In this document: positions 1 to 64,000 of the stretch, in pieces
Position numbering within the stretch: position 1 is the stretch's first letter
Layout: each line of letters begins with the position of its first letter
Assembly: GCA_950295325.1 (NCBI GenBank)
Contig: OX485806.1
Coordinates: 9,488,001-9,552,000 of the forward strand
Source: Polytrichum commune
Lineage: Eukaryota > Streptophyta > Polytrichopsida > Polytrichales > Polytrichaceae
DNA: 64,000 nucleotides
Direction: 5' to 3'
The notes under the pieces: generated by a model
What the model saw: only the letters and a program-made list of their open reading frames with translations
Databases searched by the model: none
What the model was told of the DNA's origin: nothing
Position numbers and translations under genes: made by a program

Positions 1-194
1 ATGTACATCTAATATGACATTTATGAGAGGTTACATATGACATCATTTTAAAATGTGTTTGTGCTAAATATGAATCCACAATACGAACCCAATAAAATGT
101 TGTTTCAATAGTTGTTGGGGGTCATACCAATGTTGGGTTGATATCAATATTTTAGCAATTCATGTATCTATAACGAGGACTATACATTTTTTTC

Positions 195-490
195 ATACTA
201 GTAAGGTATGGGTATTTGACAATATATATGCATTTCCAATGTCATTCGTGTTTAGGAACCATGCAACAACCTTAGACCTAGTCAAAATCACCCTGATATC
301 AACATGGTTAGAGTAAAGTTCACCCAAATACAGTAAGAACCCAATACATACAAAGATCATCATGCCTTGACATACCCACCAAATTTCAATAATTTACCAA
401 TTTCTAATTTTGATATCCATGGGTGGGTTCTTTGATATCATTAATGGTGTTGAGCAATGACACCATGCATTCACCTATATACTAGACCAC
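195..490 (+). repeat. Dispersed repeat family A, copy 1
   Basis: This stretch is recognisably similar to 60385-60675 and 61945-62235, all in the same orientation. Shared landmarks in order are a GGTATGG start, a CCATGCAA block, a CATACCCACC block (copies 1 and 3) and a TTCTTTGAT block. The identity is moderate, so the copies are old. It is probably a fragment of a transposable element. No open frame is convincing. Confidence 0.6.
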
Positions 491-497
491 CGTAACA

Positions 498-2180
498 ATG
501 AGAAATACCCACATCATGGTATTTTTATAAATGTAGAGAAAGCAATTCCCATGAGAGAACAATAACAAGGACCAAAACATGAGGAGAAGAAGAAGAAGAA
601 GAACTCCAACTTCTTGAATACCACAGTGAATAGAGTGTTTGTTCATCAAAAATCCATGGCCACATCCTAAAGGATAATGACGTTAGATGTAAAATTACTC
701 CACCCTTTGCAGGGAGTTGACACTTCATTGGTATGCAATAATCATTAACACTAACCAACATTTTGTAACCTTAGATGTTGGATGTTTTCTTATGAAATAT
801 AGTCCATTAGAAAGTAGGATGAAAGGGTGTGTTTTTGGTAGTGAGCAGACCATAACATGAGAAGCAAAGCACCACATGACATTTTGCCATCATTCAAGGA
901 AATGAATAAGTAGTATGTTTTCCAATTGGCAAAGGAAATGCTAAAATCTAAGGAGGAAGTCATATTCAACATGAGTGTCCTTCCATAAATGAATATCTAA
1001 AAAAACGATGTGAACACGTTTCTATGGAAATTTTGGGCCCACATACTTTGCTTTTGGATTGAATAATGTCATGGTGACAAGGAGTGGGGCCACACTTTAG
1101 GAAACAATGAGAAATGTATTACATTGCTTTTATATATGTAGGGAAAATTGATTATCATGAGAGAAATATACGAGGACTAAAAAAAGATAAAATAAAGAAC
1201 CACTTGGCATTGTGACAATATTTAATGGGATTGGAAAGGGGGAAAACAATGGCTCAAAATTTATTGGGGGACTTGTATTTAGCAAGAACCTCCATCCATA
1301 AATGAACATATTGGACAACAATGTGGACATATTTTCCCTAAAACTCTCATGCCCATGTAAATGCCCCTTGGACTGTACGATGTTAAGGTGGTGGGAGTGG
1401 ATGTTATGGTTCTAGTAACAAGGAGATGCTCATCTTGGTGCTTTTACATATGTAGAGAAACTAGATTCCCACGAGATAAATATTTGAGGACTAGAACATG
1501 AGAAGTCAACAACATTTTACGTATTGTGCCATCATTCGGTAGGGTTGGAAAAGGGGGACAAAAACAATAAAGACTCATATCAAAGAAGAACTCATATGTT
1601 GGAAAAGGATGCAAACACAATTCTATACAAAATTTGAGCCCACTTAATCGCTTCCTTGGACTGAATAACGTTATGGTGACCAGAGCAGGTGCCGCGTGTC
1701 TGGAAACTATGAGAAATACATCGCGGTGGTGTTATATATGTAAAATTATAAATTTCCCACGAGAAAATTTTGAAAGACCAAAACATATGAAATGAAGCAT
1801 ACCACTTGGCACATGCCATGATTCAATGAGGCTGGAAAGGGGGAAAAAGTGAAAGAAGAAGGAACTCAAATTTGGCTTGAACCTCCCTTCGTAAATGAAC
1901 ATCTTGGAAATGAATGTGGACACATTTCTCCTAAAATTTTGGGACCCACATAACCGCCCCTTTGGACCCAATAGTGTTATGGGGGCGGGAGTGGATGCCG
2001 CATTTCCGGAAACAATGAGAAACGGTTTTTATATATTTATATATATAACACGCAACAACACACAGAGAGAGAGAGAGAGAGAGAGATTCTGATGAGCAAA
2101 AAGCATGAGAAACGAAGCCACCACCTGGCGCTGTGCCATCATTCAATGGGGCTGGAAAGGGGGAAAAGGAGAGACTCAAA
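498..2180 (+). repeat. Degenerate tandem array, unit about 300 bp, six copies
   Basis: A block containing ATGAGAAA, then TATGTAGAGAAA, then CCCACGAGA and a CCAAAACATGAGAAG-like string recurs near 498, 815, 1105, 1425, 1706 and 2013. The spacing is 281-320 bp. A second landmark, GGCTGGAAAGGGGGAAAA or a variant, recurs near 1225, 1545, 1830 and 2150. The last unit carries a (GA)n microsatellite at 2062-2086. Short ORFs on both strands are by-products of the repeat. The array ends upstream of the coiled-coil gene and may overlap its promoter. Confidence 0.75.
2062..2086. repeat. (GA)n microsatellite
   Basis: An uninterrupted GA run inside the last unit of the 300-bp array. No function is implied. 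Confidence 0.9.
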
Positions 2181-2569
2181 TCTTCACCTATCGTAGATCT
2201 GAGAGAGCCACCGCCTCTCCTCGATTCATTCACTTGAGCCCTTGGCTTGGCTTGGTTTGCCTTGCATGCGTTGAGTCTTTCTCTCTCCTTTGCGGATTCC
2301 AGCCATGGCTTCCATGGTGAAGCCAGTGCCTAGGGTTCGCTCCCGCAGGGTTATCCGCTCCCGCAGGGTTATCCGCTCGCTGCCGTAGCACCCGAGCTCG
2401 CTCCCCGCTTATCGGAGCCTCATGCAATCGCGCTCATGGTGGCATTTCCCCCCGCAATGGATGAGTTCCACCTGGCTGCCGCAGACGGCACGCGTTCTCG
2501 TGGAGTCTAATCGCTGATTCGTGCAAGGCAGAATCCGCAGGATTGCATGGGGTGATTCTGTAGAGCATT

Positions 2570-3720
2570 CGCAGATTGAAACGCATACTCGGGGGGAGTC
2601 TTGTGTAGTGATGTAGCAGAGGTAGTGATGTCCGCAGGATCACACAGAGAGTAAATAGAGTGATTAAGCAGAGTCTCCGCAGTATTTGGGGAGTCTTGTG
2701 TATTGATTTCTCAAGAGGCATCCGCTGTAATAATGGACGTATACTCGGGGATCCTTGTGTGTTGATTTGTCAGAGGTGTGCGCAGTGTTGGACATACAAT
2801 TGGGGATGTCGTGTGAAATGATGCAGCAGAGGTATCCGCGGGAATATACAGAGAGCAATTAGATTTATTAGCAGAGAGTCCGCAGTATTGGACTTATACT
2901 CGGGTAGTCTTGTGTAGTGAGTTGTCCAAGGTATCCGCAGTATTGAACGTACAATCGTGGAGTCTTTTTTAGTGATGTAGCAGAGGTATCTACAGGATTG
3001 CACTGAGAGTAATTAGAGCGATTTAACAGAGCATCTGCAATATTGGACGCATTTCAGGGAGTCCTGATAGTGATTTGTCATAGGTATCGGCAATATTGGA
3101 CGTATATTCGGGGAGTCTTGTGTAGTGATGTAGCAGACATATCCGCAGGATTGCACAGAGAGCAATTGGAGGGATTGAGCAGAGTGTCCGCAGTATTGGA
3201 CGAATACTCGGGGAGTCTTGTGTAATGATGTAGCCGAGGTTTCCGCAGGAATATACAGAGAGTAATTAGAGTAATTTAGCAGGAGCATCCGCAGTATTGG
3301 ACGCATACTCGGGGAGTTTGGTGCTTTGATTTGTCAGAGGTATCCGTAGTATTGGACGTATTTCGGGGAGTGTGTGTAAAGATGTAGCAGAGGTGTCCGC
3401 AGGAGCATACAGAGAGTAATTAGAGTGATTTAGTATAGTATCCTCAGTATTGGACTTATATTTGGGGAGTCTTGTGTAGTGATATAGCGGAGACATCTTG
3501 TGATTTGGCAAGAGTATCGGCAGTGTTGGACGCGCATACTTGGGGAGTCTTGTGTAGTGATTTGAGCAGAGGTACCCGCGGGATTACACAGAGTAATTAA
3601 AATGATTTAGCAAGTGTATCCGCAGCATTGTACGCATACTCGGCGAGTCCTGTGGAGTGATTTAGCAGAGGTACCCGCAGGAGTGCACGCGTGCTCGTGG
3701 AGTCGAGTTAACAATTTGCT
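2570..3720 (+). repeat. Compound tandem array, period about 155 bp
   Basis: The motif GGGGAGTCTTGTGTAGTGAT and its variants occur near 2594, 2690, 2749, 2803, 2901, 2954, 3056, 3111, 3209, 3312, 3364 and 3462. The spacing alternates between about 97 and about 55 bp, giving a higher-order unit of about 155 bp. Each unit also holds TCCGCAGTATTGGACG-type and GCACAGAGAGTAATTAGAG-type blocks. It lies 200 bp upstream of the first in-frame ATG of the coiled-coil gene, so it could be promoter, 5' leader or a leader intron. Identity between units is roughly 75-90 percent by eye. Confidence 0.85.
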
Positions 3721-3925
3721 GGTAGTGTTCACGGGATTTCATGCATAAATGCAAATCCGATGTACCTAATGAGCAGAGCTATCCGCATGTGAAGCGGCGT
3801 TGATTTTTGTGTACGGAGGGAACTGCAACGGCACGGACGTTCAGCATGTGGAACAGGGGAGGGAGTAAGAGGAAGAGCGAGGTGGCAAGAACTCATGAGT
3901 AGTAGGTACGGGGTTTGAGCTTGTG

Positions 3926-6900
3926 ATGGCAACTGTGGTGCGATGGTCAGCTTCACTAGGAGTTCCTCTATGTGCAAGCACGACCACGGGCACCTTGGTC
4001 TGCAAGAACCATGCGTCTCATTGTAAGTTCTCGAGTAAGCGGAGATGCTCGAGTTTTCATTACTGGTACGGTCGGAGGTGGTCTGGTCAACGAGGAAACG
4101 CGATCGGGAGAATTGGTGATTTCGATGATAGCGAACCCGAGCTGTTGATGACTGGGGATGCTAATAATGTAAACACGTTCGGAGCCTTGGCCTTGATGCT
4201 ATCGGACGGCGAAGATGATGATGATGATGATGATGATGCTTCAATCATTTCAGCTCCGGCGTCATTGTCCAGGGAAATGAATTTGGCTAGTGCAAATGGC
4301 GATTCCAATGAGTAATGCGCCTTCCTCTTTTTTCCTTCATTGTCCTTCCTTGTCTTTGGCATGTGTTTCAAGGATATGGATGTTAATGATCCTTGAGCTA
4401 CATCGTCGGTGATGGCCGAATTCCGTTTAGAAATTGTGTTCCAATTTGCAAGCAGCTGGTGGGGGGTTGCGACCTACAATGTGCGTTTTGTAACGTACAA
4501 GGACTGCAGGTTGACAAGGTTTCTGGAGTGATCGAATAGGTGCAAAATTACTGGTAGTTCTCGAGGTTACTTGCATCTGACCATTATTTTGCAGGATGTT
4601 TGTCAACTGCTACAGTGATTTGTCCATTTATGGATCGAATTCAGCGGAGCCCATGCAGAGCCCCTCACTGATGTGCCGGAAGTAATCGTTTTGTGGACCC
4701 ATTATGACAAACGCAAGCTGGCTTGATGTGTTTGTTTTGGTCTCGTATGGACTGATGCAAACATGTGTTCGCTTGACTGACCCAATGTATCGAGCAACAC
4801 TTCTTTGCGACATTTCAGTATATGTCAATGGCCACTGGTTGAGAAAGATCACTTTACCATGAAGTGACGAGTGTCTGGATTGTGATGTTCAAAGTCTCCA
4901 CTCAGCGGAGTGCAGGTGATCTGGTTTTTGTAATAGAATTTGGCTTGAACTTTCAGCTGTTTGTGAAGCAAGAGTTGGTCATTTTCTCTCGTGAACGTCA
5001 AGCAAATGAGTAAAGTGGCGTGGTTATAAATAAGCGTGCCAGGTTCATGTTTGTGGTATTTCAAAATGATCAATCCAGCTGAAGCGGCATCGTGTAGACT
5101 GAATATAGTCCTGTATTATAATGAGCACTGATCTTCTGTAATGTTTGCTGATGCAGGTTGTATGAGAAGCTTGCAGAGAATGCTATGAATGGTGATTTAG
5201 CAGGTGGAGCAGTAGAAGATAAGGATGAACCAGAAGAGGACTTAAATGGTGAGCAGGCGCATCTTGAAATTCAGACAAGGCCAGAAGAAGCTCGGCTTGC
5301 TACATCACCTTACCAGCATGCTAACAATCTACTGGAAGAAGTTAACAGATCCTTGGATGGACTTGAATCCGGCCTTGTCAGACATGCGGAGGTGAGTCAG
5401 CTGCACGGTTTTGCATGAGGTTTTAGTAGAGCTGTGCTTGATTTGACCTTTGGAGTGGTAATGCACGCTGGTCTGAAGAAATGATGAGTGGGGATGTCAC
5501 GATCTTTTTCCTGCTTACCGAATTACAAATATGTGGTTGTTCTTTTTTTCTCTTAGATATCATGACCTCATATACTCTCCTGATAATAGCTAAGGACAAT
5601 GCATTACCTAAAAAATAATAAACAACACGTAATCTAAAATACAAGCACAGGTTTAAATACTTTGTGATAACTCCTGGGGTTTTGCTGCGAACTTTTCCAA
5701 AAGATGGGAGTGTGTCACTGTTGTACATGGGTCAGGTTGTGGAGGAGAATAATGCTTTCTGTACTTACTAGTCCTGAGTGCGCCTCAATATTTTACTATT
5801 GAGAGATTTTTTTTTGTTTTGTTTTATTGTTTCCCCTTTTCTTGGATTGAAACCTGCATTCTGCAAAGTCATAAAGGTCACTGGCTGGAAGATTGTCACT
5901 CGATCATCTCTACTTAGTATTTCAGTATGATGAGAAAGAGAGTGAAGCTGGGTGGGGCTTGGCATGCCGTTGTATATCTTTCTTTGGATCACCTGGCATC
6001 TATTACTTCTACATCAATTGTGTATAGGAACTCAAAATTTCTACTATTTGAAGTTGTTATGATGCTGGCTGCGGTACACTTGGCAGTCCCAGAGTTCTCC
6101 AGCCAAAGAATAATAAGCTGAAAGTACAGTTCGTGTCTAAGTGGATGTGATGTTGCAGCACGTGTAACTCTGTCTCACATGATGTGCAGGAGCTAGAAGC
6201 AACAGCACTTTCCGAGAATCTATCTTTTTCTGGAGTGGGTGATTCTCCTCTCTTTTGCCATGTTGCCATGTGATTAATGGCTGTGATGGCAAACTACTGC
6301 AATGAAATCTTCACCTTCTTCAAGTCAATAATAGCATGGTTCAATTGGATTTTGTATCTCTAGATTAGATTACAACAAAGCCAGAGTTTCTGTTTTGTTC
6401 TATACCCTCTATTTTTCTCATCTTCTTTTCTTAAAACTATTATTTATTTGTTAATTTTGCGTGCTGTAAAGACAAGTTTCTTGATTTGGATCTCAGGAAA
6501 ATAGGATAATAGGAAAACTTTGGAAAGATGAAAACGAACAAGTTTTATACCTTCCATTATGAAATTTCATCTAGATTCTTAGTTGTTGGCCCAAATTAAT
6601 TGGAGAAGTTTAGTGCAAATGGCAAATTGTTTCTTCCACAGGATGATGCATTGTACTCAACTCTTTGGATTTGTTTGTACTATCCATGGCAAATCCTCAG
6701 TGGTCTGGATGAGGTGGCACTGGGAACATTGCAGCCTGTGATGTTTAACTCTTGTGAGGTGGTGCAGGACTTTGCTGAGGAGGACCAGAAATCAGAGAAT
6801 TCAAAATCTCAGGTCAGGAGCTCATTGCCCCATGAAGCAGTCTCAGTAGCAAAGTGGAGAAGTTGAGATAGCACTGCAATCTTATGCCTGAACCATCAGT

Positions 6901-9900
6901 TTAAAACTGCAGTGACTGAACGCTCCTTGGTTAGGCCCTCCAGAATCCTGGCTGATACACTGTCATACATGAACAGCCTTGTGGCAGTTGGCAGAAATTG
7001 CGAGCATAGAGGGACTTAAAGGAAAATATGGAAGCAGCATCCAGGCAGGCCGAGGAGTTTCCACTTCCTATGCAGCTTGTGGACTGTCGCATACTCAAGG
7101 TCTGTCCTGGATGCTGTTTTTCTCTATTTGAACCTGTGTCTGTATCCTGCGATGTTAATCCAGGATGCCTCTTCTGGATGGGATTCAAGCTAGATTTGTA
7201 GTCCAGTGCTATCCTGAAAACCTCTTCTTCATTCATCACTCCGTTTCTGGATCCAGTTTAGACTCAGATCTACAGATGTATAAAGAGTGATATGAAACAC
7301 TAGCTTATTCTTTTCAACTTCTTTTTCACACTTGAAGTCTTCTCAACCTACGTGAGACCATTTGAGTACAGTGTTGTGTGCTAAACCCAATATTTGTAAG
7401 GGAAGCTGCGTGTTGATTTTGATTTTTATATTAGTCCTACAAACAAGGTAATAAGACATTCAGAGCTGATTGCTGAGGGCTCAGAAGTATGGACATGTGC
7501 ATGTAGTGTAGAGATGTACCAACCATGCTGGCATAGACCACAGCACCATCCTCCTCTCCTCCCCTCCATGTCCTTCCTCCCCTTCTCGTTTTTTGTATTC
7601 TGAATTTCAGTCGAGCAAGCAGAAGTGAAATGTTGTCTGCTCTCACAAGTCGGTACTTGATTTCACACATCATGTGCAAGTGTGTCTGACTAGCTGAGAG
7701 CTAGCTGGGACCATTGCTGATATCTCTAGCTTCCTCAAAGTCATTTGAATCTAACTTATAGATTCTTGAAAAACTCCAGAGAACTAGAATGGGAATCTTT
7801 GCTGGTTCTTCATTGCAAAATTGATAAGAAAGTGTAAAACTGTAAATTATATTGATAGTTCTAAGGTGGTTGTGGTGGTGCTGGAGGTTGGCTAAGACTA
7901 GATGTCTCAGCACTTAAGGTCATAAGAGAATGCAAGAACGTGTGTCCCAACCATGAAAGGCCTAAGCCTGATTTATTTCTGCTTGTTTGAATGCAGTCTG
8001 TGGAGGTGGATCATCTTAGAGAAGAAATCATGTCGCGGGACATACTCCTTGACCTCCTGCGGAAGGAGGCAATTCAAGCTGCTCAATCTTTGAAAGCTGC
8101 TACACAAGTATTAACAAAATTACATGCTTTTGCTATGACGCATTTAGTCAACTGGATTAGTTTTAATGTACTTGATGGCCATTCTGGAAGTCTAAGTTGT
8201 AATGCAGTAAACATCCAGGTTTCAGTTGAAAATGTTTTAACCATTAATTCTGTGATGACCTGCAAGTAGATTAATATCAGGACTTGGGTGTACTTCATAC
8301 ATACTGTACTTGCTTTAACCACTTGTAGTTTGATGACACTAGGAATATCTTGGCATTATGGTGTCTTGGTGTCATGAGGTTCTGTTAGAATGTCAGTTGA
8401 TTAACCGAATGTGGTTTTCCTTCTCGTTCCAGCCCATCTGGGAAAATTTCAAAAGAGTTCTTGTGAGTTTGATTGAAACTTCAAAGACATGATGTAATGT
8501 GGATTGCCTTATGACAGGCTATGCTGGCAGCAAAAAAGAAGATTGATCATTTACAAGAACAACTGCAGCAAGAAGAGGGAGCAACCCAAAATGCTCTAGA
8601 TCTCTTCTCTGGTTCATTAATGGTATGTTATTGAAAAAGCTGCTATTTTTTCTGCTTACCATTCACAACTGGCCGATGCAGTAACATCTCGAACAAATTT
8701 TGATTAGAAATTGTCACTAATTTTTTTCCGTTGGGGATGGGTCATTATCCAGGCACTTTCTGTTGCAGATGAGAAATTGAAGGACCTTGAGAGACAGATA
8801 GCATCGATGACTGTAGGATCACAACAAGAAAGAGAGTACATTGCTGAGATCACCTCATTGAAGGTGAGATTGCTTGGTGTTCTTATATTTTGTGGTTAGG
8901 TTTCTTGGTAATGAAATATACTATACAAGGGAAGTAACACTGTTAGGTCTGTTGATTTTTACTGATGACCTATGCAACTTGTATTTCTAGCCAATGCAAC
9001 CACATCTCAAGTAATTTTCGTATTAATTTTCAATTTTGATCAATTTTCAAACGAAATGATTCTAAATTGACATTGTTCAGCATTAATGATAACCTTCCTA
9101 CTTCTACTGTATGGATGTTGTGTAAAGTCACTCTTCACAAGTTACTTCAAATTTTGTTTCCAGATCATATTTAATAGTGCATTATTGATTATCCTATGAT
9201 CTCTCAGCACATCAGGTCAACTATAAAATACGAGATGACACATTTAGGTGGGCAGACATGGTGAATTTAAACAAAATCCCATAATGATCCAACAAGAAGA
9301 AAAAACTCAAGGTTCTCTGAGCTATGAGCAAGGATCTAAGGCCTATTGAAAGTAAAGAGGGAATAACTTTATGGTTGGTTGGGTCATTGGCGGCTCATTT
9401 TGTCACAGCAGTCATTTTCAAACTGTTGATAGGGATGAACTTAAGGATGAGTTGTGCATTTTGCAGGGCTTGGTTGAAACCAAAGAGAATATGATGCAGG
9501 CCATGCGTGAAGAAGCCCGTCGGAATGCAAATCTGCTGCTTTCTGCTGCTAAGACTCGAGATGTAAAGAATGTCTATCTAACCCTTTGTTAAGTACATTC
9601 TCTCAGAAGTTGTTGAGTACTTGAAGCTGAGCAACAATGAGCTTCAATCTTATGACTTGATTTCAAAAAGTCTGCAACTTTTATCTTCATTGATGTTCCT
9701 GTTCATTCATGATGAGTACTGCCTGGTTTACCTGCATCACAGGGTCTTGCGAATGCAGAGAAGAGAGTGGAACTCTTAAGTGCCCAAGTAGCCACGTTAG
9801 AGGAAGAGGTGCGGTCAAGGGACATGCTTTTACGAGACGTCAAGAATGACATGGTTCGCAGTACAGATGCATTGAAGCTGGCAGCTCAGATTAAGCAGGT

Positions 9901-12367
9901 CAACAATTTGCCCAAGCTGCCATAATGTTTGCAGCAATCCTAGAGAGTTGAATTATAGACTTCAAAGTTACATAAAAGATTCCTATATTCCTGAATTCCT
10001 GTGCAGATCCATCCTTCTTATCCCTCTTTAAGGGAACTTTTACACAATTGTGGCTCACATTGTGATACTTCTGTGCTAACATGCTCCAGATTCTTATGGC
10101 CTCACATTTTTCAAGGAAGTCAATAGCTGGTGTATGATTTTTAGTTCTCATCTATCAAGTGCAAACTTGTATGTTGCTCCGGACCTTTGAGTTAGGTAGC
10201 AGCCAAATATACTTCAGATCATAGGTGATGAATATATGGTCCATTGCGATTAAATTCACATTAATCTAAAATACAATTTATTTGTTCACAGGATCTGAAT
10301 GTTAGCAAACAAGAAGTACTGGTATTAAATCAGGAGTTGGAGGGCCAGAGGGAGATTGTCAAGGAGCTCCAGCAGGAGTTGGCTGAGAATCATCGAGCCA
10401 AACGTGCTGAGCAGGTCGGTCTCTCATCTCTCCAAAGCACTTTTGCATGATTTTGATGTCATCTTCGTAAGTCTGTGCACTTCTGGTTGTCCTTAATATT
10501 TGGCTAGCAGTGAGATGTCCCTCTGAGACACTTGCCATCAGTATTACAGCAATCTCAGTTGTCAATTGAAGCTAAACTGGAATTGAAGAAGTAACTGATG
10601 GAGAATAGATGAGGATTTGTAGGTGTCTGGTTTCTCCCGCCTTTAACTTCTGAGCTAGGAGTGCAATAGGTTTATTATTGTCTAGTATTGCTGATGTTTG
10701 CTACTGACTTCCTTGTTCCTGTCTCCTGGCAGGCAGTACAGCAGATGGAGAAAAATCTAAATGAGCTAAGTGTTGAGGTTGAAATGCTCCGTGATGGAGT
10801 AGAAGCACGAGATGAGGCTCTCAGTTTCATGAGAGAGGAGGTAGATCGCAGTATTGATTTACTGAGCAATGCTGCTGAAAATCGCGAGGTCTTGGATTTT
10901 CCCTGCTTCACCCTATTCCTCTACTTCTGTTGTCTGTTTATGTGAATTAAGTCTAAATCCTGGTTGAAATGCTGCATAAGTGCTGAAATATCTCTTTTAT
11001 CATGCTATAGTTGTCAGCCTGATTTGTGGGTTTTTGTTTGTCATCTGAACATTAGCATGGTTTAATTGTTCTGTGTGCAGATTGCATAACTCACTTTGCT
11101 GTATTTTTATGTATCTGTGTAAGGATGAACAGGCTGTACGACAGTTGACATCATATATTGAGGAGCTGAGGGCTGAGACAGCAAGTAAAGACGATATAAT
11201 TGCTGCTTTGCGTACAGAGCTTGCTCTCAGGGAGACTGGTCTCCAAGTGGATAGGCATGTGTCTGAATCAACTGGGGAAACTGCTACTTTTCAAAGTCCT
11301 TCAACTCCTCCCTCTTTAGAGGTGGATTCTCAGCACCCTGCTTTTCACATGTTTGACTAAAGAGAAAGACTCATTCTTCAACTCAATGGGACTTTGTGTC
11401 GGGAGTTGGTGCCCTATGATTTTCCACTGGTTGTTTTGCATACAAAGTCAATAATTTCTTTCCACTTGTGGCATGCTTGGAGGCAGTGTTTGACTGCAAA
11501 TGAAGAGCATCGCACATTGGTTTATTGAGGGCCAAACTCATTTTAGCACCTTTTGGCATGCCAAAAGCAGTTTGACCCTTAACATACCGATATAGAATGT
11601 TCTTTGTTCAGACCTCCACACTTATCTCCAAGCATGCACCAAAACCTTACCTTTGTATGCACTGAAAACAACCAACTTCCGTTCCAAAGTTGTATTGAGT
11701 TAGAGGATAACTCTAGTTTCCCTGAAGTTTCATGTACAAATAAGTGCCACATTATCATGTGATTGATTGGTATTTACAAGATGGAGTTGACATTAAAATC
11801 AGGCAGAGCTGTGCCCAGTTAAACCTGAATGATTCAATGGCCCATGCTTGTCTTGTGCTATGGGATCGTGATTTTTAGGGTGGGTTCACACTAAGGTCCA
11901 AGACCAAAGAAAGTATATATGGAGCAATCTTATTGGTCAAGTGCAAATTATGGACCCAAGGAGTTTACACTAGAGTCCACATCCAAAGTATGAGAATATG
12001 AGAGTGGATCTAATGTGGCACCACTTTCCTACCAAATCTTGTCAGTCCAACTCAAGAAAATCCTCTGCCCAATTTGAGAAATCAAAAATCAAGCTTGGGT
12101 CCAATCTTGAGTCCACTAGTAAGGTCCATGTAAAGGGTGTTTTGGACTCTAATGTGAACTCACCCTTAATTACGTCTGATCAACCATGTTCAGCAATTAT
12201 TTGGATCTTGTTTTAGACAGGCACAGGGATGACATTGAACTGCAATTTTCTGATTACTGTTTGTGATTTATGCATGTTGGGTGCTGCCGCAGGCTGGCAA
12301 GGAAAAAGGCAAATCAATTAGGCGCAAGCAAGGGAGTTCTACTCGCAAGCCCTCCTCACAATCTTAA
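3926..12367 (+). CDS. Coiled-coil protein, probably plastid-targeted (14 exons)
   Basis: I rebuilt this gene from splice sites. Exons: 3926-4311, 5157-5391, 6190-6234, 6768-6812, 7010-7099, 7997-8107, 8518-8622, 8753-8863, 9467-9562, 9743-9898, 10292-10414, 10733-10888, 11124-11321 and 12293-12367. The frame stays open for about 643 residues. ATG 3926 is the first in frame after an upstream TGA. Residues 1-50 are rich in S, T, R and K and poor in acids, like a chloroplast transit peptide. An acidic part with a D-run (4215-4240) follows, then long heptad coiled coil, and a basic tail (GKEKGKSIRRKQGSS). Every intron after the first is phase 0. Several exons encode variants of one 35-50-residue module with RDxLLxxMREE and a later LLSxAAxxR core. 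I do not recognise the family firmly. Plastid coiled-coil proteins such as the PII1/MRC starch-initiation type are a guess. Exons 3-5 (6190-7099) are the least certain. If the last intron is kept, the frame ends at 11359. Confidence 0.75.
11374..11707. mobile_element. MITE in the last intron of the coiled-coil gene (copy A)
   Basis: The ends are inverted repeats: TTCTTCAACTCAA on the left and TTGAGTTAGAGGA on the right. Inner arms share GGGAGTTGG and GGTTGTTTTGCAT on the left with their complements on the right. The same family with better-preserved arms is at 63028-63382. A TA target duplication is plausible but not clear here. The element is non-autonomous, with no coding capacity. Confidence 0.6.
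11878..12165. mobile_element. Tourist/PIF-Harbinger-like MITE with TTA target duplication
   Basis: The left end reads GGGTGGGTTCACACTAAGG. The right end is its inverted match, CTAATGTGAACTCACCC (21 of 25 bases pair). TTA flanks both sides (11875-11877 and 12166-12168), the target size and sequence typical of PIF/Harbinger MITEs. It is 288 bp long and sits in the last intron of the coiled-coil gene. A related but interrupted copy starts at 20375. Confidence 0.8.
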
Positions 12368-14219
12368 GCAATTTGTACCATGTTTTGTGTTTTCTTCAAT
12401 GTAGTCACAAACTTCCCTGAATGCGCAAGCTAAAGTAACAGACTTTAATGTAGCAACAATTCACACAGTACTACATGGTGTAATTCTACAATATGCCATT
12501 GTAAAAGCAATATATTCTTACTGTTTGTTAGGTCATTCAGAGATGATGCATTCCAAAACCTGAGTGGTCATTCAGAATTCATTCAATTTGATATTTGAGC
12601 AAAGTCCTACCTCACTTTTATCCACCTCTTTTCATTTATGTCTACATAAAGGTCTATGTAAACCGTTTCTTATAATCTTAAGTAGGCAGTATTTTGATTC
12701 AAGTTGCTCAGTAGGTGCTTTTATATTAGAGAAAGGTGAGAGCTTACAGAAAGGACTTTTGTCATTGGCAGGGGAACCTCTTAGTCGCACATTTTCTTCA
12801 ATGTAATAGAATTCATTGGTAGGTCTGTGTTATGTAAAACCAAAATGCATGTAGGTTTCAAAGCCAAATTGATAGAGATAGTCGCTGACTCCATTTGGAG
12901 CAAGCATAGATGAAAAGCGTCTTCACCCATGTCGAGTTTAGTGCTTCTTTCAGGAGTGGGGTATTTCGAAGATAACTGTAACAATGGGAGGTGTGTGGAT
13001 TTAGACGTGTTGTGTCGTGTGATGTGGGGGATCCACCTTGGAGTTGTGCGGGCCAGTTGGGTGGATGTCATCTTGGTTTAATATTGATATAGATCTGGGT
13101 TCGAAATCTGAAGAGGCCTCTTCAAAAGTTAGTGATGCAGGATATTCACTATCCCCTATCCCGATTGAGACTATATGGGGAATGCCTACTGCTTTCGCAA
13201 CTTTGGGGTTTTTGTGTTGGTTGGATAGAGTACTTTTGACTGGGGGGGGGGGTGGGGAGCACTGAGGATGTTGTGTTCTAGATTCCAATTTTTTGCGTCG
13301 AGAGTGAGTGCAAGGCAGTGGTGTCTTGTTGGTTTGTAGATAGGGAAATTTTGGCAGGTGGGGGAGTTCAAATTGGGCTTGAATTTTTTGCATAGTTGGC
13401 ATGCCATGCGAACAAGCATGGGTTTTACATTCCATCTGTGGGCTGGAATGTTTTGGAGCTCGAAGCCAGAATATATGTCCCATGCAAATATCCGGTCTCA
13501 AGTGTGACAAGTCATTTATGAGTTGCATGAATGTCTTCTATATAAACGCTTAGTTACGAACCTTGGTAGTTTGGGCCCGTTTTGGGAAGTGATATTTGGG
13601 TATGTCGACCTCTTTTCTGAAGGATTTTGTGGTTCCGTTGCATGATTCAACTGGTGCAAAGCATCACGAAGAGGTCATCAAGGTGTGTATATAAGGTAGA
13701 AATACCATAACCCGTTAACCACCCTCTAGCCGTGCACTAGACTGCCATCATAATGTTGAAGTGCCATTTCTAAAACGGATCATGGCTCGGCGGCAACTTC
13801 AATCCGTGTACACTAGTGTAGCCAATGGGAGTCAAGTGTTAATGTGTTCATGAGGTAACCGGTTTAGGCGATGTTCTATATGAAAATGTGGATTACCATG
13901 TTCGGTGTAGGGAGAATCTAGTGAACGAGTAGGGGGTTAGACAACTTTCCACTTTGAAAAATTGTAGCATTTTTTGTATAGGGCAGAAAAATAGGAAACA
14001 ACTTGCATTCTTCATGAATCCTTCTCGTCTATCTTGGAAAATTATCTCATGATTGTCAGACCAGATCTTCAATGCGAATCACCTTATTTTCATGGGTTAT
14101 GGTATTTCTACCTTAAACTATGAAAGAGCAGGCTTCACTCCATGGATGCCCTGACACCATGCCTCTCCATTTAGAATGTTTTACGGTTGGCACCCATTCC
14201 CGCTGTCTTATTGAATAGG
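12368..14219. other. Intergenic, no supported gene
   Basis: This stretch contains a G-run at about 13242-13252 and overlapping ORFs of up to 175 codons on the minus strand (13001-13528) and 75 codons on the plus strand. Neither matches a family I know, and the long minus frame is rich in P, H and T as expected for a non-coding shadow. Part of it may be the decayed 5' portion of the LINE remnant that follows. Confidence 0.5.
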
Positions 14220-14940
14220 AGGACCCCACTGAAGACATGGTCAGTTTTCCCCACGAGGTTAAACTAATTCGTACCACTAGAGAGCAAAAGAAACGTGAAA
14301 TCACCTCCTGCGGCAAAGTCAAATCACTCTTAGATGGGACCAAGATTGGTGGCAGTGGCTAGGGGGACTTTGCTATCTTAACCATACCACAAAACTTGGT
14401 GGAGGCTTTGTCCTCGACATGATTCCTAGAATGATGATACAAGTGGTAGACAAATGGCAAGGCTACCTTCTGGCAAAATATAGATAATGTTGGTCATAGG
14501 TTTGGGGTCCTCTTTGCTTTGGGAAGGAAGTAGCATTCATGTGTCAATGAATGGAGGGTTCTCATTGCACTGGCTTCTCTTTCCAAGCAGTGTGTTTTGC
14601 CTCCAAACCCGAGTGAATCGATCAAACACAAACTTTGGGACTGCATCCATGCTTGAAGAGCTTGGCTGTGGACCACCTTTATCGTGCATGAAGTCCATGG
14701 GGTTAGGATCGGCAAGTATGTCAGTTTCCATTGGAAACAAGCTCTCTTTGGGGAGAGGTTCCCTAAGAAGTTCATGAAGCTGATTAAGATTAGGCACCTT
14801 CACCACATGATAACTCTTTGGACTATTTGGATTGAGCGCAATGACAAGGCTAACATGAATGCAAGGCTAAATATCTCAGCGGGGCAACCCCGTTATGTAC
14901 ATCAAGGCAACTTGAGAGTGTGTGCTCAAATTTGTTCAAA
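14220..14940 (+). pseudogene. LINE-type retrotransposon remnant (zf-RVT region)
   Basis: In the frame through 14560-14900, the translation holds ESIKHKLWDCIHA, one stop, RAWLWTT, and later ITLWTIWIERND. This arrangement of H-x-LWxC followed about 70 residues later by WTIWxxRN is the zinc-binding region found downstream of reverse transcriptase in plant LINE elements. Further upstream (14220-14500) the same frame is readable but interrupted by stops. Nothing suggests an active element. Family assignment rests on motif spacing only. Confidence 0.55.
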
Positions 14941-16160
14941 TTAACGCATTTTTGGCCAAATCTCTTCTTCAAGGTTTTGACCAAACGTGGGATGCTAGAA
15001 ATGTTCTTTGTAGGAGAGGCAATATGGAAACCACTTGGAATTGGAAATGGCAACGCACTTAGGTAGTTAGTCACTTTATTGTTCACCTGGTGGCATGGGC
15101 ATCGTCCTTGGTTGGTGGCTTTGAGGTAAGTTGTCCTTGATGAGGTCTGGTCTTTGTTGCTCCTTACGTCCAACGAGCCCTGCCTCCCCTCAAAGTGGGC
15201 GAGTTTTCCTTGGTTTTGAATTCAATCTGGCATCGGCTTTTTGACCTTCTATCTCCCCAAAAAAGGAGGAAATACAAGAACGTTTAGACCAAGAAGACAA
15301 AATATTCTTAAATGCCCAAAGAAAAATAAGAACAAGAGTTTGGGTTTCAATACTATGAAACTCCTATGTTACAACACAATTAGACTGTCCCAAGTGGAAC
15401 ATAAAGGCTTCTGTAAGTAGGTAGAAAGGTATAGGCGCGAGAGCAATGCAATTTTCTACAGTCAATTCGAAGCACCATCGTTAGGAAGAAAAATCTTTAC
15501 ACTCAGTGAGTTGATAATTGATTGAGGGATGTTTCATTACTTGTTTCTTGAAATTTAATGAAGTTTGTAAGTAAGTTGACATGTTTGAATCTAAATGTGG
15601 GCCATATTACTCAACGTTGTTGGTACAATTGTATTTGTTATAATGGTAAGGTGTGATAAATCTTGCATTGACATGTAAAAATAAACACTTTAGTCCCTCC
15701 ACCAAACTAAATCACGGGACACGTGTGTGGAGACAAGTCAAAAGGTTTTCATCATGCCACTGGTATGGCTGCACTGAAAAAACATGAGCGTGAACCCATT
15801 CGCTCAGTGCACACAGCAAATTAGAGATGGTGGGCAAGTAGTTATACCTGGACTTACGCATTCTGTATTAGTCTGGAGGTAGCTTTCCAGGAATCCATTA
15901 CCGTGCACAAGTTTTGTGGTCAAAATTTATATGCCTAGCTTACTTTTATCCTGGCTCGCGTGAACTCCAAATCCAGCACCTGCTTCGATAGACCGATTGG
16001 TTAAGATGTTTCTGGATGTCCATTTTCATCTACGTTTCCAGCTAAGCACAAGTGACATTTTTCAGGCTTCCTTGTACCCATCGCCATTGGAATATGCTAT
16101 GAAGTACCAGATCCGAAGCACTTGTGCCTGCATAGTTACTGGTGAGTCGAAATTTGAATA
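14941..16160. other. Intergenic, possible LINE tail and 3' flank of the epimerase gene
   Basis: No open frame here looks coding. The first 300 bp may be the tail of the LINE remnant. The last few hundred bases should include the 3' UTR of the epimerase gene, whose stop codon is at 16161-16163. No poly(A) signal is assigned. Confidence 0.45.
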
Positions 16161-19100
16161 TTAGTGCTGTGGCCATGGTAGGCTTCCACCATGGCCAGGA
16201 GTGTTCCCCAATCTGTAAAGCGGGCCTTCCGCTGCAATTGACAGAAAATAACCATCAGTTTGTGAAGGTAGTGGAGTTCAATTTCACATATGCAAGGGCT
16301 AATGTAGAGGAAAAATACCATGGTATCCGCCCTGGACTGGATCCTTCGCCAGCAACAAAGGAGTATCTAAATCAATGAATCTGCAGATGCCAACAATGTA
16401 GAATAAGAATGAAGATGTTATTTCCAAATTCAATTTGCTTCTACAAATATTGGCATATTACAATCTGGATGAGATGAGACTACTGGTTAGTACCCAATAC
16501 ATCGTTGCGTGTTAATCCGAGCCGCATATTCTGCTCCACGTTGTAGTAGCAGAGGATCTAATGATGGCCCTTATGCGATACTAGTGGACCAATCCGGCTT
16601 GATGTGTTTGTTTTCTTTCCAAATCCTACCTGAAGAGTCCAAGACCAGCAGCCATATGAGCAGCAAAGCCCATCGCTAGACGTGTCTCCACCATGCCACC
16701 TATCATCAATCCTAGGCCTGCTTGCTGCGCCATCGTCGCTACCTGCTTTAAATATCAAGAGATCGAGTTATTTCAGGAGAAAAATCCATATATTATTATT
16801 TTCTAAATTTTCTCAAGCCTCTTCATCGAAATACCTAACATAACCAAATTTGTAGCAAATTTGGTCTCGGGTTACTCATCCCCTAAATTTGATTTTGACG
16901 TTAGACGTATATTTCCATTTGTAGGCTTTTTGATCAAACGCTGATCGTCGCCTTGTGGTTTGTACATCTCCTGGATACATCAATGTTGAGCACGCTGGTT
17001 TGAAACAAGAACCTCTGTTTCGTAACTCTAACTCACTAGGAATTTTTTCTAGTTGGGCTGAATCGATTGATGCCAATACATTGTGAAGAATCTTGCTTTC
17101 AAACTTTCACTGTAGAAGTAAACTGAATGAGATGGTTTCAGACAAGCTATTTAAAACTCAGTGGCCGTTAACTCGGAAATTCCTGCGCACCTTCTATGGC
17201 CAACAATTGTCATCAGATTCAAAGACTCCAACATAAATTGATCACTTTATAGTGCTTTCAATGTGCTCTACCTCTAGCGAAGCTAAAACTCCAATCTTGC
17301 TCAGCTTTATGTTGACAACATCCGCCAGTCCGCCCTTGATAATTCGAATCACATCATCGATACTCCGGCAGCTCTCATCCGCTGCGATGAGAACTCCAAA
17401 TTTGTCATGAGCCTCGCAGGTGACATGGCCAAGTCCTATCCAATCATCCCGTGGCACAGGTTGCTCAAAAAGAGCTGGTGTCAATCCCAACCCTGCAACC
17501 GAAATCCACGGTGAACATTTGTCCCTGTAAGCAGTAGTTTATGTCCACTATGTGCATCTGGAACCCGGTGATAATTAAGTTCACCGAGGATTGTGTATTC
17601 TCAGATCTGTACTGAGCCATGGAAATGGTTTGAAAAAGTGAATGGTCACAATACCATGAAGTTGCTTGAGAACATCCAGAGACTCATTGGCATTGTATCC
17701 TCCATTTGCATCAAGGATCAGGGAACATTTGGGATGGCTGCTACGAATAGCTCTCAGCATCTTGATGTCATCCTTCAGGTCCCTGCCACCTACTTTCGTC
17801 TTAATCATGTTAAATCCTCGGCTTGCATATTCCGATGCTAGCAGCCCGGCTTCCTCTGCTGAGGTTATAGGAATCTGGAGGCAGAAGTTCAGAGTGATTT
17901 CAAATTCTTATCAAATAAATCAAGTCTTCAAACATTTCTGTTTATAATAATGAGCCTAATAAGACGCCTCACATATTTCTAAATTTAGACGACATAAAAA
18001 GCTCTCGTCAAATCGGCGACTAACCAAAACGTGTATTTGGTGAACAAGGCTAGCTAGTTCTTCCAGCTTGGAGTTGCAGAAATTTCACAAATTGTAGCTG
18101 CCCTAGGAGCAGAAGGAAGAAGATCATAATTGCAAAGCGACTCTATGTGGAAGAAGTGTGCTACCGTGATATCAGTGAGAACAGTGTCGCTGTGGCCACC
18201 AAAGAGTCGCCATAAAGGCAAATTTGCGCTGTGTGCCACAGCATCCAGCACTGCCATCTCATACCCTGCACGCACCTATTCTACATTCATAAAACATGTT
18301 AACTTATCAGTTATTTGGGATAATTATTAACCATCTCACCTGTGCGACTGGGCTATGACTATTAATAAGAAGGGGTCAAGGCTCCTAACTTAAAAACAGT
18401 GAAGCATTGAACCAGAAGACACATCCCCATTAGCCAATGTTGGATTAAATTCACAGATTTATAAGGAGTACTTTGCCTAAGGACCACATGAAGTCGATGA
18501 AATGGGTAGACTGACGTCTTCATTGCTTAGAAAACTAAGATAACACACAAGGAAAATGCTAAAGAATGGATTAGTCTTAAGGTAAATGGGTGTTATTCGG
18601 ATAGTTTTTCTTGTTCTCCATCTTTTAACGATGACGCTTACATCTTCAACTTTGTGTCGCATTAGCAAATCTATAGAAAAACATCAACAAAACCAGATTG
18701 AAATCTGGACCTCCTTCGATGTAGTTATGATTATCGGTTGATTCCTTAACTGAATATAGGTGCTCCCAATTTTGTTCGCTATTGAATGTGGCGTAGTCAA
18801 TAAAGTTTGAATACATAGTCCAATCTCTTTCAAACATGTGTCTTTTATGGTGTTTGTTGTTTGATCCTCACCTAACCACACACCAACCAAATATAGGTGT
18901 CCAATTAAGAAGAGTAACCGAATAACACCCGCATAGCTCAAACCACGCTGCAGCAACGTTGGCATAAGCACAAGTACACATATGTCGTTGGAAATATAGA
19001 GAAAGATTTGAACTATCCAGCGATTTGCGAAAAGAAACCGTTTAGAAATAATAAAAAGAACAGGGGAGTACGTTACCGAGGCAAATTCATGGCCAGGAAG

Positions 19101-19715
19101 TAGGTCAGAAATCTTTTCTAGCAATTTCCTGCAGCTCATTGTCGGAGTGAGCTTCAACAACGAGCAAACTTGCAACGCCTTCGCTAATGCAGTAGGCTGA
19201 TCCTCAGCTGTGACAGCTCGGAGGATTGGAGTTTCTCCCCATCCTACGCTTCCATCCTCAAGCTCGATGCGCAGTGAAACATTTCCTACGTACTCCAACC
19301 TCGACGACGCAATTGTGAAAGGGGCTATGAGAGGGACATTCAGCTCAGAAGCATCTGCTTCCACTACTTTTATCTGCGAGACATCTATCACGCTTTGGAA
19401 GAATCTGAGAGAGGGCGGGGTTGTGGACGCTGCAGACACACAAGCACGATTGACTAATTTCCTGTTCATCTTTTGCGACCTTGCGCAATCGCGATTAATG
19501 TCGATGTTGCTGCACTCGACGATCACTCGTGACCATCGCACCGATTTTCCACATCCCTTGGAGTGCAATGTAATACATGTCTCGCGTCCACACAGAGTAG
19601 GGGTACGGATGGATGAATTCATGAGCGCAGACTCTTTCTTAAGAAATGTAGGAACATAGAAAATAACGCTGAGTTGTGCGAAACGAAAACTCCTCACAGT
19701 GATCAAGAAAGCCAA
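16161..19715 (-). CDS. Enolase-superfamily dipeptide (L-Ala-D/L-Glu type) epimerase, plastid-targeted
   Basis: I rebuilt seven exons on the minus strand: 19715-19077, 18275-18165, 17874-17655, 17492-17272, 16742-16630, 16380-16319 and 16231-16161. They sum to 1437 bp, 478 codons plus TAA, with all junction phases consistent. Residues 1 to about 105 resemble an organelle transit peptide; Met32 is an alternative start. The N-terminal capping domain runs from about 107 to 220, followed by the TIM barrel. Barrel residues seen: KTK at 275-277, DAN with Asp305, FEQP with Glu333, AADES with Asp362, and NIK with Lys386. The three acids fit the Mg ligands and the two lysines the acid/base pair that moves the alpha proton. 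FIDLDTP gives the DxD pair (438 and 440) which in dipeptide epimerases binds the substrate amino group. The predicted reaction is epimerisation of a dipeptide such as L-Ala-Glu. A role in turnover of plastid murein peptides is only inference. Intron 1 carries a MITE. Confidence 0.9.
18588..18930. mobile_element. MITE in intron 1 of the epimerase gene
   Basis: The element begins with GGGTGTTATTCGG and ends with the complement CGAATAACACCC. It is about 343 bp. Its right 200 bp, reverse complemented, match 44727-44905 closely, with shared blocks such as TTGGTGTGTGGTT and AAAGAGATTGGACTA. A target duplication could not be settled. The long open frame that runs from the epimerase first exon into this intron is fortuitous. 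Confidence 0.7.
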
Positions 19716-20020
19716 AAACTCCTTCGATCCTTCTTAACACCACATTCTTAGTACATAGATCGCTTGGTATCAGGTTCCTAACACCTCAGACGGGAGCCAG
19801 CTGTGGTCGCCATCAGACACGATCTCAATATTCAAACCAATTGTAAGGATTGCCGGCAGCGAGAGAGGACGAGCACCAAATTAGGCCTTAAGAAATGTAG
19901 GAACATAGAAAGTAACGCTGAGTTGCACGAAACAGAAACACCTCGTAGCGATCAAGAAAGCAAAGAAATCCTTCGATCCTTCTTCACACCACATTCTTAG
20001 CACATAGATCGCTCGACACC
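19637..20020 (-). repeat. Tandem duplication across the 5' end of the epimerase gene
   Basis: A segment of about 135 bp at 19637-19770 is repeated at 19887-20020 with roughly 85-90 percent identity. Both copies share TTAAGAAATGTAGGAACATA and ACCACATTCTTAG. The downstream copy holds the first ATG and codons 1-26 of the epimerase. In the upstream copy the equivalent of the ATG is altered. The duplicated tract is therefore leader or promoter DNA, which weakens the case for Met1 and favours Met32 as the start. Confidence 0.75.
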
Positions 20021-20374
20021 TGTTCTGTTCGCACAGTAGGCGGCATGAATAGCGAAATGTGCCCTAGAGCACGAGATTTCTTTCGCAATGAAGTTGCGAC
20101 CACCTCTCGCGCAAGACGGACTTACTCCAGCTCTGTTCTAAGTTAGTGATCGCGCATAACAGAATGAAGGCGCAATGTGAAGCTTCACAAAGCGGAGCTT
20201 GGCACGCGAGGATTCGGTGAGGAGAGAATCCACCGACGAGGAAAACAAATTTGCGGGCAAAAGAGGATCTCGAAAGTTCCGTGAGGACGGTGGCAGAGGA
20301 TGGTAGTGGTGACGTGGCAGTTGCTTGTTTATTGCATAATAGGGTTTCTTCAAGTTAGGAGTCCAAACTTATTA
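20021..20374. other. Probable promoter region of the epimerase gene
   Basis: No ORF is credible here. The stretch is somewhat GC-richer than its surroundings and lies upstream of the minus-strand epimerase gene, so it probably holds promoter and leader sequence. I could not assign a TATA box. Confidence 0.35.
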
Positions 20375-21875
20375 GGGTGGGTTTACGCTAGGGTCCAAGG
20401 CCAAAGAGATTCCGATTTTATTGGTCGAGAGCAAAATTTTGGACCCAAGGAGTCTACACTAGTGCATGGGTTCAAGGTATGTGAGAATGAAGTGGCGCTA
20501 ATGTGATATCACTTTCTTGCTATTCAAGGAAACATCCCTCTTAGTTTGGGAAACCAATCTTCAATTTTGGGTCCAATCTATTATGTACATGTTTACTAGG
20601 CATTCCATTAGAATAGCAGACTCCCCCCCTTCCTTGCATGCGGGTGAATAGTTTAGAGAAGAGAAATACAAGGAGAAACATGTCACCAACACCTTTGAAT
20701 GATTGTGCAAACACACACACACACACACACAATGACCTTGCAGTCCATGCTCAAAGCCTCTCTCCTCATTGCACCAATACACTTACTTTGTTCAAACTTC
20801 TTGAAGTCTGCACCTTCAACAATTCTACAATTGCACTACGGATGTGCACAAAATCAAATATACATAAACTCAACTATGCAAAAACTCATGTGCATAATAC
20901 AACATTTTGTGATTGCCAAACCTATCAATGTAGAGTACATGACTCATTCTACATGCAACTATTGCCACTACTAAGAAAACATAAATTTGCAACTCAAATC
21001 TAAATACATTGGTAGTTGGGAAAATATTTCCTTCACCCTACTTGCAAATATGTATTTTAATTTTTTAAGACAATTTAAAACACACTTTGGACAATTGAGG
21101 ACATGCTTGTTCAAATCCTTCGATGTGTCGTTAGATATGAATTATTTCACATTTGATCAGTTTTGGTTGTGGAGTTAAACACAACTTTGAGCAGCTCACC
21201 CAACCTAATTATTCAATCATCACCTAAGTGTTTTTGTTCATTGGTACTATGAAATGAGGACTTGGGATAATAGAAAAAATGTGAGTGATTGGAAGTCAAT
21301 GGCAACCTTTGAAAATTTCTACATTGATTGAGCTTGAATTTAGAGAGTAGGGTGGATTCACAAGAGAAAAAATTACCTACTTACCTTCGAGTGGAAGTGC
21401 TTGGACATACCAAGAAATTGCTTGTATTTCTACAAATTTTTGCAATAATTCTTGTAAAACCAACCAACTAGAATCTATAATACCCAACAAATAAAACACA
21501 AAAAATCATAAACAAAATGGCAACAAATCCACAACATGTCGAACACCGATGTTGGCTATAGACAAGTTAAGCTCCAAGGTTAGAGACTCCACTTGAATCC
21601 AAATTCATTTGTAGCCACCTTGACATTGAATTTTACTAAACACAAAACCATATAGGCCCCACCATTTGTCACACTATCACCTAGGAAACCCAACAAATCA
21701 ACACCTCCCCCTCTACCAACCAGTGAGATGATTCCTTTCCCATAAGTTTCCACAATGACATTTTTGGCTAATTAACATGCAAGCACACTACTTATCGTGA
21801 GTCCTAAAACAAGGTCCGTTAAGGGGTGTTTTGGTACCCAAGTTTCTTGGACTTCGACTCTAATGTAAAACTTAC
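20375..21875. mobile_element. Tourist-like MITE split by an insertion of about 1.2 kb
   Basis: The left part (20375-20580) is similar to the MITE at 11878-12165, starting after TTA with GGGTGGGTTTACGCTAGGG. The match breaks off after GGGTCCAATCT and resumes near 21796 with TGAGTCCTAAAACAAGGTCC and GGTGTTTTGG, ending near GACTCTAATGTAAAACTTAC. The roughly 1.2 kb between the halves contains a (CA)n run (20707-20732) and no recognisable gene. It could be a nested insertion, or the halves could come from two copies. Confidence 0.55.
20707..20732. repeat. (CA)n microsatellite
   Basis: A dinucleotide run within the DNA that separates the two MITE halves. Confidence 0.9.
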
Positions 21876-22602
21876 TGTTGAGGCCCTCACATTAGAAGCC
21901 CTTGAGGATGCAAATGCAATCGTGCTTTCCAATGCGTGGGCAAGACATGTCGGGCCACATGCAGAGGCAAGAGAAAATTCTCTCATATGAAATACAATTT
22001 GGTGGATGGCAAGGACCATGTGGTGGTGGCCACCAACCATGATGCCATCCATGGGCATACATTGTGCTCATTACAAAAGAACTTGAGTTTTGAATGGCCA
22101 AAGACCAAAAATTCTTCATGTTGTGGGTTTTGTGGGCAACATAGACAAAGACCATAGCCAAGAGTACAAACTGGTGGATGCTTAAGACCAAAAACTCAAA
22201 GACCATAAACTCAAAGACCATTATTGTTGTGCCAAAGACCATAATGTTGTGGCCAAAAAACACAATGTTGTGACCACAAATCAAATGACTAAACACCAAA
22301 AATCCTAGCAGTTGTCTATGTTGTGCACTTTACATGTTCCTAGCAATCCAATGGTGATTGGTCACCTTTATGACAAAATGAGATGAAATCGGCAGATACA
22401 AAAGACCAAAGAACCAAAGACCGCGATGCCACGGCCAAAGACATTGTGATTATTGGGCACGACCATAAAATGTTTGGCCACATGGTCCTTGGCATCCATC
22501 AAATTGTACAGGGTTTTGAAATATATGGTATGAAAAATGAAGGTTTTGAAGGGTCCACAATATTTAACATCAAAGTTTCAAGTTGTAAGAAGTTAAAATC
22601 TT
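21876..22602. other. Low-complexity intergenic DNA
   Basis: Short phrases built around AAAGACCATAATGTTGTGG and AAAGACCAT recur irregularly at 22160-22300 and 22395-22500. ORFs on both strands are by-products. No gene or RNA is recognised. Confidence 0.4.
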
Positions 22603-22800
22603 GTCGAGAAGAAGTCTATGGGCGATGAAAGCAGCTTTTGGCTTCTGGTGAGGCCACGTCGCCTGTGCTTTCTCGACTGTCGGATCTGACCGATATAAAC
22701 CCTCTCCCCTAATCTCCTCCGTCCACTGCCTATGCAGACAGACATACAGAAAAGACATACATACACTCACTCTCTTCACCTTCCCGATTCCGATTTCTTT
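22603..22800 (+). promoter_or_regulatory. Promoter-like dispersed repeat, copy 1
   Basis: About 200 bp are shared with 52659-52856, starting at GTCGAGAAGAAGTCTATGGG and ending in CTCTCTTCACCTTCCCGA. This copy has CCACGTCG, then GATATAAACC, which looks like a TATA box, then a CT-rich leader-like stretch. The other copy has lost the TATA-like string. It could be a promoter and leader carried by a retroelement, or a captured gene promoter. No downstream ORF is convincing. Confidence 0.5.
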
Positions 22801-25800
22801 GCCGATTCTCTTCGCCAGAGGTCATCCGATTACGCATTGTTTGTTCGGAGTGAGGAGTGAGGAGTGCTTGGCGATGATGTATATTTCGTGTTAATGAACA
22901 TACTAGTGTTGGTCCTTGGAATATTAGTATTTGGGTTTGAAGGGATTCCTAACTTGTTTGTGGTTGTAATAAGGCTTGTCAAAGCAATTAGTTCCAAGAA
23001 GTCTTGGAGAGACAAGACTTATGTATTGCCTTACATTCATTTTTTCTAATGACAAGAAGTATCTATCACATTAGTGTTAAGAGATAAGAGGACTAAGTTG
23101 GTGAACCCTCAATTTCACTACCAGCTAGGGACCCACCACTAAGTATAGTGCAATAATCTTGGTCATATATAGACTAAATTACAAAGCTAGAAGTAATTAT
23201 GGAAGATCAATCACATTTTGGAGGATTATAACACTGTTGGTATAAGAGGGAGTAAATCAAGAGATATATCATGTAACTTGTACAAAGAAATGGTTGTGAG
23301 TAGGTCAAATTATAAGGTCATACAACTATGAATCTTAACCAATATCAAGGGGTGGGCAATATTGGTACAACCTTCAAGAATTCCAATAAAGCAATTGATT
23401 TCGATTCATTTCTCAAAGCTACATGAATTCCAAAAATATAGTCTAGAGCATGCTCAATACTCATAACATTATTCAACAACATGATTTTGTTCCATTCTCT
23501 ATTTAGCATATGACAAGGGCATCCACTATCTTACCTTCATGGGAAGAAACTTTGAAAATAGGAAGAAACTGACACCATTACAAACAATGAATAGTGTTGG
23601 TTTGAAAAATAAGAATATTGTGAATGGTGTCGATAATTTTGTAGTAGTAAATTTTTGAATTTTTTGTTCAATATTGCAAACTGTGGAAACAAAGTCTTTA
23701 TTAACCTAGATATTGCCTAACAGGACTAGTGAGAACGGACAATAGTCTTGTGAGAGCAGAATAGTTAGTAATAAGGGCAATAGTCTGTTGGCAACCAAGG
23801 TGTTTACAGGAACTCGGTAGGCTCTCATGAATATAGGGAAGTAGGAAAATTAGAAGAGTCTCGGGGAGAGACGAGCGAAGTTGAGACATCCGATAGACAT
23901 AGAAACTACTTTTGTTAGAATTTTTTGAAATAACAAAGAATTGAAATTTCCTTCGACTGTAATTGTTTGATTTGAGGAGGTCATTTGATACAACTTCACG
24001 GTGTATGTATTGGAGGGTGTTTGAATTTGGATTGTGTTGGTATATTATTTTTGTATCAGACTTGTTGCGTGAGTCAAAGTAGTTGAAATTTACAATAATA
24101 GAGAGATAATTTTGAAGTTATATTTTGAGTCTATCGTCTTATGATTGATCATCGTTGTATTAAGCAAGGTTGGTAGAAATTAGTATTGTAATTGTCTTAA
24201 GAGTATTGCGATATTATTAAGTGTGTAAGTATTGTCTTGTTGATGTGCCCACGGAGTAATAAAGAAATCAAAGATCAACTTAAGTCGTTTATGTTTAAAT
24301 CTAAGACTATGATCTTGCCTTACCCTGATCTTGAATCTTGAAATCTAATTTTGTATTATATGAAGGGTAAGGCAGGGACCTTACGTAATTGAATATGCCA
24401 CATTTGCAAAGTTAAGAATATTCTTATTTGTTGTTGTTGTTGTTGTTGGGTCGCATTAGTTTTAGGGATTCTTAAACCAATGCGAGTGATTGTGAGGCCA
24501 TTGTATGCGAGGGAAAGGGTCGGATAAAATAGACTTGGTAGTAATTGCAATAAATTAAACCGGAGAAATCGGAGAGGTGGGTCCACTGTCTTAGGGACAT
24601 TGGAAGTAATTTTCATGATGTTATAGCCTTCTCGAAAAAGGATAGAAGTTTGAGAAAAATTAGAAAGTGAAAATATGTAGATGTTGCAAGTACTGAAATT
24701 ATAATCTATTGATTGTTATGCTAAATTGTGATTTGATAATAATTAAGATCTTCAAGTATGCAATTCATGTAAATTGTCAACGTCAATCCTATATGTCTTT
24801 GTACTTTCATTGACCCTATATGAAGTCAACATAAAGAATCAACCTCGTATAAATCAATCTAATTTTCCGGGATTATGATTATAAAGCAAAGAGGTTGCAT
24901 TGTCATTGCATTGAAATGTTCCATTGAGTTAAGATTAAGGCTATGGTCTTGGTAGCGTAATTGGAGAACATGTTTCATTCTAAGCTTTGACAGGACGTGA
25001 AGTGTTAGCACGTTGAGACGATTGACTACGAAGGGATAACGTAGTGCGAAGACTTATGGTCGACGTGCTGCTTGTGAAATTGGTAAGTAGTGATCAATAA
25101 TTAATATCTTAAATGAATTAAAAATATTTTAGAACTCCATCACCTTTAGGAATTGAGTTGCTTAAGCATTGTTCATAAGAATGATAGATGAAAGTAACCA
25201 GTCAATTTCTTGTTTTAAGAACTCAGAATGTGTCATTATAACGCTAAATACATAAGATAAGTTTATGAATTGGGTGAGAATATGTTAACACGCATAAATG
25301 GTTTTGATTTATTGACATGAGGAAAAAACTTATGATTACCTTGGCCAAGACTTGGTAAGAGACTATTGATGGACCGCATAATTAAAATTGAATTTAATAA
25401 AATAAAACTGCTAATCCTGAAAGGATGACTGCACTGCATTTTCAAGTTGGAATTAATGAATGAAAGATTATCGACTACACTGAAATGCTTTTGGCTTTGG
25501 TAAAGAGACAAAAATGAGTTACTCACGCAAGACCATTAACTATGGATGTGCCTATGCTTGTGCACCACACTTGGTCCAATCAAAATGAACTCACTGTCAG
25601 ATTATTGCCTGATAATTTAGAGGTGAGTCTATATTACAAATGCATGTATTGATTTGGAGAGTTTTTAAAGTTTTTTTTATCCCTTATCCATAACCCAATT
25701 GTCAGTTTTAATCCGAAAGGAAGTGAAGTAACCATGTGCTTTCCTTTATAAAACTAATCTGAGACACCTCGACGATATACAAGTCACATTTTAAGTCTTC

Positions 25801-26599
25801 CCTGATTATTTCACTGGATTTGTTCATGACCAAAAACTAAATTACAAATTTCAAAGATAGTGTTGCTATGAATAATATTGGGATGAATAATAACTCTTGC
25901 ACATAGTGCTAAGAGTATAACTCCACCCAAATTTCCAACTTCAGCTTGAATGTATGAATAATAAACAAATATTATTACTTTATTAAGGGGGCCCATGGAA
26001 TATAAATGACATAGTTCATGGTCACGAAACCGATTCGCATGAATAAATCATGCTATACTTGGAATGTGCTTGCATTCCGTTTTTAGAGATTGAATGTTGA
26101 ATCTACAAACAATATTAAAACACATCTCCAAACTCTCATCCCAGGCTTGTGGTTGTTGATTTAAAAAGCAAAGTAAGGCATTCATTAGATTGATGGCAAT
26201 TTGTATGAACTTCCCACTTATACTATTATAATCAAAAGATGTTATTATTTATGCCAAAATACCACATTTAGAGGATATTAGTCAGTGTGTCCCCAAATAT
26301 GTTGCCAACCTCACCGTTGACAAGTTACCGCTAATCTCTCACATGTTACCACTCCCCGGTCCGAAGAGACACACTTTCCTTATCCTCTCAATCACTAAAA
26401 ATAAATAAGATTACAGTACATTTCCGAGACTATGCTCATACAACTTAATTCTCAAATGTGCATTTGTGTGTGATGTAGACAATTGGAACTCCAAAGTGAA
26501 CCTCCTTTAATCTCATATAAACATATGTGGCATTTTAAAATGTAGGAAGTCATTACTGCAAAAGCATAATCTTACTGTTCAATCAAACAATACATCTTA
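22801..26599. other. Long AT-rich intergenic stretch, no supported gene
   Basis: All open frames are short (up to 87 codons) and none resembles a known family. A (TTG)n run lies at 24428-24449. I see no clear terminal repeats, tRNA or array. Decayed transposon sequence is likely but cannot be shown. Confidence 0.4.
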
Positions 26600-28810
26600 G
26601 CTCTATAAGTTGTACTGCCCATCAGAATTGACATTTAAAGATACTCCTTGGGGGAGTACGGGGGCAAGGCCAAAATACACTAACTGCAAGAGGGCAACAG
26701 TGTAAGCCCAGCCATATGATGTCCCATTAGGACGCAAGCTTTTGATATTATGTTGAATTCTCTCATGGTGAGACTGCAACAAGAGTGTGTGGGCACACAT
26801 TCCATCACCAAGTCTGTCTAAAGCAACTATTGTTGATCTTAATTATTTTCCTCGAAAGAAAGGCTGTTGAATTGCATCTGCAAGCTGCTCGGCCAACCTA
26901 TATCTCCTTTTGGATAAATTAAGTTGTCTTCAAATTTTGAAGCTACGTTGTGACTTATCTTGCCTTTGTAATTGTTTGAATTTAGTCCATGTTCAACCAA
27001 TCTATCCCCATCATCAACGGCCGAAAGTGCTTGATGAATTTTTTTCTCAACTAGAATTACATGAATTATGTTTGGTAATGCCTGGGCCAACCTCTCAAAC
27101 TCTGTAGGTTTTGGATCAATTTGAGAAAGATTCTTGGCTTGTGTGTCTACTTTGGATGTGTTGCTTGCAGAATTTGGAGCACCACTGTATGCGAGACCAC
27201 CCACTAGAGCTTCTTGAGACGGCAGAAGATTCCTCATGGCAAGTAGCTCCCCTTCAAGATAAGATATTTCTTGTGAAGTTCTGCCACGCATAAGAGATTG
27301 AATTTAGAGAAGAATACAAAAGCAAAAAACTTAAGTACAACAAGACATTACCCAATACCAAGATTCTTCCTCATAATGAACATGGCTACGCCATGAGGCA
27401 ATCTCTTATTGAGCCCTTAACTATGAAAATGATTATTCAATGCCTTCGTTTTGAAGATGCTAATCTAAGGAATCCATTGCCTACATTTGTCCAATCCGAT
27501 AACAACCTCACCAACAAGGCTAGCATTAGACTCAACTGCCCAAAAAAGCTTCCACTGGTCACTAACTCAAATGGACGTAGAAACTTACAAATAGCAACCA
27601 AGAAAAATCTCCTCAGAGGCATTGAAGTATCCTTCACTCCCTTGCCTAATGAATGCACACGGTTGAAATTAGGCAAGGGTGTTCAAAGGAGCACTTCACA
27701 AAGCAGGAGGCTAAAACAAATAAGAAAAACAACAGTAGCAACAATTGCAATTTGGAATGGGCATAACCATAATCAATGCTAGGGTCACATTGCCTGAAGA
27801 CAAACATGGTGATTCAAGATCAAATTAGGTTAATTTTGACTTTTGCCATCACTTTAAGGCTCGGGGGGGGGCAGTGTGTTAAAAAGTTAAGGATATAGGT
27901 GCGAACAACCACTATTTTATAGGGGGGTATTACTTTCAATTCTCTTCTTTTTTTCACATGCTATCATTATGTAAATTTCTACTTTGGGTTAATAGAAAAA
28001 TGGCTTGCATTACTTATAATTCCAAATTACCTATTATTCCATACCCTATAGTACTTTAAAGATGTTTAGTGTCATTTTTGATACCCTATATTACTCTTAA
28101 GTTCATTTATAATTTTTAGCCCCCATGTTTTTAAAATACCCTATCATTTGTTCGCACGTATATTGCTACTCCAACCAATGACTACCCCCCCCCCCCCCCC
28201 CGAGCTTTAAGGCAAATTGTTTTCTAGTCATGCATATCCTCTTATACATGCAATAAGAAAGGGAGGTAATGCACCTAATGAACGTGGCATAATGATTGGC
28301 ATAAACATTTTTTTGCATCCATTAGGCAAATAATTTATTCAGATCCTCATACAATTTTCTTATGCCCTGCCAAAGATACCAATCAATTCTAAGAGTACCG
28401 AGGTACTAAATTCCAACTTTGGAGCTATTAGTGAACATTAACACCCTTATCTTGTTATTTTAGCTCCACACTATGCCATAAAGTTTCCATGTACACTGGA
28501 AGTCCACGATTCATAAAAAAACAACCACAATAAGGCATACGTGATTATAAGCCACACTACCTTTTTTGCTTATAGATTGGCACTTAAATTGCACATAAGT
28601 TTGTGCAACAAAATCTTCAGTCTCGAACATGGCTAGTTCTTCATACAAATGGTTAGCATAGCCATTACTAACAAGAGGAGCCACGGCCAACGCACCATTA
28701 CAACCATTGCCCTCATGAATGCCATTGACATGACATTGCTTGTTTATTCGCAATTGATTGCTCATCTGAGAGCTCAAGGGATATCTACATTGTTCCAATT
28801 TTTCATCCAT
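26600..28810 (-). pseudogene. Broken EXO84-like exocyst subunit gene copy
   Basis: Three pieces on the minus strand match parts of the plant EXO84 protein in the right order. First, 28810-28561: a frame from ATG to a GT donor with AMFETEDFVAQTYVQFKCQS, the conserved N-terminal AYVQxKC region. Second, 27280-26839: EISYLEGELLAMRNLL and later HQALSAVDDGDRLVE, after a plausible acceptor. Third, 26860-26600 in another frame: LRSTIVALDRLGDG, AHTLLLQSH and SLRPNGTSYGWAY. EXO84 tethers secretory vesicles to the plasma membrane. Here the expected exon between pieces one and two was not found and a MITE (27860-28204) lies in that gap. The residues expected between pieces two and three are replaced and the frame shifts. 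Intron-like borders suggest a genomic rather than a processed copy. Nothing past 26600 was recognised, so the copy is also truncated. Confidence 0.75.
27860..28204. mobile_element. G-rich TIR element with perfect 8-bp target duplication
   Basis: The element starts CTCGGGGGGGG and ends with the complement, a long C-run followed by GAG. Inner arms also pair: GTGCGAACAACC on the left with GTTCGCAC on the right. CTTTAAGG flanks it on both sides (27852-27859 and 28205-28212). An 8-bp duplication is typical of hAT elements, although the G-run end is unusual for them. It is 345 bp long, non-coding, and splits the EXO84-like pseudogene. Confidence 0.85.
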
Positions 28811-29944
28811 GGAGGCGCAACATATTCAATGACCTGATTGGTAATGACCAATAATCAACTTGAGTAGGAGGATGACTCACTGCTTCCATCAATACATGAG
28901 ATAGTTCTATTACTGTAGGCGACAATAATTTTCTAGAGCCTATGCTGATCTTCATAATAAAAATTAATGTGGGCCACATTAATATACAACCCCCACTAAG
29001 AAAAATTCATAGAAAATTAGCATGGGTAACAATAGTTGTTATTCTAAAAACTTAATGAGGTGATTAGTTCAATATTCAATGTGTTAGGGAAGTCTTATTG
29101 GAAACTTGGGGGATGACCCAAGGTCTTGAACCCATGCTAATGTTACCTTAACTAGAAAATTAGTGTGGCCCAAGCTAATTTTCTCCATCATAATTTTCCA
29201 CCCACACTAATAAAACTATTTAATGCAATTATCTAGTCTTTCTAAGTTACTCCTTGTTTTAGCATTCAATCATTTAGAACCACGATAAGCGTCAATGCCT
29301 CTAAACAGATTGCTTGTTGATCGGTTCGGACTGTCATTTGTGTCCTACACCGTTACACCTATTACTGTGGGCTGAGAGTTAGTATGAGTAGAAAATACCA
29401 TAGCCCATTGTATTTTATGCACATGTCAAATTTTAGGATGACTTATGGTTTAGTAAAGTATTAGCATCAAAATGTAAACTAATAGATTGTGAACAACTTG
29501 ACATTACTCAGATAGTAGTGTGTGTTCCATGGGCCCCTTATACCCCCACTGCAGTTTCAAGTATTTTATGGTTAGATGCCAACATCTTTGGCCACTTTGG
29601 GGCCAGGGTACCAAAGTACTCCAAATGAACAATTTATCCTTTTTGTATTGAATTCCAGTGACAAGATTTTCTTGGATATTAGAGTTCCATCCCGTTTGGT
29701 CCGATAGCTGTCAAACCTCTTGTGCACCCTATTCACCAAGGACTCTTCAATGGTAACAGGCGTGATTACGACCTTGAGGTGTGGGAATTCCCCAACGTGA
29801 CAAAACTAAACCAAACAAAGACTTTCCTGATATTCATTTGCAACATTTGCAACTAATACTGGTATTACAAAGAGTTAGAAGCAATGAAGTTCGTGTGAAG
29901 TAGACTTCAATCTGGTCCTCCATCATATGTAGTGTGCTTATTTT
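28811..29944. other. Intergenic, MITE-like fragments
   Basis: The phrase ATTAATGTGGGCCACATTAAT near 28963 is close to a palindrome, and related GTGGGCCACACTAA strings occur at 50845 and 51005. TTAGTGTGGCCCAAGCTAA lies near 29160. These look like ends of small decayed elements. No gene is supported. Confidence 0.4.
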
Positions 29945-32900
29945 ATGGAAGTGGAGTCCGAATACGAGCGACTAAGGCGTTCTAAGATTGAAGCGAACAG
30001 AAGGAAGTTGGAATCCTTGGGACTTCTTGCATTTGCGGCTTCGGTGCAACCGGCAGCTATTTTGAAGAGGTAAACTTCCATCCTTGTTGGTATGCTTGAG
30101 ATTGTAGTCTACTTTGAGAACTGTTTACACTTAAAATTTATAACCTTAAATTCGAACCCTCACCCTAGTTCATTTGTCGCAGCTATCCAACTGTCAACCA
30201 AATATTATGGAGATTAAGCTGAAAAATTTACTTAGAGAAATAGCAACATTGAGCGATGAAGACGTGAAGACTTTGTTTTTAGAGGTTCACAAATTTCCCG
30301 CAATCAATTCGTCTTTGCTAGCCAAAATGCAAGATCTCCTTGCTAATACTTTCGAGGATGCCAGGACTACGGTATCCGATTCCCTTCAGCCACCCAGGAG
30401 GAGTGCCAGGTTGTCAACTAAACCATTAGTATCAACGCATATAGAGGAAAGGGAGAGTAGCAAGGAAGATGGTGTATCTAGTGAGCATAAAATTGATAAG
30501 GACATAGACTATAGTGTAGAATCATCATCATCATCATCAGAAGAAGAAGAAGAAGAAGAAGAAGAAGACCACATAAAACTCATTGCAACCCAAGGCAAAC
30601 CGGTAAGTAATCTAATTCGCTGGCTGAATATGTCACTTTAATTATTGCATGCTTGAAGATAGTCACTTTCGTGCATTGAACGCATTCCTAATCTTCATAA
30701 GTGTTGTGGGTGTTGTTGTAGTCAGTTGGAATTGCATATCACTGCGTCTAGTCGTACACATTACTTTGTCCAGTTGAACCTTACTACACATAGTTGAACT
30801 CTACTAAGCAAAGTTATATGCTAATTGACCCCTTAACTATGCACAGTAGGGAATTTCTATGTGCCCTTGGATGTGACAATGTATAGTCAATAAGAATATT
30901 GTTTGGGTGTTTTTGCAGAGGAGAGAACTTCCTAAAAGCTGGACTTTTAGGAAGAAGAAAATGGCCTCACCTCGCAGAGGGAAGAGGAAAGGACCTGTTG
31001 AAGATTTGGAAGGTTGGGAGGATCGTCGTGAGGCTGAAGAGGATGAGGACGACGAAGAAGAAGATTTCGATTGGAGCAAGCCAATCTTGGTAGAGGACGT
31101 GAGAGACTATGTCCGGGTGCGAGGAAAGCAATCTTAGAGGGATGATCCAGACCCTTCCAAGGATAGTAGTGCAGCCAAGCTAGCCTTAGAGATAGAAAAA
31201 AAAGAATTGTTAATTATGAAACGGGAGTTGGCATTAACATCACGCCGCCACTCGGTGAGGGTGCACAGCAGCGACGAAGAAGAAGATGGAGTTGCAATGC
31301 GAAGGACTTCCAATCATAATTCGCAGATGAAGGCCAAGAGGAGGGCAGCGAATAAAGCATGCCGGGATGAATTCGATGAGAGAGCCCGGGAGGGAAAGCC
31401 ACGATTTGTTGTCGATCTTGACGATAACGGTAAACCATAGCCAACCTAGTATTTTATGCAAAGTTCCTTAGATGTTTGTCATTGCATCTAAACATCAAGA
31501 ACTATCGCTATAACCATACGACTAAGTTGAGTAATATGCATATTACTCGTTACAGTAACCAAACTCATTTGCATTCTATACACTTAGCGAAATCGATATG
31601 TACCTCACTACTTGTAGTAATACCAGACCTTGTTGTCAACATTACTTGACATAGTAAAGTGTTTATCACTCCATGAAGTAAGAGATATACCCCATTACTA
31701 GATGTATTCACTCTTAGCAGTCGCAGATGATTACTACGTAGAGTTAGTTTTTACTACAACCTGTGACAATGTAATTTGTATGCAGCATAACATATGAATA
31801 TTGTTATACTTTGAAGGAGGTTTGTTGTTGATTCGTAATGTTTTTTGTAGGCAATCCTAGCGGAGTTTATAGGCCGCAGTGGCTGAATGCGCTGCGAGGC
31901 TACTCCAACGATTTGGACTGGAGCGTGGACAACGTGAACGATCAGTCCGAAACAGCTCTCGACAACATATTCACACGGATGAAGGAGAATTGGGAGTATC
32001 GCGGCTCTCGTGGAGAAACTAGAGTATTGAGGTATGAGATTTTCAAATCTAACCTAGGTCAGCAGCTGAAAAGTAAGAGAGCGCAGATGAAGATGCGCAT
32101 ATCAAAAGGTTTATGCAGGCCTGAGTCTATCTGCTTGGACCACTGGCTCAACATGGTTGAACTGACACGCGATCCTCGCAAAATTGAGCAAGCAAATGTG
32201 ATGCGGGAGGCGAGGAAGTGCGTGAAAAAAGTCTCTACCTTTGGATGCAGCGAAGGGGAGGTCCGAGCCCGGCTGGTGAGTAGTCTTGAGTTAGTTTTGC
32301 AACTCACTGTAATATTTGAATTTCGTTGATTGTTCCCGGGTTTTTGACTTTGTGATTCAATTGTGCAGGCCTCGGAGCTGAACAGGGACCCCCGCCAGGA
32401 CGAGGTCGAGGTGGAGCTTGTCAGGGACAAGAACACCTCGCGATCGAGAGGTGGCCGGCCGATGTCTTCGAATTTGTCAAGGGGGGGGGGTTAGTGATGC
32501 CCAGTACGAAGGCGGATTTGGTATTTCCCCGCATATAAGCCGCACAAGCAACTCTGGAATAGAGGAAGTGAGGGCAGAGGTGAGGGCAGAGGTAAGGGCA
32601 TTAGATGAGCGATTAAACATAATGCAAATGAGAATGCAATCCTCGCTTGATGCTGTGATGGCCAATCTTGGCATCACGGTGGAAGGAATGGCGAGTGGAC
32701 CTTCACGTGGAGCCCCTTCCCCTCATGATGACAAAGGAAAGGAGAACTCCCGTATGAGTGTGTCTCCTACTGCACGTTCTATGTCCAGAGACCCTGTAAG
32801 CAAGGTTCTTGACTTTGGCAATGCTGGTGAGAAGCCTATTGTGTTGAGTACAGAGATCCCTTGCGGATCTCAAAAAGCATCATCAGGGCACGAGGAGCAA

Positions 32901-34194
32901 GACCAGGTATGAATTTAGTTTACGAGCAATTTGAGAACTATGGCATTCCACAACCTATGTGTTCAATTCGCAAAGTGCATTGTAATATAATTCCAGAGCC
33001 TTGTTTGGTGTCCAATAATTGAGTTGTCTCTTAGGCATGTGTGTGGTTGAGTTATGCACAGGCACAAGAGGTATCTAGTGGGGCAATTCAATCAATTGGA
33101 AGGCCAACATCTCACGATGGTGTGAAGACACACGAAGGGGATGTGAAAACTGAGAGGGGACCTAAACCAAAGCGCATACGACTGAGCGAAGGCGAGAAAT
33201 TAACTTTGGAGGCCGGTCCAATGATTCAGAAAGGTCACTTTATCAAAATTTACTTGATTATGTTGAGTCTTTATGCTAACTTATATAGTTATGTAAACAT
33301 AACTATACACAGTGAAGTATCGCTGTAGCAAGTATGCAATAATGTCCTTAAAGTTTTATTTTATTATTACCCGTAGTCATTTAAGCTTACTACGTACAGT
33401 TATTGGCCTACCACATAGTCGTCCTACATTACTAGATGCAGTAATGTGATATCAGCTAAGCCGTGGAGTGTTTAGATAATAGAGGTGGATTTCAAGATAT
33501 CTACATCTATGTAGGAAGTTGTGCAAACCAAGATGGAGCTGTAGAAATGTCCTAAACCAGGACTCAGCTACATTTGCTAAAATTAGGTCTGTGTTTGAAT
33601 TTGATTCAGTTTGCCAATGCAATAATGGTTCAGTGTAAGGCTAAAATGGTTGAGTAACATTGCAGACAAGTTGAGGTGTAGCCCATTAAAAAAGGGCTCG
33701 AAGAAAATGGAGAAAGAAGGAGACAAAAAAATGGTGAATAATCGTCGGGGTGATAAACCCCTCCTTGCCACGAAGGCTCCAAAGAAAAGTCAGCCCACTC
33801 ATGAATTGGTGAGCACATGTTATGGACATTGCAGTATTCAATGATTGGACCACTCGCAACCCAAAAAATATTATATTCTTAACACTAACTTGTGGTTGTG
33901 GCAATTGTGCAGACAATGGGGGATGTAGTATACTTGTGTGGCTATGAAGAGGAGGATTCGAAGGCCAAGCATATTGCCAAGGGTGTTATTCAGAATGTAG
34001 CGGGTGGTATGTTGCACGGAAAGGTGATTGGTAAGATGTATGTTTCGTTGACAATTACGGAGTCATATCAAGACGACTATCCCCTACTTGAACCTCTCAA
34101 TGGAGACGATCCTCCTGTCACTACAATTGGCCAAGCGAAGGGCCATTTCATTCTTTGGTCAAGTGAGTGTGTAAGGTTGTGTGCGGCTACGTGA
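29945..34194 (+). pseudogene. Transposon-associated protein gene (Ptta/En-Spm and DUF8039-like), broken
   Basis: The exons I can support are 29945-30069, about 30174-30602, 30919-31429, 31851-32275, 32369-32906, 33035-33233, 33666-33808 and 33913-34194, most with good GT-AG borders and matching phases. The N-terminus has the YExxRxxxIxxNxxxLxxLG pattern, then PRRSARLS, an S/E-rich acidic run (30520-30568) and basic stretches. The exon at 31851 has LDHWLNMVELTRDP and a following NVMREARK block, as in plant Ptta/En-Spm transposase-type proteins. The last exon (GMLHGKVIG, TIGQAKGHFILW) resembles the DUF8039 domain of such proteins. Lesions: an in-frame TAG at 31135-31137, and a 10-G run at 32481-32490 that gives a stop unless one G is removed. 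The join between the first two exons also does not keep frame. This is probably a decayed CACTA-type passenger or a domesticated gene under decay. Confidence 0.65.
31668..31752 (+). repeat. Subterminal-type repeat with ACTACGTAG core, copy 1
   Basis: This intron segment resembles 34571-34660 and 34906-34990. The shared order is AAGTAAGAKATATAC, then ATTCACTC, then TTAGCAGT, CAGA, and TTACTACGTAGAG. A shorter match is at 33386. A TACTAGTAATA-type motif also recurs near 31614, 34475 and 34799. Repeats clustered in and after a transposon gene are what subterminal regions of CACTA elements look like. Confidence 0.5.
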
Positions 34195-35640
34195 GCGTGA
34201 AGTGGATATGTAGACCTATGCTGATTTTTAGACATTTACTCCTATGGAGTTCAATGATTACCATTGTGAGTAGCAAGTTGTGAAACATTCATGATACACT
34301 ATTATATAAACATGAGTTGGGTTTCTGAACATCATAACTCAGTTTGTGCATAACATTTGTGCATGTTCTCAACATATAACTATGTTGAGTCATCCTTGGT
34401 TAGTAGATGCAGTAAACGAAATCATTTGCATCATAAACATGACACTCTGTTAAGTGGACTTGAACTTCACTACTAGTAATAAACCTTAAATACATAAGTA
34501 AACCACATGACCTCACAAGGTAGGGAAAACACCAAGGTTAGTTGTCCACAATACTTTCATAGTAAAGTATTTATGACTACACCAAGTAAGATATATACGC
34601 CATTTCCATATTCGTCCACTCTGGATAGTCACAGACGCTTATCACGTAGAGTAATTGCCTAGTATGACCATTGGCAATATAATGTGCATTCCATAAGCGT
34701 ATCACTGTGTGAAGTGAACCACTTGTTACTTGATACAGTAAAGATAGTAATTATCATTACAAAACATGTCACTTGGCAAAGTTATATGCACTTCATTACT
34801 AGTAATACATAATAATTACAAACGACAACTACAGGACCTCACAACGTAGGCCAGAAATTACTTGGTTAATGTAAACATTACTCAATTCAGTGAAATGGAT
34901 ATTATGATATGTAGTAAGAAAAATGAGCATTCATTGTATATATTTACTATTAGCAGTTACAGACGCTTACTACGCAACGTTAGTGAATCCCCGGTTTGTT
35001 GTCCGCGATAACGGGAGACAGTAATGTGTGAGAATTAATTGACCTAATTATCGCCACATGAAAAGATATTTGTTGCAAGTACGTTGTTAACGCTAAGGGC
35101 CAAAATGGAATGTATGTATTGGCATTTTACATATTCTCACTTTGTGTAGTGAAGTGCAATCACCATACATGACTGGTGCTAGTACCACTAGTCCACTGGA
35201 CCTAGTAATATAAACTTGTGTCTTATTGTACTATTATTGACGAGGGGGAGTAAAGTAGGACATTTACTTTAAGTAGTAAAGCCTTGGAGCACCTCAAACT
35301 TCACTGCCATTGGGAACGATTCCATTGGGAACGCCCTGTCCGACATGACTATGACGACACTTTACTGCTTGTCTGAAGCGACTGGTTGTTTTCCACGTTA
35401 GTAAAGTCCGGGTTTTCTCACTTGTGGAAGTTGAAAAACCCAGTTGTAAAAGACGTGTTCTGTAGTAGTGCGAAGCACACTGGAGAACGCTCCTCCGCCG
35501 TTCTCAACCCGGACAAAATGCTTTTCTAGAGCTCAATAATTCTTCCAAAGCTCCAATAGTGGACCTAATCAATATTTGCTCATGTTCATAGTGTTTTCCG
35601 GCCTAGGTGCATTCCAACTTTAGCCGAAATAGATGTAAAT
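34195..35640. other. Repeat-rich flank downstream of the transposon-type gene
   Basis: No gene is supported. Two further copies of the ACTACGTAG-type repeat lie at 34571-34660 and 34906-34990, and TACTAGTAATA motifs near 34475 and 34799. The right end of a putative element could lie here, but I could not place a terminal CACTA motif with a partner on the left. Confidence 0.45.
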
Positions 35641-36427
35641 CGCCTACACCCTCCACACATGGTGACCTCAATCCTTCAAGCACATCTTTCAAAGCTTGAG
35701 AGGAATGAAATTCGACCAAGGTTAAGAGGTTGCTCAATGCACTGGGAAATTCTCCCAAACATCACACTTTCTTCAAGCATGTCAAAGGAAAAAATCTTCT
35801 AGAACGTGATTCAAAGATGAACGTAACGGAGAATTGGGTTCCTGCAAGGCAATAAAGTTGTTCAATCCATAGGGAAATTCTTCCACAGTTTCACAATCCA
35901 ACATGTTCAACTTTCCCAAACATTTCCACGTTCCGAATCCTTCCACCACGTGTTTCAAAGCTCGACATTTTGACAATCTTAGTTCCTAGCTCCAAGGCCA
36001 TGAAATTGTTCAATCAACAGGGAAACACTTCCAGAGCCTCACACTTTGACATGTTCAGTTTTTTCAAACAAATCAACGTTCCAAATCCTTCCGGCACGTG
36101 TTTCAAAGCTCGATATGTTGAGAAATCAAGTACCTCCAAGGCTATGAGGTTTTTCGAACCCAACGGAAACACTTACAAAGCCTCACACTCCGACATGTTA
36201 AGCTGCTTCAAACATGTCAACGTTCCAAATCCTTCCGGCACGTGCCTCAATGCTTGACATTCTGAGAAATCTAGTTCCTCCAAGGCTATGAGGTTGCTCA
36301 ATCCAGTAGGGAACACTTCCAAAGCCTCACACTCCGACATGTTAAGCTGCTTCAAACATGTCAACGTTCCAAATCCTTCCGGCACGTGCCTCAATGCTCG
36401 ACATTCTGAGAAATCTAGTTCCTCCAA
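35640..36427 (-). pseudogene. Decayed 3' continuation of the LRR array
   Basis: Downstream of the frameshift at about 36427, the minus strand goes on with LRR units of the same type. One base is missing in the codon run that elsewhere reads CCTCCAAGGCTATGAGG (here CCTCCAAGCTATGAGG). After about two intact 48-residue units, a TAA at 36173-36175 replaces a Glu codon. Further units (GFGTWKCLGKLNM near 35900) carry more substitutions and a TGA in a phrase that normally encodes FPTGL. The tail is therefore eroding. One base of assembly error in so regular an array would join the first two units back to the gene. Confidence 0.8.
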
Positions 36428-39400
36428 GCTATGAGGTTGCTCAATCCAGTAGGGAACACTTCCAAAGCCTCACACTCCGACATGTTAAGCTTCTTCAAAC
36501 ATGTCAACGTTCCAAATCCTTCCGGCACGTGTTTCAAAGCTCGACATTTTTGAAATTCGAGTTCCTCCAAGGCTATGAGGTTGCTCAATCCAGTAGGAAA
36601 CACTTCCAAAGCCTCACACCCCCACATGCTGAGCTTCTTCAAACATGTCAACGTTCCAAATCCTTCCGGCACGTGCCTCAATGCTCGACATTCTGAGAAA
36701 TCTAGTTCCTCCAAGGCTATGAGGTTGCTCAATCCAGTAGGGAACACTTCCAAAGCCTCACACTCCGACATGTTAAGCTTCTTCAAACATGTCAATGTTC
36801 CAAATCCTTCCGGCACGTGTTTCAAAGCTCGACATTTTTCAAATTCGAGTTCCTCCAAGGCTATGAGGTTGCTCAATCCAATAGGAAACACTTCCAAAGC
36901 CTCACACCCCCACATGATGAGCTTCTTCAAACATGTCAACGTTCCAAATCCTTCCGGCACGTGCCTCAATGCTCGACATTGATACATCCAAAGTTCCTCC
37001 AAAGCTATGAGGTTGCTCAATCCAGTAGGGAACACTTCCAAAGCCTCACACTCCGACATGTTAAGCTTCTTCAAACATGTCAACGTTCCAAATCCTTCCG
37101 GCACGTGTTTCAAAGCTTGACATTTTTCAAATTCGAGTTCCTCCAAGGCTATGAGGTTGCTCAATCCAATAGGAAACACTTCCAAAGCCTCACACCCCCA
37201 CATGATGAGCTTCTTCAAACATGTCAACGTTCCAAATCCTTCCGGCACGTGTCTCAATGCTCGACATTGATACATCCAAAGTTCCTCCAAAGCTATGAGG
37301 TTGCTCAATCCAGTAGGGAACACTTCCAAAGCCTCACACTCCGACATGTTAAGCTGCTTCAAACATGTCAACGTTCCAAATCCTTCCGGCACGTGCCTCA
37401 ATGCTCGACATTCTGAGAAATCTAGTTCCTCCAAGGCTATGAGGTTGCTCAATCCAGTAGGGAACACTTCCAAAGCCTCACACTCCGACATGTTAAGCTT
37501 CTTCAAACATGTCAACGTTCCAAATCCTTCCGGCACGTGTTTCAAAGCTCGACATTTTTGAAATTCGAGTTCCTCCAAGGCTATGAGGTTGCTCAATCCA
37601 GTAGGAAACACTTCCAAAGCCTCACACCCCCACATGCTGAGCTTCTTCAAACATGTCAACGTTCCAAATCCTTCCGGCACGTGTTTCAAAGCTCGACATT
37701 GATACATCCAAAGTTCCTCCAAGGCTATGAGGTTGCTCAATCCAGTAGGGAACACTTCCAAAGCCTCACACTCCGACATGTTAAGCTTCTTCAAACATGT
37801 CAACGTTCCAAATCCTTCCGGCACGTGCCTCAATGCTCGACATTCTGAGAAATCTAGTTCCTCCAAGGCTATGAGGTTGCTCAATCCAGTAGGGAACACT
37901 TCCAAAGCCTCACACTCCGACATGTTAAGCTTCTTCAAACATGTCAACGTTCCAAATCCTTCCGGCACGTGCCTCAATGCTCGACATTGATACATCCAAA
38001 GTTCCTCCAAAGCTATGAGGTTGCTCAATCCAGTAGGGAACACTTCCAAAGCCTCACACTCCGACATGTTAAGCTGCTTCAAACATGTCAACGTTCCAAA
38101 TCCTTCCGGCACGTGTTTCAAAGCTCGACATTTTTGAAATTCGAGTTCCTCCAAGGCTATGAGGTTGCTCAATCCAATAGGAAACACTTCCAAAGCCTCA
38201 CACCCCCACATGATGAGCTTCTTCAAACATGTCAACGTTCCAAATCCTTCCGGCACGTGCCTCAATGCTCGACATTGATACATCCAAAGTTCCTCCAAGG
38301 CTATGAGGTTGCTCAATCCAATAGGGAACACTTCCAAAGCCTCACACTCCGACATGTTAAGCTGCTTCAAACATGTCAACGTTCCAAATCCTTCCGGCAC
38401 GTGCCTCAATGCTCGACATTGATACATCCAAAGTTCCTCCAAGGCTATGAGGTTGCTCAATCCAGTAGGGAACACTTCCAAAGCCTCACACTCCGACATG
38501 TTAAGCTGCTTCAAACATGTCAACGTTCCAAATCCTTCCGGCACGTGTTTCAAAGCTTGACATTTTTCAAATTCGAGTTCCTCCAAGGCTATGAGGTTGC
38601 TCAATCCAATAGGAAACACTTCCAAAGCCTCACACCCCCACATGCTGAGCTTCTTCAAACATGTCAACGTTCCAAATCCTTCCGGCACGTGCCTCAATGC
38701 TCGACATTGATACATCCAAAGTTCCTCCAAGGCTATGAGGTTGCTCAATCCAATAGGGAACACTTCCAAAGCCTCACACCCCCACATGATGAGCTTCTTC
38801 AAACATGTCAACGTTCCAAATCCTTCCGGCACGTGCCTCAATGCTCGACATTGATACATCCAAAGTTCCTCCAAAGCTATGAGGTTGCTCAATCCAGTAG
38901 GGAACACTTCCAAAGCCTCACACTCCGACATGTTAAGCTGCTTCAAACATGTCAACGTTCCAAATCCTTCCGGCACGTGCCTCAATGCTCGACATTCTGA
39001 GAAATCTAGTTCCTCCAAGGCTATGAGGTTGCTCAATCCAGTAGGGAACACTTCCAAAGCCTCACACTCCGACATGTTAAGCTTCTTCAAACATGTCAAC
39101 GTTCCAAATCCTTCCGGCACGTGTTTCAAAGCTCGACATTTTTCAAATTCGAGTTCCTCCAAGGCTATGAGGTTGCTCAATCCAGTAGGAAACACTTTCA
39201 AAGCCTCACACTTCTTGATGTGAAGTTTTTTTAAGTGTTTGAATCTTACAAATCCATTTGGTATTTCTCTTAGCGTTTGGCAATTATGGATATTCAAACA
39301 TTCTAAGAATACCATATGGGCAGTTTCAAAGATAAAATGTTGAAAGTTATCACAATTTGTCAGTGATATGCCTTTGAGACAAGGAAACGTGAATGAATGT

Positions 39401-42400
39401 GATGGATTGAAATCCAAAAAATCACAATTATAGATTTGTAATACACACATTTGATGTAGAAAGGTTTGAGCAATGTTCCAAAACTTTTCAGCAAATGCCT
39501 TTTGTTGTTTGGTAGACTTGTCACTTTCAAGTGACAAGTGGATCTTCAACCACCGTAGATGGACGGAATGCTTTAGAATATCAAAAAGAACCTCCACATC
39601 ATCACAATTTTGAACGCTCAATAATCGAAGGTTTGGCATGTCTTTCATCTCAAAATTTTCCTCATATGTGGACTTATGTTCAAGCCTTTCAAATGACATG
39701 CCTTGTACACGTTCTATACACTGCTTGCACAAACAAATGACATGTTATAAATTGATATTTTAATCAATTCATGCTAGTTTGTTTTAAAAAAAAACAATTG
39801 GATTTGACCATGATAACATTGAAAAAAAGACTAGCTACACATTCAAACGACACGTATTGGACAAACATTCCAAATATGTTCAAATACCTTCAATTTCCTT
39901 GATTTATCATCACGTTTTTATTGGCATAGTGAGGTGGGTAGTTAACCTAAATCTACTTGCAAAATATGGTCGGAACAAGATATTAAACTTGATTGAAACC
40001 TACTTCCACACTTGCGTTCATTTTAAACTCTAGTCATGGATACATTCCAATTTTCTCTAGAAAATCAAGAGTTATCTTTTTTACAGTGTATGCATGCTCA
40101 CTTGTGGCATAATTTGATTGTTTTGTAGTGGAAAACAAAGGGCTGTGTTTGGATGAGACTAACCTTTTGCTTACAATGGTCGGTGAATGTTCCCAAACAA
40201 AAATTCATAGGTCGAGTTTCTTTGAATTCTCCCAGGTTTGCGAGCATACGACCCATGGCACACAATTGATCATGAATTTTCAATAATCCATCACCATCCA
40301 CTGTCACGAGTGACTTGTTATTTAAATTCTCCAAGGTTTTTTGGGCAATGTTGGCATCAAGATCGGACATCCGAATTATGTTTTCCCCCCAAAAATAAAA
40401 TCCTGGAAGGTGTGGATCTGGCTTGTTGAAAAAACAAGAGATGTCAATAAACATGTTTTTTTCTCTATCACCTAGCTCATCAAAGCTGATCCTCAGTGTC
40501 TTCCATATTTGTTCATCTGCGCTTCCATCATGTCTAGCCTTCAACAATCTATGCAATGTTCTCTCCCATATTCGTAATCGCCTCTCCCCATGCATGCATT
40601 TGCCCATTACCTCCAAACTCAATGGAAGCCCACCGCAAGCATTCACAATCTTCTCCGCTACATGTTTCAAATAAGGCTCACATGATTGGTCTGTCCCAAA
40701 GGCATGCATGGAAAAGAGTTCCATAGGTTTATCACCCTCAAGGGTTTTCATGTTTACGATGCCGGCCTTGGGTATATATCGTCCAAAAGATTGCCAACCA
40801 CGTGAGCTTGCAATCAACTTACTGCCATCAACATCTTTGAATATGTGATCACCTAATAGTTGATGTAAGTCAATTCGTTCGCTCACGTTGTCTACAACGA
40901 TAAGAATGTTCTTTGTTTCGCAAATATGTTCCATCGATATTCTTGCTTCCATCAATGTTTTCACTTGAGGTACCTCTCGCGTATCTTCCAACTTATGCTT
41001 GAATATAAAAGTACATGTTTCACCCTTGAAGTCACCTACAAAGCATGTCCCATCAAATTGGTGGGAGATATGTACACTTAGAGCATTGGCCAATGTTGAC
41101 TTGCCGATTCCGCCCATGCCGACAATCCCCAAACGACCAATTTTTTGTAGTTGCCTTTCGAATTCAATTATTTGGTCTTTGATGCCAATCAATCTCTTAG
41201 ATCCATTTGTGGTATTATTGACCTACAAAAATTCCAACATCCAATCTTAGCTTTATAACAAATTACATGTCGGATCATGGTATTTTCCAAACTATCCCAA
41301 GATCATTGATCTCGTTACATTGATATATGATTTGCATACTATATGTGACAATGAGCAAAATAATATCAACACCACAATTACCTTATCAAGAATTTGATGT
41401 AATGATGGATCATTGCGTGTATCTTCAGGTGAGCTACCATATTCTCCAATTTTGGGCATAAATCGTAACCATGAGCTAAGGGTCACAAAAACTTGCCACA
41501 ATATGACTATTTGGCAAAAGGCACTATAAATTATTCCCATGAAGTCGGTCCACCATTGCTTGGGATCCATCAAAGAATTGTAGCTCCATGATGGTTCCTT
41601 ATGCTGGAGTATTGCATCCATAGAGATTACATTCTTGAACATTGCGCTCTTCAATAACCTTAATGTATTGCAAATGTCAAGAAATGTGGGCCTCTTTGAT
41701 GGATCCAAAGACCAACAATCGTGTATTAATGACTTCAATTCCTTCGAGCAATTTGTTGGTAGCTCTGGTCTCTTGCCATCATGTATACTCTTCCAGTAAT
41801 CATGGTGTGAAAGCGCACCAAAAGGTTTTTCCCCTGAAAGAATCTCAAAACTCATCATGGCAAAACTAAACACATCGGTTTTAAATGCATTTACTTCCAA
41901 ACTTCGATTTTCAAACGCCTCGGGTGCCATATACCGAAAGGTGCCATAACGAAATTGTCCCGTGGGCACTTGCGGTGATTCCTTTACTTCGATTTTTGAT
42001 ATACCAAAATCAACCAACTTCACATGCACACATTCAAGGCAACCATCTGACTTTGAGACATTCATGGAAGTCACAACAACATTATTGGGCTTCAAATCAC
42101 GATGTGCTACCTTCATATCATGAAGGTAGCACATTCCGCTTGCAATTTGTAACATAATATCCATTTGAACGGTTTCTGTGATTGAATCTTTCTTTTCGAC
42201 CAATAATTTGCACAAGTCGAACTTTCCTCGTTCCATGACCAACTCAAACTTCTCAATTTCTTCATGAAAAAAACCACAACAAAAAAACGTGATAATGTTT
42301 GGATGATTCAATCCCCCCAATATACTTGCTTCTTTCCATAAAGCTCTCTTGTGATCAAGGTCGACAACTTCGATCACCTTTGTCGCACTATCAATGCCTA

Positions 42401-43211
42401 CCCATTTAGTAGGTAGTACAACACATCCCTTTGTGCCTGCTTCACCCAACGGAATACCCAGCCTTCCTGAAGACTTAGAATGTGGGTAATCATAAGGGAA
42501 AACAATGTTATCCAATTCTTCACCTCGAGCCAATTGTAGACTTGACACTCGTCCCAATAGGTATTGTGCAAGTGCACGATCCTCAATTGTGTCGATTGTC
42601 AAATGCTTTGAGAGTCTTTTATGTAGTGAATTTTGGTCCTCTTCAACTTCATCAATGGATGCTGGATAGAATGTGGTACAACTTTGAGTTTGAAGAATAT
42701 TTTGGCTTTGACCTCGATAACGCATTTGAGATATGTCACACATTGTATGGAAACAACATTCCAAGTCCAAGAGAAGCTCTCTAAATGTCTCTTTGTTGTT
42801 TATTTGCAACACTGCACCATGGCACCAATCTTCCTTGCAGCATTCATCAACCACATTTTTTGCTTTGTCAACAATCCGAACTAAATCTTGTTCAACGTCA
42901 CTAAACACATTCCCTCGGGAGCCTTTCTTGATCTTTTGAATTGCTTCCGCACCCTTTCGGAAGTTTGCCACCAAATTGTTGCATTGTTTTTCATTCAATA
43001 GAATCGAACTTGACAATCTCCTCATATCTTCCATGATCTCAAAAGCCTTCTTTACGTTGTTTGACATTTTGGAAGTCTTACAACAAGAAAATTTGTTGTT
43101 TTGATATTTAACTTTCCGTGTGAAGACTTGCGATGATAATGTCAAGGTTTGCAGCACAATACCTATGAATCCAAAAACTTGCGTATTAATGCAATATAAT
43201 TGGCAACCCAT
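36415..43211 (-). CDS. Protein kinase-NB-ARC-LRR immune receptor (PNL-type NLR)
   Basis: Three exons with phase-0 junctions: 43211-41382, 41222-40164 and 39720-36415, giving about 2064 residues. Exon 1: residues 50-200 look helical and may be a HeLo/four-helix-bundle-like region. The kinase follows, with a loose Gly loop (GEAGTKGCV, 256-264), a probable beta-3 Lys278, Glu294, HRD 370-372 in HRDLKPNN, DFG 401-403 and APE 429-431, so it is likely active. A hydrophobic stretch lies at 557-584. Exon 2 is NB-ARC: P-loop GMGGIGKST, Walker B ILIVVDN, RNBS-B-like KLIASSRG, GLPL in GGLPLSLEV, and LKIHDQL in the MHD position. Exon 3 is LRR, ending in an array of 19 dimers of 48 residues. This architecture is known from mosses, where it acts as an intracellular pathogen sensor class. 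Met49 (43067) is an alternative start that would drop a hydrophobic N-terminus. The reading frame ends at a frameshift (36427), so the C-terminus may be truncated. Confidence 0.88.
36430..39220 (-). repeat. 144-bp coding minisatellite: LRR dimers
   Basis: About 19 tandem units of 144 bp encode pairs of 24-residue LRRs: GLSNLIALEEL, a variable core, then PEGFGTLTCLK, a second core and CEALEVFP. The first core is one of EFEKC/EFQKC, DFSEC or WMYQC; the second is LNMSEC, LIMWGC or LSMWGC. These variants are reshuffled along the array while the framework stays nearly identical even at silent sites. The period is a multiple of three and contains few stops in any frame, so long plus-strand ORFs run opposite to it. 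Confidence 0.95.
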
Positions 43212-43701
43212 TTTTTCATTATGAGGTGCACAATACTCTTCTATGTAGACATTGGTATCAAATCATACACAGATCGAAATCATATTGGAATTTGTATTAG
43301 TCATATGTAGAAATCAATTAATTAACATACAATAAATAAAAATACATTGAATAGGTCGGGACATAATGTCCTCCACTTGATCTCAACTATAATATATATT
43401 CCTTACAAACATTTGCCATCCATTGTGAATACGCTCTTCAAACTCTATAATCATCTGTTAAGACTTACCAAATTTAAGCAAAAACACTTCAATAAATGTT
43501 TCAAATTTGTACATTTCTTAATAAGTGTATGTATTTCATGCGTAGGTACTAGGTAACAAATTGTGAACTCTCTTAAAACTAACCGGTAGTGCACACCTCC
43601 TCAACTACATATTTCACATTCTTTACTAACTTTTTGTAGATGGTTGTGCATAGTATTGCACAACCCTTCCATATTGATGAATCCAATCCTCACAAACAAC
43701 G
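43212..43701. promoter_or_regulatory. Upstream region of the kinase-NLR gene
   Basis: AT-rich DNA upstream of the minus-strand receptor start. It should include the promoter and leader, but I could not identify a distinct TATA box or element with confidence. Confidence 0.3.
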
Positions 43702-44062
43702 TACCGTAACACCATAGCAGGTTCGCCACCTGCCGCACGAATATTTAATTTTTTTGAAAAAATAAGGTTCGTGTTCCAAAAATAGTTTTTTTTGAAATTC
43801 GTCTTCTCATTTATTGGATTAAAAATCATTCGTGTTTAGGGTGGGAAAGATGTGCAGAAATTTCATCCTAATTGCGTTTTTCATCCATTTATGGCGGCCC
43901 AACTTGTTTTAACCTAAGTCATTACCCTAATCCTGATTTTTTGTCTTTTTGTTTTTATCACAGTATAATTTGAGAGTTATTCGTTTCTCTTTGCCTGTAA
44001 TTTCTGTTTTTTTACGTTTTTTAAAAATTATTTATGAACGAACCTGCTATGGTGTTATGGTA
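43702..44062. mobile_element. TIR element about 360 bp, possible TA target
   Basis: The left end TACCGTAACACCATAGCAGG pairs with the right end CCTGCTATGGTGTTATGGTA. The arms are about 24 bp with one mismatch. If the outer TA is the target duplication, this is a Stowaway-like (Tc1/mariner) MITE. It lies about 0.5 kb upstream of the kinase-NLR start. Confidence 0.7.
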
Positions 44063-44726
44063 ATATCCCCCGCCGACAATGACTCATGTGGGGTCAGCAA
44101 AAAAAATTGTTCAATTTATTATTACTTTGAAGTGAAAGGAAATGAAAAACAAAATCATTGACCACTATATACGCAAAGAAATCAAAATTTGAAATGTCAC
44201 AAGTAACAACCTTGGTGTTGAGAAAGTTATGGACATCTTGGAATGGATAAAAAATACCTGTGAAGATGGTGTTTATGTTTCAATATTGATCTACAAATTC
44301 ACCTCCAGCCTTTGATGGCCTGCCATCGTTCTTCACGGAGTCCCTATAATTTCTATAACAAATGTTCTCGTTTGCTCCAGCAAAAGCTCTCCGGGAACAA
44401 CCACTACCCAACTTAGAGCAATAGCCAAGTTCGTGGACCCACAAAACCACCACCGACAAAATTGGGAGCTTGCAATCCAAGGGGTGCTTCCTCAAAGTCC
44501 TTTCAGCTTTAGCTTCACCTTAATATACCAAATCATGGATCCAACTAATCGAAGCAACTTTTGAAACGTGCAATAGAGTTGATGTTCTTTCCCTTTAACC
44601 TATGTTCATCAATCCGGAATGGAATAACAACTCCTCCAATAGAAAGAAAACCCAAAGAAATCCACAACACCATGCATGACTCCAAGCACCACAACATTGA
44701 ACCCCCTGCCTCTCACTAAGGTATGT

Positions 44727-44905
44727 GGGTGTCATTCGGTTATGTTTCTTGATTGGACCCCTATATTTGATTGGTGTGTGGTTCGGAGAGATCAAAGAAC
44801 AACTACCATAAAACAAACACATGCTTAAAAGAGATTGGACTAGCACGACTTTGGATTTTACTAACTACAACACACTCAATAGTGGACACAATTGGGAGGA
44901 TGTAA
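44727..44905 (+). mobile_element. Fragment of the epimerase-intron MITE family
   Basis: It starts with GGGTGTCATTCGG and matches the reverse complement of 18930-18740 over about 180 bp, including TATATTTGATTGGTGTGTGG. The opposite terminus was not found, so the copy is truncated. Confidence 0.65.
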
Positions 44906-45992
44906 TATTTCACTCACGAAATCAAGAAACATGCACTGCCAATAACCATGATGAAATCAGGGGGAGTGGAGGTCCGATTTTCGTTCCGAGTTTTTGCTGA
45001 TGCTTCGTCGTAGCTGTGCTCATGCAACACAAGTTGCGTTGTGTAACTCTAAACGGCAGAAGCTGGAGAACACGAAAATAGGGAACATACTGCATACCTT
45101 AGGAGGCGTGAAGAGGTGGCAGCAGCAGGAACAACAGATCCTCCACCAGACAATGAGAGGCAGCAAGCAGCAGCGGACTCAGGAGAGCTGTGGCTATGGA
45201 AGAAAGGAGGAGGAGGAAGAAGAAGAAGAAGAAGGGAGGGTGGGTTTCCTCCGCACCATCGTGGCTCGCCAAGTCCCTGTTCCCAATGCCCAGAACCTGG
45301 AGAGTGGAGGCACCGATATTTTGGGTTTCTTCCCTGATGGTAGCTTAGTTTGAACGCTGGCACACATGTCTCGCTTGACCTCATCTTGAGGAAAAAAGGC
45401 ACTTTCTAAGGACACGTGTCTCCAAGTCCCGTGAGGTTCATCCGTGAAATCTCAACTGTTGATAGCGTGGAAGTTGGGACTTACCACTTCACACGGTGTC
45501 CCAAGTCCTATGTCCCGAGTTTGACCCTACTCTCAATCCAAGTAGGGTCTAGTTTTCTTGGAGGTGATGAGGCTTGGGAGATGTGTTTGAGTGTTGGGTC
45601 GATCAAAAAGCTAGACCCTACTCTCAATCCAAGTCTTGCAAATGTTTTTGTTTTAAATAATCATGATCCAACTCTAATGATAATTAACTGTATTTTAATG
45701 GTTTCTTGGATCTCAAAAGTTGGGACTTGGTCTCCATGTTGGGACTTTCTAACATGAGTGGGACTTGGGAACCCATGTGAACCGGCTCTTAATGTAATGA
45801 GGGAGGGGAGGTTTTGGAGCCCAACTCCCCCAAGAAAATCTAGAAGCACTTACATTGGAGAGGCAAGTACCGGAAGTAAGGACACAATATCTCTACTTAT
45901 GACAAGCATAATTTAAGGGAGGAAATTATTCTTTCTTATTCCTTTGCTACGATTGGTTGCTAGGGTGTCGGACTCAAGACACGCACATGGTG
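44906..45992. other. Intergenic, possible further MITE
   Basis: ORFs at 45000-45400 in several frames overlap a purine-rich stretch (45200-45240) and are not convincing. Between about 45405 and 45800, CCAAGTCCC near the left and GGGACTTGGG near the right suggest another inverted-repeat element of about 390 bp, with an end TGTGAACCGGCTCTTA that resembles the Tourist-like family. The boundaries are unclear. Confidence 0.4.
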
Positions 45993-46145
45993 CATAACAT
46001 TACTTAGCGTCCAAGTCACGTTCCGTGGGCCCTCAAATATAACATTGAGATGCTCAAAAAGATGTGCATGGAGACTCGTAAAAGATTTAACTCCCAACAT
46101 CTCATTGTTATATTTTGAGGGCCCACGTCACTTAGTAATGTTATG
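45993..46145. mobile_element. CATAACATTA-family MITE, copy 1
   Basis: The left arm has CATAACATTACTTAG and later GTGGGCCCTCAAATATAAC. The right arm has the complements GTTATATTTTGAGGGCCCAC and TAGTAATGTTATG. Each arm is about 50 bp, so nearly the whole 153-bp element can fold into a hairpin. Related copies are at 55647 and 58254. Confidence 0.8.
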
Positions 46146-46664
46146 TGAGGGTATTTAAAGTACTAACTCGCTAGGTGTCACATCCTCGAAGACATATGAT
46201 GAATGTTTAAAAATAAACTTAGAGGTGGATTATCATATAGTTATAAACAACAATGGCAAATCATTACTCTCTATGAATGGGTCTACTTGAAATCTAATAT
46301 GAGGTGTCATTAGGTCCATCATAGATCAACCTAGCATAACACTTTGAAAACTCATAACTAATTCATATTATGTCTCAAAATATATTAAATTAAATCGGAG
46401 ACTCAATTCCGTCTTTTTGATTTACGGTAAATGTTTCTTGAAGAAACATAAAATTCTCTAAATGCTAAAATTGCTCAAGATGTACACTAAATATTTTATT
46501 AATGGTCATATGGTATTTTATGTCACTATGGTAACTTCCTGATGACATTTTCTATGAACAAGTCTACAAGTATTGTCATGGAATAGTGAAATGTCAATTC
46601 AAAATTTATGTCAATTCTTGAAACAAAGTTTGGTATTTTTGCATCCTCATAATTATGTAATGGA

Positions 46665-47395
46665 ATCCCGGGGTGTGCACTCTTCATTGGAAACCTAAAT
46701 GACATGTATGGGTCACTATGAAATTAAACTTCCCACATACGACAAGTTTAGAGAGACAACAAAATGTATACATACGAACGGTATGCTAGAAAACATACTC
46801 ATGTACTTATTCTAAGCTTTTCAATTTAACGTGATAAATGCATTCCCTACATATACAAAACAAACTTCATGAATTAAATAGACCTTTATTACTTACACAA
46901 CCCACTTTCACTCTCCAATCAGAAAGTCATTAACCATTTTTTCCTCCATAGCATTTAACTCAATAATTGCATCAAACAAACAAAGGCAAGAGCATAATAA
47001 CTTAGCCACAATTCAAGAGGAGAACTCAAGAGAGCACATGAGCGATCCAAGAGCCTTTAGTTTGTAAAACCTAGAATCCAAATGCAAACCTTAACAAGAA
47101 TTGACAAGGTAGTCATTGAGGACATTACCTTATGATAATAACATATGAAAACATGAATTGGATGAAACTGACACATCTATTGTCAAATCTTGCTCTAACC
47201 CTTAGAGCCTGCTTTTGCACAATCACCTTTACTTCAAAATTCTTGATAGCCTCCCTAAATGTACACACTAAAGAAAAACAATACATCTCCTTTACATATA
47301 CTATGTTCATTAATACCTTTAATAAAAACCCCTTCTTACACTCACATTAGTTCATACATTGTATGAACAGTCCAACTCCCTCCATGGGAATGAGA
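46665..47395 (+). repeat. 700-bp dispersed repeat, copy 1
   Basis: Colinear similarity to 56655-57370 across the whole length, about 70 percent by eye. Shared blocks include CATTGGAAACCTAAATGAC, CAAACAAACAAAG, AACACATCTATTGTCAA-type text and CACTCACATTAGTTC-type text near the end. Both copies have the same orientation, about 10 kb apart. It could be an LTR pair, but no gag or pol frame is visible between them. Confidence 0.7.
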
Positions 47396-47729
47396 TATTG
47401 TCATGGATGATTATGTTTTGGATGAAAATCACTTACTAAGTGGCAATGATTGTAAATCAATGATGCCCTAAATTTTATATGAGAAGTGACAAATAATATT
47501 AGGTTTCCTTTCACTGTTGGTGACACTACATGGGTGATTTACGATTTATATTGAGCAAGACAAATAAAATAGGTGACACTAAATACAATGTTTAGGGTAG
47601 TTTTGTGTAGTTTTGTGTAGTACATCAACATACCTTACTATGCTTAATAACATATTGTCGCACATCTTTGTGAGTGAAGGTGCGTATTGGATTTGATCTG
47701 CTCAATTTGCAAACAGGGAGAGCCGTCCA

Positions 47730-48049
47730 CTACACTTAAATAGGATATTTAGTGTTTGATTATAGTGTTGTTACCACCTTACCCTTCTCAACATTGATTT
47801 TCAATTCCTTGCTAATTACTGTTAAACAGAAATGTGCCGCTACCTTCCCTATCGCCACCTCCCTTATTACATCATTTTTTATAATCCCCACTAACACTAA
47901 ATTCAAACATGTAACTTCCACATAATACCATAGTTGATATTTAGTGTTTGAATTTACATTTAATGTTACGTACTTTCATAGGGTCATTGATATTTAGTGT
48001 ATGCGTTCATATTTAGTGTATCAAACACTAAATATCCTATTTGGTGTAG
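47730..48049. mobile_element. CTACAC-family MITE, copy 1
   Basis: The left end CTACACTTAAATAGGATATT and the right end AATATCCTATTTGGTGTAG form arms of about 30 bp. The element is about 320 bp. The same end sequence, with GATATTTAGTGT, is found at 51607-51832. The target duplication is not evident. Confidence 0.75.
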
Positions 48050-49839
48050 CAACAAATGGGCCTGTTGAGTTTGAGAGATAACAGGCTTAAGTTCAAGACT
48101 TTAGGCAAATCATTTATCATTTTAGGGCTCCATAGAATATATCTTTCTTAAAAGAGATGAACATAAAAAGCCAAGATTTTTGACGAAGATAGGACGTGCA
48201 CATAAAAAGCGGACTCTTTATGTGTATTGATATGTGGATCATCATAGGCACCTACTTTGGTTGCAATATACAAATGACGTGCGCAAGTGACTATAGAATA
48301 GAAAACCCTTATATTTGAGAAATACATAGAATCAAATAAATGTGCATGTACCAATGTGAGGCTAGAAAATGGAGTGATATGTTTATTTTAATTTTTCAAT
48401 TTAATGTCATGACTGCATCCACTACAAATGAAAAATTTTAACCATAAAATATATGGAATGTACGACACCAATCCAACATTGAATAGGACCCCTTTGGAGG
48501 AAATTGAAATAGATACATCAGTGAACTGATATAGTAACTTTGAAATGACTATATATAGTCATGATAAATCCCCTTATAAGGGGGGAATACAATTGTAAAA
48601 ACTTAGAAAGTGCATAAGTTTGCGCATATCAACTTCTTTAATGGGTTCATTGTCAGCTGCATCACCGCCTCCATCAAGCATACCTATCGGATTTCCTCCT
48701 CAGTAGTGTGTAAAGTTTCATGAGATCAAAGACCAATTCATTATTGATGAACTCGTGTGCGTTCATAATGGGCCCACTTTCACTCTCTTAGATACCAATC
48801 CTAGTTGTTCCAATAAGGTAGTAATTTCTTGCAACTCTTTCTTATGTACTGCTTCTTGAGCTTCTATATTTGTCATGAATGCGTCATCCGTTTCCTTATT
48901 GTCATAATACCTCAAAAGAATAGTTCACTATATTCGTTAATAGGAGATATTTCCATGATTTGGAGACTAATCAAGGACTTCAAGTATGATATTGTGTTTA
49001 GTGCATATTTTGATTATGATATAGATAATATTTAGATATATATATATACTTCTCATGAACGAATATGTAAAAAGTTCATTACCAACGTTCCCCACGTTCA
49101 CAATAATGCACCCCAAACAATGGGTAAATTTAATGATATAGTGATATACATGCGTTTTCCCAACAATTCATGATTGTTGATGTAGTAACTTAGAGCAATT
49201 TCTCAACCTACTATACATTGACAAGTGATTGTGTGCACGATTTATGCATGTTACAGTAATTTCATTCAAGTTATAGAAATTTATAGCCTCACTTTCATCC
49301 AAGTGAACACTTATTGAGTTGAACTCATTGAAAAGGGGAGCGTAATTTTTTGAATTTTTCCTAACGGTTAACAATCAACACTTCTAGTATATTGTTTGGA
49401 GACTTTTTAGGAAGCATAATTTTCCTCAACACAAATGCGATTTCACCACTTATGATGGATGGACTGGACATTAGTGAAAGAGATCCAATGTTAAAGAGCA
49501 TGCAATCCTTGGAAGTGTTGCAAGCTTGTCTTCATGTGCATACAATTTGCCATTCGGAGCACTTGTCATGTCCACAAGGTCAAAAATTGCTTGACCTGGC
49601 TGGTGTGTTGGTATAACGTACATGTTCATAAACGGTTTTTTTTATTCCCACTAAACTGCTTATGGTAGTTAGTGTCATGTACACTATTTGTGAAGGACCT
49701 ACACTAGATGCCCAGAGGTCTCAAAGTGTCACGCCCGCTAATTACTGATATGATTTCATTTGTCAACATAAGTTACTTCTTCAAGTGAGAAGATACCTTC
49801 ACTATAATGACATTAGAATAGGTCATTGGGATACTTTCG
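48050..49839. other. AT-rich intergenic DNA
   Basis: Only short ORFs. A segment near 48370-48430 weakly resembles part of the 700-bp repeat. A TATA-rich tract lies at 49036-49050. No gene is supported. Confidence 0.4.
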
Positions 49840-50085
49840 ATGATAGGCTTGCGTTTTAATATCCAAGGGTAAGATATTTAAGCTCACTAATGGCAAGTGT
49901 CATGTGTTTGCATTTTAATATTTAAGAGGAATATATCCTTAAGCATACTAATGGCAAGTGTCATGTGTTTGCATTTTAATATTTAAGAGGAATATATTCT
50001 TAAGCATACTAATGGCAAGTGTCATGTGTTTCATTTTAATATTTAAGAGGAATATATTCTTAAGCATACTAATGGCAAGTGACAT
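49840..50085 (+). repeat. 61-bp tandem repeat, about four copies
   Basis: GGCAAGTGTCATGTG recurs at 49892, 49953 and 50014, with a degenerate last copy at 50074, spaced 61, 61 and 60 bp apart. Each unit also has TTTTAATATTTAAGAGGAAT. The second and third units are nearly identical, so the expansion is recent. Confidence 0.9.
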
Positions 50086-50175
50086 TTTTGTACACTTTAG
50101 TCAACTTGTAGACAATTGTGGAACATAGACATCCACCTCATAACACTATCGAACATACTCATGTCAAGATATTAA

Positions 50176-50503
50176 GGCCCTTGCCACACGAGAGGAAACT
50201 TGCATGAACGGTAGTGAGTTGGATGAATAGCATTGGTTCAAATGAGCAAGTGGTTGCCACATGAGAGGAAGTATGGGGAGTGGCCACAATGACTTTTTAG
50301 CTTTGGATTTTGTTTTGGATCTTGCTTCGGGATCTACTTGGCAATAAAGTAGAGTGATATGGCACAATAAATGTAGTTCGCAACTACCGGGCACTAGTGC
50401 CCGGAAGTCCACAATATAAGGAGAAAAACGAGGAAAAGGAGACTTTTCTTGGGCAAGGTGCCATGTTGGAGGAAGTTCCTCTACCTCTCGTGTGGCAAGG
50501 GCC
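50176..50503. mobile_element. GGCCCTTGCC-TIR MITE
   Basis: Left end GGCCCTTGCCACACGAGAGG and right end CCTCTCGTGTGGCAAGGGCC are perfect complements over 20 bp. The flanks are TAA and TAG, compatible with a mutated 3-bp PIF/Harbinger target. The length is 328 bp. A third, internal copy of the end (TTGCCACATGAGAGGAAG) lies near 50255. Confidence 0.8.
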
Positions 50504-51606
50504 TAGTAAGTGCACTTGAACGCCAAGTGTCATGTGACGGCACTTATGGTGAAGTTGTTAATCAACAATACAACCTAGCATACCCTTCAAAATAGGGTAA
50601 GTGACTATATGGAGTCTCAAATAACCACATACCACTAAAATATGGGTTTCCAATTACGATAAGTCATCTAATTAGGCACATCTAACTTAATTTGAATCCT
50701 AGTTATGCACAATGATTGTTGGTATATAGGTTATATATACAAAGTTGGATGGTTGTTCTACGTCATGATGATAATAGTGAGGGTGACAGATTAGTGAAGG
50801 CGATATCAAATTTCTTGATGGTATGAATTAAATTTTTAGGGTAAAAAATAATGTGGGCCACACTAATTCCCAATTACCCGCACCATTTATTATTATAATG
50901 TATAGTGGCCACTATAATTTCCAGTTGACAAATTACTGTGGGTTTTTCATCTGCGCATATGGATGAAAATCCAAGGTAAGGCAAGGCAAGTACAATAAAA
51001 GTAATGTGGGCCACACTAAAATCCAACCCACATGAATTTCCCACTCACAATAATTAGACAAAACAATGTAGTGCCACCAGAGGAAGCATTGTGCCTCACA
51101 ACATTTGGCATGAAAGTATTGGAACTTGGCACTAATCATAACAATACTAACACTTGGCACTATGGCATGAAAGTACTTGCACTTGTCATTATTTAGTGAA
51201 AGTATTGTCATTTAGCACTATAATAACAAGCATGTGGCACACACTAATCACAAGCCTATGCACTGCTTATCCTAAAATATATGGCATATGAACATAGATT
51301 TCACTGTAGTCAGGTTAAAAAATTGGACTTACACCAAATTTGAACATGCTAGAATAGTATTTTCTCACAATCAGGCGCATGTGTTAGAATCTATTCTCAA
51401 CTAACCATAAATCACCGAGGGTGGAATTTTTTTACATTATTATTACATTCTAGACTTTCATGTTGTTATCTAAATAGGTTAAATAGTGAAATTTATCCAA
51501 CTAAAGGTCTCCTCCAATGATCCAAAGCCACGAGACAAGTCGAACACCGAGTACCACTCCTAAATGTGTCAACTTTCTTGAAGTTTCTGCAAAGTCATAG
51601 TACATA
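50504..51606. other. Intergenic, short element-end phrases
   Basis: GTGGGCCACACTAA occurs at about 50845 and 51005, and related ends are near 28965. A few repeats of CACTTGGCACTA-like text lie at 51125-51240. No gene is supported. Confidence 0.4.
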
Positions 51607-51832
51607 CTACACTAAATATGATATTTAGTGTGACTTACTATTTGGAATTACGTAATGCTATATCTATTTATTGTACATCGCATATTTTACCAACAAATGT
51701 TAAATTGATAGTTTGGACATTATAGAAAATTGACAACTTTACTTGGTAAAAACATGTATCAATAACAAAAAGATATATACCGGTCGTGTAAATCCAAATA
51801 ATAAGTCACACTAAATATCATATTTGGTGTAG
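51607..51832. mobile_element. CTACAC-family MITE, copy 2
   Basis: CTACACTAAATATGATATTT at the left pairs with AAATATCATATTTGGTGTAG at the right. Arms extend to about 45 bp through GTGACTTACTATTTGGA. The length is 226 bp. Same family as 47730-48049. Confidence 0.85.
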
Positions 51833-52658
51833 TTGACTATTGCAATTTCTAATTTCTATATCACAAACATTACACTCACACCAAAACCTGTAGAACTAAT
51901 GTTTCAAGGTCGTTCACATGGGGGCAATCACAATGTATATATATATATATATTCAACCCCAAATTTGTAAAGTCAAATGCCCAATTTTAATTTAATACTA
52001 GAGACATATATATTGGAAAAGAAACTAGACACACAAAACTTTTGTTCACTTGTTGGGAGCCATCTCTGCAAGCATCTCTAGTGGTCATCCTTGGGCTCTT
52101 TTATAAGACCAAATATCGGTTGCCAAGTGGCACTTGTAGGTGATACAAAATTAAGAACAATGCAAGTAAGGTAGGTGGGCTTTGAATGGTTCCATTTCTT
52201 GACTAGCCCACTTCTCCTAGGACATAAAACATGTGAATAGTACAAGATGGTTAGCAAATCCAGATCAAGGCCATAGCCACTCCTCATACTATTTGGAGTT
52301 CGTATGAATATCTTATTCATTATTAAAGTGGAGATTTTTATGCTCGTTAAATGGTCATATTGGTCTCCCCTCAATTATAATCTACCCTCTATATTTGGTA
52401 GCAATGGGGAGTGAGAATTATCTTAACGCATATAGAATGTTAACACTTTAACAAGTACAGAGTTTAACGAGCAAGAAGATAACACTTATAAATGTAACGC
52501 AAGTAAAATACTATTGTAACATTAAAGGAAGTTTCAAAATACAAGTGAGGAGTTTCACTCCTCCATTTCCATTCCTCTAGGATGGAAGAAGACATCTATG
52601 GGGGTCTCCTAAGGTTCATTCACATGGAGGAGATCAATCCCTTTCTCTAACTTTTCTA
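51833..52658. other. Intergenic, no supported gene
   Basis: It holds a (TA)n run near 51936-51951 and minus-strand ORFs of up to 98 codons (52078-52374) with no recognisable motif. Nothing else is supported. Confidence 0.4.
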
Positions 52659-52856
52659 GTCGAGAAGAAGTCTATGGGCGATGAAAGCAACTTCTGGCTT
52701 CTGGTGAGGCCACGTTGCATGTGCATTCTCGACCGTCGGATTTGACCGATGTAAGATCTCCACCGTTCCTGCCACCACTCATCCATTGCGTGTGCAGACA
52801 GACAGACAGAGAAGACAGACAAACACTCGCTCTCTTCACCTTCCCGAGTACGATTT
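52659..52856 (+). repeat. Promoter-like dispersed repeat, copy 2
   Basis: It matches 22603-22800 at about 85 percent, with the same start and the same CTCTCTTCACCTTCCCGA end. The TATA-like string of copy 1 is changed to GATGTAAGATC here. It is followed directly by the tandem units of 52868-53605. Confidence 0.75.
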
Positions 52857-52867
52857 CAAGTTGGCAT

Positions 52868-53605
52868 TTCACGAGGGGTCGAGGAGAGGTTTCACACTTC
52901 ACATTTCAAACCATATGCGGAGAGCTTAAGGGCACTTTGATGAAAAAGATGAGATCATTATACTGCTGCTGTAGTTTGTAATTGACGGTGATCATCGCCA
53001 CGTTTTTGCGGCATATATATCGAACCTGCTTCATCTGTTGGGCATGTTGATGGTATAAGAGTCACCCTCATATGCGTAGATTTGCAATGGAAGAGTGTCG
53101 AGTGATCAGTGGTGGAAATCAAGGCTCGCTGTTTTCATGCAAAGGCTTTTGTTCAGCCGGGTTTCTGCATTTCGACTTTTAGATCTGGTCGACGTTCAGC
53201 GTTCCACGAGTAGGACGAGGAGAAGTTTCACAATTCACATTTCACACAGCATGCAGAGAGAGATGCAGAGCACCTTGATGGAATAGACGAGATTGACGTG
53301 CCATTGCTGTAGAGTACAACGGTGATCATCACCAGTTTTTGCCCCATAAGCAATAGTCCTTCGTAAAGTGTTGGAAGGCTCTCTTCATGCGAAGGATTCT
53401 GTTTGGCCGCAGGGTTTTGTGCATTTCTTTAAATACCCACGACATTCATTCAGCGTTTCGTAAGTGGGAGGAGGAGAAGTTTCACATTTTAAATTTCACA
53501 CTGTATTCAGAGAGCTTTAGAACACCTTGATGGAGAAGACAATGGAGATGCTGCTGCTGGTGTAGTGCACAACGGTGATCATCGCCAGGTTTTTGCGGCA
53601 TAAAA
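52868..53605 (+). repeat. Tandem array, about 265-bp unit, three copies
   Basis: Each unit contains GAGGAGAAGTTTCACA or a near match, CAYTTTGATG or CACCTTGATGGA, a CTGCTG-type run, and CGGTGATCATCGCCA with GTTTTTGCGGCATA. Copies start near 52868, 53193 and 53457. The second and third also share a preceding block with TTCATGC, GTTCAGC and GTTTCTGCATTTC-type text. No open frame passes through all units, so it is not an obvious coding repeat. Confidence 0.75.
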
Positions 53606-55646
53606 CCCAGCCATCAACAACCACGGCATCTTATGTGACCAACTAATTGCATCCTCAAGTTGAACAATCTTGCCAAAACTATGTGCAGCTCCCATGTCAA
53701 GCCTTTCACAGAAAAAACTCAAAGTGAGACAAAGGACAATTTGTATATCCGATCGCCTGCTTAGAGACTAGGGTGACTATGGACAAGTAGGAAGTCGTCT
53801 TGTATCCTTTTGAATTTTGGGCTTGTGCGTTTGTGTAGTGGGCATTGAGGTTGCTTGCATCTGTGGAGATGGCTTCAGGAGAAGTAGTATGGACTCTTAG
53901 GGGGATTGGTGATGGGATGCACATTGCATGGGGTGTAGTCGGATGTAGGAGGGGTAAATTGATTGATTATGTGAACAGTCCATCTCGGACAAAGTCTATC
54001 ATGGACGTGGTGGAAGGGAAGTAGGTTTTTCTTGAACTGCTAGTGGTTCTGCATATGTATCATTTATTAGCCAAACCATTTATACTTGCTTCACTTCACA
54101 ACTGCAAGTTTGGTACTTATTATTCTTGTCATGGGTTAGTTGTTAGTCACATGGAGAACCCCGCTCTAGGGAATTGTTGTATTGGTGGATGTGTTAAGTT
54201 TGATTATCTGGAGCTCAGACGATCAAGTGAAGATGCGGTCTTACTTGCTTCTCTATTCACTTAGTTTTCTTTTGAGGATGTTTCTACACCACAATTGTTC
54301 CAACCTATGTACACAAAGATAAGACGTCTCGTGTGCATTCTCATTGTATCTGAAATTCAGAAGGCTAATGAAAGATTATTGCAATAACAAGGTTTGCCAG
54401 ATAGCATTGTGTGGGCCAGATTTCAATATATACCAAGAACAAAGGTGAAACAATTCCATATTGTTTTGTAGTTGTTTTGATGACTCTTTTGGTGTAAGCA
54501 TCACTACCTATTACCCAAACAAACTCTATGCTTTGCCAACTTCCTTGCGGACTTCTTCTCCCACCAGTGGTGGGCCTTTGGCCCCTAGCGGCTCGTTGTA
54601 AGATTGTTAATGATGTGCTTTTGAAGGAATTCTAGACTAGGAGAGAATGTAGGTACATCACGGGGTCATGACGCACACAAATAGGTTTGAATACTAATGA
54701 CTTAGGTGATTATGGATATGTATTGTGGGTCACACTACAAAATTGCCAATGAAATGACATTAATTTTAGAGTCTGGAAAACTAAGAAGCTCATGGGAGTT
54801 ACAACACATCAAGATGGTGTCAAACTGACTGATTCCCTAGAGTAGTGGAGTACGGTAACCTTCATGAGGTAGAGGCTAATATCTACCCCCCCCCCCTCGA
54901 TGACTTTGGATAATCTACCCATAAAACTTTGAACCCTTAGAACTTTTGCAAATGAAATTCAAAAAAGACATACTTTGATGCATTGGAATTGCCTTTTCAA
55001 CTGCTAATAAGAAAACCTTTAATTCCTTTCATATAATAATCGTGTATTGACTCGGCGCTTAAATCGACGGTGTTAGAACCCTCTACTTACTTCTTAAGTC
55101 CCTGCGGGACCCCTTCAGAGTCTCAACGGTTGCTTTGTTTCCGGTTCATATCTCAAATCCCCCCCTCTCCGGAAGACTATAACATAAGCCAAGTATGTAG
55201 AAGAAGAAGAAAAAGAAAAAGAACTCCGGTCTCCGGAGGCACCAAGTATGTACATATATGGAAGGCTCACAATTGCCACGGGTCAAAAAAGCATGGAAAC
55301 GAGGCTCCTTGCCACACGCAATGATACTACCTACCCTCCAAGACTTAGATTCAAAGTTTTTGTTTGTATCCGGTGATGTAAAGCTTTTCAAGATTCTCTC
55401 ATGTGATGGCGTGTGGTCATACGGTGCATGCTATTCTTTTGCATTTTGCAATCTACATCTCAACTTTAAGTCCAACTTGAACAACGTCTTCTTCTTCCCT
55501 CACAACATAGACAAAACAAAAACAAAAATGCGGCTCGGGATGGTTGGAGTATGGCATTGGAAGTGATGAACCAAAGAAGCAAATTCATTCTCAAAACTAC
55601 TTGACTTTTTAAAGGTTCAAGAGGTCCATTATAGGCCTCAAGATGT
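53606..55646. other. Intergenic, no supported gene
   Basis: ORFs here (up to 102 codons) show no known motif. A C-run is at 54887-54897. Decayed transposon sequence is possible. Confidence 0.35.
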
Positions 55647-55818
55647 CATAACATTACTCAACAACTTGTGCCCTTCAAAATATAATAATGGGATGTTGGG
55701 AGCTCAATATGAATCTAAGTCTCTCCCCCCCCCCCCCCCCCTGCGCAACTCTTCAAGCATCCAACTATTATATTATGAGGGTCCACAAAATGAGAGTTGA
55801 ATGCTAAGTAATGTTATG
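55647..55818. mobile_element. CATAACATTA-family MITE, copy 2, with C-run
   Basis: The left arm CATAACATTACTC with a later AAAATATAATAATGGGATG pairs with TATTATATTATGAGGG and AGTAATGTTATG on the right. The central loop carries a run of about 17 C (55726-55741). The length is 172 bp. Confidence 0.75.
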
Positions 55819-56654
55819 GACACCCATCCCACCATCAAGAATCAATATTCAGTGACAAGTTTTGCCAACTTTATCTTAATTTGAAACTTTGGTTTTGATG
55901 GGCTTTTCCAATTTCTAAATGCCAAATTTGTTCTACACTAAATATCCCAATAAGTGAGGATGTGCTAATAATGTGTGTGGGAAATTAGTGAAGGTGATAC
56001 TAGATGTCTTTATGTTGTAAAATTAGTGCCACTAAAAGATCTAAGGTTTCGGGAGTCCAAACTGTAAAATTGACGGAAATTCTCTGTACAAGCTCTCTTC
56101 AATTTCTTAGTGTTAGGAGATGCCTCATGAGTGAGCGCCAATTAAGAAGAAGAAGAAGAAGAAGCCTCTTCAAGTTCATCAAAGCAAATTATGCACTCCA
56201 CAATCACCTTAGAGTGCATTAATTTTCTCGAAAGGTACAGTAAATGAGCTTGGATTCATGAAGTTAGTATCGCACAGTAAAAAATTCAATCCTCACCAAT
56301 TTATGAGATTTGGCAGCATAGTATGTGTTTCAGGAATTAGTACCACATGCACTAAATTGGAAAATTAATGTAGTAGGTGGAACTAAAATTGGCCATGTGG
56401 TCTGAGTGAATTCATGAAAAATCCATGGAGACAACTTTCTAGAAATAAAAAATATGTGACTTTAAAGTTTGTCTTCCAAGGTTGGGATAGAGGGCAAAAC
56501 ATAAAAAATATTCATGAGTTTTAGAAGAGAGTTTGCTTCGCTTGTCTTATATAGTTTGAAACACAAAACTTTTTACTTTGAATGTGGGAGAGTTCTTTTA
56601 AGCGCACCACCTAAATACAATGGACATTGTGGTGGTGGTGAGGTTGTCCCCCCA

Positions 56655-57370
56655 TTGTACCCAAGGGGTGGACTTTTCATTGGAAACCTAAATGACGTGC
56701 GTGGGTCACTGTGAAATGAAATCCCCCTATATATGAGAACTTTATAAAGAAAAACAAATTTATATGTACTAAGAACAAGCTAAAAATGGACTCATGTATT
56801 TATATTAGGCTTTTCAATTTGAATGCCTCCACTACATATACAAGTTATACATCATGAATTCCAGAAGCCTTTCTCATAAAATCCACTTTCACTTTCCAAA
56901 GAGAAAGTCATTGAATGTTTTTCATCCATAGCATGTAACTCCATGATTATATTAAACAAACAAAGTTAAGAGCACAATAACTTAGTCACAATCTAGAGAG
57001 CAAAACTAAAGGAAGCCCATGAGAGCTCCAAGAGCCTAAAGTTTATAAAAACGTTGAACCCAAATGCAAACCCTAGCAAGAAGACACATGATAGTCATTG
57101 AGAACTATGACCATATGAAAACAATGGATGAAAACATGAAGTGGATGAAACTAACACATCTATTGTCAATTTTTTCTCTAAACCTTAGGACCCCCTTTTA
57201 TGCATCTACTTTTACTTCATGAAATTTAGTAGCCTTTTTAGATGTATACACTAGAGAGAAACAATGCCTCTCCCTTATATATACTATGTACTCCAGTGCC
57301 TCAAATAATACCCTTGATTACACTCACGTTAGTTCGTATGTGGTATGAAGACTCCACCTCTGGGACAATA
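56655..57370 (+). repeat. 700-bp dispersed repeat, copy 2
   Basis: Partner of 46665-47395 in the same orientation, beginning near CATTGGAAACCTAAATGACG and ending near CACTCACGTTAGTTCGTATG. Small insertions and deletions separate the copies. No coding frame is conserved between them. Confidence 0.7.
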
Positions 57371-58253
57371 TGGGGCCATGATAAAGTGATATGTTGTTAT
57401 GCATGAGTGCAAAGGATGGAGACAACAGGGGCCCACACTAATGTGATACATAAGTAGGAACACATGGATGTCATTCTACGCACATCTCAAGCATATGTGA
57501 ACATCAACATGCTCCCCTACAAGACCAAATTGTGAAATATGGAATATGCACTATCATGTGTAAAGTCCTAGGAGCATATGTACTTAGATTGCAAATTTCT
57601 CACCATCATTTACCTTCGTTGAAAAATGCTAGCCTAATGAGTTTTCCACCTCATTGATCGAATAGCTTGATAGGTGTTGTGCCATGTCACTCAAAGTGCC
57701 ATTGCGTGCTTGGCATATGGTTCCATTTGGTACTAGTCCGCTAAAATAGCACTTGGCCTCCACTAGGCATATGACCAAGTCATTTTACCTAGTACTACGT
57801 GCTCTAAAACACTCGCTATGTTACCATATTGGTCCATGTTATTAATGTCAAATTAAAGCTTAATGCACAATGCACTCGAATTTGCTCATCTTACCGTATC
57901 CATCAAAGCTTCTCACCTCCATGGCCCAATAACATGTTGCATTAATATGTTGTCATGCAACAAATAACATCAAAGTAATAAAGTGCTATGGTGTTGCACT
58001 TTTAATTTGGAAAGTCCCAATATATCAAATTAGAGACGCGGTTCGAAGTCAAATTTTCTTCATGTCTTCAAAGTATCACTCATAAATATATATTTAAAGG
58101 ATTTTATACATGTTGAGACACAAATTACCAATGATAAACATATAGTTAGGTTAGAGCATGCACTCAAAATGGTGAGTAAGACATAGTTTATATCAATGTG
58201 TGGGCCCTTCTCAAAGTGGACATAAAATATTGTACGCAATCATGATTTAAATT
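57371..58253. other. Intergenic, no supported gene
   Basis: No ORF above 60 codons, no inverted repeat or array recognised. Confidence 0.4.
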
Positions 58254-58382
58254 CATAACATTATTTAGATCCATAACAATGTTCTGTGGGACTGACAATA
58301 TTCCCCATAATATTTCCCACACTCAGCATGTATGTGAGGAATATTCCCACAAAACACTATTATGGATCTAAATAATGTTATG
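58254..58382. mobile_element. CATAACATTA-family MITE, copy 3
   Basis: Arms of about 40 bp: CATAACATTATTTAGATCCA on the left and TGGATCTAAATAATGTTATG on the right are perfect complements over 20 bp. The element is 129 bp long, the shortest and best paired of the three copies. Confidence 0.85.
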
Positions 58383-60384
58383 TCACGGGGGTCATACAAT
58401 AGGCGTTTACCAAAGGGCTAAACTAAGATGGCTTGCATTTTAGGGTCAACTCCTATGTACCATCCAACATGTCCACTTGTTTTTTTGGGGGTGGGGGGGG
58501 GGGGGTTTGAAGAAGACAATGCCAACAAATTGGATAGGTGTCATCACATGTTTTGAAGCAAATTTGTGCCTCCAAGTGCATCAATAGGCATCAATGCATA
58601 GGCATTGATGAGGATACACATGACACCAAAATGAGGGGTTGTGAAGGTCATTATGGATGCGTGTATTGGTCAAGACTCAAGAGAACAATGCAACATAGAA
58701 TAAAGGTAATAATACCGTTGGAGCTTTTGACCGGAAACCATTCCATTTCATTCATCTTGGATCCCTATTTATGTGAGATCCAAAGGAACCTGTTAGTTTT
58801 TTGACCCTGTTGGGTGCATGTGTTCACACATAAAGTGGACAAGTATCTAGTGGCCGGAAATGCTGACAAATACACAAGACTTGACCCTTAGCACATGCTC
58901 CAACCACACCAATTGAAGTAGTTGGAGCTGGTGGTGACAAACCATATTAGTGCGTGCATCTCCAAATATTTTGCCAATGCAACCTCACTGCTCACAAGTT
59001 ACAACTCATCGCTCATTACTCACCGCTCACATGTCAGTACTCCCTCATTGTCGAGGATTCACAACAAAGATAAAAACCCTAGGATAATAATTCTATCTAA
59101 GAGATTGGAGGAAATCCTACAAAGGCAATTAGGAGCACTAAAGGCTTAAATAAGATGAGGTCATCATGAGAATGACCTCCAGGGAAGTGCGATTCGGCTT
59201 CCACGGTAGTAATGTGGATAGAATGTAGTAATGTGTTGTATTCCAAGAAAGCAAGGAAACACACAAATGACACTTCTATTGTGCAAATAGAAAAATGAGA
59301 AAAACATGCACAACTAAATTTAGAACTAGCAAACTCCTCCGGCCAACTAATATAGGGAAAACATCAAGAGTGTTCCCGGTGGTTATTCATATAAGTTTTC
59401 TTATTGAACTTCATGGAGCCATTTCAAATTATTTTATCTTATAAGTTGCATAAGTCTTCTAGCTTACTTGTTATTGTCCACATTAACTCTTATGTCTTAC
59501 GTCTTATGTCTTAACCCTTGGAGGTTTAGGATTTAGGGTTTTATTGGTATTAATCTAAAATTGTTGTCTAAACTGTTATAGTTTGTGTCTTAAAGGCCAC
59601 ATCAAGGGAAGTAGTTGTTCTTCTTGTAAATGGTCTTGTAGGTTTATTTATTTGAATTTTCATTGGTTATGATATGGGAGACATCATGGTGTGACTCCAA
59701 AGGTGATATTAGTGAATTCTCTAATATTGACCTTTGGAACCACACCGGGAGACCTCCCAATGATGCCGCAAAATTTGCTCATAGTATACTTCAAAAATGT
59801 CTTTTAATTGTGGATTGGGGGGTCTCCCCATTCTAGTATTCAATACATTCAAAATATTTTGTACTAACATGGGAGATCTCCCGGTCCACAAGGCACTCGA
59901 AACTCTCCACATGTTATATGGGTTTTGTCTTCATATAATATAATAATATAATATAATATCTAATATAATAATATAATAAAAATATATTTTGAATAAAGGG
60001 TACTTATTTATTATCTAAAACCATAATTTTTAGTAATTTTCTTTCTAATTTATTCCAATTTTAATTCAAAATTCCACTTCTAGTTAAATATTTATTATTG
60101 ATGCTTGGTGAGTATCACACATGAGAAAACCTTTCTGTAACAACATCATTATTTTGGATCAATTTTATTGTAATACCATACTAATGCAAGGGAAATCTCA
60201 CCTAGGTATCGAATTTCTTGCATGATATATAGACATGCATAGTAACAAAACAAGAATATCTTTGAATACATGTACCCATATATAATGAATTAAATCCTTG
60301 TTATACAAGTGTTGGACTAGTATCATCTTTTTTTAATTTCATTCGGGTATATATATTGAAGGATTCATAGTTTTCAAATTGGTT
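58383..60384. other. Intergenic; G-run and foldback
   Basis: A G-rich run (58486-58505), a strong small foldback (59689-59747) and an ATAATATAAT low-complexity tract (59935-59980). The plus ORF at 58538-58804 has no recognisable domain. No gene is supported. Confidence 0.4.
59689..59747. repeat. Short imperfect hairpin
   Basis: GTGTGACTCCAAAGGTGATA then TTAG, a loop containing GAATTC, CTAATA and TTGACCTTTGGAACCACAC form a stem of about 25 bp with few mismatches. It could be a relic MITE or a foldback transcript precursor. No expression evidence is available. Confidence 0.6.
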
Positions 60385-60675
60385 CCAGTAAGGTATGGGG
60401 ATGTTTTCGTTTTTGATATCATTTGGGTTTGCGTACCATGCAAGGTCCTTCATAGCTAGATAAAATTACCTTAGAATCAACACAATTTAGAATGGTAATG
60501 ACCCTGTATAATGACCTGGGTATACAAAGATTCTCGCACCTTAACACACTCCACAAAGGATCAATATTTGACTGATAAATATTACAAATTTGACACCGAA
60601 CGGGTAGGTTCTTTGATACCAATATTCTTGTTGAATATTGAGGCCCATGCATTCTCCTAAATATACTGGTCCAAC
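60385..60675 (+). repeat. Dispersed repeat family A, copy 2
   Basis: Similar to 195-490 and 61945-62235 in the same orientation, from GTAAGGTATGGGGATG to the GGTAGGTTCTTTGATACC block and beyond. Confidence 0.6.
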
Positions 60676-60764
60676 ATGAGTACCAACATGTATAATCGTT
60701 TTCCTGTGATGAACTTTCAGCTTCAGTACATTCAAAGTACATTCAAGTGCATTCAGAGCAATGA

Positions 60765-60972
60765 ATGGAGAGAACCAACCACTAGTTACGAACAAACTGG
60801 TTGAGTTTGAAGTTGAAGACTTCAGGAGAATTACTGAACATTTTAGAGGAATTTAAAGAATATCCCTCAAATCAATAAATTAAAGAAAAACCGAAAGATG
60901 TCAACATGTATCCAGGTGGACTTGGAAGCACTAGGATCTCAGCCGATTATGCCCAAAAATCTCCCCACACAC
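60765..60972 (-). repeat. Dispersed repeat family B, copy 1 (inverted)
   Basis: The reverse complement matches 62370-62580 and 63812-64000. Shared blocks are GAGATTTTTGG, GAGATCCTAGTG, ACATGTT, CATCTTTCGG, ATTCCTCTAAAATG and a CTTCAAC-AACC stretch. It lies just after a family A copy. Confidence 0.7.
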
Positions 60973-61944
60973 TAACAGAGAGTGCACCTAATATACTCAA
61001 AAGTCCACAACAATTGAAGGGAGACACACAACAGAGAACTCAGATCTGCGGTTGCCGACAGGGTAGGCATACATAAATAGATGTTGCCTTTGGAAGTTTG
61101 TTGTGATAATTGTTTGCAAATTACACATTTTTCTGCGTTCATACAACAAATAAACTTTCATGAATGTGAAGGAGCGCATGGCAAATTGACATGCATCGAT
61201 CAACGTTCACATGTTCATGAGCACTATATATATATTTTGATCATCCTGACAATGAAGCATTTCTAGTTAAGCTTAGTACAATTAGACTCTTGCAAACCAT
61301 TCACCTGACACTGTCCTTAAATTGTGCATGCCAAAACTGCCACATCAGATACATGATATTGTGGCTTAGCATGCTTCGGGTGTGCAAATGTAAGCTGATT
61401 TCCTAGGTTTTCCTAAGTTTTCCCTTCTTTGTATTGAAGGTTGTCTATTAACCATAAGAGTTTCATGAAATTCAAAACGACCAAATTACCAGCATCAAAC
61501 TTCGAAGTGTTCACAAGCACTACATTGACAAAGTATCGCTGATATTTCAAATGATTCTTCTTGAGACCAAACACATCGACCCAGAATGACTTTATTTACA
61601 TCCCCATCCACCACTTAGTTCCAAAATTTCTCAGTTTGACCGAACCCAACGTTGTCAATTTTGTGGGGTGAAGGAAGATCTCTTAAGAATGTGATCAAAC
61701 TACTGAAAAATGCTACACTAGATGGTCGTACATTGTGCAAATGTGGAAGAAGCTACATTCAGCTGCAACAGACAACATCGATGCATTCAAAATGCATCCC
61801 TTGAGAGATTAAAATGACCTTGGAAAATTTATAAAATTAAGTAAGAGGCACGAAGGACTTAAACACCACCTATACAAGTTTGTAGTCTTCAACCTGATAC
61901 CATGTCCGGGTGTTTATAATGAGGATTTCGCATTTTTAGATACC

Positions 61945-62235
61945 AATATGGTATGGATATTCGACGGTTTTTTTGATTTCGATGTCATTTAGGTCTACAT
62001 ACCATGCAACAACCTCCATACCTAGGTCAAATCATCCTTATATTGATACGGTTAAGAATGAAATCAGCCCAAATAACAGCTTGGGTATACGTCAAAGATT
62101 CTCTCATCTTGACATACCCACCAATATCAATATTTGACTGCTATTATAATTTGATACCCACAGGTAAGTTCTTTGATAGCATTGTAGATATTGTATTGAT
62201 GTGATGCATCGACCTAATATTTGCCAGTCCAACAC
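61945..62235 (+). repeat. Dispersed repeat family A, copy 3
   Basis: This copy shares ACCATGCAACAACCT and CTTGACATACCCACCAA with copy 1 and GGGTATAC-CAAAGATTCTC text with copy 2. It is followed about 130 bp later by a family B copy. Confidence 0.65.
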
Positions 62236-62369
62236 GGGTACGTTTCATACTCTTCAAATGTAGGTTTATAATATTGGGTTGTCACCCAAACTCTCGACAA
62301 GGCCTGTGCAGATGACCCGCAAGAATGCACGCATGTTGACTCATCTCCAATGTCCGGGGCGATTTCTGT

Positions 62370-62580
62370 ACATCATTGGTCAAGATCCTCGTGTTCCCGG
62401 GTCCAACTGGCTACATGTTGTGATCTTTCGGATTTTCTTTATGAATTTGAGGTGTATTCCATAGATTCCTCTAAAATGATTGCTAAATTTCCTGCAGTCA
62501 TGAACTTCAACCAATTACTTCTCAAACTAAACCGGTTCATCTGTAACTAAGGGGTTGGTTCTCCCTGTTCATTGCTCATC
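62370..62580 (+). repeat. Dispersed repeat family B, copy 2
   Basis: It carries GGTCAAGATCCTCGTG, CTTTCGGATTTTCTTT, TTCCTCTAAAATGAT and AACTTCAACCAATTACTT, and ends with GGTTGGTTCTCC, matched in the inverted copy at 60765. Confidence 0.7.
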
Positions 62581-63027
62581 TGCAGACCACAAGCAAGCTC
62601 TTACGCCTGCTCGATGGACATGGTCGTCACACTTCCAAAGGAAGATAAGATAAAGCATGCATATCAGAAAAATAAACTAAAAAAAATAGCTTAGATTTTG
62701 AGTTTTTTGATTTTGTATCCTCTTATTTGAAGAAGCAACATCCTTAAAAACAAATAGAGCAGATGGTCCAACTAGTGACCTTTTTCGTTTCATGGAAGTC
62801 GTGCATTCTGGCTTGATTTTTGAAGAGTACGGAGTAGACTGGCTCGATTTATATTATTTGTTTAAAAAGAAATAAAACTCCTCCAGGTTTTGACTGGCAT
62901 TTGGGGTCCTCTTTCCACAAGGTGCTTCCATCTCCGACTAAAGAGAGCTTAACTTCTTCGTCGTTGTCGTCGTCATCATTCATCAGCAGTTTGGAAGACG
63001 AGGGACCCAACAGGTAACCAGAGGTTA
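62581..63027. other. Intergenic, no supported gene
   Basis: No credible ORF. A short TCGTCGTTGTCGTCGTCATC run lies at 62959-62978. Nothing else was recognised. Confidence 0.4.
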
Positions 63028-63382
63028 TTCTTCAATCCAATCGTGTTCTGGTTGGGAGTTGGTTGTTTTGCATAAAATACCTTGAATCATGTTCGGTAAG
63101 ATTTCGGTACATGCTTGGACTCAGTGTGAAGGTTTGATCGAAGATTCAAGAACTTTTTTCTAAATCGGACCTCGGTTCATTGGGAGATAAACTCAATTTG
63201 GCATGCCAAGAGGTGCTTAAATGAGTTTGCACCCAATGAAACTGATATGGAGAGTTCTTTGGTCAAACCTCCCTACCGACTCCAAGCGTGCATGATGCAC
63301 CAAAATCTTCCCACCAAAGACGGTCCAAAGAATTTTATGCAAAACAACCAACTCCCGACCAACACACGGTTGGATTGAAGGA
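63028..63382. mobile_element. Long-arm MITE, copy B (TA target)
   Basis: The left arm TTCTTCAATCCAATCGTG, then GGGAGTTGGTTGTTTTGCAT, pairs with ATGCAAAACAACCAACTCCC and CGGTTGGATTGAAGGA on the right. The arms exceed 50 bp. TA on both sides (63026-63027 and 63383-63384) fits a Stowaway-like element, length 355 bp. A worn copy lies in the last intron of the coiled-coil gene. Confidence 0.8.
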
Positions 63383-63811
63383 TATTAACTCTGATATATA
63401 TACTTGAGCTCAAGTCGCTCATTTTGGATCAACTAGTACACTTGCTTCCAATTCGTAAAACGCGTTGAAGAGAATGCACACACATGTCGGGATATTTGCA
63501 ATGGAATGCCAATCGCCGAAAGCACCTAGTCAAAGATCTCCCCGGATGCTGGTTGATAATGAAGAAGTAAGGATAGCGACTGAGTTGGCTCAAATTTCTC
63601 TCCATTCACTGGGACGAAGCCCTGCACTTAATTAGGAAAGTGGTAATGTGGTGGATAGAATGAATTGCCATGGCAGATCATAGTGCAGTAGACCCCTAAT
63701 TAATTACTGGGATGGCCATTTTAGCTTGCTGCTTCGAATAGCAAAGACAAAGAGCAAGACATGGATGACGCATGCATGTGATGGGAGGACTGAAGCAAGA
63801 GACGAGTAATG

Positions 63812-64000
63812 AGGTCCTCGAGATTTTTGGTCATAACTGGTTGAGATCTTAGTGTTTCCTAAGTCCCACCAGTGACATGTTCACATCTTTCGGGTTTTCT
63901 TTCATTTTTTTGAGGTATATTCTTTAAATTCCTCTAAAATGATGGGTAATTTTCCTGAATTTTTGAACTTCAACCAGTTAATTTCTCAAACTTAACCGGT
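63812..64000 (+). repeat. Dispersed repeat family B, copy 3 (cut by the window end)
   Basis: It starts with TCGAGATTTTTGGTCATAAC and continues to AACTTCAACCAGTTAATTTC and AACCGGT at the last base, which matches CTAAACCGGTTC of copy 2. The true end lies outside the window. Confidence 0.7.

Follow-up and report, generated by a model that had tools for sequence, protein, structure and literature searches.

A putative PNL-class immune receptor gene in the moss Polytrichum commune, with a probably recombinogenic array of near-identical LRR dimers

The window analysed here is a stretch of 64,000 nucleotides of the Polytrichum commune genome (G000:C4:9488001-9552000; 408 Mb were searched). Its minus strand carries a gene whose kinase, NB-ARC/winged-helix and LRR exons form a single open spliced frame with no internal stop, the LRR exon as a whole running from 39720 to 36415. 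Along the gene, the parts are the following.

41382..43067, minus strand: exon 1, N-terminal protein kinase domain (Pfam PF00069, E 1e-43; HRD, DFG and APE motifs)
41223..41381, minus strand: intron 1, GT-AG, phase 0 (splice sites predicted from the sequence)
40164..41222, minus strand: exon 2, NB-ARC and winged-helix (Roq1-like) domains (PF00931, E 6.7e-23; PF23282, E 1.1e-7)
39721..40163, minus strand: intron 2, GT-AG, phase 0 (predicted splice sites)
39193..39720, minus strand: exon 3, diverged leading part of the LRR domain (1.5% divergence from the paralogous locus L005)
36457..39192, minus strand: 19 LRR dimers of 144 bp in tandem, all in frame, whose codons 15-18 and 39-42 form the variable cores
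36415..36456, minus strand: beginning of unit 20, in which 1 bp present in the other units is missing (the frame ends in NLIAWRN and a stop)
35838..36414, minus strand: degenerate LRR units past the frame (3' relic tail), including a stop common to L005

Exon 1 ends in a GT donor in phase 0 and would start at the methionine at 43067, within a frame that is open from 43262. Exon 2, whose best PDB sequence match is Roq1 (E 3.3e-30), contains motifs which we take to be the P-loop, RNBS-B, GLPL and IHD. Pfam matches of the gene comprise Pkinase, NB-ARC, WHD_ROQ1 and LRR families (LRR_14 at E 5.8e-77, and others). The 1-bp deletion in unit 20 closes the frame about 81 codons ahead of the stop common to L005, and the relic tail that follows shows 5.1% divergence to L005 and 10.1% to a further paralogous locus, L006. 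Long open frames face the array on the plus strand (36706-37416 and 37858-39000); these are an effect of the repeat and do not indicate genes. Elsewhere in the window, tandem repeats of roughly 100-, 153- and 254-bp period overlap one another in a GC-richer stretch at 2332-3682, a 61-bp tandem repeat (3.9 copies, 92% match) lies at 49849-50085, and Rfam at the gathering threshold gave no match anywhere.

Judged from its domains and intron phases, the window gene is a PNL-class (protein kinase-NBS-LRR) NLR of mosses. Published accounts of this class in Physcomitrella, in the excerpts available, give the order kinase, NB-ARC, LRR with an NBS nearer to that of TNLs (PMC3352924, PMC3991678) and place phase-0 introns at the kinase/NBS and NBS/LRR borders (PMC3352924). 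The Polytrichum gene has the same order, with its N-terminal kinase domain, a central NB-ARC domain whose closeness to TNLs is suggested by PF00931, WHD_ROQ1 and the Roq1 match, and a C-terminal LRR domain; both introns, as predicted, lie between the domains in phase 0. The difference is in the LRRs, as the excerpted Physcomitrella descriptions mention neither arrays of near-identical LRRs nor cores that vary nor any turnover of arrays (PMC3352924, PMC3991678). A kinase domain from a P. patens NLR gave a modest yet variable response in Nicotiana, according to the excerpted part of that study (PMC11218826).

An earlier note on this DNA had described nineteen 144-bp units with an almost invariant framework and about three variants per LRR, and this description held. 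Exactly 19 full in-frame units lie on the minus strand from 39192 down to 36457, each consisting of two 24-aa LRRs, and nucleotide identity is 96.1% off the core codons versus 72.7% inside them. Tandem Repeats Finder delimits a repeat at 35838-39212 (period 144, 23.4 copies, score 5031), so degenerate units run beyond the end given in that note. Pairwise identity among the 19 units averages 92.2% at the nucleotide level (minimum 85.4%) and 88.0% at the amino acid level; 23 of the 144 sites vary, and 16 units are distinct as DNA and 15 as protein. The first LRR bears the core WMYQ in 8 units, EFEK/EFQK in 7 and DFSE in 4, the second NMSE in 12, IMWG in 4 and SMWG in 3. The variation falls within the LxxLxLxxC strand motif, at x3, x4 and x5 and at the residue separating x3 from x4; as the LRR parser needs anchor residues, invariance at those is partly by construction, and LRRs that it does not recognise leave gaps. 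An AlphaFold model run without an alignment, and poor (mean pLDDT 59.8), predicts a strand about every 24 residues, that of the first unit spanning x2-x4 (residues 197-201); among the 50 PDB fold matches listed the query TM-scores are about 0.2-0.4.

The order of the cores within the window array is not that of freely shuffled cassettes. Core A and core B of one unit are associated (p=0.006), as are core B and the following core A (p=0.0008), and an EF- core comes after IMWG/SMWG in 6 of 7 cases and after NMSE in 0 of 11; free reordering was rejected on these associations. Block repeats of several units did not rise above shuffled arrays (34/200), and no common higher-order period was found (mean relative core distance 0.93-1.04 at lags 1-10). 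Linkage is tight within a core and drops within 12-30 bp, the mean r2 within units being 0.58 below 12 bp, 0.21 at 12-30 and 0.14 at 30-60; its return to 0.31 at 60-90 bp, and hence the lack of a steady fall, speaks against the explanation preferred below. Site pairs with all four gametes number, by rising distance, 1/23, 12/28, 20/31, 22/28 and 7/10. An edge effect was also considered and rejected: the array ends deviate by -1.4% (5') and -1.8% (3'), but sign tests (16/26 and 18/26) show no significant excess divergence of the terminal units, which again counts against that explanation.

Searching the genome with the array gave at least 97 matches, merged by eye into at least 34 loci (best 42 of 1429 candidates scored). 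Besides the window gene, 29 paralogues were parsed for LRRs. Thirteen of them, L005-L017, rank directly behind the window as NB-ARC matches; the other 16, L018-L033, were chosen by array match, and in these the presence of an array is by construction. The whole parsed set covers 28 of the 34 array loci (window included) together with L012 and L015. LRR arrays occur in 30/30 parsed genes, with 7 to 81 LRRs parsed and a mean half-unit nucleotide identity of 0.72-0.95, and 13/13 of the nearest NB-ARC paralogues carry them; upstream matches to the kinase exon were obtained for 21 of the 29 paralogues (best 67 candidates scored). Most successive LRRs hold a 72-bp step. Many paralogue arrays are part of long open frames, which exceed 1,200 aa and reach 2,316, and several, L006 included, are broken by stops, frameshifts or insertions.

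Some loci have peculiarities of their own. A frame-shifted LRR with an FFFK core is present twice in L006, as though the frameshift had been copied with a block; a spacing of 70 bp between two successive LRRs of L014 reflects a 2-bp indel, which causes a frameshift inside the array; about 1.07 kb inside the L016 array has no parsed LRRs; and the LRRs of L015 end after about 15, with an unrelated 486-aa open frame farther downstream, the last two cases possibly reflecting insertions. The 5' flank of the window gene (45300-49800) recurs at the L005 (97%) and L006 (96%) loci, and one part of it (query about 1370-2080) recurs at 78-80% in many other places among the best candidates; the receptor loci therefore seem to have spread with large flanks.

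Units resemble those of their own gene. By framework, the nearest unit belongs to the same gene in 71% of cases in the close clade and 75% in the distant set, versus 9% and 6% with labels shuffled (the 20th window dimer in this and in the selection calculations comes from the relic tail). Unit distances between genes are 3.6 times those within genes in the distant set, 1.3 times in the close clade and about 1.2 times among the nearest genes; the last value implies that most unit diversity predates the duplications, and it counts against the explanation preferred below.

Among young duplicates, L005 and L006, on two contigs, offer the cleanest comparison. They differ by about 2% on the 5' side, 0.4% in the NB-ARC region and 2.0% over 1430 bp of 3' flank, and their arrays contain 47 and 56 LRRs. 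The longest collinear chain is 16 versus a shuffled mean of 13.8, with 8/100 shuffles as good, that is, weak collinearity at best; since the L006 array is frame-broken, its turnover may be free of selection. Outside the array and relic, the window gene and L005 are 1.0-1.9% diverged, and the unit order of the window gene matched that of L005 no better than shuffled order by two methods (12/100 and 90/100); no collinearity with either L005 or L006 was detectable. Thus loci with flanks only about 2% diverged have arrays that are not detectably collinear, in agreement with the part of the earlier reading that proposed exchange altering the order and number of units. Among 19 tested pairs with less than 2% NB-ARC divergence, L019-L021 and L026-L030 were collinear (0/100) and the other 17 gave 8-100/100; these pairs share genes, and power varies and is small where few units match. 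The main differences within the still-collinear pair L019-L021 are blocks of 26 and 10 LRRs, besides two unmatched terminal LRRs and one single-LRR gap, which falls where L021 has a 145-bp step. Block repeats beyond shuffles (5/200 or fewer) were found in 12 of the 28 arrays tested, L012 and L015 being too short, and the longest span 16 LRRs in L020 and 13 in L018. Exchange in these arrays is therefore well supported at the sequence level. Other observations count against the preferred explanation: the homology of the window with L005 ends at the 3' relic, and divergence is higher in the 3' tails adjoining the array than in the flanks (5.1% for window-L005, 6.0% directly after the array for L005-L006). 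Furthermore, the neighbours L012 (G000:C2:69540500-69546915) and L013 (69564300-69571190), about 24 kb apart and with 8 and 47 LRRs, are identical over 1130 bp of the NB-ARC exon and 5-6% diverged at the LRR start and 3' flank. Recent conversion of this exon is likely, and heads can accordingly appear younger than the arrays behind them.

Synonymous and nonsynonymous counts between units, which the earlier note had proposed as a check, gave a pN(x3,x4,x5)/pS(framework) of 3.21 (2.52-4.43) in the window gene. This ratio, whose numerator and denominator come from different codons, is above 1 in 29/29 genes (L012, with 3 dimers, was dropped from the 30), and its lower bound is above 1 in 25/29, from bootstraps that treat non-independent units as independent. 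Framework pN/pS has a median of 0.30 over the 29 genes, the framework pS of the window gene being 0.10. Core-internal pN/pS is 0.97 in the window gene and 0.35-2.52 over the 29, values that weigh against the explanation preferred below. Hypermutation of the cores was rejected, as synonymous differences are not generally higher in core codons (mean 0.12, close clade); codon 16 reaches 0.32 and the leucine codons directly preceding the cores 0.38 and 0.35 in the same clade.

The cores themselves are partly shared and partly private. The commonest DNA forms of WMYQ, NMSE, IMWG and SMWG are identical across the window gene, L005 and L006, and one further class is gene-specific, namely EFEK/EFQK in the window gene, HFSK in L005 and IFSK in L006. 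EFEK/EFQK is found in 7 LRRs of the window gene and in 0/29 parsed paralogues, and at least 3 of 12 nucleotides separate it from every core of the 13 close paralogues. This suggests that new cores were made by substitution in the window gene, or retained solely there, and now occupy 7/19 units. The claim of the earlier note that diversity arises by reordering "not by point mutation" is therefore not supported, and it is also opposed by the excess of exposed replacement diversity over framework pS in 29/29 genes; of that reading, exchange affecting order and number stands, and free reordering is unsupported here. A derivation of the EF cores from HFSK by way of the framework was tried and rejected: the window EF LRRs are nearest to L005 HFSK, and the reverse trace is unspecific, most L005 LRRs of all core types being nearest to window EF LRRs. 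Some cores travel with a linked leucine codon common to several genes (NMSE-CTT in 31/32 units, NFSE-CTC in 20/20); others have no single leucine codon (SMWG 17 CTC, 15 CTT), against the preferred explanation.

Similar arrays were present in 9/9 further NLRs sampled versus 0/6 LRR-receptor-kinase-type genes. Five of these NLRs, L038-L042, had been meant as a negative control, which failed since 5/5 carry arrays, and L043-L048 (LRRNT_2 matches) took over; L038-L048 were all picked with long open frames in view. L038-L041 have NB-ARC and a WH_DRP winged helix in 4/4, an RPW8 or Rx_N N-terminal match over the curated cut-off in 3/4, and 72-bp arrays of 11-34 copies at 80-90% match. A single open frame of L042 (G000:C4:11943500-11953499), 2701 aa long within the stretch fetched, encodes kinase, NB-ARC, WHD_ROQ1 and LRRs; its 72-bp LRR is repeated about 77 times (95% match), and the final dozen or so units show a three-unit rhythm, DLSG NLCG NLSG. 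The diversity of L038-L042 takes in the same strand positions as that of the window array. L049-L052, hand-picked without sight of arrays at ranks 15, 18, 36 and 52 of the NB-ARC list, have arrays in 4/4 (23-41 copies, 85-90%), two of which extend past the fetched stretch. Tandem arrays of period 48 or more were found in 0/6 of L043-L048, and inter-LRR nucleotide identity is 0.44-0.48 in the 4 parsable LRR-kinase-type genes versus 0.65-0.79 in six PNL-type arrays treated with the same parser, both half-units mixed. The array feature thus tracks NLRs rather than LRRs generally in these small samples.

It is probable, from these sequence data, that the window gene is a PNL-class immune receptor whose single-exon LRR domain consists of a recombinogenic 144-bp array shaped by mutation, exchange and selection. 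This is based on the uniform framework, the exposed-strand variation with its excess of replacements, the likeness of units within a gene, the differing order and number of units in duplicates, and even-numbered LRR gains or losses in a still-collinear pair. Replacement mutation at x3/x4/x5 would create new cores, and the near-identical framework would permit mispairing, so that unequal crossing-over and short-tract conversion, the presumed agents, could copy, delete and move units. Such exchange would spread some of the new cores, as with EFEK/EFQK, and hold the framework uniform, while selection would favour varied concave-face cores contacting microbial or other non-self ligands. The gene would then function in recognition, and arrays would turn over between individuals; the same mode appears to operate in every NLR sampled of the genome. 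Two points, the broken frame of L006 and the choice of 16 of the 29 paralogues by array match, slightly lower the weight of this explanation and raise that of gene decay.

The likeness of the units could also result from purifying selection on the LRR scaffold combined with relaxed exposed positions, a similarity driven by the fold without recent exchange. The low framework pN/pS indeed indicates a constrained scaffold, but framework synonymous sites are alike within arrays too, units resemble those of their own gene, young duplicates differ in order and number, and LRR-kinase-type genes fall well below PNL-type arrays in inter-LRR identity; moreover, relaxation alone fails to raise exposed-site pN above framework pS. 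This account is very unlikely. Non-adaptive minisatellite turnover by unequal exchange in a decaying gene, with the window copy as a pseudogene, would agree with the frameshift in unit 20, the relic tail and the broken paralogue arrays, L006 among them. Yet the window kinase, NB-ARC and 19 units lie in one open spliced frame with key motifs, the frameshift costs merely some 81 codons, many paralogue arrays occupy long open frames, and exposed positions show a replacement excess throughout the 29 genes, which makes decay quite improbable.

Two further alternatives concern the arrays as assembled and as transferred. A near-identical 144-bp array is an assembly hazard, and repeats may be collapsed, expanded or chimeric; however, the 30 parsed arrays are unlike in framework, cores and length, the seven chromosome-sized contigs suggest long reads, the 72-bp step is kept by most successive LRRs, and L019-L021 and L026-L030 are collinear beyond shuffles, so that an artefact is very unlikely. 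Ectopic recombination might instead set old arrays behind young heads, without reshuffling in place. The identical NB-ARC exons of L012 and L013 beside their diverged LRR start and 3' flank, the end of window-L005 homology at the relic, and the more diverged tails next to the arrays all favour such swapping, which would nevertheless need two breakpoints in L005-L006, where about 2% divergence lies on either side of non-collinear arrays. Furthermore, when L011 and L014 were searched for partners differing by no more than 2 mismatches, 0/44 window LRRs had one, and exchange with those two is not evident. Swapping is on balance unlikely, and the preferred explanation remains reshuffling of units in place together with mutation and selection.

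More tentatively, and with considerable doubt, recombinogenic LRR arrays might be the standard NLR form in this genome, in kinase-type and CC/RPW8-type receptors alike and separately homogenised in each, acting as a combinatorial receptor generator without adaptive immunity. If true, haploid, clonally growing lineages could rebuild receptors by germline, perhaps somatic, recombination. How plants match pathogens without adaptive immunity is an open problem, and the array suggests a way to make new receptors quickly. With likely contact positions, units of exchange and the natural pairs L005/L006 and L019/L021 in one genome, turnover, the shares of mutation and exchange, and selection become measurable. 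The fungal model of WD40 repeat shuffling would also be carried to plant LRR receptors, in at least two NLR architectures of one genome. Among the titles and opening parts of abstracts listed in literature searches, which excluded preprints and most subscription journals, none reported arrays of this kind as a common trait of moss NLRs.

Several known systems resemble the moss array in part. PRDM9 zinc-finger arrays are minisatellite-like coding arrays with diversity at contact residues; the logic of the array is similar, and the protein and its function are unrelated. LRR units are likewise multiplied and exchanged in the Tetrahymena 90-bp-exon LRR genes (PMC6564038) and the brown-algal ROCO genes (PMC11378527), but, according to the excerpts of those reports, as separate exons, unlike the one uninterrupted NLR exon of the moss. 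Among plant NLRs, melon Vat has 1-7 near-perfect 65-aa repeats (R65aa) in its LRR2, and the excerpted account cites flax M as well (PMC8012345). Vat and the moss array are alike in LRR repeats of varying number, a replacement hot spot and proposed unequal crossing-over or conversion; they differ in that Vat, as described there, has 1-7 units in part of one gene cluster, and the moss has long arrays in every sampled NLR.

The closest parallel is found in Podospora, where the HNWD/NWD genes het-d and het-e encode STAND receptors with WD40 repeats that are more than 80% identical within a gene, with diversifying selection at a few surface codons, repeat arrays of polymorphic length and a proposed reshuffling, as given in excerpts of PMC1805685, PMC12222747 and PMC4986451. 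The excerpted definition of high internal conservation (HIC) is a repeat identity above 85% over at least 100 aa (PMC4986451); the window array has 88.0% over 912 aa, and 14/29 genes have a mean over dimers of 85% or more (range 78-91%). Diversifying selection at interaction-surface codons, a further mark of HIC repeats, is seen here relative to framework pS, with a core-internal ratio of 0.97 in the window gene, and repeat number differs between paralogues of one genome. The two systems thus have in common a STAND receptor, high repeat identity within a gene, a few diversified surface codons and a proposed reshuffling. The fungal family is defined by NACHT with WD40, and its excerpted record includes exchange between loci and population data, whereas the moss has LRRs on an NB-ARC protein, compared among paralogues of one genome, and arrays of up to about 77 units (L042), unlike those described for HNWD/NWD. 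By analogy, the moss array is the plant LRR counterpart of the fungal HNWD repeats, one that would work alike without being a member of their family.
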